From positions 2,108,001 through 2,172,000 of the forward strand of contig NZ_CP104558.1 in assembly GCF_025398035.1 (NCBI RefSeq): DNA of 64,000 nt, read 5' to 3'. The stretch is from Rossellomorea vietnamensis (lineage in GTDB: Bacteria > Bacillota > Bacilli > Bacillales > Bacillaceae_B). Below, in pieces: positions 1-64,000 of this stretch; position 1 is the first letter of the stretch, and each line of letters opens with the position of its first letter. Below the pieces are notes generated by a model. The model ran no database searches. It saw only the letters and a list, made by a program, of their open reading frames with translations, and was not told where the DNA came from. A program made the position numbers and the translations under genes.

Positions 1-266
1 TCCCCAAGCGCCTTCTTAAGCTTCGGAATCGACGACGGCCCCATTCCGTGAAATGCCAGAACCTCCTTCTCACTGAACCCAGCCAGTTCTTCAAGCGTCG
101 TGATCCCGTTATTCGCCAACGCTCTTCTCGCCGGGCTTGAGAGCACAGATTGAAATCCTGTGTCAGGTTTCCGTTCTTTTTCACATACTGGACAGGTCGG
201 ACAATCACTTTTTTTCACAAAGGTATGTCCGTTGTCACATATCTTCACGTTTTCCTTGAAAGTCAT
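1..266 (-). CDS. Helix-hairpin-helix (RNAP alpha CTD-like) protein, C-terminus cut by window edge
   Basis: The reading frame starts at an ATG at 264-266 and is still open at base 1, so only the first 88 residues are visible. The N-terminus carries clustered cysteines and a histidine (CDNGH, then CPTCPVC), which suggests a small zinc ribbon. The C-terminal half (residues about 45-88) has the ITTLEELAGFSE and FHGMGPSSIPKLKKAL pattern of a helix-hairpin-helix fold like that of the RNA polymerase alpha C-terminal domain. Its ATG overlaps the stop of the upstream membrane-protein gene (ATGA), so the two are probably translationally coupled. The exact function is unknown. Confidence 0.65.
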   Translation of the reverse strand, partial: MTFKENVKICDNGHTFVKKSDCPTCPVCEKERKPDTGFQSVLSSPARRALANNGITTLEELAGFSEKEVLAFHGMGPSSIPKLKKALG

Positions 267-556
267 GCTGCCACTCCTTTCTTCTCTCGCATCAGTGTCA
301 ACGCATTTACTAGAATCGTGACGATGATCAGCACGGCAGAAGCGAACGCGACGGCTCCCGATGTATCCATGAGCGCCGACCAGTCCCCGATTTTGACCAG
401 ATGATGGTGATAGAAAATCTGGAAGGAAAGAGACAGGGCGCACGCTCCCATGCTCATGACGGCAAGGCTGAGTTGATTTTTTCTAAATGTTACGAACGGA
501 AGTGTCCACGCCAGAAGCCCAAGCAGCAGGCTGCCGACATTCAGCCAAACGATCAT
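263..556 (-). CDS. Small multi-TM membrane protein
   Basis: A 97-residue, very hydrophobic protein with about three predicted membrane segments (residues about 3-20, 28-48 and 68-88) and a short charged C-terminus. It resembles small Bacillus membrane proteins that annotation pipelines often call cytochrome c oxidase subunit 4-like; I see no heme or copper ligands that would support an oxidase role. It overlaps the next gene downstream by ATGA, and its own start overlaps the end of the 553-750 gene, so all three genes form a tight operon on the minus strand. The function is not recognised. Confidence 0.6.
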   Translation of the reverse strand: MIVWLNVGSLLLGLLAWTLPFVTFRKNQLSLAVMSMGACALSLSFQIFYHHHLVKIGDWSALMDTSGAVAFASAVLIIVTILVNALTLMREKKGVAA

Positions 557-750
557 GCCATTTCCCCCTCTTTTACCTTATTCCTTGATCTCCACAACCA
601 TGAAGTTAATAGGAGAACTACCCCAGCACACGTTGCAATCAGATGGTACCCAAGAAGATCTCCCGTTTTTATATATACAATCGCAAGCGTCCCACCAAAG
701 ATGATCATAATGGAAAACGACAAGCGTATGAGATACGTATTTATTTTCAC
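553..750 (-). CDS. Small two-TM membrane protein
   Basis: A 65-residue protein with two hydrophobic segments (about 8-28 and 36-53) followed by a basic tail (WRSRNKVKEGE), so the C-terminus is probably cytoplasmic. It starts at GTG with a strong purine-rich ribosome binding site (GGAGGAGGGG) just upstream. It is the first gene of the minus-strand trio and overlaps the following gene by 4 bp. No family is recognised. Confidence 0.55.
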   Translation of the reverse strand: MKINTYLIRLSFSIMIIFGGTLAIVYIKTGDLLGYHLIATCAGVVLLLTSWLWRSRNKVKEGEMA

Positions 751-848
751 ATAATCCCCTCCTCCCCTTCATTATTCCAAAATATGTTAACCTATTCAAT
801 CCTTTCCTCATGGTAAAATAGAAAATATAACCAAAGGAGTCTGGTAAT

Positions 849-1754
849 GTGAAATACATCATGATCGGGACGGCTTGTCTGATGGTCATCGGGATCATCG
901 CAGGCACGTACTTTTTTGAAAAAGAACCTAAAGTAAGTCAACCGGAGACGGCGGAAATACGTGATCCCGGTCCCCCTCCACTTCAATCGGTGGATGAAAC
1001 GGCACCTGTAGGGTATTCGCTCCAACAGGATCAGCTGCAGATCACCTACAACCATGGAGAGAAGTGGATTCAAGTACCTGTAGAAAAGGAGAATTTATTC
1101 CAAGGGGAGTATGCCGGGAGTGAGGATGAGCTGATACCGGATAGCTATATCCTGACAGAAGATCTTACTGCCTTCTTATATGCACGTGATTATTCCGTCG
1201 ATAAAAGCGTCCAATTGCTTTTTTCAAAGGACAAAGGAAAGACATGGGAAGATGCCAAAGTCACACCCGCTTCTCCGCCCATCCGTTTCAGGAAGGTCGG
1301 CTTCCTCAATGAATCCTTCGGCTATGTGATTCTTTCTGCCGACCGGACGATGTCACAGGAAATGATCACGGTCTACTTATCCGAAGACGGCGGGAAGACG
1401 TGGAAAGAGATGCCGCGTCCTGACATCACCCGGCTCATCTATGACGGGGGCTTTGTCGACGAAGACACCGGTTTCCTCTCCTTCGGCATCCTTAACCCGG
1501 AAGAACCGGACCTGCATGTCACACAGGACGGGGGGAAATCGTGGAGCAAGGCAACGATGGAGATCCCGGATCAGTATAAAAGGATTTTTGTCATAGCGGA
1601 AATACCTTTCAAAGAAGAAGATCACCTGGCCGTCTACGTCAATCAAGGTACGAACGGTGACTATGAAGGCGGAAAAGTAAAAGGGAAATTCATCTCAGAT
1701 GATCAGGGAAGGACCTGGGCATTCCAGGAGGAGGTCCGGCCAGATGAAGACTAA
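849..1754 (+). CDS. BNR/Asp-box repeat exported protein
   Basis: A 301-residue protein starting at GTG with AAAGGAG upstream. It has an N-terminal signal or anchor segment (residues about 3-23) and then four Asp-box motifs of the S-x-D-x-G-x-T-W type (SKDKGKTW, SEDGGKTW, TQDGGKSW, SDDQGRTW). These are typical of BNR/sialidase-like beta-propeller repeats. Such proteins are exported and bind or process ligands, but no catalytic residues can be assigned here. The gene overlaps the next one by 11 bp, so they form a two-gene operon ending at the hairpin at 2588-2627. Confidence 0.75.
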   Translation: MKYIMIGTACLMVIGIIAGTYFFEKEPKVSQPETAEIRDPGPPPLQSVDETAPVGYSLQQDQLQITYNHGEKWIQVPVEKENLFQGEYAGSEDELIPDSYILTEDLTAFLYARDYSVDKSVQLLFSKDKGKTWEDAKVTPASPPIRFRKVGFLNESFGYVILSADRTMSQEMITVYLSEDGGKTWKEMPRPDITRLIYDGGFVDEDTGFLSFGILNPEEPDLHVTQDGGKSWSKATMEIPDQYKRIFVIAEIPFKEEDHLAVYVNQGTNGDYEGGKVKGKFISDDQGRTWAFQEEVRPDED

Positions 1755-2586
1755 GAAACTAACCGGACGGATACTTTTCATCTTATCCATCGCACTGTTC
1801 ATTTTCCAGATGGGGTACCTCTTCCTTCACACATCATATGAATTGGAATACATCGATCATCGCCTATTCTATGCATTCAATATACTGATTGTGGCGGGCA
1901 TGGTCGTTTCTATCTTCCTCCTCTTTACCATTCCAAAAGCGTGGAAGATCGTCTCATACGTGACAGCAGGTATTCTTATCCTCCTTCAAGGGGGACTCAT
2001 CCTGAACCATGGTCAGCAAACGAAGCAGATTGTAAGCTTTTCACCAGATATGAAAAATCAGTTCGTTTTAAAAGAAGACAGAAATACGGGGGAAGCCGTA
2101 TATTACAGAACCTATTACCGGATCTTCGCCCGTCCTAAAGAAGTCCTTCCCTACAAAACACAAGGGGAATTCAAGCTGAAGTGGCTTGAAAATGACATTG
2201 CGGCATTGACCTATCGTGCCTCTGACAACAGCCTCCATCAGTATATCGGTACATACGGCGCAAGGGATTCGGGCATTTCCTATTCCTATGTGGGACCGAC
2301 GATTCAAGGTCAGTGGGAAGGAAACGGTGCAAGAATCGACAGCAGGCCAGAAGGAATCTCCGTCAACTACAACGGAAAATCCGGTCAATATAATTGGGAC
2401 AATGTCGTCCAATTCGGCACCATCGCCATCGTCCTGATGCATGATGGGGAAGCGGAATGGACCATCGCGTTGAATGAAAATTTCGAAAGCCACTCCAATG
2501 ATCCTAAACCTCCTTCAGGGGAGATTACCTTATATCAAGCCAGTACGGAATCTGTAAAGCCGGTCAGGCTTATGTTTGTGAAATAA
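1744..2586 (+). CDS. Membrane protein with extracytoplasmic domain, unknown function
   Basis: The ATG at 1744 is chosen because GGAGGAGGT lies 8-16 bases upstream. The product has 280 residues, with three or four membrane segments in the first 90 residues (about 7-27, 38-60 and 64-85). A soluble domain follows (VLKEDRNTGEAVYYRTYYRI and onwards), rich in beta-type sequence. It overlaps the upstream BNR-repeat gene by 11 bp, so the two products probably act at the same membrane. I do not recognise the family. Confidence 0.65.
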   Translation: MKTKKLTGRILFILSIALFIFQMGYLFLHTSYELEYIDHRLFYAFNILIVAGMVVSIFLLFTIPKAWKIVSYVTAGILILLQGGLILNHGQQTKQIVSFSPDMKNQFVLKEDRNTGEAVYYRTYYRIFARPKEVLPYKTQGEFKLKWLENDIAALTYRASDNSLHQYIGTYGARDSGISYSYVGPTIQGQWEGNGARIDSRPEGISVNYNGKSGQYNWDNVVQFGTIAIVLMHDGEAEWTIALNENFESHSNDPKPPSGEITLYQASTESVKPVRLMFVK

Positions 2587-2587
2587 A

Positions 2588-2627
2588 AAAGGCAGCCGTG
2601 ATCGTTTCGACGATCACGGCTGCCTTT
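2588..2627. terminator. Perfect bidirectional intrinsic terminator
   Basis: Left arm 2588-2604 and right arm 2611-2627 form a perfect 17-bp stem (core GGCAGCCGTGATCG) with a 6-base loop. It carries T-rich sequence on one side and A-rich on the other. It lies between the convergent 1744-2586 gene and the sortase gene, so it can serve both strands. Confidence 0.9.
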
Positions 2628-2678
2628 AATCTTTTTAGTATTACGTTCTGCCTCTCCAGGGGGTATCCCTGCAAGTGC

Positions 2679-3653
2679 TTAATCCACCTCTACCTTGTCA
2701 GACGGAGCGGATTCCTTATCCTCGATATTCACCGTGGTGATGTAATACGAATCCCCCTGTTCGGCTTCCTCATCGAAGAAACTCTTCCGCTCATGTGCAG
2801 AAATACTTGCGATATGTTTGTACTCTTTCGCATCCGCGTCCTTTTTATAGACTCTATATCCCATGACCGTATCACTTTTTACCGAATGCCATGAAACCGA
2901 CCCTGTGTCTACCTGCACGGTCGTTGGAGGTTCTGGAGCCTTCGCTTCATTGACGTTCGTTTCAGAAATGAGTTCTGTATATACGACAAGCCGGTCCGGA
3001 TAAAGGTGCTTGTCATGATTGAACGTTCCTGTGCACGTAATCACATTCAGGTTGCGTTTATCCGATGGTCCGAAGATTTTCTCGATCGGCGCTTCATCAC
3101 TCGGATAGCTTTCCTTCGACTTCACTTCATAGGTTCGTTTCATCCCCTGTTCATCTGTCACGATGACCTTTTCCCCTATTTCGATGTTCTTGAGATAAAA
3201 GAAGATGGCCGGTCCTTTTTTACTGTCGACATGACCTGCAAGAACGGCATTTCCCTTGGCTCCGACCTTTACACCGCGATCGTACCAGCCGACGACATCC
3301 GTTTCTTCTGGCACTTCCATTTCCCCGTTCTCAAGAAGTCCGACTGGGATGACGTTCGTATCGATGTCCATGCTCGGGATCTGGACACGGGAAGGCGTAA
3401 TTCCTTCTTCTTGAACCTTTACCTGCTCTTCAAGCTCTGTTTTCTTCTTCTTTAAAGAGTCAAGAAGAACAAATTCTTCTTCCTTGTGGGCGGTACCCAC
3501 CCCGCTTTTGGCTTTTTCTTTTTTCACTGTTGGTTTCTCCACTGATTGAGCGGTGCCGGTTTCTTTCTCCGGTCCGTTTTTGGCAATGGCCTGAAAGCTG
3601 ACTGCCCCGATCATCAGGACTGCGATCAGGATGATAAGCATTCGTTTCTTCAT
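2679..3653 (-). CDS. Class F-type sortase with C-terminal FN3-like domain
   Basis: A 324-residue exported transpeptidase that joins LPXTG-like surface proteins to the cell wall. It has an N-terminal signal or anchor (residues 4-22), a charged and coiled-coil linker (about 28-85) and a sortase beta-barrel (about 88-228). The catalytic triad is visible: His141 in AGHVDS, Cys207 in VITCTG and Arg221 in PDRLVV. The compact barrel and TCTG context fit the class F group. Residues about 240-324 form an FN3-like domain, an unusual addition after the catalytic barrel. The neighbouring upstream gene encodes a protein with an MPNTG sorting signal, so this is probably a dedicated sortase-substrate pair. 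Confidence 0.85.
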   Translation of the reverse strand: MKKRMLIILIAVLMIGAVSFQAIAKNGPEKETGTAQSVEKPTVKKEKAKSGVGTAHKEEEFVLLDSLKKKKTELEEQVKVQEEGITPSRVQIPSMDIDTNVIPVGLLENGEMEVPEETDVVGWYDRGVKVGAKGNAVLAGHVDSKKGPAIFFYLKNIEIGEKVIVTDEQGMKRTYEVKSKESYPSDEAPIEKIFGPSDKRNLNVITCTGTFNHDKHLYPDRLVVYTELISETNVNEAKAPEPPTTVQVDTGSVSWHSVKSDTVMGYRVYKKDADAKEYKHIASISAHERKSFFDEEAEQGDSYYITTVNIEDKESAPSDKVEVD

Positions 3654-3716
3654 CGTATTCCCTCCACTTAAGAGAAGAGAGAAGAGCAGGATCCCGCTCT
3701 TCTCATGGCTCTATGA

Positions 3717-5060
3717 TTATTGTTGATCCGCAAACTTCTTCTTAATGATGATTCCACCTGCCATCATTGCTACCGCTACAAATGTGATCCAGGCAGCCAT
3801 TGGCATTCCCTCATCGGCTGCTCCACCCATTCCGGTGTTTGGCATTTGTTCCGGCATGTCACTTGAGGCAAACTTCTCAGGGTTTTGCTTCACAATCGCA
3901 TCTCCAAGAGCTTTCCCTACACCGAACATGAACGCATATCCTTCACGGAATGTATCGGTGCTTGCTTTATAGTCTTCTGCTACATAGGAGTCGAACGCTT
4001 TCACGACTTGATCTTCATGTGTTTTAAGAGAAGAGATGGCTGCGTCTTTCGGAAGATTTCCTTCTGTTGCCGTTGCAAGGAATGTACCGAATTCTTCCGT
4101 GAACATACCGAGGCTGTCTTTCGCTGCCTTCACGCCTTCATCGTCACCAGCTAATGTCGCGCTCACAAGGTCTGCCTGCGCATTGATGTGCTCACTTGTC
4201 CATAATTTCTTGAATTGTGCCGCACCTTCTTCACCATAAATGGATCCGATCGCTTTCGTCCAAGCTTCTGTGTTCATATCTTCTACCCAAGTCGCTGTAT
4301 CATAATCAGGCGCTTCGTTGACACCCTTTTGCATACTCATCGCTGCCAGCGCAAAGTGTTCTGCAGCCAGATTATTGAGTGTAGAGCGTAATTCCGCTGC
4401 CGGAGCATCTACTTTCGTGTTATTGAATTTATCCGGCATCTGCGTCACGATCGCTCCGGATAATGCTTTTGAGATATCGAACATTCTGTCGTACCCTTCT
4501 TTGAAGTTCGTTTGATATCCTTTGTAGTCCTCTTCTACATAGCTGTCAAATGCTTCGATGACATCCATTTCATGGGCTGTTAAAACTTCTTTCGCTGCCG
4601 CTTCTGGAAGATTTCCTTCTGTTGCAGTTGAAAGGAAGCTTGAGAATTCATTAACGAAATCCTTTACTTCGGCTTCAGCTGCTTTTCTCATTTCCGCGTC
4701 GTCTGATTTTGCTGCTTCCACAAAATCCGGTGAATACTCATTATGCCCCGCAAAGATCTCTTCGAATTTCTGAGCCCCTTCTTTACCATAAATCGACTCA
4801 ATCGCCGGTGTCATATCCAGTGCATTTTGATTAAGTGCTTCATAAGCCTCTTTCTCATCCGGTGCGTCTTTGTAATCCTTCACCATGGCGTTGACCGCTA
4901 ATACATAGTGTTCAGATAGTAATTGATCCAGTGTAGAACGAAGATCGGAAGCCGGCGTCACCGCTGTCGGTGTTTCTGCCGCAAAACTTGCCGTTGGAGC
5001 TAGTAGAGATAATCCTAACATCGGTGCTGCAATTTTCTTAAGTAATTTTGTTTTTTTCAT
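3717..5060 (-). CDS. Cell-wall-anchored tandem-repeat surface protein (sortase substrate)
   Basis: A 447-residue protein with a signal peptide (1-28), two homologous helical repeats of about 175 residues (about 39-212 and 222-397) and a C-terminal sorting region. Both repeats share LRSTL, SEH/AEH, the TATEGNLP motif, AFDSYV and FREGY/FKEGY-type motifs, so they arose by internal duplication. The sorting signal is MPNTGMGG (residues 406-413, bases 3822-3845), followed by a hydrophobic segment and the tail KKKFADQQ. The adjacent downstream sortase is the likely partner. The ribosome binding site AAAGGAGAT is strong. The conserved His/Glu positions could bind metal, but that is speculation; the repeat family is not one I can name. 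Confidence 0.8.
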   Translation of the reverse strand: MKKTKLLKKIAAPMLGLSLLAPTASFAAETPTAVTPASDLRSTLDQLLSEHYVLAVNAMVKDYKDAPDEKEAYEALNQNALDMTPAIESIYGKEGAQKFEEIFAGHNEYSPDFVEAAKSDDAEMRKAAEAEVKDFVNEFSSFLSTATEGNLPEAAAKEVLTAHEMDVIEAFDSYVEEDYKGYQTNFKEGYDRMFDISKALSGAIVTQMPDKFNNTKVDAPAAELRSTLNNLAAEHFALAAMSMQKGVNEAPDYDTATWVEDMNTEAWTKAIGSIYGEEGAAQFKKLWTSEHINAQADLVSATLAGDDEGVKAAKDSLGMFTEEFGTFLATATEGNLPKDAAISSLKTHEDQVVKAFDSYVAEDYKASTDTFREGYAFMFGVGKALGDAIVKQNPEKFASSDMPEQMPNTGMGGAADEGMPMAAWITFVAVAMMAGGIIIKKKFADQQ

Positions 5061-5457
5061 TATTTGTAATCTCCTTTTTCGTTTTGTTTTTTGTATTCTG
5101 GTAAGATAACGTAGGAGATTTTGAAATGGATCACTTTTTTTTAAAAAAACTTTTCACCGGTATGTAATGTAAAATACGATAGTTTACATTTTTAAAAGAA
5201 GAACCTTGAATTTCAGACAATTCATTAAAAAAACCAAACATGCAATAAAGAACAAACCCCCTCTTTTCACCATTATATTTGGTATCCATACCTGCCTTAC
5301 CACTTGTCCCACCTACCCCATGAACAAAGAACTTTCCAGCTACAGACCCGCTAAACCCGTTCTCAATAACACATCTTCATTACTGGAATTTTCGGAATAC
5401 GGTAATCCTTATTAACATACCAACCTTAAGACCGATAACTACTATATAAAATAGGAG
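5061..5457. other. Intergenic region between divergent surface-protein and ATP-grasp genes
   Basis: About 400 AT-rich bases without a convincing gene. They must hold the promoter of the minus-strand surface-protein gene and of the plus-strand ATP-grasp operon. The one clear structure is the inverted repeat at 5167-5189. A 69-codon plus-strand reading frame at 5206-5415 has no ribosome binding site or protein-like composition. Confidence 0.6.
5167..5189. promoter_or_regulatory. Operator-like inverted repeat
   Basis: ATGTAAA (5167-5173) and TTTACAT (5183-5189) form perfect 7-bp arms around a 9-base centre, about 110 bases upstream of the surface-protein start. It has no T-tract, so it is more like a protein binding site than a terminator. 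The cognate regulator is unknown. Confidence 0.4.
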
Positions 5458-5466
5458 GTGTTTTTT

Positions 5467-6594
5467 ATTATTATTTTAGAAAACCAAATTGTTTCACCTT
5501 TATTATTAAAGACTGCGATTGATTTAAAGCTCCCAATCTACTACGATACGGACGGGCGACATCCGATAATCCATGAAGAGGATAAGGTGCTGACCAATTC
5601 TGAAAGTTGCTTGACCGTTTTGGAAAAAGAGGCTCCTTCCCATCCTTTCTCCACCGCATCCAAGCTGGTGAAGAACAAAGCCGGTTTCCGCCAATTCTTA
5701 TCAAGTGTATACCCAGACTATTACTTCCGCCTCATCTCCCTTGAAGACCTACTTCATTTGAACAAGGAAGAAATCCCTTTTCCGGTGGTCATTAAACCGA
5801 ATAAAGGATACTCAAGTATCGGTGTATATATAATCGAAACGGAACAAGAGTGGGACCAAGCTGTGGAAAGCTTATATGCAGACCTGATTCTCACAAAAAA
5901 TACATATTCAAATGCGGTTGTTGACGGAGAAGAAATCATCATTGAAGAATGGATTGATGGAGACGAATATGCCGTGGATTGTTATGTCACTCCATCCGGT
6001 AAGCCAGTGGTCCTGAACATTCTTAAAAGGACGTTCATGAATAACCGGGACACATCAGACAGGATTTACTTCACGTCGAAACAAGTAATCAACGAGATCA
6101 AGGAAGAAATCGAGACCTTCCTCCACATGCTAAGTGAGCGAATGGATGTAAAGAACTTCCCTTTCCACCTCGAAGTGAGAAAGAGCCGGAAAGGGATCAG
6201 AGCCATCGAACTAAATCCACTACGATTTGCAGGAGCGGGAACGACCGACTTGAGTCATCACGCATTCGGAATCAATGGAGCGGAACATTATTTTCAAGAT
6301 AAAGAACCCGAATGGGAAGACCTTTTGGCACAGAAAGGAAATGAGGTCTACGGCTTCTTCTGTGCAGAGATCCCTTTGGAGATCAGTAAGCATTTTATTG
6401 AATCCATCGATCATGAAGGACTTATGAATAAATTCAGCCACGTCATTGAGTACCGGGCCATTCAGGCATCCAATGACCGGACTTTTGCCGTAATCTTCTT
6501 CCAGACGGCTGATCTGGATGAATTGCAATCGTTATTGCATCTGGATTTATCCACTTTCATCACGTTAGTTCAAACAGAGGAGACGGCCGTATGA
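5467..6594 (+). CDS. ATP-grasp enzyme, apparent ATT start
   Basis: About 375 residues with the ATP-grasp fold, which couples ATP hydrolysis to ligation of a carboxylate with an amine or thiol. Visible parts are an N-terminal pre-ATP-grasp domain, the ATP-binding strand and loop [17 protein letters not shown], the [15 protein letters not shown] strand and the metal-binding IELNPLRF strand. The start is odd. The only GTG in this region (5458) lies inside the ribosome binding site AGGAGGTG (5453-5460), and no ATG, GTG or TTG follows at a usable distance. The ATT at 5467 or 5470 has ideal spacing. It overlaps the chemoreceptor gene downstream by 4 bp, so the two are co-translated. The substrate is unknown. 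Confidence 0.8.
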
Positions 6595-8294
6595 TGAAGA
6601 ATTTATTCAATCCTAAAAAATCGATTCAAGCACAACTATTCTTAAGTTTCATTATCCCCTTTTTCATTTTAGGCGCACTTATCTTTTTATTTATACGATT
6701 CTTGACGGGGTACATTTTTGATGAGCATGTATTGCCACAATTTGATCAGTTGTTGACGATAAATGGAGAAAATTTGGCTAGGTCCATCGACGAAACAATC
6801 GTGAATGAAATCATCCTAAATGAGGATCAAAGCAACGGGGCCATTGGAAGTGAGTTAGACCAGTTTATTGAAGGCAGAGAAGGCATTGAGTATGTGTATG
6901 TCCTCACACAAAAGAATGGAAAAGATTTCATCGTAGGACTGAACGACAGCCCTGACACAATGGTCGAATCCCCCTTCACCGATGATCAGGCAAAGGCATT
7001 CACCAACCGGGAACCAGTTCTTTCATCGATTTATTCCGATGAGTGGGGAATGCATAAATCATATTTCGTCCCGCTTGAAGGAACGAATGCCATTGTCGGT
7101 ATCGACATGAGTGCTCAATTTATTTCTGACTTAAAACGGAATATCACTATATTCCAGTCCATATTCATCGGGGTCGCTGTTCTCCTCGGCGCAATCTTAT
7201 CGTACATCATCGGCAGACGGATGAAGAAAAACTTTGAACAGCTTCTTTCTTCTATGAATAAGGTCACCAATGGCGACTTAACGGAAAGCATCACCATTGA
7301 TCGAGCAGACGAAATCGGCACACTTGCCCTTCGTTATGAAGAAATGAGAACGAGCCTGAAACAGGTGATCCACCATGTAAAGGGCAACGCCAACCAGATC
7401 AATGATACAAGTGCCGTGCTCGTAACAGCCTTTGATGAGTTGGCAGACGGCTCCAATCAAATTGCCATCGGAACTAGCGAAGAAGCCAATGCCAGCGAAA
7501 GCCGTTCTGTCCATATTGATCAAATATCTAATGGAACGACTCTCATGTCCGACAAAATCACCAGCGTCGCCAATCAAACAAAACAAATTGACCAATTCAC
7601 ACGAAACACCGGTCAAATCGCCAAAGAAGGAACCGGAAAAATCAAGAAAATCCAAGACCAAATGAACAAAATCAGATCCAACGGGGAAATCAATTCCACT
7701 AAATTGACTCAACTTGATGGAAAGATTTCTCAAATCAACCGGGACATCGGCCTTATTAAAGATGTAGCAGATCAAACAAATTTGCTTTCCCTCAATGCTT
7801 CCATAGAGGCTGCGCGTGCAGGAGAAGCTGGAAAAGGATTCTCCATCGTTGCTCAAGAAGTACAAAAATTGGCGAGCCTTACCGACGAAAATGTCAAAAC
7901 CATCAATGCAGTACTGAAAGACATCACAGACCAGACTAATGAAATGTTGCACGCTAATAAAGAAATCAACACAGATATCAAAGAGGGTGCTGACCTTGTG
8001 GCAACAAGCGGTGAACTGTTCCAACAGATTTTCCAGGCTGTTGATTCCCTGACTGCTCAAGTAGCTGCCATGGTAGAAAATGTGGCGGACATACAAGGCA
8101 CATCCCAACAGACAGTCGAATCCATCCATGAAGTAGCCGCCATTTCCGAAGAAGGTGTCGCCACCATCCAGGAAATCTCAGCCGCCTCTCAACAACAGCA
8201 CACCACCGTCAACATGTTACGCAATCAAAATCAGGAACTGAAAGAAATGGCAGATTCCTTAAAGAAACTCGTCCAGAATTACAAACTGTCCTAA
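6591..8294 (+). CDS. Methyl-accepting chemotaxis protein
   Basis: A 567-residue transmembrane chemoreceptor. TM1 lies at about 17-39, an extracytoplasmic sensor of about 140 residues (Cache-like in size) follows, TM2 is at about 185-206, then HAMP (about 207-260) and a long coiled-coil signalling domain. The highly conserved hairpin tip is present ([20 protein letters not shown] and then [15 protein letters not shown]). There is no C-terminal CheR-binding pentapeptide. The start (ATGATG) overlaps the stop of the ATP-grasp gene, so ligand chemistry and sensing may be linked; that link is inferred only from the operon. Transcription ends at the hairpin at 8306-8337. Confidence 0.92.
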
Positions 8295-8305
8295 TGAAGA
8301 CAGAA

Positions 8306-8337
8306 AGCTCCCGGCAGACTTAGTGCTGCCGGGAGCT
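8306..8337. terminator. Intrinsic terminator of the ATP-grasp/MCP operon
   Basis: Arms 8306-8317 and 8326-8337 (AGCTCCCGGCAG and its complement) form a 12-bp perfect stem with an 8-base loop. It is extended by A-rich and T-rich flanks, so it may also stop the minus-strand small-gene operon. Confidence 0.9.
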
Positions 8338-8386
8338 TTTGTGTTATTGAGCCTGCTCGACTACATCAATGATTGTTTTTTTTTGC

Positions 8387-8548
8387 TTAATATATCGACG
8401 ACTTCTCTCTTCTTGTCCTCACATACTTAATCAGACTCGTAGTGTACATTGTCAGGAGAAATATTCCTACAAATCCATAAAGAAGAAAAGAAACCTTCCG
8501 TCCATCCATCCAACTTTGATATGCATGGATGAAACAGGGAAAGGACAT
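8387..8548 (-). CDS. Short single-TM membrane protein (53 aa)
   Basis: This small frame runs from the ATG at 8546-8548 to a TAA at 8387. It encodes a short N-terminus, a hydrophobic segment (VSFLLYGFVGIFLLTMYTT) and a strongly basic tail (KYVRTRREKS), the pattern of a single-pass membrane protein obeying the positive-inside rule. An alternative start is the internal ATG before DGRKVS. The ribosome binding site is weak. It is the last gene of the minus-strand operon that runs from the DUF2207 or 9502-9813 gene, and it ends just before the terminator shared with the chemoreceptor operon. The function is unknown. Confidence 0.5.
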   Translation of the reverse strand: MSFPCFIHAYQSWMDGRKVSFLLYGFVGIFLLTMYTTSLIKYVRTRREKSSIY

Positions 8549-8595
8549 TTAAAACTCAAATACACGTTGCCACGAGGTTATCCTCTTCCCTTTCA

Positions 8596-8778
8596 CTACC
8601 TTTCAATATTCCTTATCTTCACCATTTGGAACGCCGTGAATGAACATGTCAAAATGGCGGTGAGTGAGAATAAAAACGGATTGTTTAAAAACTCCTGATT
8701 TCCACTTACTATAAACACAGCAATCCCCCAATACATAACGATTGCCAGAATTCGATTCACCTTTTCAGATTTAAACAC
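8596..8778 (-). CDS. Small two-TM membrane protein (60 aa)
   Basis: It starts at GTG (8776-8778), about ten bases after GGAGGAG. The ribosome binding site overlaps the TAG of the preceding small frame, as in coupled operons. Two hydrophobic segments (about 10-25 and 32-50) are flanked by Lys/Arg. It sits between two other tiny membrane-protein frames downstream of the NTP pyrophosphatase gene. No family is recognised. Confidence 0.55.
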   Translation of the reverse strand: MFKSEKVNRILAIVMYWGIAVFIVSGNQEFLNNPFLFSLTAILTCSFTAFQMVKIRNIER

Positions 8779-8794
8779 AAGTTCTCAGCTCCTC

Positions 8795-8907
8795 CTACAA
8801 GTACCCTTTTTCATAGGAAAACACCAGAATCGCAGAAACCAGTAAAGTCATGACTGAGCCCACAGGTGTCAAAAACCCAATAGTGAATAGAGTAATAGCC
8901 CCATCAT
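8795..8907 (-). pseudogene. Frameshifted small membrane-protein gene
   Basis: The frame ending at the TAG at 8795-8797 encodes a plausible membrane peptide (GAITLFTIGFLTPVGSV and then LLVSAILVFSYEKGYL) but has no usable start codon. An ATGATG at 8902-8907, with TAGGGGG upstream, begins in the neighbouring frame. One missing G in the GGGG run after ATGATG would exactly explain this: restoring it gives Met-Met-Gly-Ala-Ile and so on. It could be a real mutation, a slippery G-tract or a sequence error. The TAG overlaps the ribosome binding site of the 8596-8778 gene. Confidence 0.45.
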
Positions 8908-8911
8908 CCCC

Positions 8912-9505
8912 CTACCGTGATCCCGAATACCATTCCCCAAACTTCTTCATACCCGAATCCTCTTTCAGCCGATTGTATTCGAAGAAATCCCCTTCACCAA
9001 ACTCAGCCATCGTTTTATGAAAATGGTCTGGAATAAAGATATACCATAGGTCCGACCAGCTATTCACATTCTCGGATCCTCGTATTTTTTCTGCGATGAC
9101 GCCAGGAGACTTACTCTCAAAGAATCTCATTTCCTCCCCGTCGTAGTAAGCCAGACAGGACCTGAATTCACATGCTCTATTCTTCTCCCCAAGCATCAGT
9201 TTTAAAATCCCCTCGATGCCGATCGTGTCCAGCATGTGATTCACATATGCCCTCGGGAAACCATTCAATGTCGGGATGAAAAAGCCGGAATCCAGGGCAA
9301 TGCATGGCTTCTTCACGATGGAGTATGCCTGCAATACTTTTTGTTTTGCGATTTCCTTGATATCATCACTTCTCGGTTCATTTAATTCTGCTTCAATCGG
9401 CAACACCTTTATGTTCGCCAACTCCTTTTGGGCAGAAGCAATTTTCCCTTTGTTGGTGGTGACAAAGATGATTTCTTTCATGGTTTTCTCTATCGTTTTT
9501 ATCAC
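8912..9505 (-). CDS. RdgB/HAM1-like non-canonical purine NTP pyrophosphatase
   Basis: A 197-residue cytosolic house-cleaning enzyme expected to hydrolyse inosine or xanthosine triphosphates to the monophosphate and pyrophosphate. It shows the family signatures IFVTTNKGKIASAQ near the N-terminus and ALDSGFFIPTLNGFPRAYV in the middle, with the general-base Asp in LDSG. The GTG start at 9503-9505 is preferred because GGGAGGAAG precedes it by about six bases and it overlaps the upstream stop (GTGA). An internal ATG at 9481 is the alternative. The C-terminal half diverges from the housekeeping family member, so this is probably an accessory paralogue. Confidence 0.7.
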   Translation of the reverse strand: MIKTIEKTMKEIIFVTTNKGKIASAQKELANIKVLPIEAELNEPRSDDIKEIAKQKVLQAYSIVKKPCIALDSGFFIPTLNGFPRAYVNHMLDTIGIEGILKLMLGEKNRACEFRSCLAYYDGEEMRFFESKSPGVIAEKIRGSENVNSWSDLWYIFIPDHFHKTMAEFGEGDFFEYNRLKEDSGMKKFGEWYSGSR

Positions 9506-9813
9506 TTTTCTTCCTCCCGATCCTGAATGCTTTCATCTAGCTGTAAGTCACTTGCTTTTTTCAATTCAAGCTGATGATATCCGAAGAAAGTAGCCAACAC
9601 GCCCATCACAAATAAGATGCTTCCTCCCACCAAATAAGTATTCATATATCCTTTTAAAATAACGTTATAGTTTAGACCGTCGCTTCCATTATTGATTAAC
9701 CATGACTCGGCACTGGCATTTCCAAAATAAACATTAAAGAAAAGCATGATAAATCCCGCTATCGTTGACAAAATACCCAGGGTGATGACAGTAGTCAAGG
9801 TATCCTTTGACAT
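9502..9813 (-). CDS. Small two-TM membrane protein
   Basis: A 103-residue protein with two hydrophobic segments (about 8-30 and 58-79), an extracytoplasmic loop between them (NASAESWLINNGSDG) and an acidic C-terminal tail (DESIQDREEEK). It overlaps the pyrophosphatase gene by 3 bp and follows the DUF2207 gene by 31 bp, so it is the middle of an operon. The family is not recognised. Confidence 0.55.
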   Translation of the reverse strand: MSKDTLTTVITLGILSTIAGFIMLFFNVYFGNASAESWLINNGSDGLNYNVILKGYMNTYLVGGSILFVMGVLATFFGYHQLELKKASDLQLDESIQDREEEK

Positions 9814-9844
9814 GGGCGTTTCCCCTTTCGTAAACCGCTATTGG

Positions 9845-11782
9845 TCAATCTGCACCGGCACCTCCACCTCCACCGCCGTCAAATCCTCCGCCTCCTCCGG
9901 AAAATCCACCGTCAGAGGAACCGGAAGACGTGCTAGGAGGGGGACCGCTCCACTTCCATGAATTCGTCAGAAACTCATGAGGATCCTGTCCCGATAGGAT
10001 AAGGGCTGTAAGGGGGGCTGCTGAAAACAATGTACTGTCTTCCATGCCTTCACTCGATATCCTTTTCAGTTTCCTCTTTCGTTCAAACAGGAGGGTCCGG
10101 ACCATCCACTTATCCATCTCCTCCCCGTTTCCTTTCGGGTACCCTTCTCTCTTCACCTGTTTTCGGAATCGACGGATGCCCGCTTTTACATCAAGTGCCG
10201 CTCCCGACAACGTATGGCGAGGGACGAAGAATAAGAGAAATAACGTTATTAAAAGGCACAAAAACAGGAGAAAGAAGGAGGTTTCATCCTTGAGTTGAGC
10301 AATCGCAAAAAATGAAATCACACCAAAAACAAGTGCCGGCCACTTCTTTTCATTCTTCCACCATAGTAATACAAGGGACCCACAACCAATGATTCCATAA
10401 AACCACATGGCAAACATCGATTTCATGTCAAAGTGATAGGCACATAAAGTTCCAAGCACAACAGAAAGTGGTGCAAGCTTCGTAACGAAGTGGAACCACC
10501 GGTCATGCAGAAGTCCCGCTTCCTTGGCTTCTTTCAACACTTCGGCAAACCATTCTCTTTCCTGTTCCTTTAGCGTCTTGACTTTTGTATGATACTTTTT
10601 CACATGGCGGCTGAGATCTTTCTCACTCTTTGTCGCCCCGGCAAGATCGGTCATGGCAAAGGATGCGGAACCGTTCTTCCCTCTTCTTTTAAAAATCCAG
10701 GACACCAGCTTTTCTTCCATCGCCGATAATTGACTTTCAGAGGTTAGGGTAAAGAACAAGGTCTCATCCGGTGACCTGGCATCGCTGAGAAAACGGGTCG
10801 TCGCCTTTTGTTTACGGACCGTCGCCTTCCCTCTTTCCACCAGGGAGTACAGCCCTGCCATCAATGCTCCGTGGGTGAACTTCCCCCGCCTGTGGACCAT
10901 ATATAAAAGAAGGGGATCCGACTCCAGTACATCCCTCGTTCTCCCACTTCCTTTTATTCGGCCAATCATGAATCCAAGCATCATGATGAATAAAACGGCA
11001 CCTAGGGTGAGTGCGAGCCCACCCAGCACTTTATTGTATGTTTTCATTTGAGCTTCCCTGTGAGCGACAAGGGCCACACGGTCTTCTTCTTCCTGAATGG
11101 CCGCTTCCAATGATTTTGGAGCAGCGGTCTTTTCCTGCTCACTCATGACTGAAGACGGGAAGAGCAGCCTAGTTTCCGTTAAGGTGTACATATCGGAAAC
11201 AGGCGTTGTAAAGCGCACCACCTCTGGCCCCTCATCTTCCACCTTCCCCTTTGGACCATGAAAGAAAGCATGATACTCCGCCGGGTCGAGTTTTTCAGGA
11301 AAAACGAAATCAATCGTCACATTATGTAAATCAATATCATGATTAGTATCTGTTCCGAAAAAAGGAACCGTCACATCGCTGTATGAATCATACGATTTCA
11401 CGGCAGCCTTCAACTCATACGCAAATAAAATGGTCTTCGTGGCGTCCTCCACGGGGAATGGTGAACGATACGTACCATCCTCCCGTTTCACATCAAGCTG
11501 ACGAATATCCCTATTTTCAATGAAGCCAAGCTCCGCCTCATCATTGATCAGTTCAGAGGCTTTAAACCACTGCACTCCCTCATGGTGATCCTCATGTATG
11601 GCCCTTCTGATACTGTTGTACTTTCCATCAAACGTGTACGTGAATAATTCATTCACCAGCAGATTTCCATTCGGCTGGATCCACGCACGGATCTGAACTT
11701 CATCGATACTATAGGACTTTGCATAAGCCGTCTGTCCAAAGGAGAAGAGCAGGATAAATAGGATGGCTAATTTCTTGAACAT
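9845..11782 (-). CDS. DUF2207 family membrane protein with Gly-rich tail
   Basis: A 645-residue protein with a signal peptide (1-22) and an N-terminal extracytoplasmic DUF2207 domain (about 23-240; opening YSIDEVQIRAWIQPNGNLLV). A membrane segment follows at about 252-273, then a cytoplasmic region, then paired membrane segments at about 425-445 and 470-505. The C-terminus ends in a glycine-rich run (GGGGGFDGGGGGGAGAD). This architecture is typical of the widely conserved but uncharacterised YciQ-like family. It heads the minus-strand operon that continues with small membrane genes. The function is unknown. Confidence 0.85.
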   Translation of the reverse strand: MFKKLAILFILLFSFGQTAYAKSYSIDEVQIRAWIQPNGNLLVNELFTYTFDGKYNSIRRAIHEDHHEGVQWFKASELINDEAELGFIENRDIRQLDVKREDGTYRSPFPVEDATKTILFAYELKAAVKSYDSYSDVTVPFFGTDTNHDIDLHNVTIDFVFPEKLDPAEYHAFFHGPKGKVEDEGPEVVRFTTPVSDMYTLTETRLLFPSSVMSEQEKTAAPKSLEAAIQEEEDRVALVAHREAQMKTYNKVLGGLALTLGAVLFIMMLGFMIGRIKGSGRTRDVLESDPLLLYMVHRRGKFTHGALMAGLYSLVERGKATVRKQKATTRFLSDARSPDETLFFTLTSESQLSAMEEKLVSWIFKRRGKNGSASFAMTDLAGATKSEKDLSRHVKKYHTKVKTLKEQEREWFAEVLKEAKEAGLLHDRWFHFVTKLAPLSVVLGTLCAYHFDMKSMFAMWFYGIIGCGSLVLLWWKNEKKWPALVFGVISFFAIAQLKDETSFFLLFLCLLITLFLLFFVPRHTLSGAALDVKAGIRRFRKQVKREGYPKGNGEEMDKWMVRTLLFERKRKLKRISSEGMEDSTLFSAAPLTALILSGQDPHEFLTNSWKWSGPPPSTSSGSSDGGFSGGGGGFDGGGGGGAGAD

Positions 11783-11815
11783 ATGCTTTACTCCTCCTTA
11801 TTAAAAAATCAGGAC

Positions 11816-12340
11816 TTATGATAAAAAGAACGACCTCACTTCATTCCAATTCTCTACGCGTACATATCCCGACTCATACCGGTTATGAGGAGCTGAAAAC
11901 AATATCCCTTCCCCCTTAAAGTCTTTAAAATGCCTTGGGCTGTCGTCTATTAAATAGTCTGCATGAATAATGCTTTTGTTACCGCAGAAGACAAATTGTA
12001 AGTCTGATAGAAACGGGAAATGTTCTTTTAGCCATTCGTATTTTGCCGTAAAAGAAGTGGGATGCTCCATTGCAGCAGTCGTGATGTAAATTTCATAGGA
12101 TTCACTCAGCTCTTTGATCACTTCCTGACTCCCTTCCATCACTTCCAAATCCCTGAAGAAATCGGGATCATCTATATACGAAAGGATGTCATCGGCATCA
12201 TGGGGACGTATTTTCCATAGTCTGGTCCCCTGTAAGTCTTCTGGAGTCAAACTCTCATTATATTTATCATTAAATATATTCAGGTGCTTTTTATGTAAGT
12301 CAGCGATTACTTCATCCATATCAATGGCTATCCTTTTCAT
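11816..12340 (-). CDS. 5'-nucleotidase (NT5C / deoxyribonucleotidase type)
   Basis: A 174-residue HAD-superfamily phosphatase expected to dephosphorylate (deoxy)nucleoside monophosphates. The catalytic pair Asp7 and Asp9 is in IAIDMDEVIADL. Motif II is ITTAAMEHP, and the metal-binding acidic motif is DYLIDDSPRHF. The length and order of motifs match the small bacterial 5'(3')-deoxyribonucleotidase group. Its ATG overlaps the stop of the upstream GNAT gene (ATGA), so the two are coupled. Confidence 0.85.
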   Translation of the reverse strand: MKRIAIDMDEVIADLHKKHLNIFNDKYNESLTPEDLQGTRLWKIRPHDADDILSYIDDPDFFRDLEVMEGSQEVIKELSESYEIYITTAAMEHPTSFTAKYEWLKEHFPFLSDLQFVFCGNKSIIHADYLIDDSPRHFKDFKGEGILFSAPHNRYESGYVRVENWNEVRSFFLS

Positions 12341-12915
12341 ACGTCCCCTTCCCTCTGGAGAAGATATTCTTCACGCAGAAGTCCATACACCGCACAGTCC
12401 TTATATTGATCCTTTGCATTCCTGATCATATGCCGGATGACGCCTTCCTGCTTCATCCCGGCTTTTTCCATGATCCTGCCTGAAGCGGGATTATCCGTAT
12501 TATGGGCGGCGGATAATTTGTGTACATTCATGTGAATAAAGGCAAATTCCACCACGGCTTTCAACGCCTCGGTCCCATACCCCTTATTCCACCAATCATA
12601 TCCAATGGAATAACTGACCTCACAGTTTCCTGTAGAGGAATCAAAATCATATAAATCAATCTCTCCGATCAGGCCACTACCATCCTTGAGTTCGATTCCC
12701 CAGTGACAAAACTCTTTTGAAACGTACCCATCCACAGTCTTCTCCATCCGCTTATGTGTTTCAGCAATGGTCTTGTGCGCAGGACTGACACGATGATCGG
12801 AAATCCGTTCATCAGATAGCCAGTGATCAAAGGCTCTTTGCGTATCGTCCATGCACAACTTTCTAAGATTCAGTCGATTTGTTCTTAAAACAGGGGTACC
12901 CTTAAAGTAAATCAT
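12337..12915 (-). CDS. RimJ/RimL-type GNAT acetyltransferase
   Basis: A 192-residue acetyl-CoA-dependent N-acetyltransferase. It has the RTNRLNLRKL N-terminal strand typical of the RimJ/RimL group, the acetyl-CoA binding region IGYDWWNKGYGTEALKAV (about 105-123) and the C-terminal NPASGRIMEKAGM motif. The substrate could be a protein N-terminus or a small amine. It is coupled to the nucleotidase gene by an ATGA overlap and follows a small membrane-protein gene. Confidence 0.85.
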   Translation of the reverse strand: MIYFKGTPVLRTNRLNLRKLCMDDTQRAFDHWLSDERISDHRVSPAHKTIAETHKRMEKTVDGYVSKEFCHWGIELKDGSGLIGEIDLYDFDSSTGNCEVSYSIGYDWWNKGYGTEALKAVVEFAFIHMNVHKLSAAHNTDNPASGRIMEKAGMKQEGVIRHMIRNAKDQYKDCAVYGLLREEYLLQREGDV

Positions 12916-12929
12916 GCCGTCACTCCGAT

Positions 12930-13244
12930 CTAAAAATAAGTCACCATCATCACAACAAAACTAACAACCGTAAACAAAAGGACACCATAAAACACCGATC
13001 CTACATTGGATTTCAGCTCATTATCCTTCTGAATCTTCCACCCTGCCTGACTTGCTCCGAGTGTAGCGTTTTTGGATAACGCACCGCCACTGCTATTAAA
13101 AAAGAAAAGTCCCACTGTTAATCCAAGACCGATGAAAAAGCTCCATTCCCCGAAAGAAAATGATAACAGAAGACTCCCGATCCAAATCGCAACGGCAAGG
13201 ATCACGGCCGTCACTAAAGATGTTCTTGTGAAGAATTTTTTCAT
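12930..13244 (-). CDS. Small membrane protein
   Basis: A 104-residue hydrophobic protein with membrane segments at about 8-30, 33-50 and 82-102. The central polar stretch SSGGALSKNATLGASQAGWK is reminiscent of small DUF-type membrane proteins of Bacillus. It is separated from the GNAT gene by 14 bp. No enzymatic motif is visible. Confidence 0.6.
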   Translation of the reverse strand: MKKFFTRTSLVTAVILAVAIWIGSLLLSFSFGEWSFFIGLGLTVGLFFFNSSGGALSKNATLGASQAGWKIQKDNELKSNVGSVFYGVLLFTVVSFVVMMVTYF

Positions 13245-13333
13245 TTTGATTCCCCCTCGTATTATTTATACTTACGTTCGGGGATTGTAAAAAGTTTCAA
13301 ATTCCAGTCAAAACGAGGTCACAGACGAGTGGA

Positions 13334-14266
13334 TTAGATAACTTCCCAATACTCTTCACGATTCAAATTCTCCACACACCACCGATAATGACCATCCTCA
13401 CACGTCGGAGAATAAAGATTCGCTGTCATCAAACTATAGATTAGTACATAGAAATATAAATCTTTCCTTACCCCTTCTCCCAAAGTGGAAACAATGATGT
13501 CCAAGTACCTCTCGGGTAGACTAGCATTCAGTTGATTATACATATCCAGGCACACCCATCCGATCGCCACATCAAACAGATAATCCCCATACATGGTCAG
13601 CATTCCAAAATCAATCAGCCCTGTTACCTCATTTTTCTCATTGATTAAGATATTCCCAGGGTAGAAGTCTCCATGGATGATGGAATAGTCCCCTTGATAC
13701 CCCGATGCAAGTCTTTCCATAGTAAGAGCAAGCTTTCCCTCATAATCCCGGACATCCCTCTCAAAATAAGGTTTCAACTCTGGCTGTTTAAGCTTTATCG
13801 TTTCACTTAATAGGTCATACCAATTATCCATCCTGCCTGATGACATACGGTGGTCAAGAAATAGTTGGAATCCTTCCATTGTTGATTTTCCTTGAAGGGA
13901 TTGCAGTTCCAGATTTGCCTGAAGATACTTTTTCATCATGTTTGTCTGCTCGTCATGGGTCATCCCCGCAAGCTTGCTTTGCAAATCGCTTCCCTGCATC
14001 CTCTTTTCAATCGTCACTAACATTCCATTCTCTACTAAGATCTCGTGAATATAGGGGAGCTCATAGCTCAATTGATCCGCCTTTAGTCCGGCATAGAATT
14101 TCCTTAATCTCTCTTGTCTCGGTGCATCAGACAAATCATTATATACTTTCAATACTCTCTCATCATCTAAGGCATATACTTCCGCTTCCATACCGGCACC
14201 AAGAAAATCGGCACCGGAAATACTGAACCTGTCAAAGAGGTTGGATTTCATGGCGTCTTTATTCAT
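13334..14266 (-). CDS. APH-like phosphotransferase
   Basis: About 310 residues of the protein-kinase-like/aminoglycoside phosphotransferase fold. Motifs are the glycine-containing N-lobe FLGAGMEAEVYAL, the VLKVY lysine, the catalytic-loop SIIHGDFYPGNILIN and the metal-binding VTGLIDFGMLT. The ATG at 14266 is chosen because GAGGTGAT lies just before it; the longer frame overlaps the preceding gene. It follows the DUF2268 protease gene by 5 bp. The substrate may be a small molecule such as an aminoglycoside, choline or sugar; there is no evidence for resistance. Confidence 0.8.
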   Translation of the reverse strand: MNKDAMKSNLFDRFSISGADFLGAGMEAEVYALDDERVLKVYNDLSDAPRQERLRKFYAGLKADQLSYELPYIHEILVENGMLVTIEKRMQGSDLQSKLAGMTHDEQTNMMKKYLQANLELQSLQGKSTMEGFQLFLDHRMSSGRMDNWYDLLSETIKLKQPELKPYFERDVRDYEGKLALTMERLASGYQGDYSIIHGDFYPGNILINEKNEVTGLIDFGMLTMYGDYLFDVAIGWVCLDMYNQLNASLPERYLDIIVSTLGEGVRKDLYFYVLIYSLMTANLYSPTCEDGHYRWCVENLNREEYWEVI

Positions 14267-14271
14267 TTTTA

Positions 14272-15087
14272 TCACCTCTTTACTATGAATGATTTTGAAG
14301 GCAGCTCTGTAAGCTCCTCTATCTTCCATTCACTATTTTCATTCAAATACCACTCCACTAGGTGATAGCCTAGTGAATATCCACCCCAAAAAGGGAGTTG
14401 CATTTCTTTATCCCCAAACATGTAGGAATCTGTTCTGTTTCCTCTATCATGGATATGATGCCTAAACGTTGTGTCCCACAGTTTTTGTGCTTCTTTTTCT
14501 GAGAGCACACTTTTATAAGGACCCAGGAAAGCATCACCCAATTCAATTCTTACAAAATGCTCAGCCAATCCTTCTAAAACCAATCGGTCCAGCAGCGTCT
14601 CATTTCCTTCGGTCATATTGAGTTTACTCATTCTCCAGTGATGATGGTACTCGTGAAAAATTACCGACTTCAATGTGTCTCTCACACCTTCATCCGCTCC
14701 CACGATAAAGCACATATGGCCGTTCCATTCTGTATAGGCAGAAACCCCGCCAAGCTTTTTTTTCACAAATTCATCATGCTGATCTAAAATAAACAATTCA
14801 AATTGGATCGGTTTACCTGAAGGATATTTTGCTTGTAATCTTGTCAATTCGTTTTGTATATATGACTCGTAATCACATAGACTTATTCTATTTAATTGCT
14901 GCTTTAAAGAATCTATATCTGAATGAAGATCAAACATTCCGAAAAATAATCTGGTATCAAGCTCCTCTTTTGGAAGCTGGAACGTTTCCATGAATAGTTT
15001 TTCTCTATCTCTTGTCACATCTACCTTTATCTGGTCAAGGAAGCGTTGCATCTGGGTCAACCTTGATATTTTTTCAACTGAACTCAT
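14272..15087 (-). CDS. DUF2268 putative Zn-dependent protease
   Basis: A 271-residue protein with the gluzincin motif HEYHH at residues 145-149, followed by a second-helix Glu (LVLEGLAEHF) about 28 residues later. Both are hallmarks of the DUF2268 predicted metalloprotease family. No signal peptide is seen, so it is probably cytoplasmic. It is in an operon with the APH-like gene 5 bp downstream. A second DUF2268 protein, a lipoprotein, lies at 33527-34489. Confidence 0.75.
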   Translation of the reverse strand: MSSVEKISRLTQMQRFLDQIKVDVTRDREKLFMETFQLPKEELDTRLFFGMFDLHSDIDSLKQQLNRISLCDYESYIQNELTRLQAKYPSGKPIQFELFILDQHDEFVKKKLGGVSAYTEWNGHMCFIVGADEGVRDTLKSVIFHEYHHHWRMSKLNMTEGNETLLDRLVLEGLAEHFVRIELGDAFLGPYKSVLSEKEAQKLWDTTFRHHIHDRGNRTDSYMFGDKEMQLPFWGGYSLGYHLVEWYLNENSEWKIEELTELPSKSFIVKR

Positions 15088-15125
15088 TTTAAGTTCCCCT
15101 TACTTCAGGTAATATCCGACGTTTT

Positions 15126-15551
15126 CTAAAACTCCACAAAAAACGGATGCTGACTCTCATCCAAACAGTACTCGATCCGCTCTCTAAAATTCGAATGCGT
15201 CACCATGTTGAGCGCCTCGTCAATCGGAAAAAATGCTACCTCCAGACTTTCAGAAGAAGTAGTCGGTACTCCTCCAACAGGCTTTGCGAGAAATAAGGTA
15301 TTACAGATGGACCGTTTCACATTCTGAAATACTCCGCAAAAAGCCAGCAGTTCTATATCAATACCTGTCTCCTCTTTCGTCTCCCTGATTGCCGCATCTT
15401 TTAAGGATTCCCCTTCTTCCACCTGACCGCCGGGCATTTCCCAACCACGTCTTGGTCCCTTTATTAATAAGATTTCCCGGTTTTCATTAATAACAATCGT
15501 AGCCGCTGAAACGATATGTTTAGGCGGTGTGTATGTTTGTTGTGTCATCAT
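15126..15551 (-). CDS. Nudix hydrolase
   Basis: A 141-residue Nudix pyrophosphohydrolase. The Nudix box is complete: GGQVEEGESLKDAAIRET followed by KEETGID, with the metal-binding glutamates in REtkEE order. The substrate is unknown; it may be an oxidised nucleotide or a nucleoside-diphosphate derivative. It is a single-domain protein. It stands alone on the minus strand between a membrane-protein gene and the DUF2268 gene. Confidence 0.85.
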   Translation of the reverse strand: MMTQQTYTPPKHIVSAATIVINENREILLIKGPRRGWEMPGGQVEEGESLKDAAIRETKEETGIDIELLAFCGVFQNVKRSICNTLFLAKPVGGVPTTSSESLEVAFFPIDEALNMVTHSNFRERIEYCLDESQHPFFVEF

Positions 15552-15618
15552 GCTTCCCCCTTATATTAAAAGGAGCTTACCTTCTACGATAACCCCCCGT
15601 TACTTAAAACCACTTGTT

Positions 15619-16026
15619 TTATATAGGCTGACCCCTTCCAGCAGTCGTGAAAAATGCCCCTCTCACATAAACCGTATAGATCAAGACAATCACCGAAAAT
15701 ACAACATTCCCTATAAATGGTTGTTGAGGATGGTTCGTTGCGATAACCGAACTGATCACGCCAAACAGCACTGAGTACGAGACGAACAACCAGAATCCCC
15801 ATCTTTTCAACTTCATGTATCCATACACCATCAACAGAGAAAACAGTGCCAATACTACTCTCATCATCCGTTCAGGAAGGATCGATACACCAAAGCGTTC
15901 CGAAATGCTGATGGCGTCAGCATCTGCCTGATAAAAAATGGCGGTGAATACTAACACCACTGCTCCAAACAGATAGAAATATCCAATTAGGGATACACCA
16001 ATTGGTCTCTTCAACTCTTCCACCAC
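15619..16026 (-). CDS. Four-TM membrane protein
   Basis: A 135-residue protein with hydrophobic segments at about 10-30, 52-70, 74-95 and 103-122. The N-terminal RPIGVSLIGYFYLFGA resembles small DUF membrane proteins found in many Bacilli. There are no catalytic motifs. The gene is flanked by a Nudix gene and a nucleoside-kinase-like gene, with short gaps that may be one transcript. Confidence 0.6.
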   Translation of the reverse strand: MVEELKRPIGVSLIGYFYLFGAVVLVFTAIFYQADADAISISERFGVSILPERMMRVVLALFSLLMVYGYMKLKRWGFWLFVSYSVLFGVISSVIATNHPQQPFIGNVVFSVIVLIYTVYVRGAFFTTAGRGQPI

Positions 16027-16091
16027 CCCATCGCTTAATCGTATATTTTACTAATACCAATTATGTCAAAATAAACCATTATCCTCAATCA

Positions 16092-16736
16092 CTATTTCAT
16101 TTTTAAAGAATTTTTCTTCACCCAACACCCCTTATCCGAATTCCTAACCACCACATCAAAATGCTCACTCTTCGGATGCATGAAGACTTCATATTGAACC
16201 CTTCGCTCGTCATGGGTCTTTCGTAGATAATCCTCTTCCATCCCTCTTTCGTTTATGTCGCGGATACCCCTTCTCTTGAGCTCTGTCTCCCCATCTGTGT
16301 AGAAGTATATTTTCAGATCGTATAAATCCGGTTTGCTGAACGCGACGGACATCCCTTCTACAATCGTCAGGTTGTTTTGGGAAGAAATGAGCCGGCTCGG
16401 TTCATATGGTACGTCCAACGTGTACAAATCCATTCCCTCCCGCACCATCCTGATGTCCCGATCTAGGGCGAATAAATGATGAGCGTCCGGATGACATGCG
16501 GTCATTTTGGACTGATGCTTTTCGTTCTTATATTCATACTCTATGAAAGAATGCTTCCTTACTGCCGAACTCACGATATAAGGGTCAGTGTTGATATAAT
16601 TGACTTCGCCAAGCAGCGCCAACAGTTTCTTCGCAAATGTCGTTTTACCAGAAGCACCGTGTCCTGAGATGCCGATGACCATTTTCCCTTCCTGCTTCGT
16701 CAATCGATCGGCTATGGTATGTAAGATTTTATCCAT
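16092..16736 (-). CDS. Uridine kinase-like P-loop kinase
   Basis: A 214-residue P-loop protein with the Walker A motif GISGHGASGKTTF at about 22-34 and a DP motif (NTDPYIV) after it. The phosphoryl-acceptor region YTLDVPYEPSRL resembles the uridine kinase family. A lid-type arginine-rich segment follows (RRGIRDINERG). Bacillus genomes carry such uridine-kinase-like proteins beside the true udk, so the substrate is not certain. It lies 23 bp downstream of a small membrane-protein gene. Confidence 0.75.
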   Translation of the reverse strand: MDKILHTIADRLTKQEGKMVIGISGHGASGKTTFAKKLLALLGEVNYINTDPYIVSSAVRKHSFIEYEYKNEKHQSKMTACHPDAHHLFALDRDIRMVREGMDLYTLDVPYEPSRLISSQNNLTIVEGMSVAFSKPDLYDLKIYFYTDGETELKRRGIRDINERGMEEDYLRKTHDERRVQYEVFMHPKSEHFDVVVRNSDKGCWVKKNSLKMK

Positions 16737-16759
16737 GGATTTACTCCTTCTCCCAACTA

Positions 16760-16978
16760 TTATTCTTCTCCGCTGACATCGATTTCTGTACCATCTTCTT
16801 CTACACCGTCTGGATGCCTCATTTCATACATCTGCCCACGCATGCTGAATTGTTTGATCATCATGGCCAGAAAGATCCCGGCCAACGAAAGATAGAAGAG
16901 GAAATCGAGGTGAAAAAACAAAGCCACACTTAATAACAGAATAGAGGGAAGCGCTATGAGCAGTTGAAGCTGCTTCAC
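16760..16978 (-). CDS. Small membrane protein (72 aa)
   Basis: A 72-residue protein whose GTG start overlaps the stop of the M3 peptidase gene (GTGA), so it is translationally coupled to the peptidase. Two hydrophobic segments (about 6-22 and 25-42) are followed by an acidic tail (DGVEEDGTEIDVSGEE). The family is not recognised. Confidence 0.55.
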   Translation of the reverse strand: MKQLQLLIALPSILLLSVALFFHLDFLFYLSLAGIFLAMMIKQFSMRGQMYEMRHPDGVEEDGTEIDVSGEE

Positions 16979-18735
16979 TGTAACTTCGCCAATCTCACAA
17001 ATTCCTCACTATCCTTCACGCACAGCTCCATCCCTTTTTCCCAAAAGGATTCCTTCGTAATGTCTTCCCCCAAATGCTTCATGACGAGTTCTTCTGCCGA
17101 CATGCTGCCTGAATCCCGCAGGAGAGCCATATAATCGTCCTCGAATCCTTTTCCTGTTTCCTTCGCCCTGGCGAAAAGATGGAGGGCCAGTAAATAACCA
17201 AATGTGTACGGAAAGTTATAGAAAGGAGATTCCGTTTTATAAAAATGGGGCGTCCATATCCACGAATGAACAGGGACCTCATCAAGGGCTCCAGCATACC
17301 CCTCTTTCATGGCCGACCCCATCAGCTCGTTCAGACGTGCGGCAGGTATAAATCCTTTTCTCCGTTCTTCGTGAACCTGTTTCTCAAAAATGAATCTCGC
17401 ATGCAGATTCATAAAGTTCATGACGCTCCTCTTCAATTTCTCATCTAGAAGGAACAGCTTCTCTTCGTCAGTCGCCGCCTGGTCCATGGCCGCTTCAAGG
17501 ATGATCATCTCTGCGAAGGTGGACGCCGTTTCCGCCAAATTCATGGGATACGATTTGTTCATCCCGTTTACCTGTTTCATGGCATGGTTATGAAAGGCAT
17601 GGCCCAGTTCATGTACAAGGGTCAGCACGCCTTTAAATGTACCCGGGAACGTCATAAACACCCTTGACTCCCCCGTCAACGGAAACCCGGCACAAATGGG
17701 AACCGCCGACTTACCGGGACGATTTTCCGCTTCGACCCACCCTTCACGGAATGCGGTATCCGCAAACTCCCCCATTTCTGCTCCGAATGCACGAAACCGC
17801 TCCTCGATCAACTCGGCTGCTTCTCCGTACTCCATTCCTTGATGGTCATGATTCATCGGGGACCAGAAGTGATAGGACTTCATTTTGGCATCGCCATTCA
17901 TCCCTGCCTTGACATTCAGATATTCCGCAAACGGCTCTTTATACTTATCCATCACAGAAAGCATCGCATCCAGCGTTTCCGGCTTCATCCGGTTTTGAGC
18001 AAGAGGAATCTGAAGAACATCCTCGACGCCCATGCTCTTATACATATTCAATCTGAAGCCTGCCAGATGATTCAGGATCTGAGCGAACTGTCCCTCTTGC
18101 TCGGTCCATTTTGCCACCAGCGCTTCATGAGATTTTTTTCTTATCGACTCATCGGCATGGGTTCTGAGATTAATGGCCTGTCCAACCGAAAGCTCCTCTC
18201 CTCTCACCCTTACCTTGATGCTGCTCATGAACGACTGATACAATTGGCCCCATGCGTGGTATCCGTCTGCCATGAGATCTAATACTTCCTTAGAAGGCTC
18301 CCGCACCGCTTCTTCCCGCCACTCGTTCAGTATGAACCGGTAATCCTTAAGATTCTCTGAAGTAAGCAGACATCCCCATACCACTTCCTCTATGGAAGCT
18401 AACATTCTCTTCAAGTCACTCGTGATAGAGTCATAACTTGATTGAAGAGCCGTCGTTTCCCCTCTATAAAATTGCGCTCCCTGGTCGTCCGGATCCACCG
18501 AAAGCAGACAGATGGCAAATGATCTCATCTGTGATATCGACACCTTTATCTCTCTTAGCCGATCAAGAACATTCCCCAGTTGATCTGGATCCAGCTCCAC
18601 TTTCTGCATCAGCTCTTCCAGCTCGGAAACCCTGGCTTTCGTCTGTTTCATATGGTCTTCTAATTCGGGTGATGCGCTTCCTCCGTTGAAAATGCTGTCG
18701 AGATTCCAAACCACCTTATAATCAGTATCATTCAT
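16975..18735 (-). CDS. M3 family oligoendopeptidase
   Basis: A 586-residue PepF/M3B-type cytosolic metallopeptidase that cleaves short peptides. The zinc site HELGH is at 375-379 (HELGHAFHNHAM), with the downstream Glu ligand in ETASTFAEM. The ribosome binding site GGGGAG sits about nine bases before the ATG. A second M3 peptidase of similar length lies at 31675-33453; the two are clearly paralogues with the same motif order but are not close copies. It is coupled to the small membrane gene downstream. Confidence 0.9.
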   Translation of the reverse strand: MNDTDYKVVWNLDSIFNGGSASPELEDHMKQTKARVSELEELMQKVELDPDQLGNVLDRLREIKVSISQMRSFAICLLSVDPDDQGAQFYRGETTALQSSYDSITSDLKRMLASIEEVVWGCLLTSENLKDYRFILNEWREEAVREPSKEVLDLMADGYHAWGQLYQSFMSSIKVRVRGEELSVGQAINLRTHADESIRKKSHEALVAKWTEQEGQFAQILNHLAGFRLNMYKSMGVEDVLQIPLAQNRMKPETLDAMLSVMDKYKEPFAEYLNVKAGMNGDAKMKSYHFWSPMNHDHQGMEYGEAAELIEERFRAFGAEMGEFADTAFREGWVEAENRPGKSAVPICAGFPLTGESRVFMTFPGTFKGVLTLVHELGHAFHNHAMKQVNGMNKSYPMNLAETASTFAEMIILEAAMDQAATDEEKLFLLDEKLKRSVMNFMNLHARFIFEKQVHEERRKGFIPAARLNELMGSAMKEGYAGALDEVPVHSWIWTPHFYKTESPFYNFPYTFGYLLALHLFARAKETGKGFEDDYMALLRDSGSMSAEELVMKHLGEDITKESFWEKGMELCVKDSEEFVRLAKLQ

Positions 18736-18749
18736 ATTCCATTCTCCCC

Positions 18750-19220
18750 CTAATCCCAGAGATTCGCCCTCGTAATCCCACCTGTTCGTAAGTAATCTAA
18801 TAACTGACCGGCGTGAACGGATTCGTGATAAGCGATTCTCATCAGCATGTCGCCCATTTCCCTCACATAACCTACATCGGAACGATCAATCTTAACTGCA
18901 GATAACGATTCTTCGTTCAATTCCGACACATATTCCAGGAAACTCTTTCTGAACGGCCCGGCAAGCTCCAACTCGTTTTCCACTGAAATGTACGGCTTAC
19001 CTGCAAAGGGTGATTCGTATTCCCTTAAACTCCCTCCATTGATTAACGCCATGTGATAATAATGTTCACTTTCCAACACATGACGAACCATCTCGATACA
19101 AGACATGGCCTCACCATCTGGTTTCCAATGTAAAAAGTCCTTTGGAATGCCCGACCAAAGCTTTACGCTTCTCCGTCTCACTTCTTCCAAATTAAGTATG
19201 ATTAATTGAATTGCATTCAT
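18750..19220 (-). CDS. DinB family protein
   Basis: A 156-residue four-helix-bundle protein. The metal-binding histidine triad is visible: His47 in EMVRHVLES, with His132 and His136 in YHESVHAGQ. DinB/YfiT-like proteins are putative metal-dependent thiol transferases or hydrolases. The gene lies 14 bp upstream of the M3 peptidase gene in the same direction, so they probably share a transcript. It is divergent from the GNAT gene at 19347. Confidence 0.85.
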   Translation of the reverse strand: MNAIQLIILNLEEVRRRSVKLWSGIPKDFLHWKPDGEAMSCIEMVRHVLESEHYYHMALINGGSLREYESPFAGKPYISVENELELAGPFRKSFLEYVSELNEESLSAVKIDRSDVGYVREMGDMLMRIAYHESVHAGQLLDYLRTGGITRANLWD

Positions 19221-19287
19221 TTAGTACCCTCCTATTCAAACGTATGTTCTTATTTTAGCTTATTTTCTACTATCTTCCAATCAAAAT

Positions 19288-19316
19288 TTGTCCCAATTTT
19301 CTAAATAGACTATAAT
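19288..19316 (+). promoter_or_regulatory. Sigma-A-type promoter of GNAT gene
   Basis: TTGTCC (19288-19293) and TATAAT (19311-19316) are separated by exactly 17 bases, about 30 bases upstream of the GNAT start. The -10 box is a perfect consensus. Confidence 0.75.
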
Positions 19317-19346
19317 TCCCTTATACTACTAAACGGAGGAATTATC

Positions 19347-19820
19347 GTGCCAATCACTTTAGCCTTATACAACGAAACCCATGAACATCAGCTTAAGGAC
19401 TTCCATCTCCCGGAAGAGCAGCTCCAATTCACGAGCCTGCCCCTTGATAAAATCCATAAGCCCACCATCTCACCAGACACCCGCCACATCGTGATCTTAC
19501 GTGATGACGTACCTGTCGGTTATTTTGCATTGGAGAACGGGGATAAACTCCGTAAATATTCGAATAACCCTAACGCAAGACTTTTAACCTCTTTCTCTAT
19601 CGATGCAAGACACCAGGGACAAGGCATCGCCAAGGAGGGGCTGAACCAGCTGCCAGGTTTCATCAGGGAACATCTTCCCGAGACCGACGAAGTGGTCCTT
19701 GGCGTCAATAAACGAAATAAAGCCGCCATCAGTCTCTACCTGAAGACGGGCTTCACCGACGAAGCCGAAGTATATGTGGGACCTAAAGGACCTCAGCATG
19801 TTCTCCATTTGAAAATATAA
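19347..19820 (+). CDS. GNAT N-acetyltransferase
   Basis: A 157-residue acetyltransferase starting at GTG, preceded by GGAGGAATTATC. The acetyl-CoA motif is DARHQGQGIAKEGLNQ, and the C-terminal NKRNKAAISLYLKTGF motif is typical of the family. The substrate is unknown. It is a single-gene transcript: a consensus promoter precedes it and a strong terminator follows directly at 19822-19855. Confidence 0.85.
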   Translation: MPITLALYNETHEHQLKDFHLPEEQLQFTSLPLDKIHKPTISPDTRHIVILRDDVPVGYFALENGDKLRKYSNNPNARLLTSFSIDARHQGQGIAKEGLNQLPGFIREHLPETDEVVLGVNKRNKAAISLYLKTGFTDEAEVYVGPKGPQHVLHLKI

Positions 19821-19821
19821 T

Positions 19822-19855
19822 AACAGGAATGTCCATTATCCTGGACATTCCTGTT
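19822..19855. terminator. Intrinsic terminator
   Basis: Arms 19822-19834 (AACAGGAATGTCC) and 19843-19855 pair perfectly over 13 bp with an 8-base loop and a short T-run. It lies between the convergent GNAT and VOC genes. Confidence 0.88.
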
Positions 19856-19859
19856 TTCA

Positions 19860-20234
19860 TTATCCCGTACAAATCATCACTCGATTGCCATCGGGATCCT
19901 GGATGATGAAGAAGGAAAAATCATCGAATCTTGTGATGTCAGAGACAATTTCATACTTCAACCGTTCTACATAGGAATAGGCTTCTTCAATGTTTTCAGT
20001 GTGAAAATTAAAGAGAGGGTACTTACTCTGATCAGCCTCTTTCGTGACACCCCCTGGTCCTGCATCCAGGGTCAATCCCGTAAAATGATTGATAGCCAGG
20101 TTGTAGACGGGATCTTCCACCTGATCGATATCATACGCCTGTCCCAGTAACTCGGAGTACCATCGGACGGATTCCTTCAGATTGCTGACATGGACGAACA
20201 CCGTATTGATTTGATTTAAAATCGGACTTTGCAT
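19860..20234 (-). CDS. VOC family (glyoxalase/bleomycin-resistance fold) protein
   Basis: A 124-residue protein of the vicinal-oxygen-chelate fold. The beta-alpha-beta pattern includes VFVHVSNLKESVRWYSELLG at the start and FFIIQDPDGNRVMICTG at the end. Not all metal ligands of glyoxalase I are visible, so its enzymatic activity is uncertain. It follows the ECF sigma factor gene by about 80 bp in the same direction and may be part of that transcript. Confidence 0.8.
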   Translation of the reverse strand: MQSPILNQINTVFVHVSNLKESVRWYSELLGQAYDIDQVEDPVYNLAINHFTGLTLDAGPGGVTKEADQSKYPLFNFHTENIEEAYSYVERLKYEIVSDITRFDDFSFFIIQDPDGNRVMICTG

Positions 20235-20311
20235 TGCTTTCCCGCTCCTTTATCATTTGAATGTCTTCATCCATAACAACGCAGGAAACGGTCAAAACCT
20301 TACAGGTGAAT

Positions 20312-21250
20312 TTAAAAAATATGATAAAAACAGGTGGCATTCAATTTCACCTTCAGCTCATCAGCGGCTTGTTTCATCAAGTCCCATGAAAAACAATAGA
20401 AAGCCCAGTGCGTGATCTCCTCTCCAACCGTCTCGATTAAATGGAGATTATTGAGATACAGATCTCCGTCAAGCTTCCTCTCCATCTCGACGACGACCTG
20501 CTTGCCCCAGAGTATTCTATATTCGGCAACGATTTGATGCTGCGTATCGACGACTTCCTTCCAATCTTTGAGGGAATTCCCCTTCGTTTCATCTCTGCCC
20601 ATTTCAATTCCGGCGTGAACGATATTGACTGTGACATTTTCACTCAGCACAGAAGCAATCAACTCGGGATCCTTATTTCTGAAACCATTCAATAACGTAT
20701 TAAGGGTCGCATTGGGAACCGGATTAAGGGCAGGTGTGGTTGTCACTTGCCTTTCCTTTGCTTTTCTAAGGACCGACCTTGCTCTCGTCAGGTTCGTATA
20801 TACTGCCCCTTCCGTCGTCAATATCATGCCTGCAATCTCACTTGCCTTGAACTGGAAAACCTCTGCGAGTAGAAGTGAGACATATTGATGGGGAGTCACA
20901 TGCTGCATGAGAAACTCTAGGTGATCCATTATGTCAAAGTCGAAAGTTGACTTGCGGTCAGGCTGAATCTCTTCCTCCAAAGACTGGACCGTATAAGGAT
21001 TGCGTCTATAACGATCAATCCACAGATTGGTCGCAATCTTAAATAAATACGATTTCATCTTTACAGGCCGATGCAATTTGGCAAGGATGGCAAGGGACTT
21101 GAACAGTGTATCCTGCACCAGATCCTCTGCATCCCAGGGCGACCGGGTTAACTTATAGCAATACTTCCACAAATCCGATCGATAGGGTTCGATTTCCTTT
21201 TTAAAACGCTGCTCGATTCCCCTCAGATCATCACTCAAATGTGTGGTCAT
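20312..21250 (-). CDS. ECF-type sigma factor with C-terminal SnoaL-like domain
   Basis: A 312-residue sigma-70 family protein. Region 2 is at about 20-90 (DAEDLVQDTLFK and MKSYLFKIATNLWIDRYRR) and region 4 at about 115-165 (FKASEIAGMILTTEGAVYTNLTRARSVL). An extra domain of about 130 residues follows, of NTF2/SnoaL type (LNTLLNGFRNKDPELIASVL onward). This layout fits the ECF41/ECF56-like groups, in which the C-terminal domain controls the sigma factor instead of a membrane anti-sigma factor. No anti-sigma gene is seen. It lies 44 bp downstream of two ABC permease genes, an unusual partner. Confidence 0.85.
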   Translation of the reverse strand: MTTHLSDDLRGIEQRFKKEIEPYRSDLWKYCYKLTRSPWDAEDLVQDTLFKSLAILAKLHRPVKMKSYLFKIATNLWIDRYRRNPYTVQSLEEEIQPDRKSTFDFDIMDHLEFLMQHVTPHQYVSLLLAEVFQFKASEIAGMILTTEGAVYTNLTRARSVLRKAKERQVTTTPALNPVPNATLNTLLNGFRNKDPELIASVLSENVTVNIVHAGIEMGRDETKGNSLKDWKEVVDTQHQIVAEYRILWGKQVVVEMERKLDGDLYLNNLHLIETVGEEITHWAFYCFSWDLMKQAADELKVKLNATCFYHIF

Positions 21251-21294
21251 AGCTTCCCACTCCTTTTATATCACAACCGATTGTTCAAGATATG

Positions 21295-22218
21295 TTAGTA
21301 AGAAATATTTTTAGTCGAATGATTCCGGACACCACGATCACCCGAAAGAAAAGATGACCTTCTCCTCATATAATCTCCATCGAAAAGGGTCCGGACTCCG
21401 TTTGTCACCAGGGTCAGTGACACAATCAGAAGGGTCAACATGAGGACCGGGAAGAAAATGATCCATGGAGACAGCATCAATTCATAGTAGTTGCTCCCGA
21501 TGAATGCCGTCCACCCGGGAATATAAAAACCAAGGATCGACACGTGCATCATCAGGGTCAATACAGCAATCATTTGACCGCTGAATATTAACAGGAACTT
21601 CCCTCTCACGCTCGGAATGACATGCTTTACAAGAATGTGAAGATGTCTTCCTCCCAGCACCCGGGCACCCTGGATGAATTCCTGCTGCATGGCCAGAAAG
21701 GTTTCTTTTCCGATCAGCTGCGATAATGAGGGGATGCCGACTCCGATCAAGATCCACGTGGTCATGGTCCACCTGAAGTCGGGATCTCCCATAAAAAGAT
21801 TAAAATCCATTAATCTCATACTGTAGAGTAATAGAAAGGCGAGAAGCGTAGTCGGGACAAAATGAAATCCTTCTATGAAAACATCCAACCATTTCAGCCT
21901 TCGATAAAGGAGTCCGTAAAGAAGTCCCAATACCATGGAAATAAGCATTCTCCCACCTGTGACAACAAGGGCAAACTTCAGAGTCGTCATGGTTTGTCCT
22001 AAAGTCGCATCAAACATATCGATCCCGCCGGTCGAAGTGCCAAAAGGATGTTCCCATGAGGGAGGGAGTGGCTTTTTGTTATAGTAATCTTCTTGTGAAA
22101 TCTTTCCTATGTCTTCTTTAAAGAAGTGAGTATTTACATAGCTTGTACCTAACAAAAGGACCAGCAACACTAGACCCACTATAAGGCTTCCATGCTTACA
22201 TAGCCTTCTGATCAACAT
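21295..22218 (-). CDS. Oligopeptide-type ABC transporter permease (DppC/OppC-like)
   Basis: A 307-residue inner-membrane permease. An N-terminal TM segment (about 12-29) precedes an extracytoplasmic stretch containing WEHPFGTSTGGIDMF, a hallmark of DppC/OppC-type proteins (usually HPFGTDxxGRD). Five further TM segments and the ATPase-contacting EAA-like loop (FIQGARVLGGRHLHILVKHV) follow. It overlaps the other permease gene by 23 bp. No ATPase or substrate-binding protein gene occurs in the window. Confidence 0.82.
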   Translation of the reverse strand: MLIRRLCKHGSLIVGLVLLVLLLGTSYVNTHFFKEDIGKISQEDYYNKKPLPPSWEHPFGTSTGGIDMFDATLGQTMTTLKFALVVTGGRMLISMVLGLLYGLLYRRLKWLDVFIEGFHFVPTTLLAFLLLYSMRLMDFNLFMGDPDFRWTMTTWILIGVGIPSLSQLIGKETFLAMQQEFIQGARVLGGRHLHILVKHVIPSVRGKFLLIFSGQMIAVLTLMMHVSILGFYIPGWTAFIGSNYYELMLSPWIIFFPVLMLTLLIVSLTLVTNGVRTLFDGDYMRRRSSFLSGDRGVRNHSTKNISY

Positions 22219-23119
22219 ACATCACTCCTTTCGGCAGAAATGATTGAATCAAGAAAAAGACGATCGACAATGGGAGTGTGAGTAAGATCAAGCCGGCCAA
22301 TATGATTTCGTAACTCGGATGATTGGTCATGAATTGTAAGATGCCGTAGATGTTAAACATGTATTCAAGGATGATCATGTTGGATAGAAGCAGTAGATAC
22401 ATATATTTCAAGTTATAAAAAAAGGAATAAAGGACGTTGGGAAACACATGCCGTACCAAGATGTACAGCTTCCCCATCCCCTTTGCCACCCCAAGCTCGA
22501 CATAGGGTTTACCGAGTTCATTCTCATACATCAAGATCGTATTTTTATAGAGATAAATCATGGGGATCAATGACAGCGTGAGTATCGGCAGAAAATAGAT
22601 CTTTTGTCCGGATACTGAATAGGGCTCTGTCACAAGTAGATTCGTATGTTTAAATACCCAAATGGCCCCCAGCTGCAAGGAGAAAATCACGAATACATCG
22701 GGCAGCGCCTCTAGAACCGTAAGAAAGGTTTTCGCTGCTTCCTGCATCCTTCTGGGTAAATAAAACGTTCCCGTCGTAAAAATAACCGCGAAGAATAACG
22801 CAATGAAAAGTGAGACAAAAAGGAGAAGAAGTGAATACGTATAGGATTCCAGTATGTACGGAAAAATCGTCCTCTCGACGTTGGTACCCTGTGCTATATA
22901 GCTGATCTCTTTAAAGTGCAACAGCTCAATAAACGTCTTCTTTAATTCAATGAAATAGTTTCCTGGAAAAAATCCTAATTCCTTTGTTTCCATTGCAAAA
23001 GGCTGATCAGCCGGTGGCGGAATGTCTTTAAACAGAAGTGCTGGAATATGGCAAATAAAGATGACGCTTAACGTAATGGCTACTAAAACAATCAAAAAAC
23101 GACCGAATTTACGCTCCAT
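22196..23119 (-). CDS. Oligopeptide-type ABC transporter permease (DppB/OppB-like)
   Basis: A 307-residue permease with TM1 at about 9-31, an extracytoplasmic domain (about 32-85) and five further TM segments. The EAA-like loop reads GKPYVELGVAKGMGKLYILV followed by RHVFPN. It forms a heterodimer candidate with the 21295-22218 product through their 23-bp gene overlap. The ribosome binding site is GGGGGG. Cognate nucleotide-binding and solute-binding genes are absent, so the pair must use ATPases encoded elsewhere or be a non-standard complex. Confidence 0.8.
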   Translation of the reverse strand: MERKFGRFLIVLVAITLSVIFICHIPALLFKDIPPPADQPFAMETKELGFFPGNYFIELKKTFIELLHFKEISYIAQGTNVERTIFPYILESYTYSLLLLFVSLFIALFFAVIFTTGTFYLPRRMQEAAKTFLTVLEALPDVFVIFSLQLGAIWVFKHTNLLVTEPYSVSGQKIYFLPILTLSLIPMIYLYKNTILMYENELGKPYVELGVAKGMGKLYILVRHVFPNVLYSFFYNLKYMYLLLLSNMIILEYMFNIYGILQFMTNHPSYEIILAGLILLTLPLSIVFFLIQSFLPKGVMYVDQKAM

Positions 23120-23273
23120 TCAATCCCCCCTGACTCTTTTGGAAAACAAATCCAATTTAGTATCATGTTAATACAAAGTTCAGAGTGATGACAACCTCTT
23201 TCCAAAAAATCAAAGGAGGGAAATTACCTCAGTGTCTTGAAATAGTTAAGATGAGATCAAAGGAGATGAGAAA

Positions 23274-23699
23274 ATGACTGTCCAGGACGTGCTCGAACAA
23301 TACAAAGATGCTATTCACGAAAGAGATATCGAAAGTTTCCTCTCCATCTATGACCCCGCTGTCCATATTTATGACTGCTGGGGGAAATGGGAGTGTATCG
23401 GACTTGCTTCATGGCAGGAGAATGTGACGGAGTGGTTTATCGGATTAAAGGCTGATGGAGAAATCCTGAAAGTCGACTTTCAGGATGTGGTGATGGAGGA
23501 AAATGCCCATCTTGCCTTTGCCCACTGTGCCGTGACATTTGCTGCCCACAAAGAAGCATCGGGGGAGAAACTTCGCCAGATGACGAACCGCTTTACATTC
23601 TGCTTGGAAAAAGTAAAGGATACATGGCTCATCACCCACGAACATTCTTCATTGCCGATCAGTATGGAGGATGGGAAAGGGATGTTTGGGCTCAGGTAG
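23274..23699 (+). CDS. SnoaL-like / NTF2-fold protein
   Basis: A 141-residue single-domain protein of the NTF2-like cone fold. It has the pattern VLEQYKDAIHERDIESFLSIYDP at the start, a DCWGKWECIG segment and a C-terminal WLITHEHSSLP strand. Similar proteins are annotated as DUF4440 or SnoaL-like ketosteroid-isomerase relatives. The ribosome binding site is AAAGGAGAT. The GNAT gene follows 11 bp later, so they are one operon. The substrate is unknown. Confidence 0.8.
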   Translation: MTVQDVLEQYKDAIHERDIESFLSIYDPAVHIYDCWGKWECIGLASWQENVTEWFIGLKADGEILKVDFQDVVMEENAHLAFAHCAVTFAAHKEASGEKLRQMTNRFTFCLEKVKDTWLITHEHSSLPISMEDGKGMFGLR

Positions 23700-23710
23700 A
23701 GGAGGACACC

Positions 23711-24292
23711 ATGCACATTCAACAAATTGACCGTTCAAAGCTTTCCCAGTACGCAACCGTTTCAATTGCATATGAAGTGACAACCGAGCTACACGTTTGT
23801 CCCATTCACAACGGGCTGGGAGGGCTTCGGTTGGTTGAAAAGCCGTGCTCCCCCTATGTGAAGGACTATGATCTCTTACCGAATTGTCATCCACTTTATT
23901 GGACAAAACAGTTTGACTTAGACGAATGGGGATTGTTCCTGGCTATCGAAAACGGCATGTACGTTGGGGCTGCTGCGGTGGCTCCAGAAACGGAAGGCAC
24001 CGCGACCTTATGGGACTTGCGCGTGCAGCCCGATGCCAGGGGGAAAGGCATTGGCGGGAAACTGCTGGACACGGTCATCCATTGGGCGAAAGACCGTGAT
24101 TACAAAACATTGATGGTGGAAACCCAGAACGTGAATGCCCCTGCCTGTACGTTTTATTCCAGCAAGGGATTTATTTTAGAGACGATTGATCAACATGGAT
24201 ACCGTGATTCTTTAGTAGAGAACGAAGTGAAATTAATATGGTCTATGGATCTAAAGCTCTCCAGCATGAAAAAGGAGAAGGATGAGTGGTAG
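23711..24292 (+). CDS. GNAT N-acetyltransferase
   Basis: The ATG at 23711 is chosen because AGAGGAGG lies just upstream; the open frame extends further 5' but overlaps the SnoaL-like gene. The 193-residue product has an acetyl-CoA site (VQPDARGKGIGGKLLDTVI) and a NVNAPACTFYSSKGF C-terminal motif. The residues before the GNAT core (ELHVCPIHNG) are longer than in minimal family members. Its 3' end overlaps the convergent membrane-protein gene by 42 bp. Confidence 0.85.
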   Translation: MHIQQIDRSKLSQYATVSIAYEVTTELHVCPIHNGLGGLRLVEKPCSPYVKDYDLLPNCHPLYWTKQFDLDEWGLFLAIENGMYVGAAAVAPETEGTATLWDLRVQPDARGKGIGGKLLDTVIHWAKDRDYKTLMVETQNVNAPACTFYSSKGFILETIDQHGYRDSLVENEVKLIWSMDLKLSSMKKEKDEW

Positions 24293-24550
24293 AAGGAAGA
24301 CTCCAATCATGGAAAGCAAACCAATGATCATGATTCGTTTTAAGGGGGCACTCCAGATTAAGCGAAAAGCGGTTCCTAACAATAAAACAACTAGAGTAAG
24401 ACCAGCAACCGTCCCTGCCGGCTCCGCTATCCCGAACTGTGATTGGATAAAGGAGCCTTGATTTACATCAAATGAAGTGAAGTTCACCCCTAACAAAATG
24501 AGCATCAGCAGTCCCATTCCCATTGCAACGTAGCCGCTTTTCTTCTTCAC
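24251..24550 (-). CDS. Three-TM membrane protein
   Basis: A 99-residue protein with hydrophobic segments at about 6-24, 45-64 and 73-94 and an N-terminal KKKS. It overlaps the convergent GNAT gene tail-to-tail by 42 bp, which is uncommon but possible. It lies 15 bp downstream of the APH-like gene in the same direction, supporting expression as its operon partner. The family is unknown. Confidence 0.55.
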   Translation of the reverse strand: MKKKSGYVAMGMGLLMLILLGVNFTSFDVNQGSFIQSQFGIAEPAGTVAGLTLVVLLLGTAFRLIWSAPLKRIMIIGLLSMIGVFLLPLILLLFHAGEL

Positions 24551-24565
24551 TTTTTCACCGCCCTT

Positions 24566-25546
24566 TTATTTCATTTCTTTTAGCCACTTCAACCATTCCG
24601 GTATTCTATCTGCATACTCCCCGAGCTCTCCTATCGTTTCGATGACCTGCCTGGTCCCCAACCGCTGCTCTTCTTCGTCCGTACATTCCAACCACAATGA
24701 CCTTTTCAAGTTATATTCCAACCATCCCAATTTTCCGGAGAACCCGTTTGTAAGGACCGCTTCCCAGTCTGAGGTAATGGCACCATTTTCACCTTGGTAG
24801 CCTCTGATAAACGCAGAAAACCGGTCTTGATTGGTCGCACCGGACCAGTAAAGGGCCGTCTCCACCAAATCATGCATCGGATTAATAAAACCCGCCGACT
24901 CCCAATCAATTACGACCGGTTCTCCTTTCACCCACATCACATTCTTCGGCTCTAAATCCCGATGACTCATCACCCTATCGTTTCCAAGCCTTGACTCCGC
25001 TTCACGTGCCCCTGCATCCCACTCATACAGATTCTCAATGATATCATCGAAGGACTTCACCCACTCTGCTTTCATATCCTGACCTTCCTGTAGATAGGCA
25101 TACCAATCAATCGAGGGACGGACCTCTGTCTCTTCCGGTTCTATTTCTATTCCTTGAAAATCTGTATGAATGTCTGCCAGAAGTGAACCTATCATCCTAC
25201 AATGTTCAATGCTGATCTCATCCTGTTTTACACTTCTGCCTTCGACCCAATCAAACACCAGAAACCATTGGTCCCCCACTTTCTGAATCGAATCCCCATC
25301 GAACGTCTTTGCCGGAAGAGCCGGCACATTTTCGGATACGTGTCGGGCCACCTTTTCTGAACGGATGTAGTTACCAAGGGCATCCGGCCTTTTCATGATG
25401 GATGGGTTCAATGCTTTGACGGCATATTTTCCTGTAGTAGTTACCACTGCATACATGGTATGTAAGAGGCCACCTGACACTTTAACGGGATCTGTGATCC
25501 ATTCGCCGAGATGGGTTTGGAAGCATAATTCTTTCAAATGTTCCAT
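24566..25546 (-). CDS. APH family phosphotransferase
   Basis: A 326-residue aminoglycoside-phosphotransferase-fold kinase. Motifs are YAVKALNP (ATP lysine), the hinge LVFDWVEGRSV, the catalytic loop VMSHRDLEPKNVMWV and the metal-binding VVIDWESAG. These match the phosphotransferase enzyme family group common in Bacillus. The substrate is unknown. It is the second of three APH-like kinases in the window. Confidence 0.82.
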   Translation of the reverse strand: MEHLKELCFQTHLGEWITDPVKVSGGLLHTMYAVVTTTGKYAVKALNPSIMKRPDALGNYIRSEKVARHVSENVPALPAKTFDGDSIQKVGDQWFLVFDWVEGRSVKQDEISIEHCRMIGSLLADIHTDFQGIEIEPEETEVRPSIDWYAYLQEGQDMKAEWVKSFDDIIENLYEWDAGAREAESRLGNDRVMSHRDLEPKNVMWVKGEPVVIDWESAGFINPMHDLVETALYWSGATNQDRFSAFIRGYQGENGAITSDWEAVLTNGFSGKLGWLEYNLKRSLWLECTDEEEQRLGTRQVIETIGELGEYADRIPEWLKWLKEMK

Positions 25547-25578
25547 GAGTGTTCACTACCCTTTCAACCATCGAATCG

Positions 25579-25677
25579 TTATATTTCAATTCCACACTTC
25601 CTCAAAACGAATGCCGACGAAACATAAACTGCCGGCAGCGCCACTATCCAGTACAATATATTTTTCGGCATGATCAT
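25579..25677 (-). CDS. Possible 32-aa membrane peptide
   Basis: A short frame starting MIMPKNILYWIV, with one hydrophobic segment and a basic C-terminus (RKCGIEI). Its ATG overlaps the stop of the 25674-25742 frame (ATGA), the hallmark of translational coupling. It is possible that the two frames are halves of one frameshifted gene. It is too short for confident assignment. Confidence 0.3.
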   Translation of the reverse strand: MIMPKNILYWIVALPAVYVSSAFVLRKCGIEI

Positions 25678-25742
25678 ATTAAAATAGTAAAAAACAACGT
25701 GATCCAAGTAAGCATCAATACTATCCCAAGTGCTTTTTTCAT
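25674..25742 (-). CDS. Possible 22-aa membrane peptide
   Basis: A frame of 22 codons encoding MKKALGIVLMLTWITLFFTI and two more residues, a nearly perfect single hydrophobic helix after two lysines. It begins 22 bases upstream of the GNAT stop region and is coupled to the next tiny frame by ATGA. Its ribosome binding site (GAAGGGA) is rather far upstream. It may be a real small membrane protein or the 5' half of a broken gene. Confidence 0.3.
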   Translation of the reverse strand: MKKALGIVLMLTWITLFFTILI

Positions 25743-25764
25743 CGTTTATGTAAAAATCCCTTCG

Positions 25765-26301
25765 TTAAAATTTCCTCACCAGCTCAATATCCGCAAAGCG
25801 ATTTTCTCCATACTCAGAATCTCCGTAGATTCCATTAATCGTATCAAGCCCAAGCTTTGTCCAGAAACGAATGGCTCCCCAGTTCTTCAACGCGACATTG
25901 GCACGAACTTCCTTGAATTCGTGCTGTTTCACCATATTCAGTAATTCCTCCACTACTTCCTGTCCCAACCCTTGTTTATGATAGTCAGGATCAATCGATA
26001 GATAGTTGATATAAAAGGATTCCGCTACAGGGTGACCATGATAGCTCACAAGCAAACCAACTAAATCTTCGGACTCCTTCATACGGATCACCTGAATCCT
26101 AAAGTTTTCTTTCGTTCCACCCGGCGGCAGGTCGCCCTCCAAGTAACAGCGCTTAACAAACCCTTCATCCAACGTTCCGCCGTCCCATTGATGGATGTAG
26201 CTGCCCTTTTCATAGAGGGCCTGAACATGGTGAATCTCCTCTTTTCTGAGATCAGCCACTATTAATCTCTTTGTTTTCCATTTAGTTGGAATCTGGTTCA
26301 T
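25765..26301 (-). CDS. GNAT N-acetyltransferase
   Basis: The ATG at 26299-26301 is preferred (AAAGGTG lies nine bases upstream); a GTG four codons earlier is possible. The product of about 178 residues has the acetyl-CoA motif IDPDYHKQGLGQEVVEELL and the C-terminal NWGAIRFWTKLGLD motif. The start is only 15 bp from the preceding gene's stop, so it is in an operon. The substrate is unknown. Confidence 0.83.
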   Translation of the reverse strand: MNQIPTKWKTKRLIVADLRKEEIHHVQALYEKGSYIHQWDGGTLDEGFVKRCYLEGDLPPGGTKENFRIQVIRMKESEDLVGLLVSYHGHPVAESFYINYLSIDPDYHKQGLGQEVVEELLNMVKQHEFKEVRANVALKNWGAIRFWTKLGLDTINGIYGDSEYGENRFADIELVRKF

Positions 26302-26316
26302 GATTCGTTTCACCTT

Positions 26317-26922
26317 TCATTTTATTGTAAAGCTAACCTCCACATCCGTCGGCTTCTTTTTAAAAGGAGTTCCATATTCTTTGAACCTCAAAGTCAATCC
26401 GGATAGGTCTTCAGGTAACCTAGGAGTCACAATAAAGTCAAAACTCGTATGTTCCTGTGATCCTCCCCCACCCGTTACCCGGCAATCATAGCTGTCTCCT
26501 ATCTCCAAGTGCCAAAAGCTGTTTCGGTGAAACCTTTCCCGCTCTAAATTCTCATCGTATTCACGGTCGATGTTCAAGTGGACCACACTGGCATTCGCAT
26601 ATTGCTTAATAAACGGGACGGTATACAAACAATCATCTTGTTCAGCCGATTGGAGAACTTTTATGTATGTTTGAAAATCCTCGGGTTCAATTTGTGGCTT
26701 GAAAGCCTCTTCATTTTCCAGCACACCAAAGATCGACCTTAAAAGGTCCTCATACACATCATACTTTTCTGCCCATTTTGCAATATCTTGGAGTTTTGGA
26801 TAACCCAGATTGTTATGGGATACTTGTTTTCTTTGTTGTAGCAATGAGCAGAGTTCTTCATCGATTGGTAAAAGTTTTTCATCATAATATTCCGTTGGTC
26901 GTTCGAACGGCACCCGTCTCAT
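26317..26922 (-). CDS. Hypothetical protein with AroQ-like N-terminal helix
   Basis: The start at 26922 is chosen because the upstream in-frame ATG lies inside the ribosome binding site itself (ATGGAGG). The 201-residue protein has an N-terminal helix reading PIDEELCSLLQQRKQVS, which resembles the first helix of AroQ-type chorismate mutases. The remainder is not recognisable, and the C-terminal part is beta-rich (VVHLNIDREYDE and FDFIVTPRLPEDL). I assign no function. It is followed closely by the GNAT gene. Confidence 0.6.
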   Translation of the reverse strand: MRRVPFERPTEYYDEKLLPIDEELCSLLQQRKQVSHNNLGYPKLQDIAKWAEKYDVYEDLLRSIFGVLENEEAFKPQIEPEDFQTYIKVLQSAEQDDCLYTVPFIKQYANASVVHLNIDREYDENLERERFHRNSFWHLEIGDSYDCRVTGGGGSQEHTSFDFIVTPRLPEDLSGLTLRFKEYGTPFKKKPTDVEVSFTIK

Positions 26923-26940
26923 TTGATCAACCTCCATCTG

Positions 26941-27231
26941 TTAGAATAATGGCTCGTCATTATCGGTGACAGTCACGAACCATGGCAGCACCAGTACATG
27001 CCCAATGACCCACACCATGTACAGAACCATGTAGCCAAGCATGAACGCAAGCACAAATAACACGGGTATCAGCAGGGTCATACCCATTAAAAACCTCTTA
27101 GAACGGGAAGTAAAATATAACCTATGACGGCATGATGGGCATTCAATATCAGGTCTTTTGATAATCATTAATCTCTTGAAAATAAATAACCAAGACAAGT
27201 TTGCTTTACAAAGGATACAGCGTACCATCAT
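26941..27231 (-). CDS. TIGR04104-type putative zinc finger membrane protein
   Basis: A 96-residue protein with a CxxC pair near the start (RCILCKANLSW) and a second pair after about 20 residues (ECPSCRHRLYFT), the C-x2-C-x20-C-x2-C spacing of the TIGR04104 family. Two membrane segments follow (about 48-70 and 71-88). The cysteine quartet should bind zinc on the cytoplasmic side. The function of the family is unknown. Confidence 0.7.
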   Translation of the reverse strand: MMVRCILCKANLSWLFIFKRLMIIKRPDIECPSCRHRLYFTSRSKRFLMGMTLLIPVLFVLAFMLGYMVLYMVWVIGHVLVLPWFVTVTDNDEPLF

Positions 27232-27278
27232 CCACTCCCCCTGTTATCTACAGCCTTTTTGATAGGACATAAACGGGC

Positions 27279-27896
27279 TCAATCATACACCGCTTCCTTC
27301 CCACCATCCCTCAAAAATTCAAACATCATCTTAATCTGCGATTCTGTATTTCTTCCAACGGACAGCTCCGGCAAATCGTTTTCTTCAAAAAATCCGATTC
27401 CATTCGTTTCGACGCCACTTCTGGCTTCTCCCCCGGTCATGCTACATTGGATGAATATTTTGTAGTAATGGTGTGACTGCGGGGGATGGGGATGTTTGTT
27501 CAAGTCGAGCAGTGCGAGTAATTTTACAGGGGTGACATCATATCCTGATTCTTCCCTTATTTCTTTTACGATGTTTTCACCAGGGGACAGGCCGATGTCA
27601 CAGAATCCGCCCGGCAACGACCATTTGTCATCGATTTTTTCTTTGACCATCAGTATTTTATCGTCTTTGAAGACGACACCCCTCACGTCGACTTTCGGCG
27701 TCTGATAGCCTGATTCGTTCGCGAACAAATCCTTTATCTTCGTCATCTCCAAGCCGGTATGTTCCTGCATGATTTCCGCACTGATCGCCCTTAATTCTTC
27801 ATACCTTTCCCGATCATAAACGTTCTTGGAAAAGGCCAGACCCGATTGAGATAACGCCTGTATCCGTTGCGCCCATTCCAGCCATTTATCGCTCAT
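27279..27896 (-). CDS. Nudix hydrolase with N-terminal accessory domain
   Basis: A 205-residue protein with an N-terminal helical domain (about 1-65; WLEWAQRIQALSQSGLAFSK), as in the ADP-ribose pyrophosphatase/YjhB group, and a Nudix domain after it. The Nudix box is GFCDIGLSPGENIVKEIREE followed by SGYDV, with a Lys replacing the usual Arg before the first conserved Glu. Its ATG overlaps the stop of the tandem-GNAT gene (ATGA). Confidence 0.85.
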   Translation of the reverse strand: MSDKWLEWAQRIQALSQSGLAFSKNVYDRERYEELRAISAEIMQEHTGLEMTKIKDLFANESGYQTPKVDVRGVVFKDDKILMVKEKIDDKWSLPGGFCDIGLSPGENIVKEIREESGYDVTPVKLLALLDLNKHPHPPQSHHYYKIFIQCSMTGGEARSGVETNGIGFFEENDLPELSVGRNTESQIKMMFEFLRDGGKEAVYD

Positions 27897-28921
27897 CGCT
27901 TTGCGCTCCTTTCGTAATCCGATTTGTTCAATCGATAATGAAGATACGTTTCTTCATCAATCGTTACCTGTCCTTCATAAGTAAAACCACACTTCTCTAT
28001 GACTTTTATAGATGAATCATTGTCTATGAGGGCTAGGGCGTTCAGGAGGTCCACGTTGGTCTGAGTAAATAAATACTCAATCAACCCAATAGATGCCTTA
28101 GTTGCATAGCCATTCCCCTGATATTCGCTGGAAATGGCATACATGATTTCCCGATTCGATGCAGGCAACTCTTCCTTTATCCCTGTACAGCACCAGCCGA
28201 TCAACTCCTCTGTATCCTTTCGAAATACCCCCATTTTCAAAAAATGATCCGCTACGTTCCCTGTATTGGCAGCCGCGTCGAGAAAAGCTTTATTAGCTGG
28301 TATTTCATAATGGGTCAACCACTCGACCCTTTGTTCCACTGTTGATTTCCAGTCAGGGAGGTATTGGGCTATTTCCGGTTGATTGGAAATTTTGTGGATA
28401 TGATTGGCGTCTTCAATGGAGAATTCCTGTAGATAAATGTCTCCACAATCGATTCTGAAAAGTTTGCGATCCTCACTGATATCCAAACAATGCGTAGAAT
28501 TCGGATACTGATTGCCTCTAGTAAAACCGAACGATGTATAGAAATGATCCGCTTTCTCGGTATCTGTATGGAGGATCAAAACACTGAAAGAACGTTTGGC
28601 ATCAAGGATGATTTGCTTTAATAGAAGAGTACCTACCCCTTCATTCCTGCATTCTTTTTTCACGTAAAACCTTCTTACTCTGCCGGTTTCAGCCGAAGAT
28701 GGATCGACATTCAGCCCACCCACCGCTACAAGCTCATTCTCCTCATCATAAATACCGTAGAAAGCTTCACCTTGCTTATTGAAACGATTGGTGCCATCCT
28801 GATAATCGTTCAGAAGTCTTTCTACAAAGCGGAAACCTTCTTCTTTACTTTCTTGGACTAACGTATGTAAGTCTTGCTCAAGTAGATTGGTTATCGTAAT
28901 CACCCTGTATTTTCCCATCAT
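27893..28921 (-). CDS. Tandem-GNAT acetyltransferase (two GNAT domains)
   Basis: A 342-residue fusion. The N-terminal GNAT (about 5-148) has VRRFYVKKECRNEGVGTLLL and an HFYTSFGF end motif. The C-terminal GNAT (about 155-335) is of RimJ/RimL type, with ISSEYQGNGYATKASIGLI and SSIKVIEKCGFTYEG. Both acetyl-CoA loops look intact, so both halves may be active. Both ends are ATGA-coupled, to the methyltransferase upstream and the Nudix gene downstream, making a three-gene coupled operon. Confidence 0.82.
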   Translation of the reverse strand: MMGKYRVITITNLLEQDLHTLVQESKEEGFRFVERLLNDYQDGTNRFNKQGEAFYGIYDEENELVAVGGLNVDPSSAETGRVRRFYVKKECRNEGVGTLLLKQIILDAKRSFSVLILHTDTEKADHFYTSFGFTRGNQYPNSTHCLDISEDRKLFRIDCGDIYLQEFSIEDANHIHKISNQPEIAQYLPDWKSTVEQRVEWLTHYEIPANKAFLDAAANTGNVADHFLKMGVFRKDTEELIGWCCTGIKEELPASNREIMYAISSEYQGNGYATKASIGLIEYLFTQTNVDLLNALALIDNDSSIKVIEKCGFTYEGQVTIDEETYLHYRLNKSDYERSAKR

Positions 28922-29712
28922 GATAAACCTTTCCTCCCAATCTTCACCGACAACCTCGACTCCTCTTTAAACACTCCCGATGCACTCATCTCAAGCATCG
29001 CCTCTCTCACTTCACGTTCAAATAGAGGTACATCCGATCCAAGGAAACGCTTCGAGCCATATGAAGTCGAATAAAGGTTCCCGAGCAGCGACTCAATCGT
29101 CCAGGTGATTTCGTATGTAGGCAGAGTATGTTTTTCAAGATTGAACTTAGATTGAGAAAGGATATCTTCGTGAGGGGTGACGGGATGGTTATAGGTGGAG
29201 TTTCCGGCTTTCCGTTCGTTTCCATACCATTTATGGACCAGTTCATTGAACTTTACTTGCCAGGGTAGCAATGTCTTATCCGGCTCGTAGTTGTCTATGA
29301 TCGCTACCCCGCCGCCTGGTGTCACCATGTCGAATAATTCATCCAATACCTTTGCCCGGTCCATCCAGTGAAAGGCTTTGGCGATCGTCACGAGGTGGTA
29401 TGGTTGGGAATGGTTGTATTCTTCCAACGCACCATTGAACCACTGAATGTCTCCTACCCTCACTTCACCGTGCAGCCGTTCCGCTTCTTCTATCATTTCC
29501 GGCTCCATGTCGATCCCGACGATTCTTTTGCACCAATCTGAAAATCGAATGGTCAGATGTCCCGTCCCACAGCCCAAGTCCAAGAGGTTCTGTTCTCCGT
29601 TTAATGAGAACTCTTTTACTAGGAGTCTGATTAAAGTTGAAGGATAGATTGGTCTGTATTTTGAGTAATAGGGTGCAGATCCCTTAAATAATACTGATCC
29701 GTACTTGTTCAT
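28918..29712 (-). CDS. Class I SAM-dependent methyltransferase
   Basis: The ATG at 29712 is chosen because GGGGAGG lies six bases upstream; the longer frame starts within that site. The 264-residue protein has the SAM-binding LLDLGCGTGHLTIRF (motif I), IVGIDMEPEMI (motif II) and a motif-IV-like YHLVTIAKAFHWMD. This last pattern is typical of small-molecule methyltransferases. It is first in the coupled operon with the tandem-GNAT and Nudix genes. Confidence 0.88.
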   Translation of the reverse strand: MNKYGSVLFKGSAPYYSKYRPIYPSTLIRLLVKEFSLNGEQNLLDLGCGTGHLTIRFSDWCKRIVGIDMEPEMIEEAERLHGEVRVGDIQWFNGALEEYNHSQPYHLVTIAKAFHWMDRAKVLDELFDMVTPGGGVAIIDNYEPDKTLLPWQVKFNELVHKWYGNERKAGNSTYNHPVTPHEDILSQSKFNLEKHTLPTYEITWTIESLLGNLYSTSYGSKRFLGSDVPLFEREVREAMLEMSASGVFKEESRLSVKIGRKGLS

Positions 29713-29838
29713 TTTTTCCTCCCCAATCAAGTTGAGACATATTATCTTTTATACCAATTATTTCAAATAACAAGTATTATCACAATGATTTTTTCAAGGA
29801 AAGGCGCTGGAGTCAGCTTTGAGAAATCAATCCATATT

Positions 29839-29876
29839 AAAAGCCAATCCACCAGTGTACCGGTGGATTGGCTTTT
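29839..29876. terminator. Intrinsic terminator
   Basis: Arms 29839-29853 and 29862-29876 pair perfectly over 15 bp (core AGCCAATCCACC) with an 8-base loop. It lies just downstream of the minus-strand exoprotein gene, and the A-rich edge of its left arm reads as a T-run on that strand. Confidence 0.88.
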
Positions 29877-29892
29877 ATCGTTAGCACTTCTA

Positions 29893-31455
29893 TTATGGCA
29901 AAACGAGGATGCCATCTGACACAGGGCGTTCACCAGTGGCATCTGACGGCCTGTTTACAAGTTGGTCATGAACCACCATTGCTGAGGAGCCACCGCCATC
30001 AAGGTTCATTCCTTTAACCGCTCCAAGAGATTGCAGGATTTGAGCACTTTCATGGAAACTGACACCAATGCTCTGTTCAGGGTTACGGCCTTCTACAGTA
30101 ACCAATAATATATTTCCGTTTTCTTTAACGCCGGCAAAGGACCTTGGATGACGGTATTGTGCAAAATGATAATAGAAGTCATGACTCCAGGCAAATCCTT
30201 CTTCTTTTGCCTGAATGTCGATCTTTCCATCCTCAAGCAGTTGAGGTGCTCCGCCGATGATATCTACGTCAGGTGAAGTCTTAACCTGCTTTCCATCAGC
30301 TGATACATTTCTTGTTATCGATAACGTCTCTCCTTCTGAGATATTCCCCTTCAACCATTCTGCCTGAGCACCTGTCGCTGATAGCACACTGCCGTTCTTA
30401 GGAATACTGTTGCCTCGCTCATTGTACGTATCAACAACTTTACCTTTTTCATCCAGTAAGACCTCGAAACCTTCCCCTTTTGGCGTTTCATCACCAAAAG
30501 CTGCGTTGTATTCAATGATCTCTTCTGCATCCGTACATGTCACATCATGCTTCGGCTGATTGGTTTCCTTGTCCCCAACCCCTCCGCAACTGCGGATCAA
30601 GCCCGGCTTACGGTTGATCCCATCAATCACTGAGCTTTCGTCAGATTCCGTTTCTATTTTCAATGAAGTGGAAGTATTGGCTATATCTGCTTCATTATCA
30701 GAAAGAATGAGGCTTGTCCGATCTCCAATCGCTTCACTTACTAACTGGCCGTTTACGACTGAAATCCCTGCCGGATCCCCAGGGATTCCATCCTCTGAAC
30801 CTACTACGAAGTATCCCCCATTCAATCCAGCTAACGCTTCAGTCCGACCAGCCATGGACGATACGGTTTCGCGACCTGTGATTGTACCCTTTGCCAAAGA
30901 ATTCGTCAGCTCACCCTGAAATTCATCAGGATCGATCTCAAGTACATCAATTTTCCATGGCCCCGTTGAATTCATTGTTCCATCATATTCTGAATAAGTG
31001 GCTTTAGCCTTCTCAAATCCTTGAGCTTTTAATTGATCGACTAAATCATTCGCTGATTTCTCTTCTTTGAATTCACCGGTACGAACCACATATCCGATGG
31101 TCTTCTCTTTGACATCTGTGTTTTGCGAGTATTTATTCTCTACTTTATGAAGCTTTACTTTGTATCCTTTTTTCTTCAGATCTTGAATAAGGATCCGGGC
31201 TTGCTCTTTTGTATCAAAAAAGGCTACATCCACCGTACAGTACGATTTATCTGAATAATAACCTCTTGTAATATCTGTATACGTTACTCCCTTGGCTAAT
31301 GGTTGTGTGACTCGTGTTTCAGGTAAATGGTTCTTACCGATTGAAAGTTCCTGAGTATTGGCAGCCTCGGCATCTTGATCCTGCCATCCTACCGTCAGGA
31401 TAGTAGAAAGAGATAGCGCAGATACAATAACCGTTTTCATGAGAGAACGATGCAT
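29893..31455 (-). CDS. Exported phosphodiester glycosidase (NAGPA) family protein with SPOR domain
   Basis: A 520-residue secreted protein with a signal peptide (about 1-31). A SPOR-type region follows (about 70-160; VDVAFFDTKEQARILIQDLK and VRTGEFKEEKSANDLVDQLK are paired repeats). The C-terminal half (about 185-520) is NAGPA/DUF2233, with AGLNGGYFVVGSEDGIPGDP, the NPEQSIGVSFHESAQIL helix and the signature MNLDGGGSSAMVV. The SPOR domain should target denuded peptidoglycan, and the NAGPA domain should cleave a phosphodiester-linked sugar, possibly in wall polymers (inferred). It is transcribed alone. Confidence 0.85.
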   Translation of the reverse strand: MHRSLMKTVIVSALSLSTILTVGWQDQDAEAANTQELSIGKNHLPETRVTQPLAKGVTYTDITRGYYSDKSYCTVDVAFFDTKEQARILIQDLKKKGYKVKLHKVENKYSQNTDVKEKTIGYVVRTGEFKEEKSANDLVDQLKAQGFEKAKATYSEYDGTMNSTGPWKIDVLEIDPDEFQGELTNSLAKGTITGRETVSSMAGRTEALAGLNGGYFVVGSEDGIPGDPAGISVVNGQLVSEAIGDRTSLILSDNEADIANTSTSLKIETESDESSVIDGINRKPGLIRSCGGVGDKETNQPKHDVTCTDAEEIIEYNAAFGDETPKGEGFEVLLDEKGKVVDTYNERGNSIPKNGSVLSATGAQAEWLKGNISEGETLSITRNVSADGKQVKTSPDVDIIGGAPQLLEDGKIDIQAKEEGFAWSHDFYYHFAQYRHPRSFAGVKENGNILLVTVEGRNPEQSIGVSFHESAQILQSLGAVKGMNLDGGGSSAMVVHDQLVNRPSDATGERPVSDGILVLP

Positions 31456-31637
31456 GATGTAAAACCTCCAGACAATTTTTTAATGCACCCTCATAGTAAC
31501 TGTGAATTAATAATGGAAGATTACAAAAGTATAAAGGTTTGGTGAATTTCCAAAGCATCATTATCCCTGGCTTCTGTTACTATGTATATGCATGTTTAGT
31601 AGAGTAGGAAGGGATAGGTTCCTCATATGCAAAAAAG

Positions 31638-31667
31638 AAAGCAACCTCCTATGACAGAGATTGCTTT
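31638..31667 (-). terminator. Terminator of the second M3 peptidase gene
   Basis: Arms 31638-31648 and 31657-31667 form an 11-bp stem (AAAGCAA core with one G-T pair) just after the minus-strand stop at 31675. A T-rich stretch follows on the minus strand. Confidence 0.75.
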
Positions 31668-31674
31668 TAAAAAC

Positions 31675-33453
31675 TCAACTATACTTTTCCGTCTCTTCCA
31701 AATACATCTCAACCGCTTCCTTCAACGGACGTACAGCCGCCTCCCAGAAGTCCGTCCCTAATTCTTCCTGCAGGAATTCGATGCTCAGTTCGTCCATGGA
31801 ATGGTTCCCCGATCGTGTAAGCAGCTGGTCGTACCGGTCCGGGAATGTTTCTTTGTCCTGCTGATAGAGTGAATAGACTCCGTTGCTGAATAGATAGCCG
31901 ATGGTGTACGGCAGATTGTAAAAGGCTTTCTCCGTACTGAAGAAGTGCGGGATGGTCATCCAATTATGCGCATTCACTTCATCCACGGAGTCGTGGAACC
32001 AGTCCCTCTCTGTTTCTTCCATCAGTTGAACGATCTCCCCTGCTGAAAGCTTACCGTTCAGCCGTTTTTTGTAAAAGGCCGCTTCGAACTCGAACTTGGC
32101 CGGGATGAAGGTGGTGTATTTCAGTCCGTTGGTGATTTTCATTTCTAATAGAGATAGCCTGTCTTCCTCTGTTTCCGCCATATCAATCGCCGCATCCAGT
32201 ACGAGATTCTCCGCGAACGTCGACGCTGTTTCGGCTAGTCCCGTCCCCACCTTATGGGAGAAACCAGGCTGTTCATGAAGCAGGGAATTGTGATAGGCAT
32301 GCCCAAGTTCATGAGCGATGGTGACGACATCGTTGTAGTTGCCCGTAAAAGAAAGCATGACACGGCTTTCCTTCGCATTCGGGAATGAAGCACAGAAGGC
32401 ACCGTGCTGTTTGGAATCTCCAGGCTCGGCGTCAATCCATCCTTCTTCAAATGCCGTTTGGGCAAATTGACCGAGCTTCTCACTAAAGCGACGGAACTGC
32501 CCGATCACGATATCTGCCGCTTCCTCATACGTCAAGGTCGTCTTGGACGTGAAGGTCGGGGCATAGATGTCATACCAGCTCAGTTTTTCCATTTGAATCA
32601 GTTTGGCTTTTCGTTCAAAAAACCGGTGAAGCAAGGATTTGTGTTGATGGAGCGTCTCCATCATGGTGTTCACGGACCTTTCACTGATCCGGTTTTGTTC
32701 GAACATTTCCTTCAGGGGATTCGTCCATCCTCTCAGGCGATACAGTTCATTTCGGAAGCCGGCAAAATGGTTGAAGATCGAGGCAAACCGGTCTTCGTTC
32801 TCACGGCAAACCTTGGAGATGGCTTCACCCATTTCCATCCTCGTCTCCCGATCATTTGAGAGCATCCCGCGAATATAGGCCATATCAAAAGAAATGTATT
32901 CCGTCTTCCCATTATCCGTTACGGGCACTTTCAGTCGGGCGTATTCCTGATCATAATGATCTTCCCACCCGGCAAATCCGTCAACAGAAAGGGCATGAAT
33001 CAACTTCTCCATCTCGGGAGCAAGCTGGTCCTTCACCTTTCTTCTCTGTTGCTTCAAGAACCGCTCACTGCCTGCCACTTCCCTGCGTCCGATGAAGGCT
33101 CTCCAGTCCTCGTCCGCCATATGGGCAAGACACTGGCTATATCCGAGGAGCAAGGTGTCCATTTTTGCCTGCAGCTGAGTGCTCCTGGCACTTAGATCCT
33201 GCGCTTCATCGTCCAGAACATCCACCGATAGCAGGCAGATGATGTATTCATCCATGTGAAACGCTTTCGTATAAAGGTCCTGCACACGTTTCGTGATGTC
33301 AACCGCTTCATCGGGATTCATCCCTTGCTTCAATACGGATTGCGTTTCCTCGATATGTAGAAGAATCTCCTGAATTTGATCTTTCACCGGTCCGCTTCCC
33401 GGTCGTACACTTCCCAGATTCCATTGCTTGTCACGTACTTGATTCACATTCAT
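31675..33453 (-). CDS. M3 family oligoendopeptidase (second paralogue)
   Basis: A 592-residue M3B peptidase with the zinc site HELGHAYHNSLL (His381, Glu382, His385) and the downstream Glu helix ETASTFAENLV. The length and order of motifs match the first M3 gene at 16975, but the sequences differ widely, so this is an old duplication. The ribosome binding site GGAGGGG directly abuts the annotated ATG; a GTG two codons later has better spacing and may be the true start. It is expected to act on short peptides in the cytosol. Confidence 0.9.
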   Translation of the reverse strand: MNVNQVRDKQWNLGSVRPGSGPVKDQIQEILLHIEETQSVLKQGMNPDEAVDITKRVQDLYTKAFHMDEYIICLLSVDVLDDEAQDLSARSTQLQAKMDTLLLGYSQCLAHMADEDWRAFIGRREVAGSERFLKQQRRKVKDQLAPEMEKLIHALSVDGFAGWEDHYDQEYARLKVPVTDNGKTEYISFDMAYIRGMLSNDRETRMEMGEAISKVCRENEDRFASIFNHFAGFRNELYRLRGWTNPLKEMFEQNRISERSVNTMMETLHQHKSLLHRFFERKAKLIQMEKLSWYDIYAPTFTSKTTLTYEEAADIVIGQFRRFSEKLGQFAQTAFEEGWIDAEPGDSKQHGAFCASFPNAKESRVMLSFTGNYNDVVTIAHELGHAYHNSLLHEQPGFSHKVGTGLAETASTFAENLVLDAAIDMAETEEDRLSLLEMKITNGLKYTTFIPAKFEFEAAFYKKRLNGKLSAGEIVQLMEETERDWFHDSVDEVNAHNWMTIPHFFSTEKAFYNLPYTIGYLFSNGVYSLYQQDKETFPDRYDQLLTRSGNHSMDELSIEFLQEELGTDFWEAAVRPLKEAVEMYLEETEKYS

Positions 33454-33526
33454 CCCCTCCTATTACTCTATTATGATGGTATAGAAAAATGGAAAATTTT
33501 ACATCAGCCTGAAGTCTGAGTTCGTC

Positions 33527-34489
33527 TCAATCATAGGCCGTGATTTTCTCAAAGTCGCTTCCTGCTATGATTTCGGCTTCATGCATGCTGGTCCATCGTT
33601 CCGTAGAGATTTCAGGATGATTCTTCCTGTAGCTTTGGACGATTTCATATCCGATTTTGTAGTTGGCCCATTGGGGAATGCCTTTAGAAGAGTTTCCTGC
33701 TCTTAGCTTCTCGTAGTACTTCATATCATCGGAGTATCTAAGTTCCGTAATCTCAGCTACTACCTTTTTCTTTTCCTCCGGTGTCATCGGTTTTTGCCAA
33801 GGGGCCTGGATCTTTGGATAGATGGTATGGGCAAAGGCATCTGCCTTTCCTTCCACCACAACCCCGCCGAGGATGGTCCTGATCATTCCGTGATTACTTT
33901 CTTCTGCGATGAGATGGTTGTATTCATGAGCGACCGTGTACTTCAATATGTCTTTTTGCATGGATGGTGAAAGTTGCAGCACAATGACATCCTCTGACAG
34001 GACAAACCCCGATACACCCCCCATTTGCTCCACTATAAACGTATCCTCTGGGTTCGCTGGAAAAATAATATATTTCTTATCCTTACCCGGAAGTTCTTTA
34101 GCTGATTTCATCAATGCTTCTTTCATAATCCTGCTCGTCGTATCTTTGTCCTTTTCCAACTCCTTTATGGATTCTTCAAGCTTGTCCACTTCTGAGGACG
34201 GATCAAACGTATATCGCAAGCTGATTTCCTCCATATTGGACTTCTTTTTAAATGGCTCAAACACCTTTTCAATAAACACGGTCTCATTGCTTTTTCCCGT
34301 CTTTTCCCGTACGGTGTCTACGTACTCCTGCACTTCATCATACATATAAATGATTTCGAAATTCTGTTCCTCGTGGGAGAAGGTGATAGGCGTTTCCTGT
34401 TCCTTCTTATCCACTGGCTCTTTATTGGAGCATCCCACAAACATGAAGCATAATGCCGGTATGAGTAGCGCCTTCCCAACCGTCTTCAT
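33527..34489 (-). CDS. DUF2268-type zinc protease lipoprotein
   Basis: The ATG at 34489 is chosen because GGAGGGG lies nine bases before it. About 320 residues with a type II signal peptide (lipobox FVGC), so it is membrane-anchored on the outer face. The metal site is HEYNH at about 188-192, with a Glu helix about 30 residues later (VVVEGKADAF). This is the DUF2268 gluzincin pattern. It is the exported counterpart of the cytosolic DUF2268 protein at 14272. The substrate is unknown. Confidence 0.78.
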   Translation of the reverse strand: MKTVGKALLIPALCFMFVGCSNKEPVDKKEQETPITFSHEEQNFEIIYMYDEVQEYVDTVREKTGKSNETVFIEKVFEPFKKKSNMEEISLRYTFDPSSEVDKLEESIKELEKDKDTTSRIMKEALMKSAKELPGKDKKYIIFPANPEDTFIVEQMGGVSGFVLSEDVIVLQLSPSMQKDILKYTVAHEYNHLIAEESNHGMIRTILGGVVVEGKADAFAHTIYPKIQAPWQKPMTPEEKKKVVAEITELRYSDDMKYYEKLRAGNSSKGIPQWANYKIGYEIVQSYRKNHPEISTERWTSMHEAEIIAGSDFEKITAYD

Positions 34490-34576
34490 GTGTTCCATCC
34501 CCTCCATTCATTTCCATTTGTTACTAACTATACGTTTCTCAATTGGAAATAGTTTCAAATGAATGCGAACAAAAAA

Positions 34577-34606
34577 AGAACCACCCGATTCTAACCAGGA
34601 AGTTCT
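34577..34606 (-). terminator. Terminator downstream of cwlJ
   Basis: Arms 34577-34585 and 34598-34606 (AGAACTTCC against GGTGGTTCT, one mismatch) are followed on the minus strand by seven T residues. It lies nine bases after the cwlJ stop. Confidence 0.7.
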
Positions 34607-34614
34607 AAATATCC

Positions 34615-35058
34615 TCACCCGCCGGTATATACACTTGCACATGTCCCTGCCGCCGGTTCGTAGTAACAATGCTGTTTGAATTGCCCGGCAAACGGCTGAT
34701 CGTACCATGTCGGGGGACACGGGGCATAAGGATTAAAGTACCAAAGGGCAAATTTCGCCGGGTGCTGGGCCCAATAATCCAGATTCTTTTTGGCCAGTTT
34801 TTTCTCGACCGACCTTGCCCGGTTATAGAAAAGATTCCCTTTTTGGACGGCTTCAAATGAATAGTTCCCACCCTGGACCTGGAAGATGACCTGCCGGATG
34901 GTTCTTACTTGTTTGAAGTCCAAACATTCCGCCTTCGCACGGTTTACGATGACATTGCCCACGTACAGCATACCTTGTTTCCCTTCGCCTTCCGCTTCCG
35001 CTCTCATCATCCTCGCCATCAAGGCCACATCGGCATCGGTGTATTTGACTCTTGGCAT
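34615..35058 (-). CDS. cwlJ: Spore cortex-lytic cell wall hydrolase CwlJ
   Basis: A 147-residue cell wall hydrolase of the SleB/CwlJ family that degrades spore cortex peptidoglycan during germination and sits in the spore coat. The sequence closely follows Bacillus subtilis CwlJ: LMARMMRAEAEGEGKQGML, FYNRARSVE, PAKFALWYFNPY and CPPTWYDQPF. The catalytic Glu is in RAEAEGEG. There is no signal peptide, as expected for CwlJ. The ATG at 35058 is chosen since the upstream GTG lies inside the ribosome binding site GAGGTGA. The usual partner gerQ is not visible next to it. This gene shows that the host forms spores. Confidence 0.9.
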   Translation of the reverse strand: MPRVKYTDADVALMARMMRAEAEGEGKQGMLYVGNVIVNRAKAECLDFKQVRTIRQVIFQVQGGNYSFEAVQKGNLFYNRARSVEKKLAKKNLDYWAQHPAKFALWYFNPYAPCPPTWYDQPFAGQFKQHCYYEPAAGTCASVYTGG

Positions 35059-35154
35059 TTTACTCACCTCAGAATAGTTTATGAGGAATAACGGGTTTCA
35101 TGTCAGGAATTATTCGAGAAGGTGCAGTCGGATAGGCTTTCAACACCATCTTTC

Positions 35155-36246
35155 TTAAAATCGTTCAAGTTCCTTAAAGAAAATACCGATCCGCTCCTGA
35201 ATCTGGTCCTTCGTCCCGTACCGGATCACTTGCTCACGGCTCAAAGACTCCTGCTTCAGCAGCTGATCATGTTCATGGGTCATGGTGACGAGCTTCAAAT
35301 ACACTTCTACGTTCAGGTCATTCCATTTCTGCTTCGAACCGTTCACATACCCTTCCACGAACCCTTCTGCACTGGCCTTCAATTGTGGGATCAGGAGGTG
35401 GTATTGGTTCTTGCCATGCCGCTTTGTGTTGTGCAGGGAGTGAAACAGGGCCCGGTAGTTGAAAACGTAATTGGCAGCGAGTGATGTTCCCGTATAGAGA
35501 ATCGGGAACGGGTCGATCATCCGCACGCCGCTACTGGTGAAAATCATATTCTCAGGCGACGTATCCTGATTCGTCAGGACGAGCTTTTCCCGTTCAATGG
35601 AGCGGGCGGCAATTAAATTTTCTCCGTTCTTTCTCACTTTTTCCTTATCAAAAGAATAGGAGCTTTCTAGAAGGGACTCCCATTCTTCCTTGTACTCTCC
35701 CGTTTCTTCCCGGATGAAGGCACTTAGGTCCCCTTCGTATAGACCTTTGATTTCTCCACGTTCCCCGACAGTTATGTATCCAATGCCCGGAATCGGTGAA
35801 TTCAGCTCTTCAAGGGCCATGAAGAACTCACCTAGTTCACTTCCATACCGTTTCGATTGGTCCGGGGTCAGTTCGGCAAGCCCGATTGATTTTCCGACAT
35901 AGGATTCGATGGTATAGGTTAACTCGTCGGAAACATGGTAGTTATAATGCTCTGGACACATCCCTTTCCCCGTCCTGTTGGCATGCTCATAAAAGGCCTT
36001 GGTCCCGGCATAATCCGCCGTCAGCTCGTCCTGGTTGAAGACGACCTCTTTTTCATAGGCGATCCTTTTCGGAATGCGGAGGACGAGCTGTTCTGCCTCG
36101 ATTAAGTAAGCGTAGTGCCATGCACCTTCTCCTAATCTGGTGATCTCGGAATCACTTGAGATTTGTTTTAACCCTTCGTTTTTAAGAGCTTGGTTGATGA
36201 TCTCCTGTTCTGTATGTGCTGTGGTTGTTAGAAATGGCTTTAACAT
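35155..36246 (-). CDS. APH-like kinase fold protein with altered catalytic motif
   Basis: A 363-residue protein with the kinase-like fold of aminoglycoside phosphotransferases (RLGEGAWHYAYLIE, then LVLRIPKR). The catalytic loop reads LVLTNQDTSPENMIF: Asn-Gln-Asp replaces the usual His-Gly-Asp, but the Asp and downstream Asn remain. The metal-binding motif is VRMIDPFPIL, in which DP replaces DFG/DW. It may be active with changed specificity or act as a pseudo-kinase. Its start overlaps the Nudix gene end by 7 bp, so they are coupled. Confidence 0.7.
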   Translation of the reverse strand: MLKPFLTTTAHTEQEIINQALKNEGLKQISSDSEITRLGEGAWHYAYLIEAEQLVLRIPKRIAYEKEVVFNQDELTADYAGTKAFYEHANRTGKGMCPEHYNYHVSDELTYTIESYVGKSIGLAELTPDQSKRYGSELGEFFMALEELNSPIPGIGYITVGERGEIKGLYEGDLSAFIREETGEYKEEWESLLESSYSFDKEKVRKNGENLIAARSIEREKLVLTNQDTSPENMIFTSSGVRMIDPFPILYTGTSLAANYVFNYRALFHSLHNTKRHGKNQYHLLIPQLKASAEGFVEGYVNGSKQKWNDLNVEVYLKLVTMTHEHDQLLKQESLSREQVIRYGTKDQIQERIGIFFKELERF

Positions 36247-36764
36247 TTTTTCTCCTTTTTCACTTCATTATTTTCCATGTTGATGCTATGTTCATAATTT
36301 TTTTGTTTGGCTTGTATACCGATTTCCTCATTCAGCTTCCACACTTCCTCTATTCCCCAGTAATGATGCTCATGTATCAGGAGCCTTTTCGCATCCTTAC
36401 GATCCATCCACACTGGAGCATGCTCATCTTCCATTGGTTCCAACATCTTTTCATTCAGCTCAACCAGATAAAAGTGTCCTTCACCAAGGAGTGGGTCTCC
36501 CTTTCTTGAAAAAAAGTAGTACATGGCATGTCCGATATAAGAACCAATCGATACACAGTAACCTGTCTCCTCCATCATTTCTCTTTCCAGGCACTCTACA
36601 TGACTTTCATTCTCTTTGATGCCGCCACCAGGTAGAAAGTGATGCCCTATCTCGTTTCGAAACGTCAGGATTTTGTCTTTTTCTTGATGAAAGATGACGG
36701 CATAGACACCTGTTCTCTTTCGATAATCCAATCCAGGAACTTTTTCACCGAATACTTTTTTCAC
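36240..36764 (-). CDS. Nudix hydrolase
   Basis: A 174-residue Nudix protein with the box GGIKENESHVECLEREMMEE followed by TGY, which fits the consensus GX5EX7REUXEEXGU. There is a HFLPGGG strand before it and a long basic C-terminus (NNEVKKEKKC). The substrate is unknown. It overlaps the kinase-like gene by 7 bp, so both may act on one pathway, but that is inferred. Confidence 0.83.
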   Translation of the reverse strand: MKKVFGEKVPGLDYRKRTGVYAVIFHQEKDKILTFRNEIGHHFLPGGGIKENESHVECLEREMMEETGYCVSIGSYIGHAMYYFFSRKGDPLLGEGHFYLVELNEKMLEPMEDEHAPVWMDRKDAKRLLIHEHHYWGIEEVWKLNEEIGIQAKQKNYEHSINMENNEVKKEKKC

Positions 36765-36838
36765 TTATCCGCCCTCTTTGTTTAAACAAATTGTAATCCT
36801 AAACCAATTATTCCAAATTAACGCAATATTCTCAACCC

Positions 36839-36878
36839 AAAAAGAGGAATGACCCGGTTATGGATCATTCCTCTTTTT
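36839..36878. terminator. Intrinsic terminator
   Basis: Arms 36839-36852 and 36864-36878 (AAAGAGGAATGA core) form a 13-14 bp stem. It lies just downstream of the minus-strand 36881-37618 gene, with T-rich sequence on the minus strand. Confidence 0.85.
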
Positions 36879-36880
36879 TC

Positions 36881-37618
36881 TTAAAACTCGCCCTGATTAA
36901 TCTGATACTGGTCAAGCAACTGCATATGTTGCTCCCGTACATTCCCTTTGTAGTAACTTGAGTTGTTTGTACTGTTTTTCCATTCGACTTGATTGTTATT
37001 CGCATCAAGTGGTATCCAGCCGAACCGGGAGTGTATTCCCATATTGATGTTATCGCCGAAGAGTGGGTCAGGAGCATCACTGCCATCTGATAAAGTCAAT
37101 GCGTCTCCCCATTCTCCGGGAACCTTCATGGCCCCGTAGGAGTTGCCTGTCAAAGAGGCTTCAGTCTTCATCAAGATACCGGGAACATAATGCTGTTGTT
37201 CTCCGCTACTGGAGAAACCCCTTTCCCTCGTGAAATAATACTGCAATGTTTGAATGTCACTGCCGTGGTTGATGTTCCAGACGATATAGAAGCTTGACGG
37301 ATCATTCCCGTCGAGCATCCATACCTTTGGCTCCCCGTCGGTCCGGATGCTAATTACCTTCCAGCCGGTCAGATGTCTCTCCCAATAGCTAACACCATAT
37401 TGCTCCCTATCTGAAATGAAAGGTGCCACCCCGTGACCATCATCGAGCTTCAGAAAATCCTGTATTTCAACGGCTTGTGCATTCTGAAGGGAGGAATTAA
37501 TCTGTGACAGTATTTCTTCATTTTTCGGACGTGAATCTGTTTTCCCTACATACAGCCAATAGAAGGCAAATAACCCTACGATAAGGACTCCCCCAGCCAG
37601 GATGCTTCTCTTCTTCAT
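36881..37618 (-). CDS. Membrane-anchored hypothetical protein
   Basis: A 245-residue protein with a single N-terminal membrane anchor (about 5-26) and a soluble extracytoplasmic domain. The domain is rich in aromatic residues (YGVSYWERHLTGWKVISIRT). No known motif is recognised. Its ATG overlaps the stop of the upstream membrane-protein gene, and both products have aromatic-rich domains beyond the membrane, so they may form one complex. Confidence 0.6.
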   Translation of the reverse strand: MKKRSILAGGVLIVGLFAFYWLYVGKTDSRPKNEEILSQINSSLQNAQAVEIQDFLKLDDGHGVAPFISDREQYGVSYWERHLTGWKVISIRTDGEPKVWMLDGNDPSSFYIVWNINHGSDIQTLQYYFTRERGFSSSGEQQHYVPGILMKTEASLTGNSYGAMKVPGEWGDALTLSDGSDAPDPLFGDNINMGIHSRFGWIPLDANNNQVEWKNSTNNSSYYKGNVREQHMQLLDQYQINQGEF

Positions 37619-38355
37619 CGTTTTGCCTCCTTCAGCACCGTTTCAGGGAAGTGGTAATAATACTGAGTCTTTCGGGTTGAGATGAGGATCCCTTTCCCGT
37701 CCTGTTCTACATAGATATCCGGATCGAGACCGCTTCCCCATTTCGGCTTAGTGCCGACCAACTGAAACGGAAAGCGTTCGTGATTCGAATAACGGCCGCC
37801 TGCTTCATCAAACCATTGCCAACTTTCAAATTCGACCTGCTCCACATCAGAAAGCTGCTTCTTCAGTTCCTCCTGATCTAAGGTCCGTCCCTCACCAGAT
37901 GGATGGATGACATTGACGGAAGCTTCTTTGGTGCCTGATATGTAGGTGGAGAGATGGTTTTCTGGATAGAGAAGTGATTGGACCGGGATGGTGAGCAAGG
38001 TTCCTGCCAGGAAGATGAAGTTGGCCAGGAATCCGATCCAGGCAAACCGGCGATAGGTATCCCAGCGATCTTCTTTTCGATTAAGAACAGCGTATAAGAT
38101 CCACACACCAAGTGGCAGGATTGGAATTTTCACAAAGGTATGAAACCATTCCATGTTGATGGTAAAGGAAAACAGGCCGACAAAAATGGCGAGGATGACT
38201 TTCCACACCTTTGGTTTGGGTGAAAGCTTTTTATACACTCTAAATGCAAGAAAGCCAATGAGCGCCCATTCTATGATGGACATCACGGTCGACACGATGC
38301 TAAATGAATAATCGATATTAATGATGGATATCACCCCTTTTTCTCTATACATCAT
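37615..38355 (-). CDS. Three- to four-TM membrane protein, uncertain start
   Basis: About 236-246 residues with membrane segments at about 18-40, 48-68, 75-90 and 100-125, then a soluble tail (LDQEELKKQLSDVEQVEFES). The start is unclear. The ATG at 38353-38355 overlaps a seven-codon upstream frame (38352-38375) that has a strong GGGAGG site. A second good ribosome binding site (AAAGGGGTGA) within the frame points to an ATC at 38323-38325, giving a natural-looking MINIDYSFS N-terminus. It is coupled (ATGA) to the next gene. The function is unknown. Confidence 0.55.
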   Translation of the reverse strand: MMYREKGVISIINIDYSFSIVSTVMSIIEWALIGFLAFRVYKKLSPKPKVWKVILAIFVGLFSFTINMEWFHTFVKIPILPLGVWILYAVLNRKEDRWDTYRRFAWIGFLANFIFLAGTLLTIPVQSLLYPENHLSTYISGTKEASVNVIHPSGEGRTLDQEELKKQLSDVEQVEFESWQWFDEAGGRYSNHERFPFQLVGTKPKWGSGLDPDIYVEQDGKGILISTRKTQYYYHFPETVLKEAKR

Positions 38356-38375
38356 ATTTTACCATCTATACCCAT
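38352..38375 (-). CDS. Possible seven-codon upstream leader frame
   Basis: ATG GGT ATA GAT GGT AAA ATA TGA follows a strong GGGAGG site (38384-38389) by eight bases. Its stop overlaps the ATG of the downstream membrane-protein gene. It may serve translational coupling. It is too short to judge by composition. Confidence 0.25.
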   Translation of the reverse strand: MGIDGKI

Positions 38376-38407
38376 ATACTGGTCCTCCCGATTTTACATA
38401 AAAAAAA

Positions 38408-38433
38408 GAATGACCATCCAACGATGATCATTC
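38408..38433 (-). terminator. Terminator of yhfK-like gene
   Basis: Arms 38408-38418 and 38423-38433 form an 11-bp stem with a 4-base loop, followed on the minus strand by seven T residues. Confidence 0.85.
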
Positions 38434-38444
38434 CTTCCTCTTAT

Positions 38445-39086
38445 TTATACGTTTTTAACGGCTTCTTCTATTCCAGTGCTACCAGAAATAAGATCGAATC
38501 CTTTATTAAACGTGCTCGCTTCCGTCAACGATGCCACAATGGTTCTTGCCACATCTTCACGCGGAATGGAACCTCTTTCAAGATTCTCAGCCGCCGATAC
38601 TTTGCCGGTGCCTTCTTCGTTCAGCAATCCACCCGGACGGATGATCGTATAGGTAAGTCCACTGTCCTCAAGTGCACGGTCCGCGAAGTGCTTCGCCACA
38701 TAATAAGGCTTCAGGGAGTAGTTCCAGTTCTCACGGTGATGAGCCTGCAGCGCACTCACGATGATGAAGCGTTCGATTCCAGCCTCTTTTGCAGCCTCCA
38801 TCGTTTTCACCGCTCCGTCAAGATCGATGAGGAGGGTCTTGTCTGAACCCGTGCTGCCACCTGATCCTGCAGAGAATACGACGGCATCGGCTCCCTTCAA
38901 TCCATTTGAGATTTGCTCAACCGTGCCTTCTAAATCAACCAGTGCAGCCTCCACGCCTTCTTGTTCAAACGACTGTACCTGTTCTTCTTTCCTCACAATG
39001 GCTCTCGGAGTATGTCCGTCTTCCTTCAAGAATCCGACCACTTGCTTCCCGATCTGTCCATTTGCTCCAACAACTGCTACGTTCAT
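38445..39086 (-). CDS. yhfK: NAD(P)-binding SDR-like oxidoreductase YhfK
   Basis: A 213-residue atypical short-chain dehydrogenase. The NAD(P)-binding GANGQIGKQVV motif is at the N-terminus, with a Y-x3-K pair in PYYVAKHFAD and the IRPGGLLNEEGTG segment. The sequence follows B. subtilis YhfK along its whole length (SAGSGGSTGSDKTLL, SALQAHHRENWN). It has neither a regulator nor an operon partner nearby. It is related to NmrA-like and NAD(P)H-binding proteins; its substrate is unknown. Confidence 0.82.
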   Translation of the reverse strand: MNVAVVGANGQIGKQVVGFLKEDGHTPRAIVRKEEQVQSFEQEGVEAALVDLEGTVEQISNGLKGADAVVFSAGSGGSTGSDKTLLIDLDGAVKTMEAAKEAGIERFIIVSALQAHHRENWNYSLKPYYVAKHFADRALEDSGLTYTIIRPGGLLNEEGTGKVSAAENLERGSIPREDVARTIVASLTEASTFNKGFDLISGSTGIEEAVKNV

Positions 39087-39285
39087 AACCTCATCTCCTT
39101 ATTCCGATAATTTTAGTGTGAATTCATCATCACATGTTTGCTAGGGTGATGACAAATCATCTGTTTGGTGTGTGCTCATATAATGTATCCGAAATGGGGA
39201 GTTTCAAAACACAGATGAGCACCTTTGGAAGTGAAGCATAAAAGATCCATCCTTGGGTATGTATACATCAAAAGGGAGTGGTACT

Positions 39286-39582
39286 GTGATCACAGCATAT
39301 TTCTTAATTGTCATAATCGCCGTCTCATTAATGGTGTTGCCTTCTTTGCCGTATTCAGAATGGGCAATCTTCACGGTCTTGTTCTCTGTTTTTGTTTTTG
39401 GCATGAGGTATCTGACCAAAATGAAGAATCTACTGATTTCCACCTCTATCGCGTTCATCTTTGCCATCGCCACAGTTTATAGTTTGAACAAATTCACTTC
39501 TATTGAAATCCCATACTTTTTTATCTTCTATGTAGGGATAGTCAACATCATATTTGCAGCTATCATAAGAAAAAACGAATAG
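39286..39582 (+). CDS. Small three-TM membrane protein
   Basis: The GTG at 39286 is chosen since AAGGGAGTGG precedes it; the ATG at 39253 is less well placed. The 98-residue product is almost entirely hydrophobic, with segments at about 2-20, 26-40, 48-66 and 73-93 and an RKNE end. It is a single gene divergent from yhfK. The family is not recognised. Confidence 0.5.
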   Translation: MITAYFLIVIIAVSLMVLPSLPYSEWAIFTVLFSVFVFGMRYLTKMKNLLISTSIAFIFAIATVYSLNKFTSIEIPYFFIFYVGIVNIIFAAIIRKNE

Positions 39583-39716
39583 AAGAGTGATAGATCCGGA
39601 GCGGAGATATTAATTTGTATGAGAACAGGTAACGAACGGAAAGATCTTTTCAAATTAGAGAGTATTATAGACTTTTGAAGAGTGGATAGATGTTTAGAAG
39701 GACGTCGGTGGACTGG

Positions 39717-39790
39717 AATTGCGTCGTTTTTTTATTAATTGCGTCATTTTCAGATTTATTGCGTCGTTTTCACGATAATTGCGTCATTTA
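39717..39790. repeat. Four-copy 20-bp-period GCGTCR array
   Basis: The unit ATTGCGTC(G/A)TTT occurs with its GCGTC core at 39721, 39741, 39761 and 39781, an exact 20-base period. The base after GCGTC alternates G, A, G, A. It lies between the 39286 membrane gene and the terminator of the HAD gene, with no coding potential. Spacers are only about 10 bases, so it is not a CRISPR array. Confidence 0.85.
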
Positions 39791-39811
39791 CCAAAATCAC
39801 CCATAAAAAGA

Positions 39812-39837
39812 ACCATCAAGGTCCGTCCCTCAATGGT
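39812..39837 (-). terminator. Terminator of HAD gene
   Basis: Arms 39812-39821 and 39828-39837 form a 10-bp stem with two G-T pairs, followed on the minus strand by TTCTTTTTA. It contains the 14-mer AAGGTCCGTCCCTC that recurs at 46141. Confidence 0.75.
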
Positions 39838-39845
39838 CTCCATCC

Positions 39846-40466
39846 TTAAATAATCTTATACAATTCTTCCACACTCGTCACGACGTAATCAGCGTGAGGA
39901 TTTTCTACCATCTCATCTGCAAAGTAGCAGGAACTGATTCCGGCATTTTTCCCCGATTCGAGATCCAGATCCCGGTCGCCGATCATGATCGCTTCTGATG
40001 GCTCGATATCATGTGTGCGGATCAGATGCTGAATGGCATTAGGACTCGGCTTTCTTTCAAATCCGTGTTCGGAGGTGATGAAATCAGAGAAGTAACCCGT
40101 CAGCCCGTAGCTCTCCAGCATCGTAATGGAAGACTGACCTCTGTGGGTGTACAGGTAATTCCTGCGCCCCGATTCATGAATATACTTACATATTTCAGCG
40201 ATTCCTTCAAAGGGCTTGGAAAAATCGAACTCGATTTCTTTTCTGCGGGTATTGTAAGCTGCGATAAACTCGTCCCCAATCCCATATTTTTCACCATAGT
40301 GTTTAAAAGTGTGAGTCATCGATACCTTCATTTGTTTCATGATGTCCTCTAACGGTTCCTCGATCCCCTTGCTGTCCAACGTGTCTTTAAAGGCTCCCGC
40401 CATCACGGGATATGTATCAAAAAGAGTGCCGTCAAAGTCCCACATGATATGCTTGTACATGTCCAA
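39846..40466 (-). CDS. HAD family phosphatase
   Basis: A 206-residue HAD-IA hydrolase of the phosphoglycolate phosphatase type. Motif I is WDFDGTLFDT (Asp10, Asp12), motif II is YTHRGQSS, motif III Lys is in ERKPSP and motif IV is MIGDRDLDLE. A helical cap (about 17-85) lies between motifs I and II. The substrate is a small phospho-compound that I cannot specify. It stands as a single gene between a repeat array and the divergent CPBP gene. Confidence 0.85.
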   Translation of the reverse strand: MDMYKHIMWDFDGTLFDTYPVMAGAFKDTLDSKGIEEPLEDIMKQMKVSMTHTFKHYGEKYGIGDEFIAAYNTRRKEIEFDFSKPFEGIAEICKYIHESGRRNYLYTHRGQSSITMLESYGLTGYFSDFITSEHGFERKPSPNAIQHLIRTHDIEPSEAIMIGDRDLDLESGKNAGISSCYFADEMVENPHADYVVTSVEELYKII

Positions 40467-40575
40467 TCCCCTCTCTTATGTAAACTATCTTCATCGTACC
40501 ACAATGAAAAATGAACAGATACAAAACAGGAAAATTATGCTAAACTATTTTCATCGATTGCCTTAGGAGGACTAT

Positions 40576-41358
40576 ATGACCCACTCATCGCATACCTTTT
40601 TCCTGATAAGCTCTGCCGCCCTGTTTTTCTCAGGGATCATCCTTCTTTCGTATCGAGCATACGGATGGGGACTGCTATTGATGCTTGGGCTTCTCATCCT
40701 CTATTTATCTGCCAATAACAACCGGACAATCGCTTCCTTATTCCTATTATTCCTAATCGGATTCCTGACCTTCCAATGTGCAACAGACTGGATCAATGGA
40801 TGGGATATCTCAAAAGAAACCAACATCCTTCTCAACAGAAGTTTTCTCATATTCATCCTGGTGACCTTAGCCGTCTCACAATGGATAGCAAAGAAAAAGG
40901 TCCTTCTCTACATGAGATTTCCGGATTGGAGTAAGCGCATCTCCATGCCTTCACACACTATTTCAATGCCGCTTTTTTTGTTGATTGGACTCGCCGGATC
41001 AAGCACCATCTTCATTCCCCTCATCTGGTCGGAGGGGATGAGTGAGATGAAATCATTATTCCTATTCGCAATAGGATTCACCATCCTGAACGCTATACTG
41101 GAAGAACTCATCTGGAGAGGCGTCATGCTGTCGTCATTGATCCGGAATACCTCTGTCATTTACGCCGTCACCGTGACAAGCATTGGATTCGGACTCCTGC
41201 ATCTCTCCATCGGGATCCCGCTCCTCCTCAGTCTTCTATTCTCTTTCGGCGGACTTTTTTACAGCATCGTAGTCTTGAAGACAGATAGCATCTATCCTTC
41301 AATCGCCTTTCATATGGTGATGAACGTGGGGATGGTGTTGAATGGGTGGATAAACTAG
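40576..41358 (+). CDS. CPBP family intramembrane metalloprotease
   Basis: A 260-residue integral membrane protein with about seven to eight TM segments. It carries the CPBP/Abi motifs: EExxxR as E176-E177-L-I-W-R181, His209 in FGLLHLS, and His246 with Asn250 in AFHMVMN. CPBP proteases process membrane or secreted peptides, in some bacteria for bacteriocin immunity or protein maturation. The two genes that follow encode a lipoprotein and a small membrane protein; they may be partners but no direct evidence exists. Confidence 0.85.
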   Translation: MTHSSHTFFLISSAALFFSGIILLSYRAYGWGLLLMLGLLILYLSANNNRTIASLFLLFLIGFLTFQCATDWINGWDISKETNILLNRSFLIFILVTLAVSQWIAKKKVLLYMRFPDWSKRISMPSHTISMPLFLLIGLAGSSTIFIPLIWSEGMSEMKSLFLFAIGFTILNAILEELIWRGVMLSSLIRNTSVIYAVTVTSIGFGLLHLSIGIPLLLSLLFSFGGLFYSIVVLKTDSIYPSIAFHMVMNVGMVLNGWIN

Positions 41359-41392
41359 ACTTACAACCTCAGAAAAGAAAGGATTTGTATGT

Positions 41393-41848
41393 ATGAAACA
41401 TTCTTTAAGGGCTCTCGTCTGTTTATTCCTTATTTTCTTCCTGACAGGATGTATTGGTGAAGACTACGACTTCACTCCCCCGACTGTGACGCTTATGGAG
41501 ACAGACAGCGTCGACTCCGTTGAATTAACCGAAACCAATATTGATTGGCGTGGAGAAAACGGTAAACCATTGGAAAAAGAAACGAAAGAAGTAGTAGACT
41601 TCGCACGGAAACAGAAGGAACTCACCTTCCCATCCGGTCAGCAGGTAGACGTGCTTTTTGACAGTGAAGACTTTGCCGTCGAGGAGTTACGTGCATTCTT
41701 ATGGCTTGGGAATGAAAAGCTGCAGCTGGATATGGAGGAGGACCGTTCCTTCACATTCCCTAAAGGAAGAGGGTCTTACGTACTGGAGATCGACCTTCAA
41801 ACGGATAGAGGCAGTGCGCAGTATGTTGGGAATATTGTCATTCAATAA
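41393..41848 (+). CDS. Lipoprotein, unknown function
   Basis: A 151-residue protein with a type II signal peptide (lipobox FLTGC, Cys at about 20) and a soluble, beta-rich, acidic domain (DSVELTETNIDWRGENGKPL). It lies 34 bp after the CPBP gene. It resembles unannotated Bacillus lipoproteins; no motif can be named. Confidence 0.65.
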   Translation: MKHSLRALVCLFLIFFLTGCIGEDYDFTPPTVTLMETDSVDSVELTETNIDWRGENGKPLEKETKEVVDFARKQKELTFPSGQQVDVLFDSEDFAVEELRAFLWLGNEKLQLDMEEDRSFTFPKGRGSYVLEIDLQTDRGSAQYVGNIVIQ

Positions 41849-41865
41849 ATACGGAGGTGAAAAGC

Positions 41866-42060
41866 ATGGAACTCTTTATTATTTTCATAAGTGTCATCAT
41901 CCTCATCGTGTTTCTATTTATCTTTTATATCATAGTGGAACGGGCCGTTCGGGAAGGCATTAATAACTCCGTAATCGGCAGGTATCTCGAAGAAAAGCAT
42001 GGAATCAAAGAACCACAGGGGGATGAAGATTTGTACGACGATACGTTCAAGGGAGAATGA
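41866..42060 (+). CDS. Small membrane-anchored protein (64 aa)
   Basis: The ATG at 41866 is chosen because the upstream GTG lies inside the ribosome binding site GGAGGTG. A strongly hydrophobic N-terminal helix (LFIIFISVIILIVFLFIFYI) is followed by an amphipathic segment (ERAVREGINNSVIGRYL) and an acidic tail. It follows the lipoprotein gene by 17 bp, so it is the third gene of the CPBP operon. The function is unknown. Confidence 0.55.
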   Translation: MELFIIFISVIILIVFLFIFYIIVERAVREGINNSVIGRYLEEKHGIKEPQGDEDLYDDTFKGE

Positions 42061-42210
42061 TGGTTGTTTGGGATGAGAGTGGAAGAAACGCAGATTTTGG
42101 TCTAGTGTGCGATCTTGAATTTGTTGGGGGAGTAGAGATTTCACTGGACGCTGAGCATCCTCCATCACATTCCCCCTCCTCTCCCATTCCTCAAAAAAAC
42201 AAATTTCCTT

Positions 42211-43092
42211 TTAAGCTTTCCTGCCCCTATTCTTCCTCAGACTAAATATGATTCCACCAACCCAAATGACTGCAACAAGAATATAGGCTCCCATGGAAAT
42301 ATCCCCGCTGACACTTCCCGCTTTCAATAACGTATTGAGATTGGTAAGGACTATAAACCCTCCTACTAGAACCCCGAGAAGATAGGAAGGCATGATTCTA
42401 ACCAGCCACGCTGCAAGTGGTGCAGCCAGAACGCCTCCAATGACAAATGCCAGAACCCAGAACCAGTTGAATTGCTCCCAACCAAGGAACAGAACAAACC
42501 CCGCGGTTGCTGCAATCGTAACGATAAATTCACTTGTATCAACCGTCCCTACTACTTCACGGGGGGAAGTGTGTTTATTTGCCATCAGGATGGGGGTGTT
42601 AATTGGTCCCCAACCGCCTCCACCTATCGCGTCAAAGAATCCAGCTACTACTCCGAGCGGGAAAAGAAATCGTTTCTTTAACAGTTGCCCGTCACCACTC
42701 GAAGTCACTTCATTCACCTGTCTCCTGGAAGTGAGCAGGAATCGGACGAATATATACGCTCCCAACAGCAGCAGGAATGAGGAAATATAAGGTTTGATTA
42801 AACCTCCGGGAATATTGCTCAGGAATGCTGCCCCTACGAAAGCACTGATGGCCCCTGGTATCGCCAGCAAGATGGCCATCCGTTTGTTTACATTTCCAAA
42901 TTTATAATGGGAGAAACCGGATGCTGCAGTCGTAGCAATCTCTGACATATGGATAGATGCAGAAGCAACGGCGGGAGCCACTCCATACGCCAACAATAAG
43001 GACGATGACGTCAATCCAAACGCCATCCCCAGCGAACCATCCACTAACTGTGCGAAGAAACCGACTATAGCAAAGATCAATAATTTTCTCAT
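42211..43092 (-). CDS. TauE/SafE family anion exporter
   Basis: The ATG at 43092 is chosen for its AAGAGGA ribosome binding site. The product of about 293 residues has roughly eight TM segments and the typical N-terminal VGFFAQLVDGSLGMAFGLTS and internal GGGWGPINTPILM motifs, the two glycine-rich repeats of the TauE/SafE family. Members move sulfite, sulfoacetate or similar anions across the membrane. No sulfur gene is nearby to narrow the substrate. Upstream bases to 43115 are AT-rich, with no riboswitch evident. Confidence 0.87.
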   Translation of the reverse strand: MRKLLIFAIVGFFAQLVDGSLGMAFGLTSSSLLLAYGVAPAVASASIHMSEIATTAASGFSHYKFGNVNKRMAILLAIPGAISAFVGAAFLSNIPGGLIKPYISSFLLLLGAYIFVRFLLTSRRQVNEVTSSGDGQLLKKRFLFPLGVVAGFFDAIGGGGWGPINTPILMANKHTSPREVVGTVDTSEFIVTIAATAGFVLFLGWEQFNWFWVLAFVIGGVLAAPLAAWLVRIMPSYLLGVLVGGFIVLTNLNTLLKAGSVSGDISMGAYILVAVIWVGGIIFSLRKNRGRKA

Positions 43093-43184
43093 CTCAAATC
43101 CTCTTTTCTTCAAAATGAACTTTAATATTTATTATTTATATAAGATTACTCGGAATTATGTGCAAAAAATAAATTCAATGATAA

Positions 43185-43215
43185 AAGGCTCTGAATCATA
43201 TAGATTCAGAGCCTT
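43185..43215 (-). terminator. Intrinsic terminator
   Basis: Arms 43185-43197 (AAGGCTCTGAATC) and 43203-43215 pair perfectly over 13 bp with a 5-base loop, followed on the minus strand by TTTTAT. It ends the YkvA gene transcript. Confidence 0.88.
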
Positions 43216-43279
43216 GGTTTTCACTCAACTATTCTTTAAATCATTAGACTGGAAGTGTAGCCACCTTGCCCGATTCCCA

Positions 43280-43648
43280 TCACAACTTCCCATCCACCTC
43301 AGACGTATCCACATCATCACCGAACCAGTCACTCAGCTTCGCCTTGGCCTTCGCTTTCACTTCATCATCGATATACATGGATACCTGCAATAGCGCGAGA
43401 CCCAGTGCGCCAAGGTCATCGGTAAACCCTACCCCCACTGCCATGTCCGGGATGAAATCCGTTGGAAGGATGAAATATCCGAGTGCACCGATAATGACCA
43501 TCTTCGATTTCTTTGGAACATCCGGCTTTTGCAGGACAAAATAAAGGAGAAGCGCCGTATACACGACGGAATGTCCGGCCTTCACACCATATCTTTTTAA
43601 CTTATCCCAAAATTTCTCTTCAGAAAAATGTTTCTCCGTGTTGTCCAT
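43280..43648 (-). CDS. YkvA/DUF1232 family membrane protein
   Basis: The start at 43648 is chosen because GGAGGTGG lies about seven bases before the ATG. The 122-residue protein has the DUF1232 signature IIGALGYFILPTDFIPDMAV and the acidic GFTDDLGALGLAL that follows, typical of YkvA-like proteins. A polar N-terminal region and an Asp-rich C-terminus (FGDDVDTSEVDG) flank it. The function of the family is unknown. Confidence 0.85.
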   Translation of the reverse strand: MDNTEKHFSEEKFWDKLKRYGVKAGHSVVYTALLLYFVLQKPDVPKKSKMVIIGALGYFILPTDFIPDMAVGVGFTDDLGALGLALLQVSMYIDDEVKAKAKAKLSDWFGDDVDTSEVDGKL

Positions 43649-43788
43649 TTCCGTTCCACCTCCGTATTGAGATTCTTGACGATCTCTTGTTCTTTTCATT
43701 GTAGAAGGTTTGAGGAAAATAGACAAATGTTTATCAAGCTGATTTCACGTTATAATTCAATTACGTAAAGAAATTAAGGAGTGATCAC

Positions 43789-44115
43789 ATGATAAATGCC
43801 ATCATCTTATTCATTCTTGCCGGAATCGCCGAAATCGGTGGGGGTTACCTTATCTGGCTATGGCTTCGGGAAGGAAAACCCGCCTATTGGGGAGTAGCCG
43901 GCGGGATCGCTCTGGCACTCTACGGCGTCATCGCCACCTTCCAGTCCTTCCCTTCATTTGGCCGTGTCTACGCTGCTTACGGCGGGGTGTTCATTGTCCT
44001 GTCCGTCCTGTGGGGATGGGGAATCGATAAGAAGACACCTGATCTCTATGACTGGGTCGGTGCCGGGATATGTATCGTTGGGGTTGGTGTGATGCTGCTG
44101 GGTCCCAGGCAGTAA
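43789..44115 (+). CDS. YnfA family (UPF0060) small membrane protein
   Basis: A 108-residue four-TM protein with the family signatures [32 protein letters not shown] and [18 protein letters not shown]. It is related to the small multidrug resistance superfamily. Transport of cationic compounds is suggested for the family, but the substrate here is unknown. A TATAAT box lies at 43751-43756. A terminator follows the stop by only a few bases. Confidence 0.87.
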
Positions 44116-44118
44116 AAA

Positions 44119-44156
44119 AAGCCCCCGGACCTTCTTATAGAGGACTCCGGAGGCTT
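44119..44156. terminator. Bidirectional terminator
   Basis: The AGCCCCCGGA and TCCGGAGGCT arms (44119-44129 and 44146-44156), extended inward, form the stem. It is flanked by A7 on the left and T4 on the right. It lies between the convergent YnfA and alpha/beta hydrolase genes. Confidence 0.82.
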
Positions 44157-44163
44157 TTCTATT

Positions 44164-46020
44164 TTAAAGTTGCGTCAACGTATTCGTCACCGTCATAATC
44201 GTAATGATGAACGCATTGATGAACCCTGCAAGATAAGGATTTCCCGTCACCTTGTAAATCTTACGGGAAATAACGGCTGCCACCATCAGGATTACGATGA
44301 TCGGGAACAGCCAAATTCCGATGATGTGGGACAAATCATTGTAATATACTTCCCCCGTCACAAAGAAGGTAATATACTGGATGGCCACCAGGATGATGAT
44401 GGCAAGTGAATTGAACAGGGTCAATACGGCCGTGTTCATCCATTCTTTCTGCCCTAGTTTGATAAAATTAAAACTATTGATGGCAATGGAGTTCGCTACA
44501 TAGAATACAAGGAAGAAAGGTAGATATTTCAATGCGATCAACAGTTTATCAGGGGTGAATGCTTTTACAGTCAGTACCCATAAACGAAAATCTGTTTTAA
44601 AGAAATAATCCGCTATGAACACGAGGCTGTACGACAATACCGTGACACAAAGGGCTAACCCGAACGTTTTCACCAGCGTCCGGAAGCTGATGACCACCCC
44701 AGACACCCTCAGATCCATTCCATTCTTCTTGGAATAGAAGAAATAACATGCCCCCACAACCATTAACGTAAAGAGACCAGTGACCAAACACCACATCCCG
44801 ATATAAAAAGGCGGATACTGCGGAAAGAACGGTGTAATATGTTCCACGGTCCAAGTGGATAACTTCAAATAACTGAAATAAGATACGAGCGCACCCGCAA
44901 TGAGGCCGCCCCAGAACCAAAGCTTTCCACGTCCATCATGGAATGTCATAGGCTCTGCTACCTTTTCAGCTCGTAGTGAAGCAAATGTTTCAGTGAAAAG
45001 AAGCCACTTGGTGATGCTCACGATGAAAATCACAAATCCGACCAAGCCTACAGCATTAAAGAACACTTTGTACTGCCAAACCTGGTTGTCAGCTGCGATT
45101 GGATGAGGTGCCCCAAGAGATTCTTCGAAAAACTCAAGGGTACTCGTCACGACATCCTTGGAAATATGGTTCCACGGATGGATCTGCGCGGGATTATAAA
45201 TGACCCTCGCTGCTTCTTGACCGTCTACCTCTTGCTTATAAATCTCGTAGCTCTTCCGCTTCTCACCTCCGGATGGATCAATCCCGAAATTCAGGAATGA
45301 TTGTGCAGGTTCCGTATCAATAAAATCCCTCGGAACAGTGGCAGTACCGTCTTCTTTCAAACTTCTGAAGAAAAATTCATCATACTGTGCGGCCACGATT
45401 CCAACATCCCTTGATCCATATACATTCACATACTCACGATCCTTCGGCTGCATCGACCAATACAATGGCTCTGCCGGATCACTCGTATACATGGCATCAT
45501 TGGCAATTAACAGCACAGACGAAATCAAAGGTTCATCCTTCTTATTATCTTCATTGATGGACCAGTTGGCAGCACGTGCTCCATTGGAATGACCCGTCAC
45601 CCCAATCTTACTTTTATCTACATAAGGAAGATCCGCCAGTAGCTCTACGGCATCATACATGCCCGTCCCGCGGTTCATCCATTCCTCCGGTTTCACGGCA
45701 TCCGAATTTCCATGTCCGTACATATCAATTGAAATGACGACGTACCCGCGTCTTGCAAGCTCCACATAATTCAGATCCTGCATCTCCCTCGTGTTGTACC
45801 ACCCGTGACTTGTCACAATTCCCGGTACCGGATTGTCCTTCGACACATCATCAGGAACATACAAGAGCGCACTCATCATATGACCCGAGGGAGTTTCCCA
45901 CCGCAGATCTTTTACGGTCACCTTCCCACCTGACGTTTGTACAAACGAGGCACCTATCGCACTGATTAAACACAAGACCAAAGCAATGACAACCCAACGG
46001 AACGACTTCCTTTTGCTCAT
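44164..46020 (-). CDS. Membrane-fused alpha/beta hydrolase
   Basis: A 618-residue protein joining an extracytoplasmic alpha/beta hydrolase domain (about 30-310) to a C-terminal membrane domain of about seven TM segments (from about 320). A signal anchor is at 8-28. The nucleophile elbow is GVTGHSNGARAA (Ser in GHSNG), the oxyanion region is VTSHGWYNTREM, and an Asp and a late His (AQIHPWNH) complete the triad. A full-length fusion of esterase and polytopic membrane domain is uncommon. The function may be hydrolysis of an ester or peptide near the membrane; it is not known. Confidence 0.8.
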   Translation of the reverse strand: MSKRKSFRWVVIALVLCLISAIGASFVQTSGGKVTVKDLRWETPSGHMMSALLYVPDDVSKDNPVPGIVTSHGWYNTREMQDLNYVELARRGYVVISIDMYGHGNSDAVKPEEWMNRGTGMYDAVELLADLPYVDKSKIGVTGHSNGARAANWSINEDNKKDEPLISSVLLIANDAMYTSDPAEPLYWSMQPKDREYVNVYGSRDVGIVAAQYDEFFFRSLKEDGTATVPRDFIDTEPAQSFLNFGIDPSGGEKRKSYEIYKQEVDGQEAARVIYNPAQIHPWNHISKDVVTSTLEFFEESLGAPHPIAADNQVWQYKVFFNAVGLVGFVIFIVSITKWLLFTETFASLRAEKVAEPMTFHDGRGKLWFWGGLIAGALVSYFSYLKLSTWTVEHITPFFPQYPPFYIGMWCLVTGLFTLMVVGACYFFYSKKNGMDLRVSGVVISFRTLVKTFGLALCVTVLSYSLVFIADYFFKTDFRLWVLTVKAFTPDKLLIALKYLPFFLVFYVANSIAINSFNFIKLGQKEWMNTAVLTLFNSLAIIILVAIQYITFFVTGEVYYNDLSHIIGIWLFPIIVILMVAAVISRKIYKVTGNPYLAGFINAFIITIMTVTNTLTQL

Positions 46021-46136
46021 CTCTAACCCCCCTGTAGCTCGTTCTTATAGGTTTGTGGTGTGGATAACCCTACAGTATAAGGATATTGAGGTTGTCAGAA
46101 AAAAAGACCACGGGCAATGGATTGATTGGTATATGC

Positions 46137-46178
46137 GAAGAAGGTCCGTCCCTCATTCTCGAGGGACGGACCTTCTTC
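46137..46178. repeat. 18-bp perfect hairpin carrying the recurrent 14-mer
   Basis: Arms 46137-46154 and 46161-46178 are perfect complements over 18 bp (GAAGAAGGTCCGTCCCTC). The loop is only 6 bases, and no T-run follows on either strand. It contains AAGGTCCGTCCCTC, also found at 39818-39831 and 37880-37893. It lies five bases after the VWA lipoprotein stop on the minus strand, so it may still act as a terminator or an RNA-stability element. Confidence 0.8.
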
Positions 46179-46183
46179 CTTAC

Positions 46184-47566
46184 TCATTCATCCGATTCCA
46201 GGAACCGGTCTGTGACTTCATCATGTTTATTTAAGAAGTTGTCTCTGTTTGTATCATACAAATCAAGGAATTGATCTCTGGCCTCATCTGTTATGGTAAG
46301 GAAATAGTCTCTGTAAAGATCGATTGTGTCAAGGAATACTCGATTATCGATGATTTCCTCCGCATTGAGGTAGTTCGTTGCCGTCTGCAGGTTATTAAAT
46401 TCCCGATTACTATTTTCTTGTTGCTCGTTATACCAACTATCCAATTGCGTTCTGATGGTATCATACAAGTCATTCAACGCCTTCACCGAATCCTCATGCC
46501 AATGCGACCAAACCTTCGCCATATCCGCTGTCTGTTTGAATTCCGTCACCAAGTCGTCGTGACTTCTCGCATTGATGTAATTTCCCCCGGAAGCATTGGC
46601 CATTTCTTTCAACTGTGCTAATCCCTCATTGTTTACCTGATACCCGATAATATTCAGGACCGGGCTGATATTGGAATCTGCCAGGGATTTGGCTGCTTTC
46701 ACGGGGTCACCGCTACAGGTCTCCACTCCATCACTGACTACGTAAATAATATTGGTATTTTGTTTCCCGTCATATTGTTGGAACTCCAATTTTACCTCAT
46801 CGATGGCTTTAGCCATAGGCGTCCATCCAGCGGGCTCGAACTGTTTCAGCGCATCTGAGAATTCCCCTTCATCATATGTTCCGAATGGATAGACCTCCTC
46901 AATTTTAGAACAGGAAGCCTTTTTATCCTTATCACTGCCCGTGCCCACATGTCCGTAGACCCTGAGTGAAACATTGGCATTCTCAGGCAGGTCCTTCACA
47001 AACTGCTGGATGGCATCCTTCGCAAGGTCCATCCGTGTCTTCCCATTTTCCATTTTCCCCATACTGCCGCTTGAATCCAACAGAATGGCAACATTGTAAT
47101 TCTCTTTTAATTGAAGCTCACCCTCTTTGCCGTTCGGATCTTCAAACTGCATGGACTTCCACTGATCGATTGGTACATCCACCTTCGTCAAATCCTCTTT
47201 AAAAAGGGAATACACATACCGCTGCATCTTTTCGATATCCTCTTTAGGAGACTCCTCCGTTAACTTTGGCAGGCTATCAAGCTTCTTTTTTATGTCTTCC
47301 TCACCGGTAAAGCCTTTTTCATACTCATTACCGGAAAACTCCCCAATCGTTGGATACTCGGCTGATTCCGAGAATGTCGTCGGTACCGGGGGATAGTCTT
47401 TGTCTGTTTCTTCCGTTTCCTTATTCGCCTCTTTATCCTTTTTTACCTTTACTTCTTTTTTTGGTTCTTTCTCTTCAGATTGAGATGTTGCAGATTCATT
47501 GGAATTGCAGGCAGCTAATGCCACAAACAGCACCATCAAAATCAACGTGTACACTACTTTTTTCAT
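46184..47566 (-). CDS. VWA-domain lipoprotein
   Basis: A 460-residue protein with a type II signal peptide (lipobox ALAAC, Cys at about 20), a charged Lys/Glu linker (about 25-60) and a von Willebrand A domain (about 160-350). The MIDAS metal site is intact: DSSGSM, a Thr in GWTPMAKA and an Asp in VVSDGVET. The C-terminal 110 residues form a charged helical region with repeated LxLxD stretches. Exposed VWA lipoproteins bind partner proteins or wall components. It is a single-gene transcript. Confidence 0.85.
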   Translation of the reverse strand: MKKVVYTLILMVLFVALAACNSNESATSQSEEKEPKKEVKVKKDKEANKETEETDKDYPPVPTTFSESAEYPTIGEFSGNEYEKGFTGEEDIKKKLDSLPKLTEESPKEDIEKMQRYVYSLFKEDLTKVDVPIDQWKSMQFEDPNGKEGELQLKENYNVAILLDSSGSMGKMENGKTRMDLAKDAIQQFVKDLPENANVSLRVYGHVGTGSDKDKKASCSKIEEVYPFGTYDEGEFSDALKQFEPAGWTPMAKAIDEVKLEFQQYDGKQNTNIIYVVSDGVETCSGDPVKAAKSLADSNISPVLNIIGYQVNNEGLAQLKEMANASGGNYINARSHDDLVTEFKQTADMAKVWSHWHEDSVKALNDLYDTIRTQLDSWYNEQQENSNREFNNLQTATNYLNAEEIIDNRVFLDTIDLYRDYFLTITDEARDQFLDLYDTNRDNFLNKHDEVTDRFLESDE

Positions 47567-47736
47567 GAAGTTCTCCTTTCAATGTTTGGATGGTTTATGT
47601 ATGTTCATAAAATGGTCCATCTATCATTATTTTCCAAAGTACCCATGTGGTTCAATAGGAAAACATATCCATTCCTTTTTATTCAGCTCACCCTTAAAAA
47701 CGAGTAAAATAAAAGAAGCTTGAAAGGAGGAATAAC

Positions 47737-48336
47737 ATGATTCAGCTTCAACAAAACTCTAGTACGCTAGTGATAGTGATCCACGAAATCTATGGAATCA
47801 ACCAACATATACAAGACTTCTGCTCATACATCTCATCACAAGGTAAGGACGTCATCTGTCCGAATCTTTTAGAAAAGGGATCGGCTTTTGATTATTCTCA
47901 GGAAGAGATGGCTTACCGTTCTTTCGTCAAGGACATAGGATTTGAAGAGGCGGTTGTCAAAATAAAGAGCATTCTCTCAATCTATCGACAGAAATACAAG
48001 CGAATTGTGATCATAGGGTTCAGTGCAGGGGCGACGGTTGCGTGGTTATGCAGCGATGATGAAAGGGTGGATGGTGTCATCGGCTACTACGGTTCACGGA
48101 TACGAAACTATTTAGAGGTCACACCACTGTGTCCAACCATGTTGTTTTTCCCAGAAGAAGAACCCTCTTTCCAAGTGGATGAAGTGATTGCGAAATTAGA
48201 ACGAAAGAACATCGACATTCAAAAATATAGCGGTACACATGGATTCAGTGACCCCTATTCGTCGAATTTTCATAAAGAATCCTCACAAAAAGCGAGGGAT
48301 AGAATCATAGATTTTTTGACTGAAAAGGTTGAATAG
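47737..48336 (+). CDS. Dienelactone hydrolase-like alpha/beta hydrolase
   Basis: A 199-residue cytosolic alpha/beta hydrolase of the dienelactone hydrolase type. The signature GFSAGATVAW at about 91-100 holds the nucleophile as Ser, where true dienelactone hydrolases usually have Cys. The oxyanion region is VIVIHEIYGINQHIQ, and the late His is in SGTHGFSDPY. It may act as an esterase on unknown small molecules. The ribosome binding site GGAGGAA is strong. Confidence 0.8.
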   Translation: MIQLQQNSSTLVIVIHEIYGINQHIQDFCSYISSQGKDVICPNLLEKGSAFDYSQEEMAYRSFVKDIGFEEAVVKIKSILSIYRQKYKRIVIIGFSAGATVAWLCSDDERVDGVIGYYGSRIRNYLEVTPLCPTMLFFPEEEPSFQVDEVIAKLERKNIDIQKYSGTHGFSDPYSSNFHKESSQKARDRIIDFLTEKVE

Positions 48337-48592
48337 GTTTCCTTCTGTCCCTCCTTTCAGGATACTGACACCATCTCTACGCGCGCCCGCTACACGCACG
48401 TTGTTGGTGTTGTTTTCTCTCTTCTTTCTCTTAAGATCTAAAGTCTGTTTTCGCTTGGGTTCCATGGGTGATTCACATCGTTTTGGGCAAGGGAAATAAG
48501 GGGTCACCAGGTTAAGACAAGACCCTTGAATCATGTTGTTTTCTATCTTACATATGTATGCCCCCATTCACCCTCAACCTTAATATACTGAC
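48337..48592. other. Intergenic region upstream of the leader-controlled ABC operon
   Basis: About 255 bases with no convincing gene or terminator. A locally GC-rich stretch (48378-48408, with CGCGCGCCCGC) is followed by pyrimidine runs. A minus-strand frame at 48283-48567 encodes a basic, low-complexity peptide overlapping the hydrolase gene and is not supported. Confidence 0.5.
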
Positions 48593-48621
48593 TTGATTTA
48601 AAACTGGATACCGTGTGATAC
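48593..48621 (+). promoter_or_regulatory. Sigma-A-type promoter for leader-ABC operon
   Basis: TTGATT (48593-48598) and TGATAC (48616-48621) are separated by 17 bases. Transcription would start near 48628, giving a leader RNA of about 200 bases before the ABC gene. Confidence 0.5.
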
Positions 48622-48717
48622 AAGTTTTCCGATTCAATTAATTATCAGAAAATTAACTTTATTTTTTACCAACCCCATCATACAATGAATATATCGAAAT
48701 TAAAGGAGGCTGTTTTC

Positions 48718-48774
48718 ATGAGAAACATTGCGATGGTAACCGTACGAACATATAAGGGTGGAACGCCTTTTTAA
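48718..48774 (+). CDS. 18-codon regulatory leader peptide
   Basis: Start ATG at 48718-48720 with AAAGGAGG upstream (48702-48709), a better site than that of the main gene. The peptide is MRNIAMVTVRTYKGGTPF, ending at TAA 48772-48774. Its last codons (48749-48761) are complementary to the loop-forming strand that pairs with the ABC gene's ribosome binding site. It is therefore a leader whose translation should control ABC expression, as in bmrB-bmrCD of B. subtilis or classical erm/cat leaders. This role is inferred. Confidence 0.7.
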   Translation: MRNIAMVTVRTYKGGTPF

Positions 48775-48825
48775 CGTGACGGTCTTCCCCCTTATATGCG
48801 TTTTGTGAACTAACGCATAAAGGGG
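48749..48825 (+). promoter_or_regulatory. Mutually exclusive RNA hairpins (translational attenuator)
   Basis: Three segments are visible. Segment 1 is CATATAAGGGTGG (48749-48761, inside the leader), segment 2 is CCCCCTTATATGCGTT (48787-48802) and segment 3 is AACGCATAAAGGGG (48812-48825). Segment 2 can pair with segment 1 (10 contiguous pairs plus two) or with segment 3 (14 pairs, one bulged A), but not with both. Segment 3 holds the ribosome binding site AAAGGGG, six bases from the ABC start. No T-run follows, so control is probably translational. Confidence 0.75.
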
Positions 48826-48831
48826 TATGTT

Positions 48832-50574
48832 ATGACTTTTCCTGTGAAAAAATTTCTTTCGTATTACAAGCCGTATCGTTCAATTTTTTTGATTGTGCTG
48901 TTCAGTGCTTTGATCACGTCTTCCCTGACTCTCGTTTTTCCGCTCCTTGTCCGTTATGTGACGAAGGATGTTCTGGCCGGAAGTCTTTCTACAGCTTTTG
49001 AGGATGTTCTTTGGGTCGGCGGTGTGATGGTGGTTCTTGTCGTTGCTCAAAATGTCGGGAATTACATTGTGGATTACAAGGGGCATGAAATCGGGGCACG
49101 AATGGAAACCGATATGAGAGGTGAGTTATTCGCTCATCTGCAGAAGCTGTCTTTCCGTTTTTATGATAAAGAGAATACGGGCCGGTTGATGAGCCGGGTG
49201 ACGAATGATCTGTTGATGGTCTCGGAGCTTTATCATCACGGACCTGAAGATTATGTGAAATACCTGGTTCGTTTTCTTGGGGCGTTTGTGATTCTGTTCT
49301 GGATCAACGCTCCTCTTACCTTGACCGTTTTTTGTTTCTTTCCGGTCCTCGGGTTCTTCTCCCTTTATTTCAATAAAAAGTTGAACCGTGCGCTGACGGA
49401 TAATAAAGAGCGGATCGGAGACATCAATGCCCAAGTGGAGGATTCCTTATCAGGCATCCGGGTCGTTCAGTCGTTTGCCAATGAATCTCTTGAAATCAGG
49501 AAATTCAATGTGGAGAATGAACGTTTTTTGGAAAGCCGAAAAGGAACCTACCGTGCAGAGGCGTACTTCTATAACGGGACGGAAGCATTCATTCAGCTGA
49601 TTACGGTCACCATTGTCATCTTCGGGTCCATTCAGATTGTGAATGCGTCCCTTGACCTGGCCGACTTGATTACGTTTCTTCTGTATATCGGCTTTATGAT
49701 CGAGCCCATCCAGCGGCTCACTCATATGAGTACTCAATTTCAAGAAGGTGTGACAGGGTTTCAGCGATTCATGGAGATCATGAATATCAAACCTGACATC
49801 GAGAATGCCCCTGATGCAAAGATTCTTTCAAGGGTAGAGGGACATATTTTATTGAAGAACCTATCATTTCATTATGATTCTGCCTTAGGGCCTGTATTCA
49901 AGGATTTAACTCTTGAAGTCCTCCCAGGGGAATACGTCGCGATCGTCGGACCATCGGGAGTGGGAAAAACGACGCTCAGCTCCCTGATATCCCGTTTTTA
50001 TGACGTTTCTGAAGGTGGGATTTTTGTAGATGGGGAAAATGTGAAAGACCTGGACTTGAATTCTCTCCGAAGCAACATCGGAATTGTACAGCAGGATGTG
50101 TACCTTTTTTCCGGCACTGTCATGGAGAATATCCGTTATGGTCAACCTGAAGCAACCGACGAAGAGGTGATGAAGGCGGCAAAGCAAGCGAACGCCGATG
50201 AATTCATTACCCGTTTGCCACAAGGGTATCATTCCGAAATCGGTCAGCGCGGCGTCCGGTTATCAGGCGGTCAGAAGCAGCGGCTCAGTATAGCCCGTGT
50301 ATTTTTGAAGAATCCGCCCATCCTCATTCTTGATGAGGCGACGAGCGCCCTTGATAATGAAAGCGAAAGCATCGTCAAGGAATCCCTGGAGTTACTGGCA
50401 AGGGGCAGGACGACGCTCGTCATCGCCCATCGTTTATCGACGATCCGTAACGCAGGAAGAATCGTGGTGTTGTCAGATGGAAGGATTGTCGAGGAAGGGA
50501 CACATGAAGCGCTGCTCGAGCAGAATGGTCAATATTCCAGACTGTATTCGAAGCAGTTTGAGGTTCAGGTATAA
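48832..50574 (+). CDS. ABC multidrug-type exporter (half transporter)
   Basis: A 580-residue homodimeric-type exporter: an N-terminal membrane domain with six TM segments (about 1-310) and a C-terminal nucleotide-binding domain. The NBD has Walker A GPSGVGKTT (about 372-380), Q-loop IVQQDVYLFSG, signature LSGGQKQ (about 476), Walker B ILILDEATSA and the H-loop AHRLSTI. The half-transporter probably acts as a homodimer. Its start is only six bases from a ribosome binding site hidden in a hairpin, and a leader peptide precedes it. It is probably a drug or antibiotic exporter induced by ribosome stress (inferred). Confidence 0.9.
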   Translation: MTFPVKKFLSYYKPYRSIFLIVLFSALITSSLTLVFPLLVRYVTKDVLAGSLSTAFEDVLWVGGVMVVLVVAQNVGNYIVDYKGHEIGARMETDMRGELFAHLQKLSFRFYDKENTGRLMSRVTNDLLMVSELYHHGPEDYVKYLVRFLGAFVILFWINAPLTLTVFCFFPVLGFFSLYFNKKLNRALTDNKERIGDINAQVEDSLSGIRVVQSFANESLEIRKFNVENERFLESRKGTYRAEAYFYNGTEAFIQLITVTIVIFGSIQIVNASLDLADLITFLLYIGFMIEPIQRLTHMSTQFQEGVTGFQRFMEIMNIKPDIENAPDAKILSRVEGHILLKNLSFHYDSALGPVFKDLTLEVLPGEYVAIVGPSGVGKTTLSSLISRFYDVSEGGIFVDGENVKDLDLNSLRSNIGIVQQDVYLFSGTVMENIRYGQPEATDEEVMKAAKQANADEFITRLPQGYHSEIGQRGVRLSGGQKQRLSIARVFLKNPPILILDEATSALDNESESIVKESLELLARGRTTLVIAHRLSTIRNAGRIVVLSDGRIVEEGTHEALLEQNGQYSRLYSKQFEVQV

Positions 50575-50579
50575 AGGAG

Positions 50580-50612
50580 AAGGCTCTCATACCGTTTTGG
50601 TGTGAGAGCCTT
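50580..50612. terminator. Intrinsic terminator of the ABC operon
   Basis: Arms 50580-50593 (AAGGCTCTCATACC) and 50599-50612 form a 14-bp stem with one G-T pair and a 5-base loop, then T5. It lies between the convergent ABC and 50618-51058 genes. Confidence 0.88.
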
Positions 50613-50617
50613 TTTGG

Positions 50618-51058
50618 TTACTTCACTTCCACCGAAAACACATAACTCCCGTCCCCCTGCTTCCAGTGGGCGACCAGATGATAGACATAGACCCCTTTCT
50701 GGTCAGGAACCACGATCGTATGATCCTTCATGCTCACGCTTTCCACCTGCTCTTTTCCGACCCACTTTTCTGCACCGATCTGTTGAGGCTTCTTTTTAAA
50801 TGTCACTGTGATCTTCTCACCTGGGGACACGGAGGTTGGTTGATCTTCCCCTGCCATCGCCACTACACTTGAATACGCTTTATCCACACATCCCCCTGAA
50901 AGGAGTCCGTCCCAGCAATAGGAACCTTCTGTTGTCGGGATACTGACTTCTCCTGCTGTTACATTTGGTGTCGGCGGTGCGGTTCGGAAAGGTTGAATAA
51001 TAAATAGAATAATCGCGATCACTGCAATGATATTGCTCACTGCCAATGCCTTTCTCAT
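50618..51058 (-). CDS. Membrane-anchored hypothetical protein
   Basis: The ATG at 51058 is preferred, six bases after GGGGAG. About 146 residues: an N-terminal membrane anchor (about 6-26) then a beta-rich extracytoplasmic domain with two cysteines (SYCWDGLLSGGC) that may form a disulfide. The rest is typical of immunoglobulin-like folds (ITVTFKKKPQQIG, VYVYHLVAHW). It is a single gene. I do not know its role. Confidence 0.6.
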   Translation of the reverse strand: MRKALAVSNIIAVIAIILFIIQPFRTAPPTPNVTAGEVSIPTTEGSYCWDGLLSGGCVDKAYSSVVAMAGEDQPTSVSPGEKITVTFKKKPQQIGAEKWVGKEQVESVSMKDHTIVVPDQKGVYVYHLVAHWKQGDGSYVFSVEVK

Positions 51059-51104
51059 GTTCATCTCCCCTTTTAAACGTTAGACGTATCCCATAGGAAA
51101 AGGG

Positions 51105-51815
51105 TTACCCTTTAACCCTCTCCCTCTTTACAAGCATTCCCATCGGAACATACGTCACAAAAAACACGACAAGTGCCGCAATTTCGAGATTAATATAATA
51201 TATGATCCCTGATCCGAAAAAGGACAAGATCGTTTTTGATTCTGTGGGATTCGCCAGGTAGAAGAAGTTCGTATCAAGAAGGATGTTCAGGAAAAAGATG
51301 GGTACGGCGAGAAGATTGACCATGAGGAATCCGGTCCATATGGCTTTCCTTGGGACACGGTAGCCCTCATATACAATGAAATAAAGGACGGACCACGCAA
51401 TGGCTGCATGATGAAGGAAGTATTTAAGAAAGCGGTAATGAGGAAATTGATAAGTCATTTCAGGTGTAACCATGCTTAAGATTGGGGGAAGAAATCCGAT
51501 AAAGAACAGGAGATAAAAGACCTTCTGGTTTGATTTCAAAAATAGATAAATCGCGATGAACGTACTGACGGAACAAAGCTGCAGGGGCAGATCCCCCAGC
51601 TCCCACTGTCCCGTTGACACGAGCCAGATATGCCACGACACTTCACTCAGCACCAGCATCCAGAATAACGTCCATTTCAACACCGCTTGATACCTCTTTA
51701 GGAAATGCCTGAAGTACACGAGCCAGAATGATAGTGCCACAAACATCAACAGCACCGAGATATGGGGAACAGAAAACAACTCGAACGTTTGCATCTCTGT
51801 CACGGAAAACATCAT
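51105..51815 (-). CDS. TIGR02206 (YwaF-like) membrane protein
   Basis: A 236-residue integral membrane protein with about seven TM segments. The spacing of TM regions and the FELFSVPHISVLLMF opening, the PLQLCSVSTFIAIYLF core and FLHHAAIAWSVLYF identify the TIGR02206/YwaF family. It has no known function. It follows the 50618 gene's start by 46 bp and could be co-transcribed with it. Confidence 0.8.
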   Translation of the reverse strand: MMFSVTEMQTFELFSVPHISVLLMFVALSFWLVYFRHFLKRYQAVLKWTLFWMLVLSEVSWHIWLVSTGQWELGDLPLQLCSVSTFIAIYLFLKSNQKVFYLLFFIGFLPPILSMVTPEMTYQFPHYRFLKYFLHHAAIAWSVLYFIVYEGYRVPRKAIWTGFLMVNLLAVPIFFLNILLDTNFFYLANPTESKTILSFFGSGIIYYINLEIAALVVFFVTYVPMGMLVKRERVKG

Positions 51816-51894
51816 GCCACCCCTATTCGTTTTGAAAAGTGGTTATCATGGATAGTTTATTCGGCATAGGGGTTGACTAAGTCTGCATTTCAAT

Positions 51895-51919
51895 AAAAAA
51901 GCCCCCTTCGAGAGGGGAC
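51895..51919 (-). terminator. Terminator of SDR gene
   Basis: A hairpin with GCCCCCT and AGGGGAC-type arms (51901-51907 and 51913-51919, one G-T pair) is followed on the minus strand by T6. Confidence 0.7.
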
Positions 51920-51926
51920 ATCCATC

Positions 51927-52760
51927 CTATAACGTAAACGGCGGAATATACCGCCCATCCACATCCGTAAAATCGTATTCTTTCGCAAGGTCCCCTGCCC
52001 TCAACGCACGTCCTGTCTTCTCCATCACCCGGGGATCCAACGAAAGCGCCGTGATGGCACGTCCTACATAATAAGGGGTTTCAGATACCTTCAAGTCTTC
52101 GGATTCCTGCCAGTTTTCCTCGTCTACTCCCATATGTTCAAGTACAAGTTCTGTCCTCATGAACCCCGGAGATACAGCCATGACCGCAATCCCTTCTTCT
52201 TTCAGCTCTTCTGAAAGACCGTACGCCATGCGGACGAGAGCATTTTTTGCCAAGTCATAATAGAACTGTCCGGTGTACTTCCCTTCATCCCAGAATGTCG
52301 TATGAACAATCAGAGCTTCTTTATTTTCCCGAAGCAGGGGTATGGCAAAATGATTGGTCGCAAGCTGGGCCCTAACGCCTGCCGTAAACATCGTATCCCA
52401 ATTTTCAAGGGACTGTTCCCAGAATGCTCCCGGATTTACACCGATATCATGTGCGCCCCATACGTTATTGATGAGAATATCAAGCTTTCCCTGTTCCTCC
52501 CGAATTTGTTCAATGACTGCTTTCGTTTCGGCATCGACCGTATGATCACAGCGTACCGCAATCCCTGTGCCACCGGCTTCATCAATCTGGGCTGCCGTGT
52601 CATCAATGGTACCCGGAAAGTTCTGTGTTGAATTCCCTTTCGTACTGCGCCCGGTGACATAAACCGTGGCTCCTGCTTTCCCAAGTTCTATGGCAATTGC
52701 CCGCCCCGCTCCACGGCTTCCCCCTGTTACGAGTGCTACTTTTCCTGTCAGTGTTTTCAT
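51927..52760 (-). CDS. Short-chain dehydrogenase/reductase
   Basis: The ATG at 52760 begins a typical SDR N-terminus (MKTLTGKVALVTGGSRGAGR); the frame extends upstream but overlaps the divergent regulator. About 277 residues with the cofactor motif TGGSRGAGRAIA, NNVWG (NNAG-like) and a YYDLAK Y-x3-K pair. The usual catalytic Ser position reads VHTTFWDEG, so the Ser may be replaced by Thr. The divergent WYL regulator is the likely controller. Confidence 0.83.
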   Translation of the reverse strand: MKTLTGKVALVTGGSRGAGRAIAIELGKAGATVYVTGRSTKGNSTQNFPGTIDDTAAQIDEAGGTGIAVRCDHTVDAETKAVIEQIREEQGKLDILINNVWGAHDIGVNPGAFWEQSLENWDTMFTAGVRAQLATNHFAIPLLRENKEALIVHTTFWDEGKYTGQFYYDLAKNALVRMAYGLSEELKEEGIAVMAVSPGFMRTELVLEHMGVDEENWQESEDLKVSETPYYVGRAITALSLDPRVMEKTGRALRAGDLAKEYDFTDVDGRYIPPFTL

Positions 52761-52869
52761 CCAACCATTCCTTTCATCATCTAAGATAACCCCATTATAC
52801 GATTCCATTCTTGACATCCTTTGTCATATTTCATTAAATAAAAGAAAAATGAAGAAAAAGGTGATCGAT

Positions 52870-53838
52870 ATGAGAGGAGACAGATTGGTATCCATTCTAT
52901 TATTATTGCAAGCACACGGCCGAATGACCGCGAAGGAACTGGCGGAGAAATTGGAAGTATCCGAGCGGACCATCCACAGGGATATGGATGCCCTGAGCGG
53001 CACCGGGATTCCCGTCGTGGCGGAACGCGGTCAAAACGGGGGCTGGTCGCTCCTCGAAGATTACCGGACGGATCTGACCGGGTTGAAAGAATCGGAAATC
53101 CGGGCACTATTCGTGTCTCCTTCCCTTCATCTACTGGACGATCTCGGACTGACCCGCACGACGGAAGAAGCGCGGAACAAGCTTATTGCCTCCCTCCCAT
53201 CGATTGTCAGGGAAAAGGCGAAAGACGTGTGGAACCGGATCCACATCGACACCAGTTCCTGGCGAAAGCAGAAGGATAAGACAGCCTCCCTTGAAATGAT
53301 CAAAGGGGCTATCTTCCAGGAAACCAAATTAGCCATCACCTACGAACGAGCTGACGGCGAAATTGATGACCGCGTGGTGGAACCACTGGGGCTCGTGGCG
53401 AAAGGGGAGCTTTGGTACCTCGTCGCAGCGAAGGAAAACGGGGATATTCGTAACTACCGGGTTTCCCGGATTCATCATGCCGAAAAAGTGGATGAGACAT
53501 TCCAAAGACCGGACGGCTTTGACCTGGCACATTACTGGTCATCCTCCACAACATCCTTTATCAAGACTCTTCCCTCTTTTGAAGTGAAAGTCGAGGTGGC
53601 ACCACAGACGTTATCAAGGCTCACCTTTACGGGACGGTTTGCCCGGGTCCTTGAAGTCGGGGAACGGAGAGGCGCGGAATGGATACCCGTGACGCTTTCT
53701 TTCGATACGGAAGAAGAGGCAAAAGGCTATATGATCGGGTTCACCGATCAAGTCAAAATTGTTGAACCTGCTGATCTGAAACAGAAGGTCCTGGAGATGG
53801 CTGAGGCTACAGTTTCATTTTATCGACAAATGGAATAA
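52870..53838 (+). CDS. WYL-domain transcriptional regulator (YafY family)
   Basis: The ATG at 52870 is chosen as AAAGGTGAT lies six bases upstream. The 322-residue regulator has an N-terminal winged helix-turn-helix (about 1-60; MTAKELAEKLEVSERTIHRD) and a WYL domain (about 140-215; LGLVAKGELWYLVAAKEN). A C-terminal extension follows (about 240-320). WYL regulators sense small ligands. Divergent placement from the SDR gene 109 bp away suggests it controls that gene. The nucleoside hydrolase follows 54 bp downstream. Confidence 0.85.
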   Translation: MRGDRLVSILLLLQAHGRMTAKELAEKLEVSERTIHRDMDALSGTGIPVVAERGQNGGWSLLEDYRTDLTGLKESEIRALFVSPSLHLLDDLGLTRTTEEARNKLIASLPSIVREKAKDVWNRIHIDTSSWRKQKDKTASLEMIKGAIFQETKLAITYERADGEIDDRVVEPLGLVAKGELWYLVAAKENGDIRNYRVSRIHHAEKVDETFQRPDGFDLAHYWSSSTTSFIKTLPSFEVKVEVAPQTLSRLTFTGRFARVLEVGERRGAEWIPVTLSFDTEEEAKGYMIGFTDQVKIVEPADLKQKVLEMAEATVSFYRQME

Positions 53839-53892
53839 TTTTTCCTTTTCTCCGATATGTTTTTAAAAAAACGCTAGCCGAGGAGAATCCCC

Positions 53893-54825
53893 ATGAAAAA
53901 TATTCTCTTATTTGCCGATCCGGGTATAGATGATTCTGTTGCCATTATGTACGCCCTCTTGAATCCGGACATTAACGTACTCGGCATCGTATCCAGTTAC
54001 GGAAATGTCGAAAAGAATCAGGCCACCGATAACATCGCCTATCTGCTCAAACTTGCCGGAAGGACGGATATTCCGATCATCGGTGGTTCCAACAGCCCAT
54101 CATCGGGGAAAATTCCGACCTACTATCCCGAGATCCATGGAAAGGAAGGTTTGGGACCAATACGGCCTCCGGAAAACTTCTCGGGGGAACTCACCAATTT
54201 CTCCAAACTCTACACCATCATAAAAGAAAATAAAGACGTCACCATCGTGGATGTTGGCAGGAATACATCTCTCGCCGCCCTTTACATCTTAGGAGAAAAT
54301 ATTGCCAATGACGTTAAAGAGTTTTATATCATGGGAGGAGCCTTTTTCGTACCGGGAAACGTCACCCCGTCAGCCGAAGCCAACTTCTACGGAGATCCGA
54401 TTGCATCTGAACTCGTGGTCAAGAATCTCGACAATCTGTACATCGCCCCATTAAATGTCACCAACAAGGCCATCGTCACCCTCGAACACATCCAAACTAT
54501 CCAGGAGATGAACGGTAACCCCCTCGTTCAGATCTTGGATGACGTCATGACCTACTATATCGATGCCTATAAGAAACTCATCCCGGGGATAAACGGTGCC
54601 CCCCTCCACGATGTCGTCACCCTCTCACTGATGGTGAACCCGGAGATGGGGAAAACGATCAGAAGGGATGTCGAAGTACTGACCACCGGCCTCGGGCAAG
54701 GCACCTCCATCGCCGATTTCAGGGTCAGCTCCAAACCGGCCGAAAAGAATATCAACATCTATCTGGAAATCGACTACCAAATGTTCGTGAAAGATTTCAT
54801 AGAGGTCATGACCAGAAAAAGATAA
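53893..54825 (+). CDS. Nucleoside hydrolase
   Basis: A 310-residue inosine-uridine-preferring-type nucleoside hydrolase that cleaves the N-glycosidic bond. The calcium site motif is FADPGIDDSVAIMYAL (usual DxDPGxDD), the active-site region is EANFYGDPIASELVV and the late His-Asp pair is PLHDVVTLSL. One Asp of the usual DTDPG start is replaced by Ala-Asp. Purine or pyrimidine specificity cannot be told. A terminator follows. It is probably co-transcribed with the WYL gene. Confidence 0.85.
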   Translation: MKNILLFADPGIDDSVAIMYALLNPDINVLGIVSSYGNVEKNQATDNIAYLLKLAGRTDIPIIGGSNSPSSGKIPTYYPEIHGKEGLGPIRPPENFSGELTNFSKLYTIIKENKDVTIVDVGRNTSLAALYILGENIANDVKEFYIMGGAFFVPGNVTPSAEANFYGDPIASELVVKNLDNLYIAPLNVTNKAIVTLEHIQTIQEMNGNPLVQILDDVMTYYIDAYKKLIPGINGAPLHDVVTLSLMVNPEMGKTIRRDVEVLTTGLGQGTSIADFRVSSKPAEKNINIYLEIDYQMFVKDFIEVMTRKR

Positions 54826-54841
54826 TTTGTTGAAATAAAAT

Positions 54842-54879
54842 AGAAGGGATTGGCCCATTTACTCCTGCCCATCCCTTCT
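54842..54879. terminator. Bidirectional terminator
   Basis: Arms AGAAGGGAT (54842-54850) and ATCCCTTCT (54871-54879) form a 9-bp base, extended by TGGCC/GCCC pairs. It lies between convergent genes. Confidence 0.75.
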
Positions 54880-54883
54880 TATC

Positions 54884-55561
54884 CTACTGATTCTTTTCCC
54901 CAATGGCGATTAACTCCTGGAGGAACACGTCGATTTCCCCCACCAGCACGCCTCCATGTCCTGTACACAGCACATCCGCATCATAGTCCTTCATGATTCT
55001 CAGTCCATTCAGGAACACAGGAAGGTCACTAACCCCACCTCCCTGAAGATACTCCATCCAGGCTCTCCTGAGGTCATCCCCTTTTGAAACAAGTCCATCC
55101 TCCGACAAAGGATCACCAAAGAAACAGAGAAAGTCCCCGGTGAACAGCGTTCTGCTCGGCCTATGAAAGAACACGACAGAACCCGGAGAATGATAGCCGA
55201 CCGTCGTAAAGTCGTAATCCCCTATGGTCCCCTTATCCAAGAGCTCCCCGCTGATGGAAGACCCGGGCGGCGGCGTCTCATCAGCATGGATGACCTTCCT
55301 TGCCTTCGTAAAGAGCGTCTCCCCTCCCACATGATCCTCGTGACCATGAGTGACGAGCATCAGCTTTACATCGTCTGCCGTTTTCCCGATTTTATTTAAA
55401 GCGTGCTGCAGAAACATCAAGTGACCTTCTTTACACGAATCGACCACAGTCAATCCTGCTTCTTCCTCAATGATGTACGCATTCGTATAGGTATTCCACT
55501 CAGTATCCCATATCGCCAGCACATATATTTGATCATTCACTTGCTCCAATCGATACTCCAC
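54884..55561 (-). CDS. MBL-fold metallohydrolase
   Basis: A 225-residue metallo-beta-lactamase fold protein. The zinc motif THGHEDHVGG is at 71-80 (H72, H74, D76, H77). A downstream Asp (TGDFL) and His (CTGHGG) complete the binuclear site. Relatives hydrolyse thioesters, lactones or phosphodiesters; the substrate is unknown. It has no signal peptide. Gene order is convergent with the nucleoside hydrolase. Confidence 0.85.
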   Translation of the reverse strand: MEYRLEQVNDQIYVLAIWDTEWNTYTNAYIIEEEAGLTVVDSCKEGHLMFLQHALNKIGKTADDVKLMLVTHGHEDHVGGETLFTKARKVIHADETPPPGSSISGELLDKGTIGDYDFTTVGYHSPGSVVFFHRPSRTLFTGDFLCFFGDPLSEDGLVSKGDDLRRAWMEYLQGGGVSDLPVFLNGLRIMKDYDADVLCTGHGGVLVGEIDVFLQELIAIGEKNQ

Positions 55562-55636
55562 TATTACTTCCCCTCCTAAATTTCACTTGAATCCATTCCA
55601 CAAACAGGGGGCATTCTCCTTTTCATGAACGTGAAT

Positions 55637-55870
55637 TTAGTAGATAAAACCTTCAATGGACACCAGGATCCAGAAAAGGGATACAGCAAAAAACAGATAG
55701 CTTCGATACGATTTCCGATTCTTCTGTCGTTCTTCCGCTCCCATCACGACCATTAGGATCGCCAGACCTGCCATGGTAAAAGGAAGGACTTCATTATTAT
55801 TTGAGATTAAACCATAAAGTGATAGTGCCAACACAATGACGCTTATCGTTTTTCTTAGTTTTTTCAGCAC
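55637..55870 (-). CDS. DUF3953-like small membrane protein
   Basis: A 77-residue protein with three hydrophobic segments (about 9-21, 28-45 and 57-75) separated by MGAEERQKNRKSYRSY. This pattern fits the DUF3953 family of small Bacillus membrane proteins. It lies between the MBL and VOC genes. The function is unknown. Confidence 0.65.
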   Translation of the reverse strand: MLKKLRKTISVIVLALSLYGLISNNNEVLPFTMAGLAILMVVMGAEERQKNRKSYRSYLFFAVSLFWILVSIEGFIY

Positions 55871-55899
55871 AGTGGATTCCTCATTTCTTCTTATGTAAC

Positions 55900-55925
55900 A
55901 AAAAAAGGGCCTGACCCCCGATTCA
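55900..55925 (-). terminator. Terminator of VOC gene
   Basis: A hairpin around the CTGACC/GGTCAG arms on the minus strand is followed by CCCTTTTTT. It is about 20 bases after the VOC gene stop. Confidence 0.6.
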
Positions 55926-55943
55926 GGTCAGACACCCCATCCT

Positions 55944-56339
55944 CTACTTCGCGTCCTTATCAGGCTGATGAATCCCGAACACATTGCCTTCCGTGTCTAT
56001 GTAATATCCTTGCCATGCCATTCCCGGCAGAGCATACTTCGGCATGGCGACCTTGCCGCCGTGCTCAAGAATCAGTTTCTCGGTTTCATCATAATTTCCG
56101 ACGCCCATCGTACACGAATATCCATTCATCGGCTGATTCGGCTGAGGTGGAGGACTTTGACGCTGCATCAAGGCACCATTGATCCCCATCTCATTCTCAT
56201 CCCCTGTCACAGCCCCCACATAAGGCATTCCGGCATATTCGCTCCAGTCCTCGAACTTCCAGCCGAATACTTCCCCGTAAAACGTCTTGGCCCGTTCCAT
56301 ATCATCCACATGCACTTCGAAATGTACCATTCTTCCCAT
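55944..56339 (-). CDS. VOC family protein
   Basis: A 131-residue glyoxalase-fold protein beginning MGRMVHFEVHVDDMERAKTF, with the repeat halves HFEVHVDD/FYGEVFGW and YYIDTEGNVFGIHQ. It resembles the small VOC proteins often annotated as extradiol dioxygenase-like or glyoxalase. The Pro/Gln-rich loop QRQSPPPQPNQPMNG is distinctive. The gene is separated from ycnK by 361 bp of non-coding sequence. Confidence 0.8.
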   Translation of the reverse strand: MGRMVHFEVHVDDMERAKTFYGEVFGWKFEDWSEYAGMPYVGAVTGDENEMGINGALMQRQSPPPQPNQPMNGYSCTMGVGNYDETEKLILEHGGKVAMPKYALPGMAWQGYYIDTEGNVFGIHQPDKDAK

Positions 56340-56600
56340 TGTTCATACCTCCTATATACTATCTTTCATTATAATGATTTCGATGTTCAGAGAAGAAAAC
56401 CTTTTTTTATATTTTTAAACATACGGTTCATTCTAGTATACTTGCTTTCTGACACATGAAATCACAGGAGATTAACAAAAACAAACAGAAATAAATCGGC
56501 GAATAATAAACCTTTATGATCCAATCCCTCTACCATTACGTATTCTTCATATAAATCATTTGTGAGGAAATTCAAAAGTTTCTTTGTCGTTTATGTTACA

Positions 56601-56666
56601 CTTCAACATTTCTTCACTTTTTTTCACACAAATATTATTGAACAAAGGTTGAAGCTTAACTATTAT
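56601..56666 (+). promoter_or_regulatory. ycnK promoter with inverted repeat
   Basis: TTGAAC (56638-56643) and TATTAT (56661-56666) with a 17-base spacer form a good sigma-A promoter. CTTCAAC (56601-56607) and GTTGAAG (56648-56654) are perfect 7-bp inverted arms; the right arm lies between -35 and -10. This is a plausible YcnK self-binding site. The rest of the 56340-56600 gap is AT-rich without another signal. Confidence 0.6.
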
Positions 56667-56700
56667 GAATCTAGTAAACAGAGAAGAAAGGAAGGGTATT

Positions 56701-57270
56701 ATGCTGCCAATTGATCGACAACAACAGATTTTAACCTGGCTAAAAGAAGAGGGAACACTGCGTGTATCAGACATCAGCACCCGCCTCGAGGTATCCGAAA
56801 TGACGGTCTACCGGGACCTGAAGCCACTGATGGAAACGAACAAAGTCCGCAAGACTTCAAACGGCATCTCTGCTATGGAATCGGAAGGGATCCCATCCGA
56901 CTCCTGTGTATATTGCCTGAAACCGACCACTTCAAGAAGATCGGCTCAACTCATCAAGAAGGATCACACCATCGAACAAACCTGCTGTCCGCACTGTGGA
57001 TTACTTCGTTATGAAGACATCAAGGAGGATGTGGTGCAGATCCTCTGTCGTGACTTCCTGACGGATATGACGATCAGCGGAAAAACCGCCACATACCTGA
57101 TTGATGCGGATCTGAACCTGAACTGCTGTCAGCCACAGGTCATTTCCTTTGAGTCGAGGAAGCAGGCCGAACAATTTCAGACCGGATTCGGGGGTAAAAT
57201 TTGCACGCTTCCACAAGCCATCACGGCGATTTCAAATGACATGCAAGGATCGGGCTGCTGCCACGACTAG
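56701..57270 (+). CDS. ycnK: Copper-sensing repressor YcnK (DeoR HTH + NosL-like domain)
   Basis: The ATG at 56701 follows GGAAGGG. The 189-residue length and layout match B. subtilis YcnK. A DeoR-type HTH is at about 1-55 (LPIDRQQQILTWLKEEG and MTVYRD). A Cys-rich NosL-like metal domain follows (about 65-180), with CVYC, TCCPHC, CRDF and LNCCQPQ, and the protein ends GSGCCHD. YcnK represses its copper-related operon. Here the following genes are a PepSY-TM protein and a FixH-like lipoprotein rather than ycnJ. Confidence 0.88.
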   Translation: MLPIDRQQQILTWLKEEGTLRVSDISTRLEVSEMTVYRDLKPLMETNKVRKTSNGISAMESEGIPSDSCVYCLKPTTSRRSAQLIKKDHTIEQTCCPHCGLLRYEDIKEDVVQILCRDFLTDMTISGKTATYLIDADLNLNCCQPQVISFESRKQAEQFQTGFGGKICTLPQAITAISNDMQGSGCCHD

Positions 57271-57287
57271 GAAAAGAGGAAAAAACG

Positions 57288-58619
57288 ATGGACAAAAAAT
57301 CATATCAAACGATTTGGAGATGGCATTTCTATGCGGGCCTCATCATTGCCCCGTTTCTGCTGATCCTCGCTGTGACGGGGTCGATTTACCTGTTCAAGCC
57401 CCAGATCGAACAGAATCTCTATCAAAAGTATTACGAAGTCAATCCAGAAGGGGAGAAGCTTCAAGCCACTGAACTCATCGAGAAAGTGAAAACGCTTCAT
57501 CCCGATGCACAGGTGACAAGCTTCCGCCCCGGGGAGAGCGCCGACCGTTCCAGTGAAATTGGCATCAGTACAGAAGACGGCTCTGCTACAGTCTTCTTGA
57601 ATCCCTACACAGGTAAGTCACTGGGTGAATTGAAGCCTGAAGACCGGATCATGAATAAAGTCGAAGAAATTCACGGGGAACTGATGGCGGGTACCCTCGG
57701 CGACCGCATTGTCGAACTTGTTGCCTGCTGGGCTATCGTCCTGATTGTCACGGGATTATTCCTATGGTTTCCCCGTAAGAAAGACAAGCTATCGGGTGTG
57801 TTCCTGCCTCGCTTGAATAAAGGAAAGAAGATCTTCAGAAGGGATCTTCACGCTGTCCCTGCGTTCTGGGTCACAGCAGGAATGCTGTTTCTGATCATGA
57901 CGGGACTTCCCTGGTCCGGATTCTGGGGAACCAACTTTCAGAATCTCATGACCAACGCAGGTGCCGGTTATCCTCCGTCCATCTGGACAGGGGAAGCACC
58001 TCAATCCGTCGTGAAAACAAAGGAAATCGCCGACGTCCCTTGGGCCGCGGAAAACTTGGAGGTTCCCGTATCAGCCCTTGAAGGGTACACGCCATTATCC
58101 ATGAATGATGTGGTATCGATAGCAAAACGAGAAGGAATCGATCCGAGTTACACCGTCTACATCCCTCAGGATGAAAAAGGGGTCTATACTCTATCCGCCT
58201 TCCCTGCCAAAGCACAAAATGAAGTCACGATGCACCTTGATCAGTACACAGGAGCGGTCCTTGCTGATTACCGTTTCGATAACTACGGGATCGGCGGGAA
58301 AATCGTCGCCATGGGGATCACCCTTCACACAGGCACACAGTTCGGATTCATTAACCAGCTGTTCAGCCTGCTCATCTGCCTTGGCATTATGCTGGTCGCC
58401 ATCAGCGGATTCTATCTGTGGCTGAAACGGAAACCGAAAAAAGAAATGGGTGCACCAAAATCACCGGGCATCCTGAACTTGAAGTACTTCCTGCTTGTCA
58501 TGATTGCACTCGGGATCCTGTTTCCACTCGTCGGGGCTTCCCTGATTGTCATCCTGCTTCTTGACCGGTTATTGATCAAAAAAATCCCTGCTACGAAAAA
58601 ATTCTTCGGTGCGGCATAA
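57288..58619 (+). CDS. PepSY-TM domain protein
   Basis: A 443-residue membrane protein. A short cytosolic start is followed by TM1 (about 15-36; FYAGLIIAPFLLILAVTGSI), a PepSY extracytoplasmic domain (about 60-115), TM2 (about 140-160), TM3 (about 190-212), a second PepSY-like stretch (about 255-330) and TM4-5 (about 345-430). Conserved histidines in WRWHFYAG, EEIHGELMAG, RDLHAVPAFW and ITLHTGTQFG resemble those of PiuB-type proteins linked to metal reduction or uptake. It lies 17 bp after ycnK, so it is in the copper-controlled operon. Confidence 0.85.
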   Translation: MDKKSYQTIWRWHFYAGLIIAPFLLILAVTGSIYLFKPQIEQNLYQKYYEVNPEGEKLQATELIEKVKTLHPDAQVTSFRPGESADRSSEIGISTEDGSATVFLNPYTGKSLGELKPEDRIMNKVEEIHGELMAGTLGDRIVELVACWAIVLIVTGLFLWFPRKKDKLSGVFLPRLNKGKKIFRRDLHAVPAFWVTAGMLFLIMTGLPWSGFWGTNFQNLMTNAGAGYPPSIWTGEAPQSVVKTKEIADVPWAAENLEVPVSALEGYTPLSMNDVVSIAKREGIDPSYTVYIPQDEKGVYTLSAFPAKAQNEVTMHLDQYTGAVLADYRFDNYGIGGKIVAMGITLHTGTQFGFINQLFSLLICLGIMLVAISGFYLWLKRKPKKEMGAPKSPGILNLKYFLLVMIALGILFPLVGASLIVILLLDRLLIKKIPATKKFFGAA

Positions 58620-58635
58620 GAAAGGACAATGCGAT

Positions 58636-59103
58636 ATGAAAACAACCTTTAAATATTTGAGTATCCTTTTCCTGTGCACGCTACTAGGTGCCTGCGCCCC
58701 GAAGGAAGATGCTGCAGAATTGTACCAGCAGGAATCGCCACTCCAGGCTGATATTACGATGCCGGACGAATTTTCCGGAAGCGGTGACCCGATCAAGATC
58801 GAGCTCACACAAGACGGCAAAACAGTGGATGATGCCGACTTTGTTCATGTGGAAATCTGGAAAGGCGACGGATCCTTCCATGATGGGATGGAAGAAACCG
58901 AGAATGCTGGAGACGGCATTTACACATTCAATAAGAACCTGACGGAAGACGGACTTTATTACATCAAAGTCCATGCAGGAAACAACGGCTCCACCATCAT
59001 GCCGACATTGCCCTTTGCCGTCGGTGAACTCTCCAAAGCAGACGTCGAAGCCTTGAATGATCACGCTCCTGCTGAGAGTGGAGATCACAGTCAGCACCAT
59101 TAA
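58636..59103 (+). CDS. FixH/YtkA-like lipoprotein
   Basis: The ATG at 58636 is chosen for the GAAAGGAC site; the frame extends upstream into the PepSY gene. About 155 residues with a type II signal peptide (lipobox LLGAC) and a beta-sandwich domain of FixH/YtkA type (PIKIELTQDGKTVDDADFVH and DGLYYIKVHAGN). A histidine-rich end (HAPAESGDHSQHH) could bind copper. It lies 16 bp after the PepSY gene and ends the operon. Confidence 0.82.
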   Translation: MKTTFKYLSILFLCTLLGACAPKEDAAELYQQESPLQADITMPDEFSGSGDPIKIELTQDGKTVDDADFVHVEIWKGDGSFHDGMEETENAGDGIYTFNKNLTEDGLYYIKVHAGNNGSTIMPTLPFAVGELSKADVEALNDHAPAESGDHSQHH

Positions 59104-59108
59104 CATCC

Positions 59109-59141
59109 AAAGATCGAAAGCCCATGCCGCTTTCGATCTTT
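59109..59141. terminator. Terminator of ycnK operon
   Basis: Arms 59109-59121 (AAAGATCGAAAGC) and 59129-59141 pair perfectly over 13 bp with a 7-base loop, followed by a T-run. Confidence 0.9.
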
Positions 59142-59168
59142 TTTTGACAAAACAAGAGATGTCTAGTT

Positions 59169-59177
59169 TGCTATAAT
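59169..59177 (+). promoter_or_regulatory. Extended -10 promoter for DUF3891 gene
   Basis: TGCTATAAT (TGn plus a perfect -10) precedes the gene at 59204. A TTGACA lies at 59144-59149, but its 22-base spacing is too long, so the TGn extension is probably decisive. Confidence 0.5.
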
Positions 59178-59203
59178 GGTCATAAAAAGGGGATGTTGAT
59201 TCT

Positions 59204-59965
59204 ATGATTATCCGAGAAACCGACGATTCTTTCATCATGATCAAACAGCACGACCACGCTTATGTATCCGGCGAAACGATCAAACACATCAATCACAATC
59301 TATTACATTCCGATCAGTTTTTCGATGACTTCGTATACGCATCCCATCAGCACGACCGGAGCTGGATCGGACTCGACGACACGCCGGTCTGGAACGACGG
59401 GAAGCAGATTCCCTTCACTTTCTCAGACTATCCCCTGCTCCCAAAACTTGCATTCTATCAAATCGGGCTGAATGAAATCGAGGAGGTGAACCTCTATGCG
59501 ACCCTCCTATGCAGCCTTCATTTCTGTTCATTCTTCGCCAAATCGAAGGACCCGCACTGCCTGCAATTTTTACAGGATGAAGCAAGTAGGCAACAGAAGA
59601 TCCGAAAGCAGCTGCCAGAACTCGATGAAGCACTGCTCACCCAGCACTTTCAGCTCCTTCAACTTTCAGATAATCTATCACTCTATTTCTGCTTGAACGA
59701 GCCGGGGGTGGGGAAAGAAAACGAGCACCCGTGGTTCAAGGACGGATTTAAGAATACGGAAAGTTTCCATTCCCGGAATCAAAAGCTTAAAGCCAGGTGG
59801 GTGAATGAGCATGAGGTGACGTTGGATGATTATCCTTTTGAAACGGACTTTCAAGTGACGCTTCCTTATAAAAAAGTGGACAAGGCGGCGATCCGGCAGA
59901 TTGGCATCGCAGAGGCTTATGGAGAGAGCCAGTTGGAGAAACATACGATTTTCATCAGAAAGTAA
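59204..59965 (+). CDS. DUF3891 family protein
   Basis: A 253-residue cytosolic protein beginning with FIMIKQHDHAYVSG. Histidine-rich motifs recur (QHDHAYVSG, ASHQHDRSW, LLCSLHFCSFF), which suggest a metal site like that of HD-domain proteins. The layout matches DUF3891, a family of unknown function found in many Bacilli. It is a single gene with its own promoter and a hairpin after it. Confidence 0.8.
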   Translation: MIIRETDDSFIMIKQHDHAYVSGETIKHINHNLLHSDQFFDDFVYASHQHDRSWIGLDDTPVWNDGKQIPFTFSDYPLLPKLAFYQIGLNEIEEVNLYATLLCSLHFCSFFAKSKDPHCLQFLQDEASRQQKIRKQLPELDEALLTQHFQLLQLSDNLSLYFCLNEPGVGKENEHPWFKDGFKNTESFHSRNQKLKARWVNEHEVTLDDYPFETDFQVTLPYKKVDKAAIRQIGIAEAYGESQLEKHTIFIRK

Positions 59966-59966
59966 A

Positions 59967-59990
59967 GAAGACCCTGCGATCAGGGTCTTC
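59967..59990. terminator. Hairpin between DUF3891 and MFS genes
   Basis: Arms GAAGACCCTG (59967-59976) and CAGGGTCTTC (59981-59990) form a 10-bp stem with a 4-base loop between convergent genes. The T-run is weak. Confidence 0.65.
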
Positions 59991-59998
59991 ACTCGTTA

Positions 59999-61273
59999 TC
60001 AAGAAGAAACCGATGCCTTCACTTCGACTTCCGGCACTGCTTTTGCTTCCAATGTTTTCATGATCAGATGATACATGAAAGTCCCGGTCATCCCGAGGAG
60101 CAACAGAATGCCTCCCATCATCAGCGGACTCACCCATTCCCCTACAATGATAAGCAGGGATGCAATGATCATGGCGCCATAAAAGGTAAGGCTGTAAAAG
60201 GCCATATACGTACTGCGGGCATTGGTCGGAGCCAGGTCCCCGATCATCGCCTGCTTGATCGGCACATACATGAGCTCCCCGAACGTCCCGATAAAGCCAA
60301 GTATAAAAAGGAATAAAATATTGTTGGTGAAGGCAAAGGCGCTGAAGCAAAGGGTGAAGATGAACATTCCCGCCACCAGCGTCCGGCGGTCACTCCACTT
60401 TTTAAACAAAAATAAGACGAAGGCGGATAAAACCACAACGATAATCGTATTTTCCGTCCGCAGAAATCCGAGCATCCTCGTACCGTCAAGCGTGAAGTCA
60501 AAGCCTAAGAGAGAAGTTTGCTGCTCGGGGATATCCCTCTCAAGGCGAATTCCCACGTAATTGGTCAGGGATTGTTCCAGGGTGAGAATAAAAACGGCCC
60601 CGAAGATATACATCATGAATAGTTTATCTTTTAAAACGGTTGAATAGCTTTGAACCATCCTGTTGGATGAAGAAGTGGTTTGATTGGTTGCGGGTTCAGG
60701 TGTGTAGGTTTCTGAGATGAAGAAAATGGTGATCAGGACGGACAGGAGTGTGATTCCTGTAATACCAAGGAATAATTCAAACAGATAGGCTTTAAATAGA
60801 AACGCACCGATGATGCCTCCGATGGCCGTCGCGAGATTTCCGAGCCAGTAGCTGACAGTGAAAACAAGCTTCCGTGAATCCGAATCCGTCACATCGATGA
60901 TCATCGCCTGTGCGGCAGGCTGGAACATCCCGCCGGCAAACATGTTGAGAACGAAGAATGCCGCTGTAACATATGGCAAATCCACCCAAGGTGAATTGCA
61001 CAGAGCAATGAAGAAGTACGATCCCATGATGCCGAGTTCGGCAAAAATCATGATCTTCCTGCGACCGATCTTATCGGAAATATGTCCGCCAATAAAGCCG
61101 CCGATGATTCCGCTGATGACAATCAACACAAGGATGACTCCCGTTTGGGTTGCCCCGATTTTCTGGGCGAAATAGATGGCCATGAACGGAATGACGGCCA
61201 TGGACACAAGTCCCCCGAGGAACTGCATGGCAAGCCGTAATTTCAGGTTAGGATGAATATCCCGTATCCTCAT
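59999..61273 (-). CDS. MFS transporter
   Basis: The ATG at 61273 is preferred; it overlaps the TetR stop by one base (TGATG) and has GAAGGGTGGG upstream. About 424 residues with 12 TM segments. The MFS signature between TM2 and TM3 is GGHISDKIGRRKIMIFAE. A central loop follows TM6 (ETYTPEPATNQTTSSS). The adjacent TetR regulator suggests a drug or metabolite exporter; the substrate is unknown. Confidence 0.88.
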   Translation of the reverse strand: MRIRDIHPNLKLRLAMQFLGGLVSMAVIPFMAIYFAQKIGATQTGVILVLIVISGIIGGFIGGHISDKIGRRKIMIFAELGIMGSYFFIALCNSPWVDLPYVTAAFFVLNMFAGGMFQPAAQAMIIDVTDSDSRKLVFTVSYWLGNLATAIGGIIGAFLFKAYLFELFLGITGITLLSVLITIFFISETYTPEPATNQTTSSSNRMVQSYSTVLKDKLFMMYIFGAVFILTLEQSLTNYVGIRLERDIPEQQTSLLGFDFTLDGTRMLGFLRTENTIIVVVLSAFVLFLFKKWSDRRTLVAGMFIFTLCFSAFAFTNNILFLFILGFIGTFGELMYVPIKQAMIGDLAPTNARSTYMAFYSLTFYGAMIIASLLIIVGEWVSPLMMGGILLLLGMTGTFMYHLIMKTLEAKAVPEVEVKASVSS

Positions 61274-61878
61274 CAAGATTCCCACCCTTCCGTCACAGGA
61301 CCGAATAACCGCAGGGCCTGTATTTTCATATTGCTCCAGATCAGATTCGTATGGTCATCGATGAAGGTCAGTCTCAGCCCATTCAATAAGGAAATATACG
61401 ATTGAGCCATCAGCACCGGCGATCCTTCATAGAAGCATCCCTCCTTCTGGCCCCTTTCAATGACCGGATATATGCGTTCTGCAAACACATCGACAAAGGC
61501 ACTCAACTCTGCAAACAGCACGGGATACCTGTCCGGTCTCGCCAATACCTGCTGGGAAAGGCGAAGGAAATCCTTATTCCTTGCAAACACATCCAGCTGA
61601 CAGTCGATCATGTTCCTGACCATCTCCATCGGATTCCCACTGTACCGTTCCTCTATTTCACTGAAATAGGGCTTAATCTCCTCCAGAGGCTCAAGGATCG
61701 CCGCTTCAAAGAGCACTTCCTTTGTCGCAAAGTATGTGAACACGGATCCGAAGCTGACCCCCGCCTCTTTCGCAATGGCCGAAATGGTCGTTTCGGCAAA
61801 TCCGTTTTCGCTGTATGTTTTCACGGCTGCTCCCAGGATCGCCGCTCTCTTTTTCATCATCTTTTCCTCTCGTGACAT
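61273..61878 (-). CDS. TetR/AcrR family transcriptional regulator
   Basis: The ATG at 61878 is chosen because AAAGGAGGG lies just upstream. The 201-residue repressor has an N-terminal HTH (about 10-55; ISAIAKEAGVSFGSVFTYFA followed by TKEVLF) and a helical ligand-binding domain. It is directly coupled to the MFS gene, which it probably represses. An imperfect palindrome just after its own -10 box (61898-61920) is the likely operator. Confidence 0.88.
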   Translation of the reverse strand: MSREEKMMKKRAAILGAAVKTYSENGFAETTISAIAKEAGVSFGSVFTYFATKEVLFEAAILEPLEEIKPYFSEIEERYSGNPMEMVRNMIDCQLDVFARNKDFLRLSQQVLARPDRYPVLFAELSAFVDVFAERIYPVIERGQKEGCFYEGSPVLMAQSYISLLNGLRLTFIDDHTNLIWSNMKIQALRLFGPVTEGWES

Positions 61879-61897
61879 GTTGTTCTCCCTCCTTTGC

Positions 61898-61953
61898 TCA
61901 AAAATGATTGATTGAACAATTTTTATTTTACTGTTAGATATTTCCAAGGTCAA
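61898..61953 (-). promoter_or_regulatory. TetR-MFS promoter and operator
   Basis: On the minus strand, TTGACC (61953-61948) and TAAAAT (61930-61925) have a 17-base spacer. Immediately downstream is the imperfect palindrome TTGTTCAATCAA flanked by AAAAAT and ATTTTT (61898-61920), a good operator candidate. Confidence 0.65.
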
Positions 61954-61975
61954 TGATTATTTTTCGACAAAAAAA

Positions 61976-62011
61976 TCCGCCTTCCTATGTGTGAAAACAA
62001 CAGAAAGCGGA
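61976..62011 (-). terminator. Terminator of marR gene
   Basis: Arms 61976-61985 and 62003-62011 form a 9-bp stem (TCCGCTTTC with one G-T pair and a one-base bulge), followed by T7 on the minus strand. Confidence 0.75.
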
Positions 62012-62017
62012 CCTATT

Positions 62018-62449
62018 TTATTCGTCAAACGCACCGTTCATCCGGACCAACAGTTTCCCGAACATTCTCTTCTCTTCTTCGGACCAGCCTTCAAGGAGTC
62101 CCTCATACCATTCGAGTCTCATGTGGCTGTCGAGAGCGAGCTTTTCCTTGCCCAGCTCAGTAAGATCAAATAAGCTTACACGTCCGTCACCAGGGTCTGA
62201 AAACCTCTGGATGAGCCCCTTTGATTCAAGGGCAGCCGCCTGTCTGGATAATGTTGAAATATCAAGTTGAAACGCTTCGGCCAATTCCTTCAGGCGTGAT
62301 GGCCCACCTTCATCTAACTGTCTCATCAAAAGATAGGCCGCCCTCTCCAATATCCCGATTTTCCGCTCAGACTGATCCCGGAAGACCGCCTTTCGAATTA
62401 GGGTGGTCAATTCATATTCAATCCGTTCAACTGCGTTCTCTTTGGACAT
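62018..62449 (-). CDS. MarR family transcriptional regulator
   Basis: A 143-residue winged-helix repressor. The DNA-recognition part is RLKELAEAFQLDISTLSRQA, followed by LESKGLIQRF and the wing DPGDGRVSLFDLTELG. N- and C-terminal helices provide dimerisation. It is transcribed divergently from lrgA/lrgB. Two near-identical 17-bp palindromes lie in the 167-bp gap, so it probably represses itself and lrgAB. Confidence 0.9.
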   Translation of the reverse strand: MSKENAVERIEYELTTLIRKAVFRDQSERKIGILERAAYLLMRQLDEGGPSRLKELAEAFQLDISTLSRQAAALESKGLIQRFSDPGDGRVSLFDLTELGKEKLALDSHMRLEWYEGLLEGWSEEEKRMFGKLLVRMNGAFDE

Positions 62450-62490
62450 AGGAATCCCTCCTTCTTACGTCAATCAACCTGACAGATTCA

Positions 62491-62545
62491 TTGACAACAC
62501 TGCAGGTACTTGTATAATACAAGTATATAGTTGTATCGTACAAGT
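62491..62545. promoter_or_regulatory. Divergent marR-lrgAB promoters with twin operators
   Basis: Plus strand: TTGACA (62491-62496) and TATAAT (62513-62518), 16-base spacer, both perfect boxes. Palindrome 1 is ACTTGTATAATACAAGT (62508-62524) and covers the -10 box. Palindrome 2 is AGTTGTATCGTACAAGT (62529-62545), 21 bases further, two helical turns. On the minus strand, TTGTAC (62543-62538) and TATTAT (62519-62514) with 18 bases may serve marR. Both directions would be blocked by one MarR pair. Confidence 0.8.
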
Positions 62546-62616
62546 AATCCCAGGAAAAGTAAAGCGTTTTCATTGAAAGGTGGGAAAAAGGGCTTCCTGT
62601 CGGGAGGTCCTGCGTT

Positions 62617-63000
62617 ATGAAAATCATTCGAATCATCATCCAAATCGGCATTCTTTATGCCTTTTCATTTATAGGCGGAGCCGTAGAGCATCTCCTCCAC
62701 CTTCCGATACCCGGAAGCATCATCGGCCTGATCCTGCTTCTTGCATGCCTGTCGTTGAAAGTGGTCCCCGTGATCATCGTGGAGGACGGAGCAAGTTTTT
62801 TACTCGCCATCCTGCCTTTGTTATTCATCCCGGCCATGACCGGGGTCATGAACTACCCCGCTCTTTTATCGGGAACCGGTGCCATGCTCTTTCTCATTGT
62901 CGTTGTAAGCACGGTTGTGACCATGGCCGTATCCGGTTTTGCCAGTCAGCACTTAGAAAAACGATCTGAAAGAAGGGAACAAGCATGCAGCAAGCACTGA
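62617..63000 (+). CDS. LrgA/CidA family holin-like protein
   Basis: A 127-residue membrane protein with four TM segments. Family motifs are LHLPIPGSIIGLILLLACLS and LLFIPAMTGVM. LrgA/CidA proteins are holin-like and modulate murein hydrolase release, autolysis or small-metabolite export. The ribosome binding site GGGAGGTCC is eight bases upstream. It overlaps lrgB by 16 bp. Its control by a divergent MarR differs from the LytST- or LysR-type control known for such operons. Confidence 0.88.
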   Translation: MKIIRIIIQIGILYAFSFIGGAVEHLLHLPIPGSIIGLILLLACLSLKVVPVIIVEDGASFLLAILPLLFIPAMTGVMNYPALLSGTGAMLFLIVVVSTVVTMAVSGFASQHLEKRSERREQACSKH

Positions 63001-63677
63001 TCGCAATCCTGATCATCACCCTCACCGCCGTCCTTTATTTTGCCATGGTGAAGGTGTATCAACGGTTCTCGTATCCCGTATTGATTCCGGTCCTCACGAC
63101 CACGATTGTGATCGTCGGACTGCTGATGTCTATGCATATTCCATATGATGAATACATGATCGGAGGGAAATGGATTCACTCCCTGCTTGGTCCCGCCGTC
63201 GTCGCCCTTGCGTATCCTCTATATAAGCAGCGGAAGATCCTGATGAAATACCGCTTCCCAATCATAGGTGGTGTCTTCGCAGGACTCTTGACCGGAATGG
63301 TGAGCGGACTCCTGTTTGCACGGATTCTCGGCGTCGACCATGAATTGATCCTTTCCATCGTGCCGAAATCGATCACGACACCCGTTGCTATCCAGATTGC
63401 ATCCGGTCTTGGTGGCGTCCCCGCCATGACCGTCGTCTTCGTCATGATCGCCGGATTCTCAGGCGTGATCCTCGGACCGATGATCCTGAAAATGGTCCGC
63501 ATCCACAGCTCACTCGGACGCGGGATTGCCTTTGGCAGCGCATCCCACGCCCTCGGTACGTCGAAAGCGATGGAATATGGGGAGTTGACCGTATCCATGA
63601 GCTCCGTATCCATGACGCTGAGTGCCCTGTTAGGTTCGGTGTTTGGGCCGATTGTGGTGTGGGTGTTTCAGGTGTGA
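62985..63677 (+). CDS. LrgB/CidB family membrane protein
   Basis: A 230-residue membrane protein with about seven TM segments. Signature motifs are WIHSLLGPAVVALAYPLY, SIVPKSITTPVAIQIASGLG and RGIAFGSASHALGTSKAME. It is the partner of the LrgA-like protein, with a 16-bp gene overlap. The family is proposed to act with LrgA in autolysis control or export of small metabolites. The IS element begins about 66 bp after its stop. Confidence 0.9.
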   Translation: MQQALIAILIITLTAVLYFAMVKVYQRFSYPVLIPVLTTTIVIVGLLMSMHIPYDEYMIGGKWIHSLLGPAVVALAYPLYKQRKILMKYRFPIIGGVFAGLLTGMVSGLLFARILGVDHELILSIVPKSITTPVAIQIASGLGGVPAMTVVFVMIAGFSGVILGPMILKMVRIHSSLGRGIAFGSASHALGTSKAMEYGELTVSMSSVSMTLSALLGSVFGPIVVWVFQV

Positions 63678-63743
63678 TGATGTGTAGGTCGCAAAGATTT
63701 TTCGACAAATTGAATTAAATAATCATAGAAAAGACCCGTTCGG

Positions 63744-64000
63744 TGGCTAACCCCAAAAGTTAGAGTTTTGTTATGCAGCTGATTGGATGGACTGAGTTCG
63801 GTATTCGACTGGACTAAGTCCATCCAATTTTTCTTTTGAACGTTCATGATTGTACCAGTGGATATATTCTTCAATCCGGCTTCTCAAATCCTCAAAGGTA
63901 ACTAATTTTTCTCCATAATACATTTCCTGCTTCAAAACACCAAAAAAGTTTTCCATTACAGCGTTGTCTGCGCATGTAGCTTTCCGTGACATGCTTTGGA
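63744..64000 (-). mobile_element. IS3-family (IS150-like) insertion sequence, partial
   Basis: The right portion of an IS3-type element. The outer end is probably at 63744, where TGGCTAACCCCAAAAGTTAG begins with the TG typical of IS3 ends. The rest, including the left end and the orfA, lies beyond the window. Direct target repeats cannot be seen. It is inserted downstream of lrgB, so lrgB itself is intact. Confidence 0.75.
63771..64000 (-). CDS. IS3-family transposase, C-terminal part
   Basis: The frame is open at the window edge and ends at 63771. It shows the C-terminal DDE integrase core of IS3 orfB: SMSRKATCADNAVMENFFGV followed by LKQE (the catalytic Glu), then IEEYIHWYNHERSKEKLDG and LSPVEYR. 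The CADNA variant takes the place of the usual CxDNA. Only about the last 75 residues are visible. Confidence 0.85.
   Translation of the reverse strand, partial: QSMSRKATCADNAVMENFFGVLKQEMYYGEKLVTFEDLRSRIEEYIHWYNHERSKEKLDGLSPVEYRTQSIQSAA

What the first reader, a model, noticed from the sequence alone, without database searches (positions are those of the whole stretch)
48593..50574. Leader-peptide attenuator controlling an ABC exporter
An 18-codon leader (MRNIAMVTVRTYKGGTPF) with a strong ribosome binding site precedes the exporter. Its last codons pair with a strand (48787-48802) that otherwise pairs with and hides the exporter ribosome binding site (48812-48825). When ribosomes cover the leader, the hiding hairpin should form and the exporter should be off. 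If leader translation fails, the leader pairs with the middle strand and frees the site. This is a compact sensor of ribosome inhibition, similar in purpose to bmrB-bmrCD but apparently translational and with a different peptide.
Basis: partly seen in the sequence, partly recalled or inferred. Interest (0 to 1): 0.72.

Follow-up and report, generated by a model that had tools for sequence, protein, structure and literature searches.

The report
Leader-peptide switch for a drug exporter
A short 18-codon decoy gene in front of a bacterial pump gene folds its messenger RNA so that the pump should be made mainly when ribosomes are held up early in the decoy, and the same device turns up in front of several kinds of likely antibiotic-defence genes in related bacteria.

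Summary
In this Rossellomorea-like genome an 18-codon ORF with a strong SD ends 57 nt before a 580-aa ABC half-exporter. Its last codons (seg1) and the exporter SD strand (seg3) both pair with the strand between them (seg2). The leader is present at 13 of 13 genus orthologs, 30 of 30 in an order sample and 19 of 25 homologs in the Paenibacillus family. 2:3 covaries, 1:2 shows double changes, and a second leader class has all three strands rewritten (UGGAGGG/CCCUCCA/UGGAGG). Lys codons in seg1 are AAG 35/35, against 8/56 elsewhere in the leaders. Sister leaders precede GNAT acetyltransferases, isochorismatase-like hydrolases and one APH-like kinase; 81 of 94 leaders are exactly 18 aa. Rfam has no match. 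In masked folding, a ribosome past codon 9 hides the target SD in every class. In exporters a ribosome at codons 4-6 favours the open form; which early codons help differs by class. Best reading: a translational attenuator that turns on defence genes when ribosomes stall early, a new variant of the erm/toiL kind. Induction and inducer are untested.

The parts
48681..48686 (+). probable promoter -10 box TACAAT (start of transcription near 48693)
   Evidence: read by eye; similar box at the same place in relatives (by eye). The consensus scan found no sigma-70-type promoter, so this is inference.
48702..48709 (+). leader Shine-Dalgarno AAAGGAGG
   Evidence: sequence; conserved in the 16-row and 50-row alignments
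48718..48774 (+). leader ORF, 18 codons, MRNIAMVTVRTYKGGTPF, stop TAA
   Evidence: ORF read in 50 of 50 leaders of A5 (rows chosen by model R1), 42 of them 18 aa
48739..48743 (+). 5' arm (ACCGU, codons 8-9) of an optional competing hairpin with 48779-48783
   Evidence: in the minimum-energy fold; at least 4 of 5 pairs in 38 of 50 leaders; no covariation test was run on it
48749..48763 (+). segment 1, CAUAUAAGGG(u)GGAA in leader codons 11-16; pairs with segment 2 in the ON form
48779..48783 (+). 3' arm ACGGU of the optional competing hairpin
48785..48802 (+). segment 2 UUCCCCCUUAUAUGCGUU; pairs with segment 1 (ON) or segment 3 (OFF)
48812..48825 (+). segment 3 AACGCAUAAAGGGG, contains the exporter Shine-Dalgarno
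   Evidence: covariation of 2:3, 0 of 500 shuffles
48832..50574 (+). ABC half-exporter, 580 aa (PF00664 + PF00005)

Best explanation
This is a cis-acting translational attenuator. Ribosomes initiate strongly on an 18-codon leader. In normal growth they run past codon 8-9 and cover segment 1, so segment 2 pairs with segment 3 and hides the exporter SD (OFF). If ribosomes are slowed or stopped on early codons, segment 1 stays free, takes segment 2 as it is transcribed, and the exporter SD stays open (ON). The fixed leader length works as a ruler for early ribosome stalling rather than through one dedicated arrest peptide. Shown: anatomy, conservation, RNA-level selection, compensatory change, sister copies before other gene families. 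Inferred from folding: switch point and direction. Inferred from gene content: that the signal is translation-inhibiting antibiotics and the exporter is a defence pump. That it is a translational attenuator of some form I put near 0.85; the ruler form carries the lower figure below.
For: Exporter and leader go together: 13 of 13 genus orthologs, 30 of 30 in a 299-genome order sample, 19 of 25 homologs in the Paenibacillus family. 2:3 covaries: 6 pairs and 14 cells changed on both sides, 0 of 500 shuffles as high. 1:2, register anchored: 544 of 560 cells paired, double changes without any mismatch in L185, L274 and L286, and with mismatches elsewhere in L275, L277, L279, L280, L282; 0 of 10000 re-pairings reach the own pairing. 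A second class has all three strands changed, 10 of 10 loci examined. Lys codon in seg1 AAG 35/35 versus 8/56 elsewhere in the leaders. Masked folding of 50 leaders: median 1:2 is 0.78-0.87 at codons 4-6, 0.06 at codon 8, 0.01 at codon 9, 0 from codon 10. The WR class holds 1:2 at 0.85-0.97 for codons 2-8 and 0.01 at codon 9. Of 44 parsed sister units 25 precede a GNAT, 14 a hydrolase, 4 a second GNAT kind, 1 an APH-like kinase.
Against: No expression, toeprint or induction data. 1:2 shows no excess covariation in the 49 distinct leaders of A5. In exporters a ribosome at codons 1-3 gives no more 1:2 than none at all (medians 0.42, 0.41, 0.33 versus 0.41); in the window codon 3 gives 0.03 and codons 4-6 only 0.29-0.68. 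SD accessibility is modest everywhere: at most 0.18 in the window, median at most 0.34. GNAT leaders open at codons 1-3 (0.29-0.37 versus 0.11) but not at codons 4-7 (0.05-0.10); hydrolase leaders are as open with no ribosome as with an early one (0.29 versus 0.25-0.31); all. In the WR class the SD opens again when the ribosome stands on the last codons and stop (0.32-0.52), because the stop abuts seg2. Masked folding ignores kinetics, pseudoknots and tertiary structure. The exporter's substrate is unknown.
Confidence: 0.7

Rival explanations
1. Specific-arrest attenuator: a particular drug (for example one whose stalling depends on the nascent residues) arrests the ribosome at a set codon in the leader, as in ermC or tlrB; position matters because of a peptide motif, not because of generic early stalling.
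For: Leader N-terminus is partly conserved (M-[RK]-[NK]); Thr or Ala stands at the place of residue 5 in 25 of 44 anchored leaders, which for phenicol-like stalling (rule recalled) would put the P site at codon 6, inside the exporter ON window. The most favourable codons differ between gene classes.
Against: Residues 4-9 vary widely within and between gene classes while length and RNA segments stay fixed. I ran no composition-controlled test for an arrest motif.
Confidence: 0.2
2. Pure untranslated-leader switch: the leader acts through whether it is initiated at all, so any fall in initiation opens the exporter.
For: Folding of RNA that ends before segment 3 gives 1:2 near 1.0 with no ribosome. 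Hydrolase leaders are as open with no ribosome as with an early one.
Against: The complete, untranslated RNA is bistable and the window favours OFF (0.18 versus 0.82); the WR class also favours OFF untranslated (2:3 0.76).
Confidence: 0.12
3. Transcription attenuator: one of the hairpins is a terminator.
For: bmrB, vmlR and tlrB in Bacillus use termination. In the window four U follow the 1:2 helix after CG.
Against: No terminator-like site in 48400-49000 (at least 5 T in 8 required); no longer U-run directly after either hairpin in the window or in the aligned relatives (by eye).
Confidence: 0.05
4. The leader is a real small protein or a translational-coupling start, and the RNA pairing is incidental.
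For: The ORF is conserved with a strong SD.
Against: Leader stop is about 50 nt from the exporter SD; Lys in seg1 is always AAG and changes to R or E keep the pairing; peptide ends differ completely in the WR class.
Confidence: 0.04

Closest known systems
ermC / ermB leader attenuation (passages seen in PMC4191407, PMC5118997, PMC12121999; segment details recalled)
   Same: Short leader ORF, SD-hiding structure, rearrangement by a stalled ribosome, control of translation.
   Different: Here the leader's own last codons are the ON strand and mimic the target SD; no arrest motif is known; targets are an exporter, acetyltransferases, hydrolases.
toiL-topAI of E. coli (PMC12121999: abstract and passages)
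   Same: uORF that hides the downstream ribosome site and senses several classes of ribosome drugs by stalls at early codons, including the start codon.
   Different: No sequence comparison was made; toiL and the topAI ribosome site share one hairpin and Rho takes part; a toxin-antitoxin target.
bmrB-bmrCD of B. subtilis (PMC4191407: passages)
   Same: Leader ORF before an MDR ABC exporter; ribosome as drug sensor.
   Different: bmrB has 53 codons and acts by transcription termination; loss of its start lowers expression.
vmlR, cplR and tlrB uORFs (PMC9226507, PMC10201436, PMC6851288: passages)
   Same: Gram-positive uORFs with SD-sequestering strands and drug induction; the very short ones are thought to sense drugs with little context specificity.
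   Different: All three combine with a transcription terminator; different targets and uORF lengths (for example MRI, MIN).

Membership tests
Leader-peptide translational attenuators (erm/cat/toiL kind) | translatable leader ORF with its own SD upstream of the target | tested here: met
   50 of 50 exporter leaders in A5, rows picked by model R1; 44 of 45 other units parsed. Translation itself not measured.
Leader-peptide translational attenuators (erm/cat/toiL kind) | hairpin that hides the target SD, conserved by compensatory change | tested here: met
   (0 of 500 shuffles)
Leader-peptide translational attenuators (erm/cat/toiL kind) | alternative pairing that depends on ribosome position in the leader | tested here: met
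   by folding only: (in one search the late-ribosome closure is clear, the early opening is weak or class-dependent); pair conservation
Leader-peptide translational attenuators (erm/cat/toiL kind) | induction by ribosome-targeting drug | not testable with these tools
   needs reporter experiment
erm leaders proper | controls an rRNA methyltransferase | tested here: not met
   targets are exporter, GNAT, hydrolase, APH-like
bmrB-type transcription attenuator | intrinsic terminator in or after the leader | tested here: not met
   0 terminator-like sites in 48400-49000 (consensus scan only)
any Rfam 15 family | match at gathering score | tested here: not met
   window: 0 matches; 14 relatives: only four tRNAs
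streptothricin resistance enzymes (for the sister genes) | GNAT matching Sat or hydrolase matching SttH at curated cut-off | tested here: inconclusive
   GNAT: Sat4 19.5 bits versus cut-off 380, so not a Sat4 member; hydrolase: PF00857 107.9 bits, SttH itself not compared

The most novel reading that the evidence does not exclude
One leader type, an 18-codon ruler that reports ribosomes held before codon 8-9, has been placed before exporters, acetyltransferases, hydrolases and a kinase across Bacillales and the Paenibacillus family (and on plasmids), forming a scattered defence regulon with no regulatory protein, tuned to a class of natural translation inhibitors still to be named, perhaps amine-rich ones such as streptothricins.
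Probability: 0.37. Interest if true: 0.8.

Novelty: new variant of a known kind. Interest (0 to 1): 0.66.

Why it matters
It would be a widespread family of ribosome-sensing leaders in soil Bacillales that is absent from Rfam and from the papers I could search. It gives a sequence handle (three covariance models) for finding inducible defence genes of unknown substrate. It poses a clean question: can a fixed leader length, without an arrest peptide, make a general sensor of early translation failure? The hydrolase and GNAT targets point to enzymes whose antibiotic substrates could be searched for directly.

Tried and rejected
Leader SD pairing with the leader end (0:1) as a conserved helix: 74% of cells and no signal in exporter leaders, so rejected there. 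It is strong in the five GNAT leaders, but with too little variation to prove it.

The ACCGU:ACGGU hairpin: at least 4 of 5 pairs in 38 of 50 leaders, broken in others; no covariation test was run; kept as optional.

The first free-register count of 1:2 changes inflates double changes because the register slides; only the anchored recount is used. In one search segment 2 was chosen per leader as the best partner, which favours own pairing; cross pairing uses the same chosen strands. 60 rows entered, 56 distinct; two GNAT rows of the alignment were dropped.

Weak R1 hits (weaker than E 1e-10): 19 rows. One was already known (L128); 13 were fetched, of which 3 were real sisters (L187, L189, L190) and 10 looked like chance (L188, L191-L199); 5 were not examined. 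L195 lies before a chloramphenicol acetyltransferase (my recognition) with its own ordinary stem. R2 hits at E <= 0.05 include six exporter leaders and chance rows such as an ATP synthase gene (my recognition). Before the sister count I left out L231 (no readable gene), L240 and L243 (GNAT gene, leader not readable) and L245-L249 (chance); L226 did not parse. R3 search of 398 genomes gave 16 hits at E 0.004-0.05, none followed up; used only to get a centre. In one search the leader of L269 was read from an internal ATG (15 aa). Plasmid copy L293 gave no R2 match and no parsable leader; 5 of 11 plasmid hits were fetched. A search of viral contigs for the GNAT found nothing.

Full report
WHAT IS THERE. 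The window lies in a Rossellomorea-like genome (97% exporter identity to R. vietnamensis). At 48718-48774 an 18-codon ORF with SD AAAGGAGG precedes, by 57 nt, a 580-aa ABC half-exporter (48832-50574; PF00664 and PF00005; related by sequence to Sav1866). Leader codons 11-16 (seg1), a middle strand (seg2, 48785-48802) and the strand with the exporter SD (seg3, 48812-48825) can form either 1:2 (-22.6 kcal/mol hairpin) or 2:3 (-19.7 with flanks). Energy alone is weak evidence: 7 of 200 shuffles fold as well. The three-strand arrangement fits 1 of 115 candidate starts scanned in the window and 0 of 3000 shuffled upstream regions, but 597 of 20000 shuffles of the middle strand alone; I changed the criteria once, after a stricter version missed the window locus.

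IT TRAVELS WITH THE EXPORTER. In the genus, 13 of 36 genomes have the exporter at 73% identity or more, and a covariance model of the leader (R1) hits upstream of it in 13 of 13. In 299 genomes of the order, 30 have the exporter at E <= 1e-195, and R1 hits next to it in all 30 (a draw of 397). In 245 genomes of the family that holds a Paenibacillus lautus-like genome (G958, exporter 100% identical to L052), 25 have the homolog at E <= 1e-190: 14 carry the YKGG-type leader (L271, L278 and L282 look degenerate), 5 the WR type, and 6 none that I could see (L284, L285, L287-L290, among the lowest-identity rows; read by eye and a simple ORF scan only). Of the 80 named loci kept (best 80 of 581) I found leaders in 11 (L032-L035, L037-L039, L043, L052, L053, L064). 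The rest, mainly Chloroflexi, Chlamydiae, cyanobacteria and Clostridia, and also Paenibacillus alkalitolerans (L036), showed none by eye; a few have little upstream sequence.

THE RNA IS UNDER SELECTION. On 49 distinct leaders 2:3 shows 6 pairs and 14 cells changed on both sides, 0 of 500 shuffles as high. 1:2 is 98.7% paired in its 11-pair core but shows no covariation beyond shuffles there, as expected if seg2 is locked by two partners. Adding the Paenibacillus-family rows, with register fixed on the Tyr codon, 544 of 560 cells pair and double changes appear (A-U to C-G, G-C or U-A; U-A to C-G or G-C): without any mismatch in L185, L274 and L286, with mismatches elsewhere in L275, L277, L279, L280 and L282. 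0 of 10000 re-pairings of 27 distinct combinations reach the own pairing (seg2 was chosen as best partner, a mild bias). In L286 seg1, seg2 and seg3 have all changed together. A second class (L038, L043, L053, L064, L266-L270, L295) has UGGAGGG-like / CCCUCC / GGAGG-like strands, with seg2 directly after the stop codon in 10 of 10. Within leaders, the Lys codon in seg1 is AAG 35 of 35, against 8 AAG and 48 AAA elsewhere (45 distinct leaders, one without an anchor dropped). In sister leaders the Lys before Gly is AAG 28 of 29, against 15 of 87 elsewhere. Sequences are related, so these are not independent counts.

SISTER LEADERS BEFORE OTHER GENES. Weaker R1 hits revealed leaders of the YKG-T kind before a GNAT acetyltransferase (L128-L130, L189, L190) and an APH-like kinase (L187; PF01636). 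In G028 and G015 the GNAT unit lies divergent from, and next to, the exporter unit. A GNAT-leader model (R2) hits 56 of 397 order genomes at E <= 0.05, chance rows included. Among 45 sister units put into, 44 parse: 25 GNAT, 4 of a second GNAT kind, 14 isochorismatase-like hydrolases (PF00857) and the kinase; units left out are listed under Tried and rejected. The GNAT is nearest to spermine/spermidine acetyltransferases of known structure. By my tally, 78 of 397 genomes carry one or more such units: 41 with a strong exporter-type leader (exporter gene itself confirmed in 39; G349 and G368 not looked at), 42 with a sister unit (downstream gene not readable in G246 and G254), 5 with both. This assumes that the two draws of 397 are the same. 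Leader length is 18 aa in 42 of 50 exporter leaders and 39 of 44 sisters. Plasmid records carry them too: R2 hits upstream of the gene in 3 of 4 tested (L291, L292, L294), and L295 has a WR-type leader on a Paenibacillus plasmid.

HOW IT LIKELY WORKS. I masked a 29-nt ribosome at each codon and computed pair probabilities. For 50 exporter leaders, median 1:2 is 0.41 with no ribosome; 0.42, 0.41 and 0.33 at codons 1-3; 0.78-0.87 at codons 4-6; 0.44 at codon 7, 0.06 at codon 8, 0.01 at codon 9 and 0 at the later codons tested (10, 12, 14, 16, 18), where the SD is held in 2:3 at 0.93-0.97. For the window the ON form is 0.18 with no ribosome, 0.49, 0.47 and 0.03 at codons 1-3, and 0.29-0.68 at codons 4-6. 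RNA ending before seg3 forms 1:2 almost fully with no ribosome or one at codon 1, 4 or 6 (0.99 or more for the window), and 0.45 at codon 8, so the order of transcription favours ON unless a ribosome has passed. The WR class switches between codons 8 and 9 (1:2 0.91, then 0.01), but its SD opens again when the ribosome stands at the end of the leader (0.32-0.52). GNAT leaders open at codons 1-3 (0.29-0.37 against 0.11 with none) and not at codons 4-7; hydrolase leaders are about as open with no ribosome as with an early one; both are closed from about codon 9-10 on. The common rule is therefore that a ribosome beyond codon 8-9 shuts the target; how much an earlier one helps differs by class. 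That predicts induction by agents that hold ribosomes early. Which agents is unknown.

COMPARISON WITH WHAT IS KNOWN. It works like ermC and, closer still, E. coli toiL, which senses several drug classes through early stalls (abstract and passages, PMC12121999). It is not bmrB-like in mechanism: bmrB acts by termination (passages, PMC4191407), and no terminator-like site was found here. vmlR, tlrB and cplR (passages) mix termination with SD hiding. Rfam 15 has no match in the window or, tRNAs apart, in 14 relatives. Search listings showed no paper on this leader; I read no paper whole, and subscription journals are mostly not held. The streptothricin idea rests on gene content only: acetylation and hydrolysis by isochorismatase-like SttH are the validated enzyme routes (passages, PMC11702664), while the GNAT scores far below the Sat4 cut-off and SttH was not compared.

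VERDICT. A real, conserved translational attenuator, new in sequence and in its set of targets as far as I could search, of a known kind. Function in vivo is untested.

Noticed in passing
L013 and L014 (G028 C15, G015 C2), L129/L130: GNAT unit and exporter unit, each with its own leader, are divergent neighbours: a small two-gene defence island.
   Followed up: partly
L214, L218-L220, L222, L223, L228, L232-L234, L237, L238, L242, L244 (ORF behind the leader): A conserved isochorismatase-like hydrolase (LLIIDAQQELI.GN) of unknown substrate sits behind the leader in 14 of 44 parsed sister units.
   Followed up: partly
L225, L227, L236, L239: A second GNAT kind (NWEEAI..SV.E.Q..FIASNLYSIAEVQF) also has the leader, with its own strand sequences (in L227 GGGGAUAACG and GCGUGGUUCCCC).
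   Followed up: partly
L195:361-506: A probable type A chloramphenicol acetyltransferase (my recognition) with a CCTCCTAAAT...ATTTAGGAGG stem and a short leader, like the classic cat arrangement; reached by a chance-level model hit.
   Followed up: no
L135, L138, L146: Exporter leaders with about 30 extra bases between leader stop and segment 2; the three strands are kept.
   Followed up: no
L142 and L290: Exporter matches with one in-frame stop, possibly decaying copies.
   Followed up: no
L291, L292, L294, L295 (plasmid records): The leader units occur on plasmids of Bacillus arachidis (typed mobilizable), Cytobacillus spongiae, Lysinibacillus fusiformis and Paenibacillus cellulositrophicus.
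   Followed up: partly
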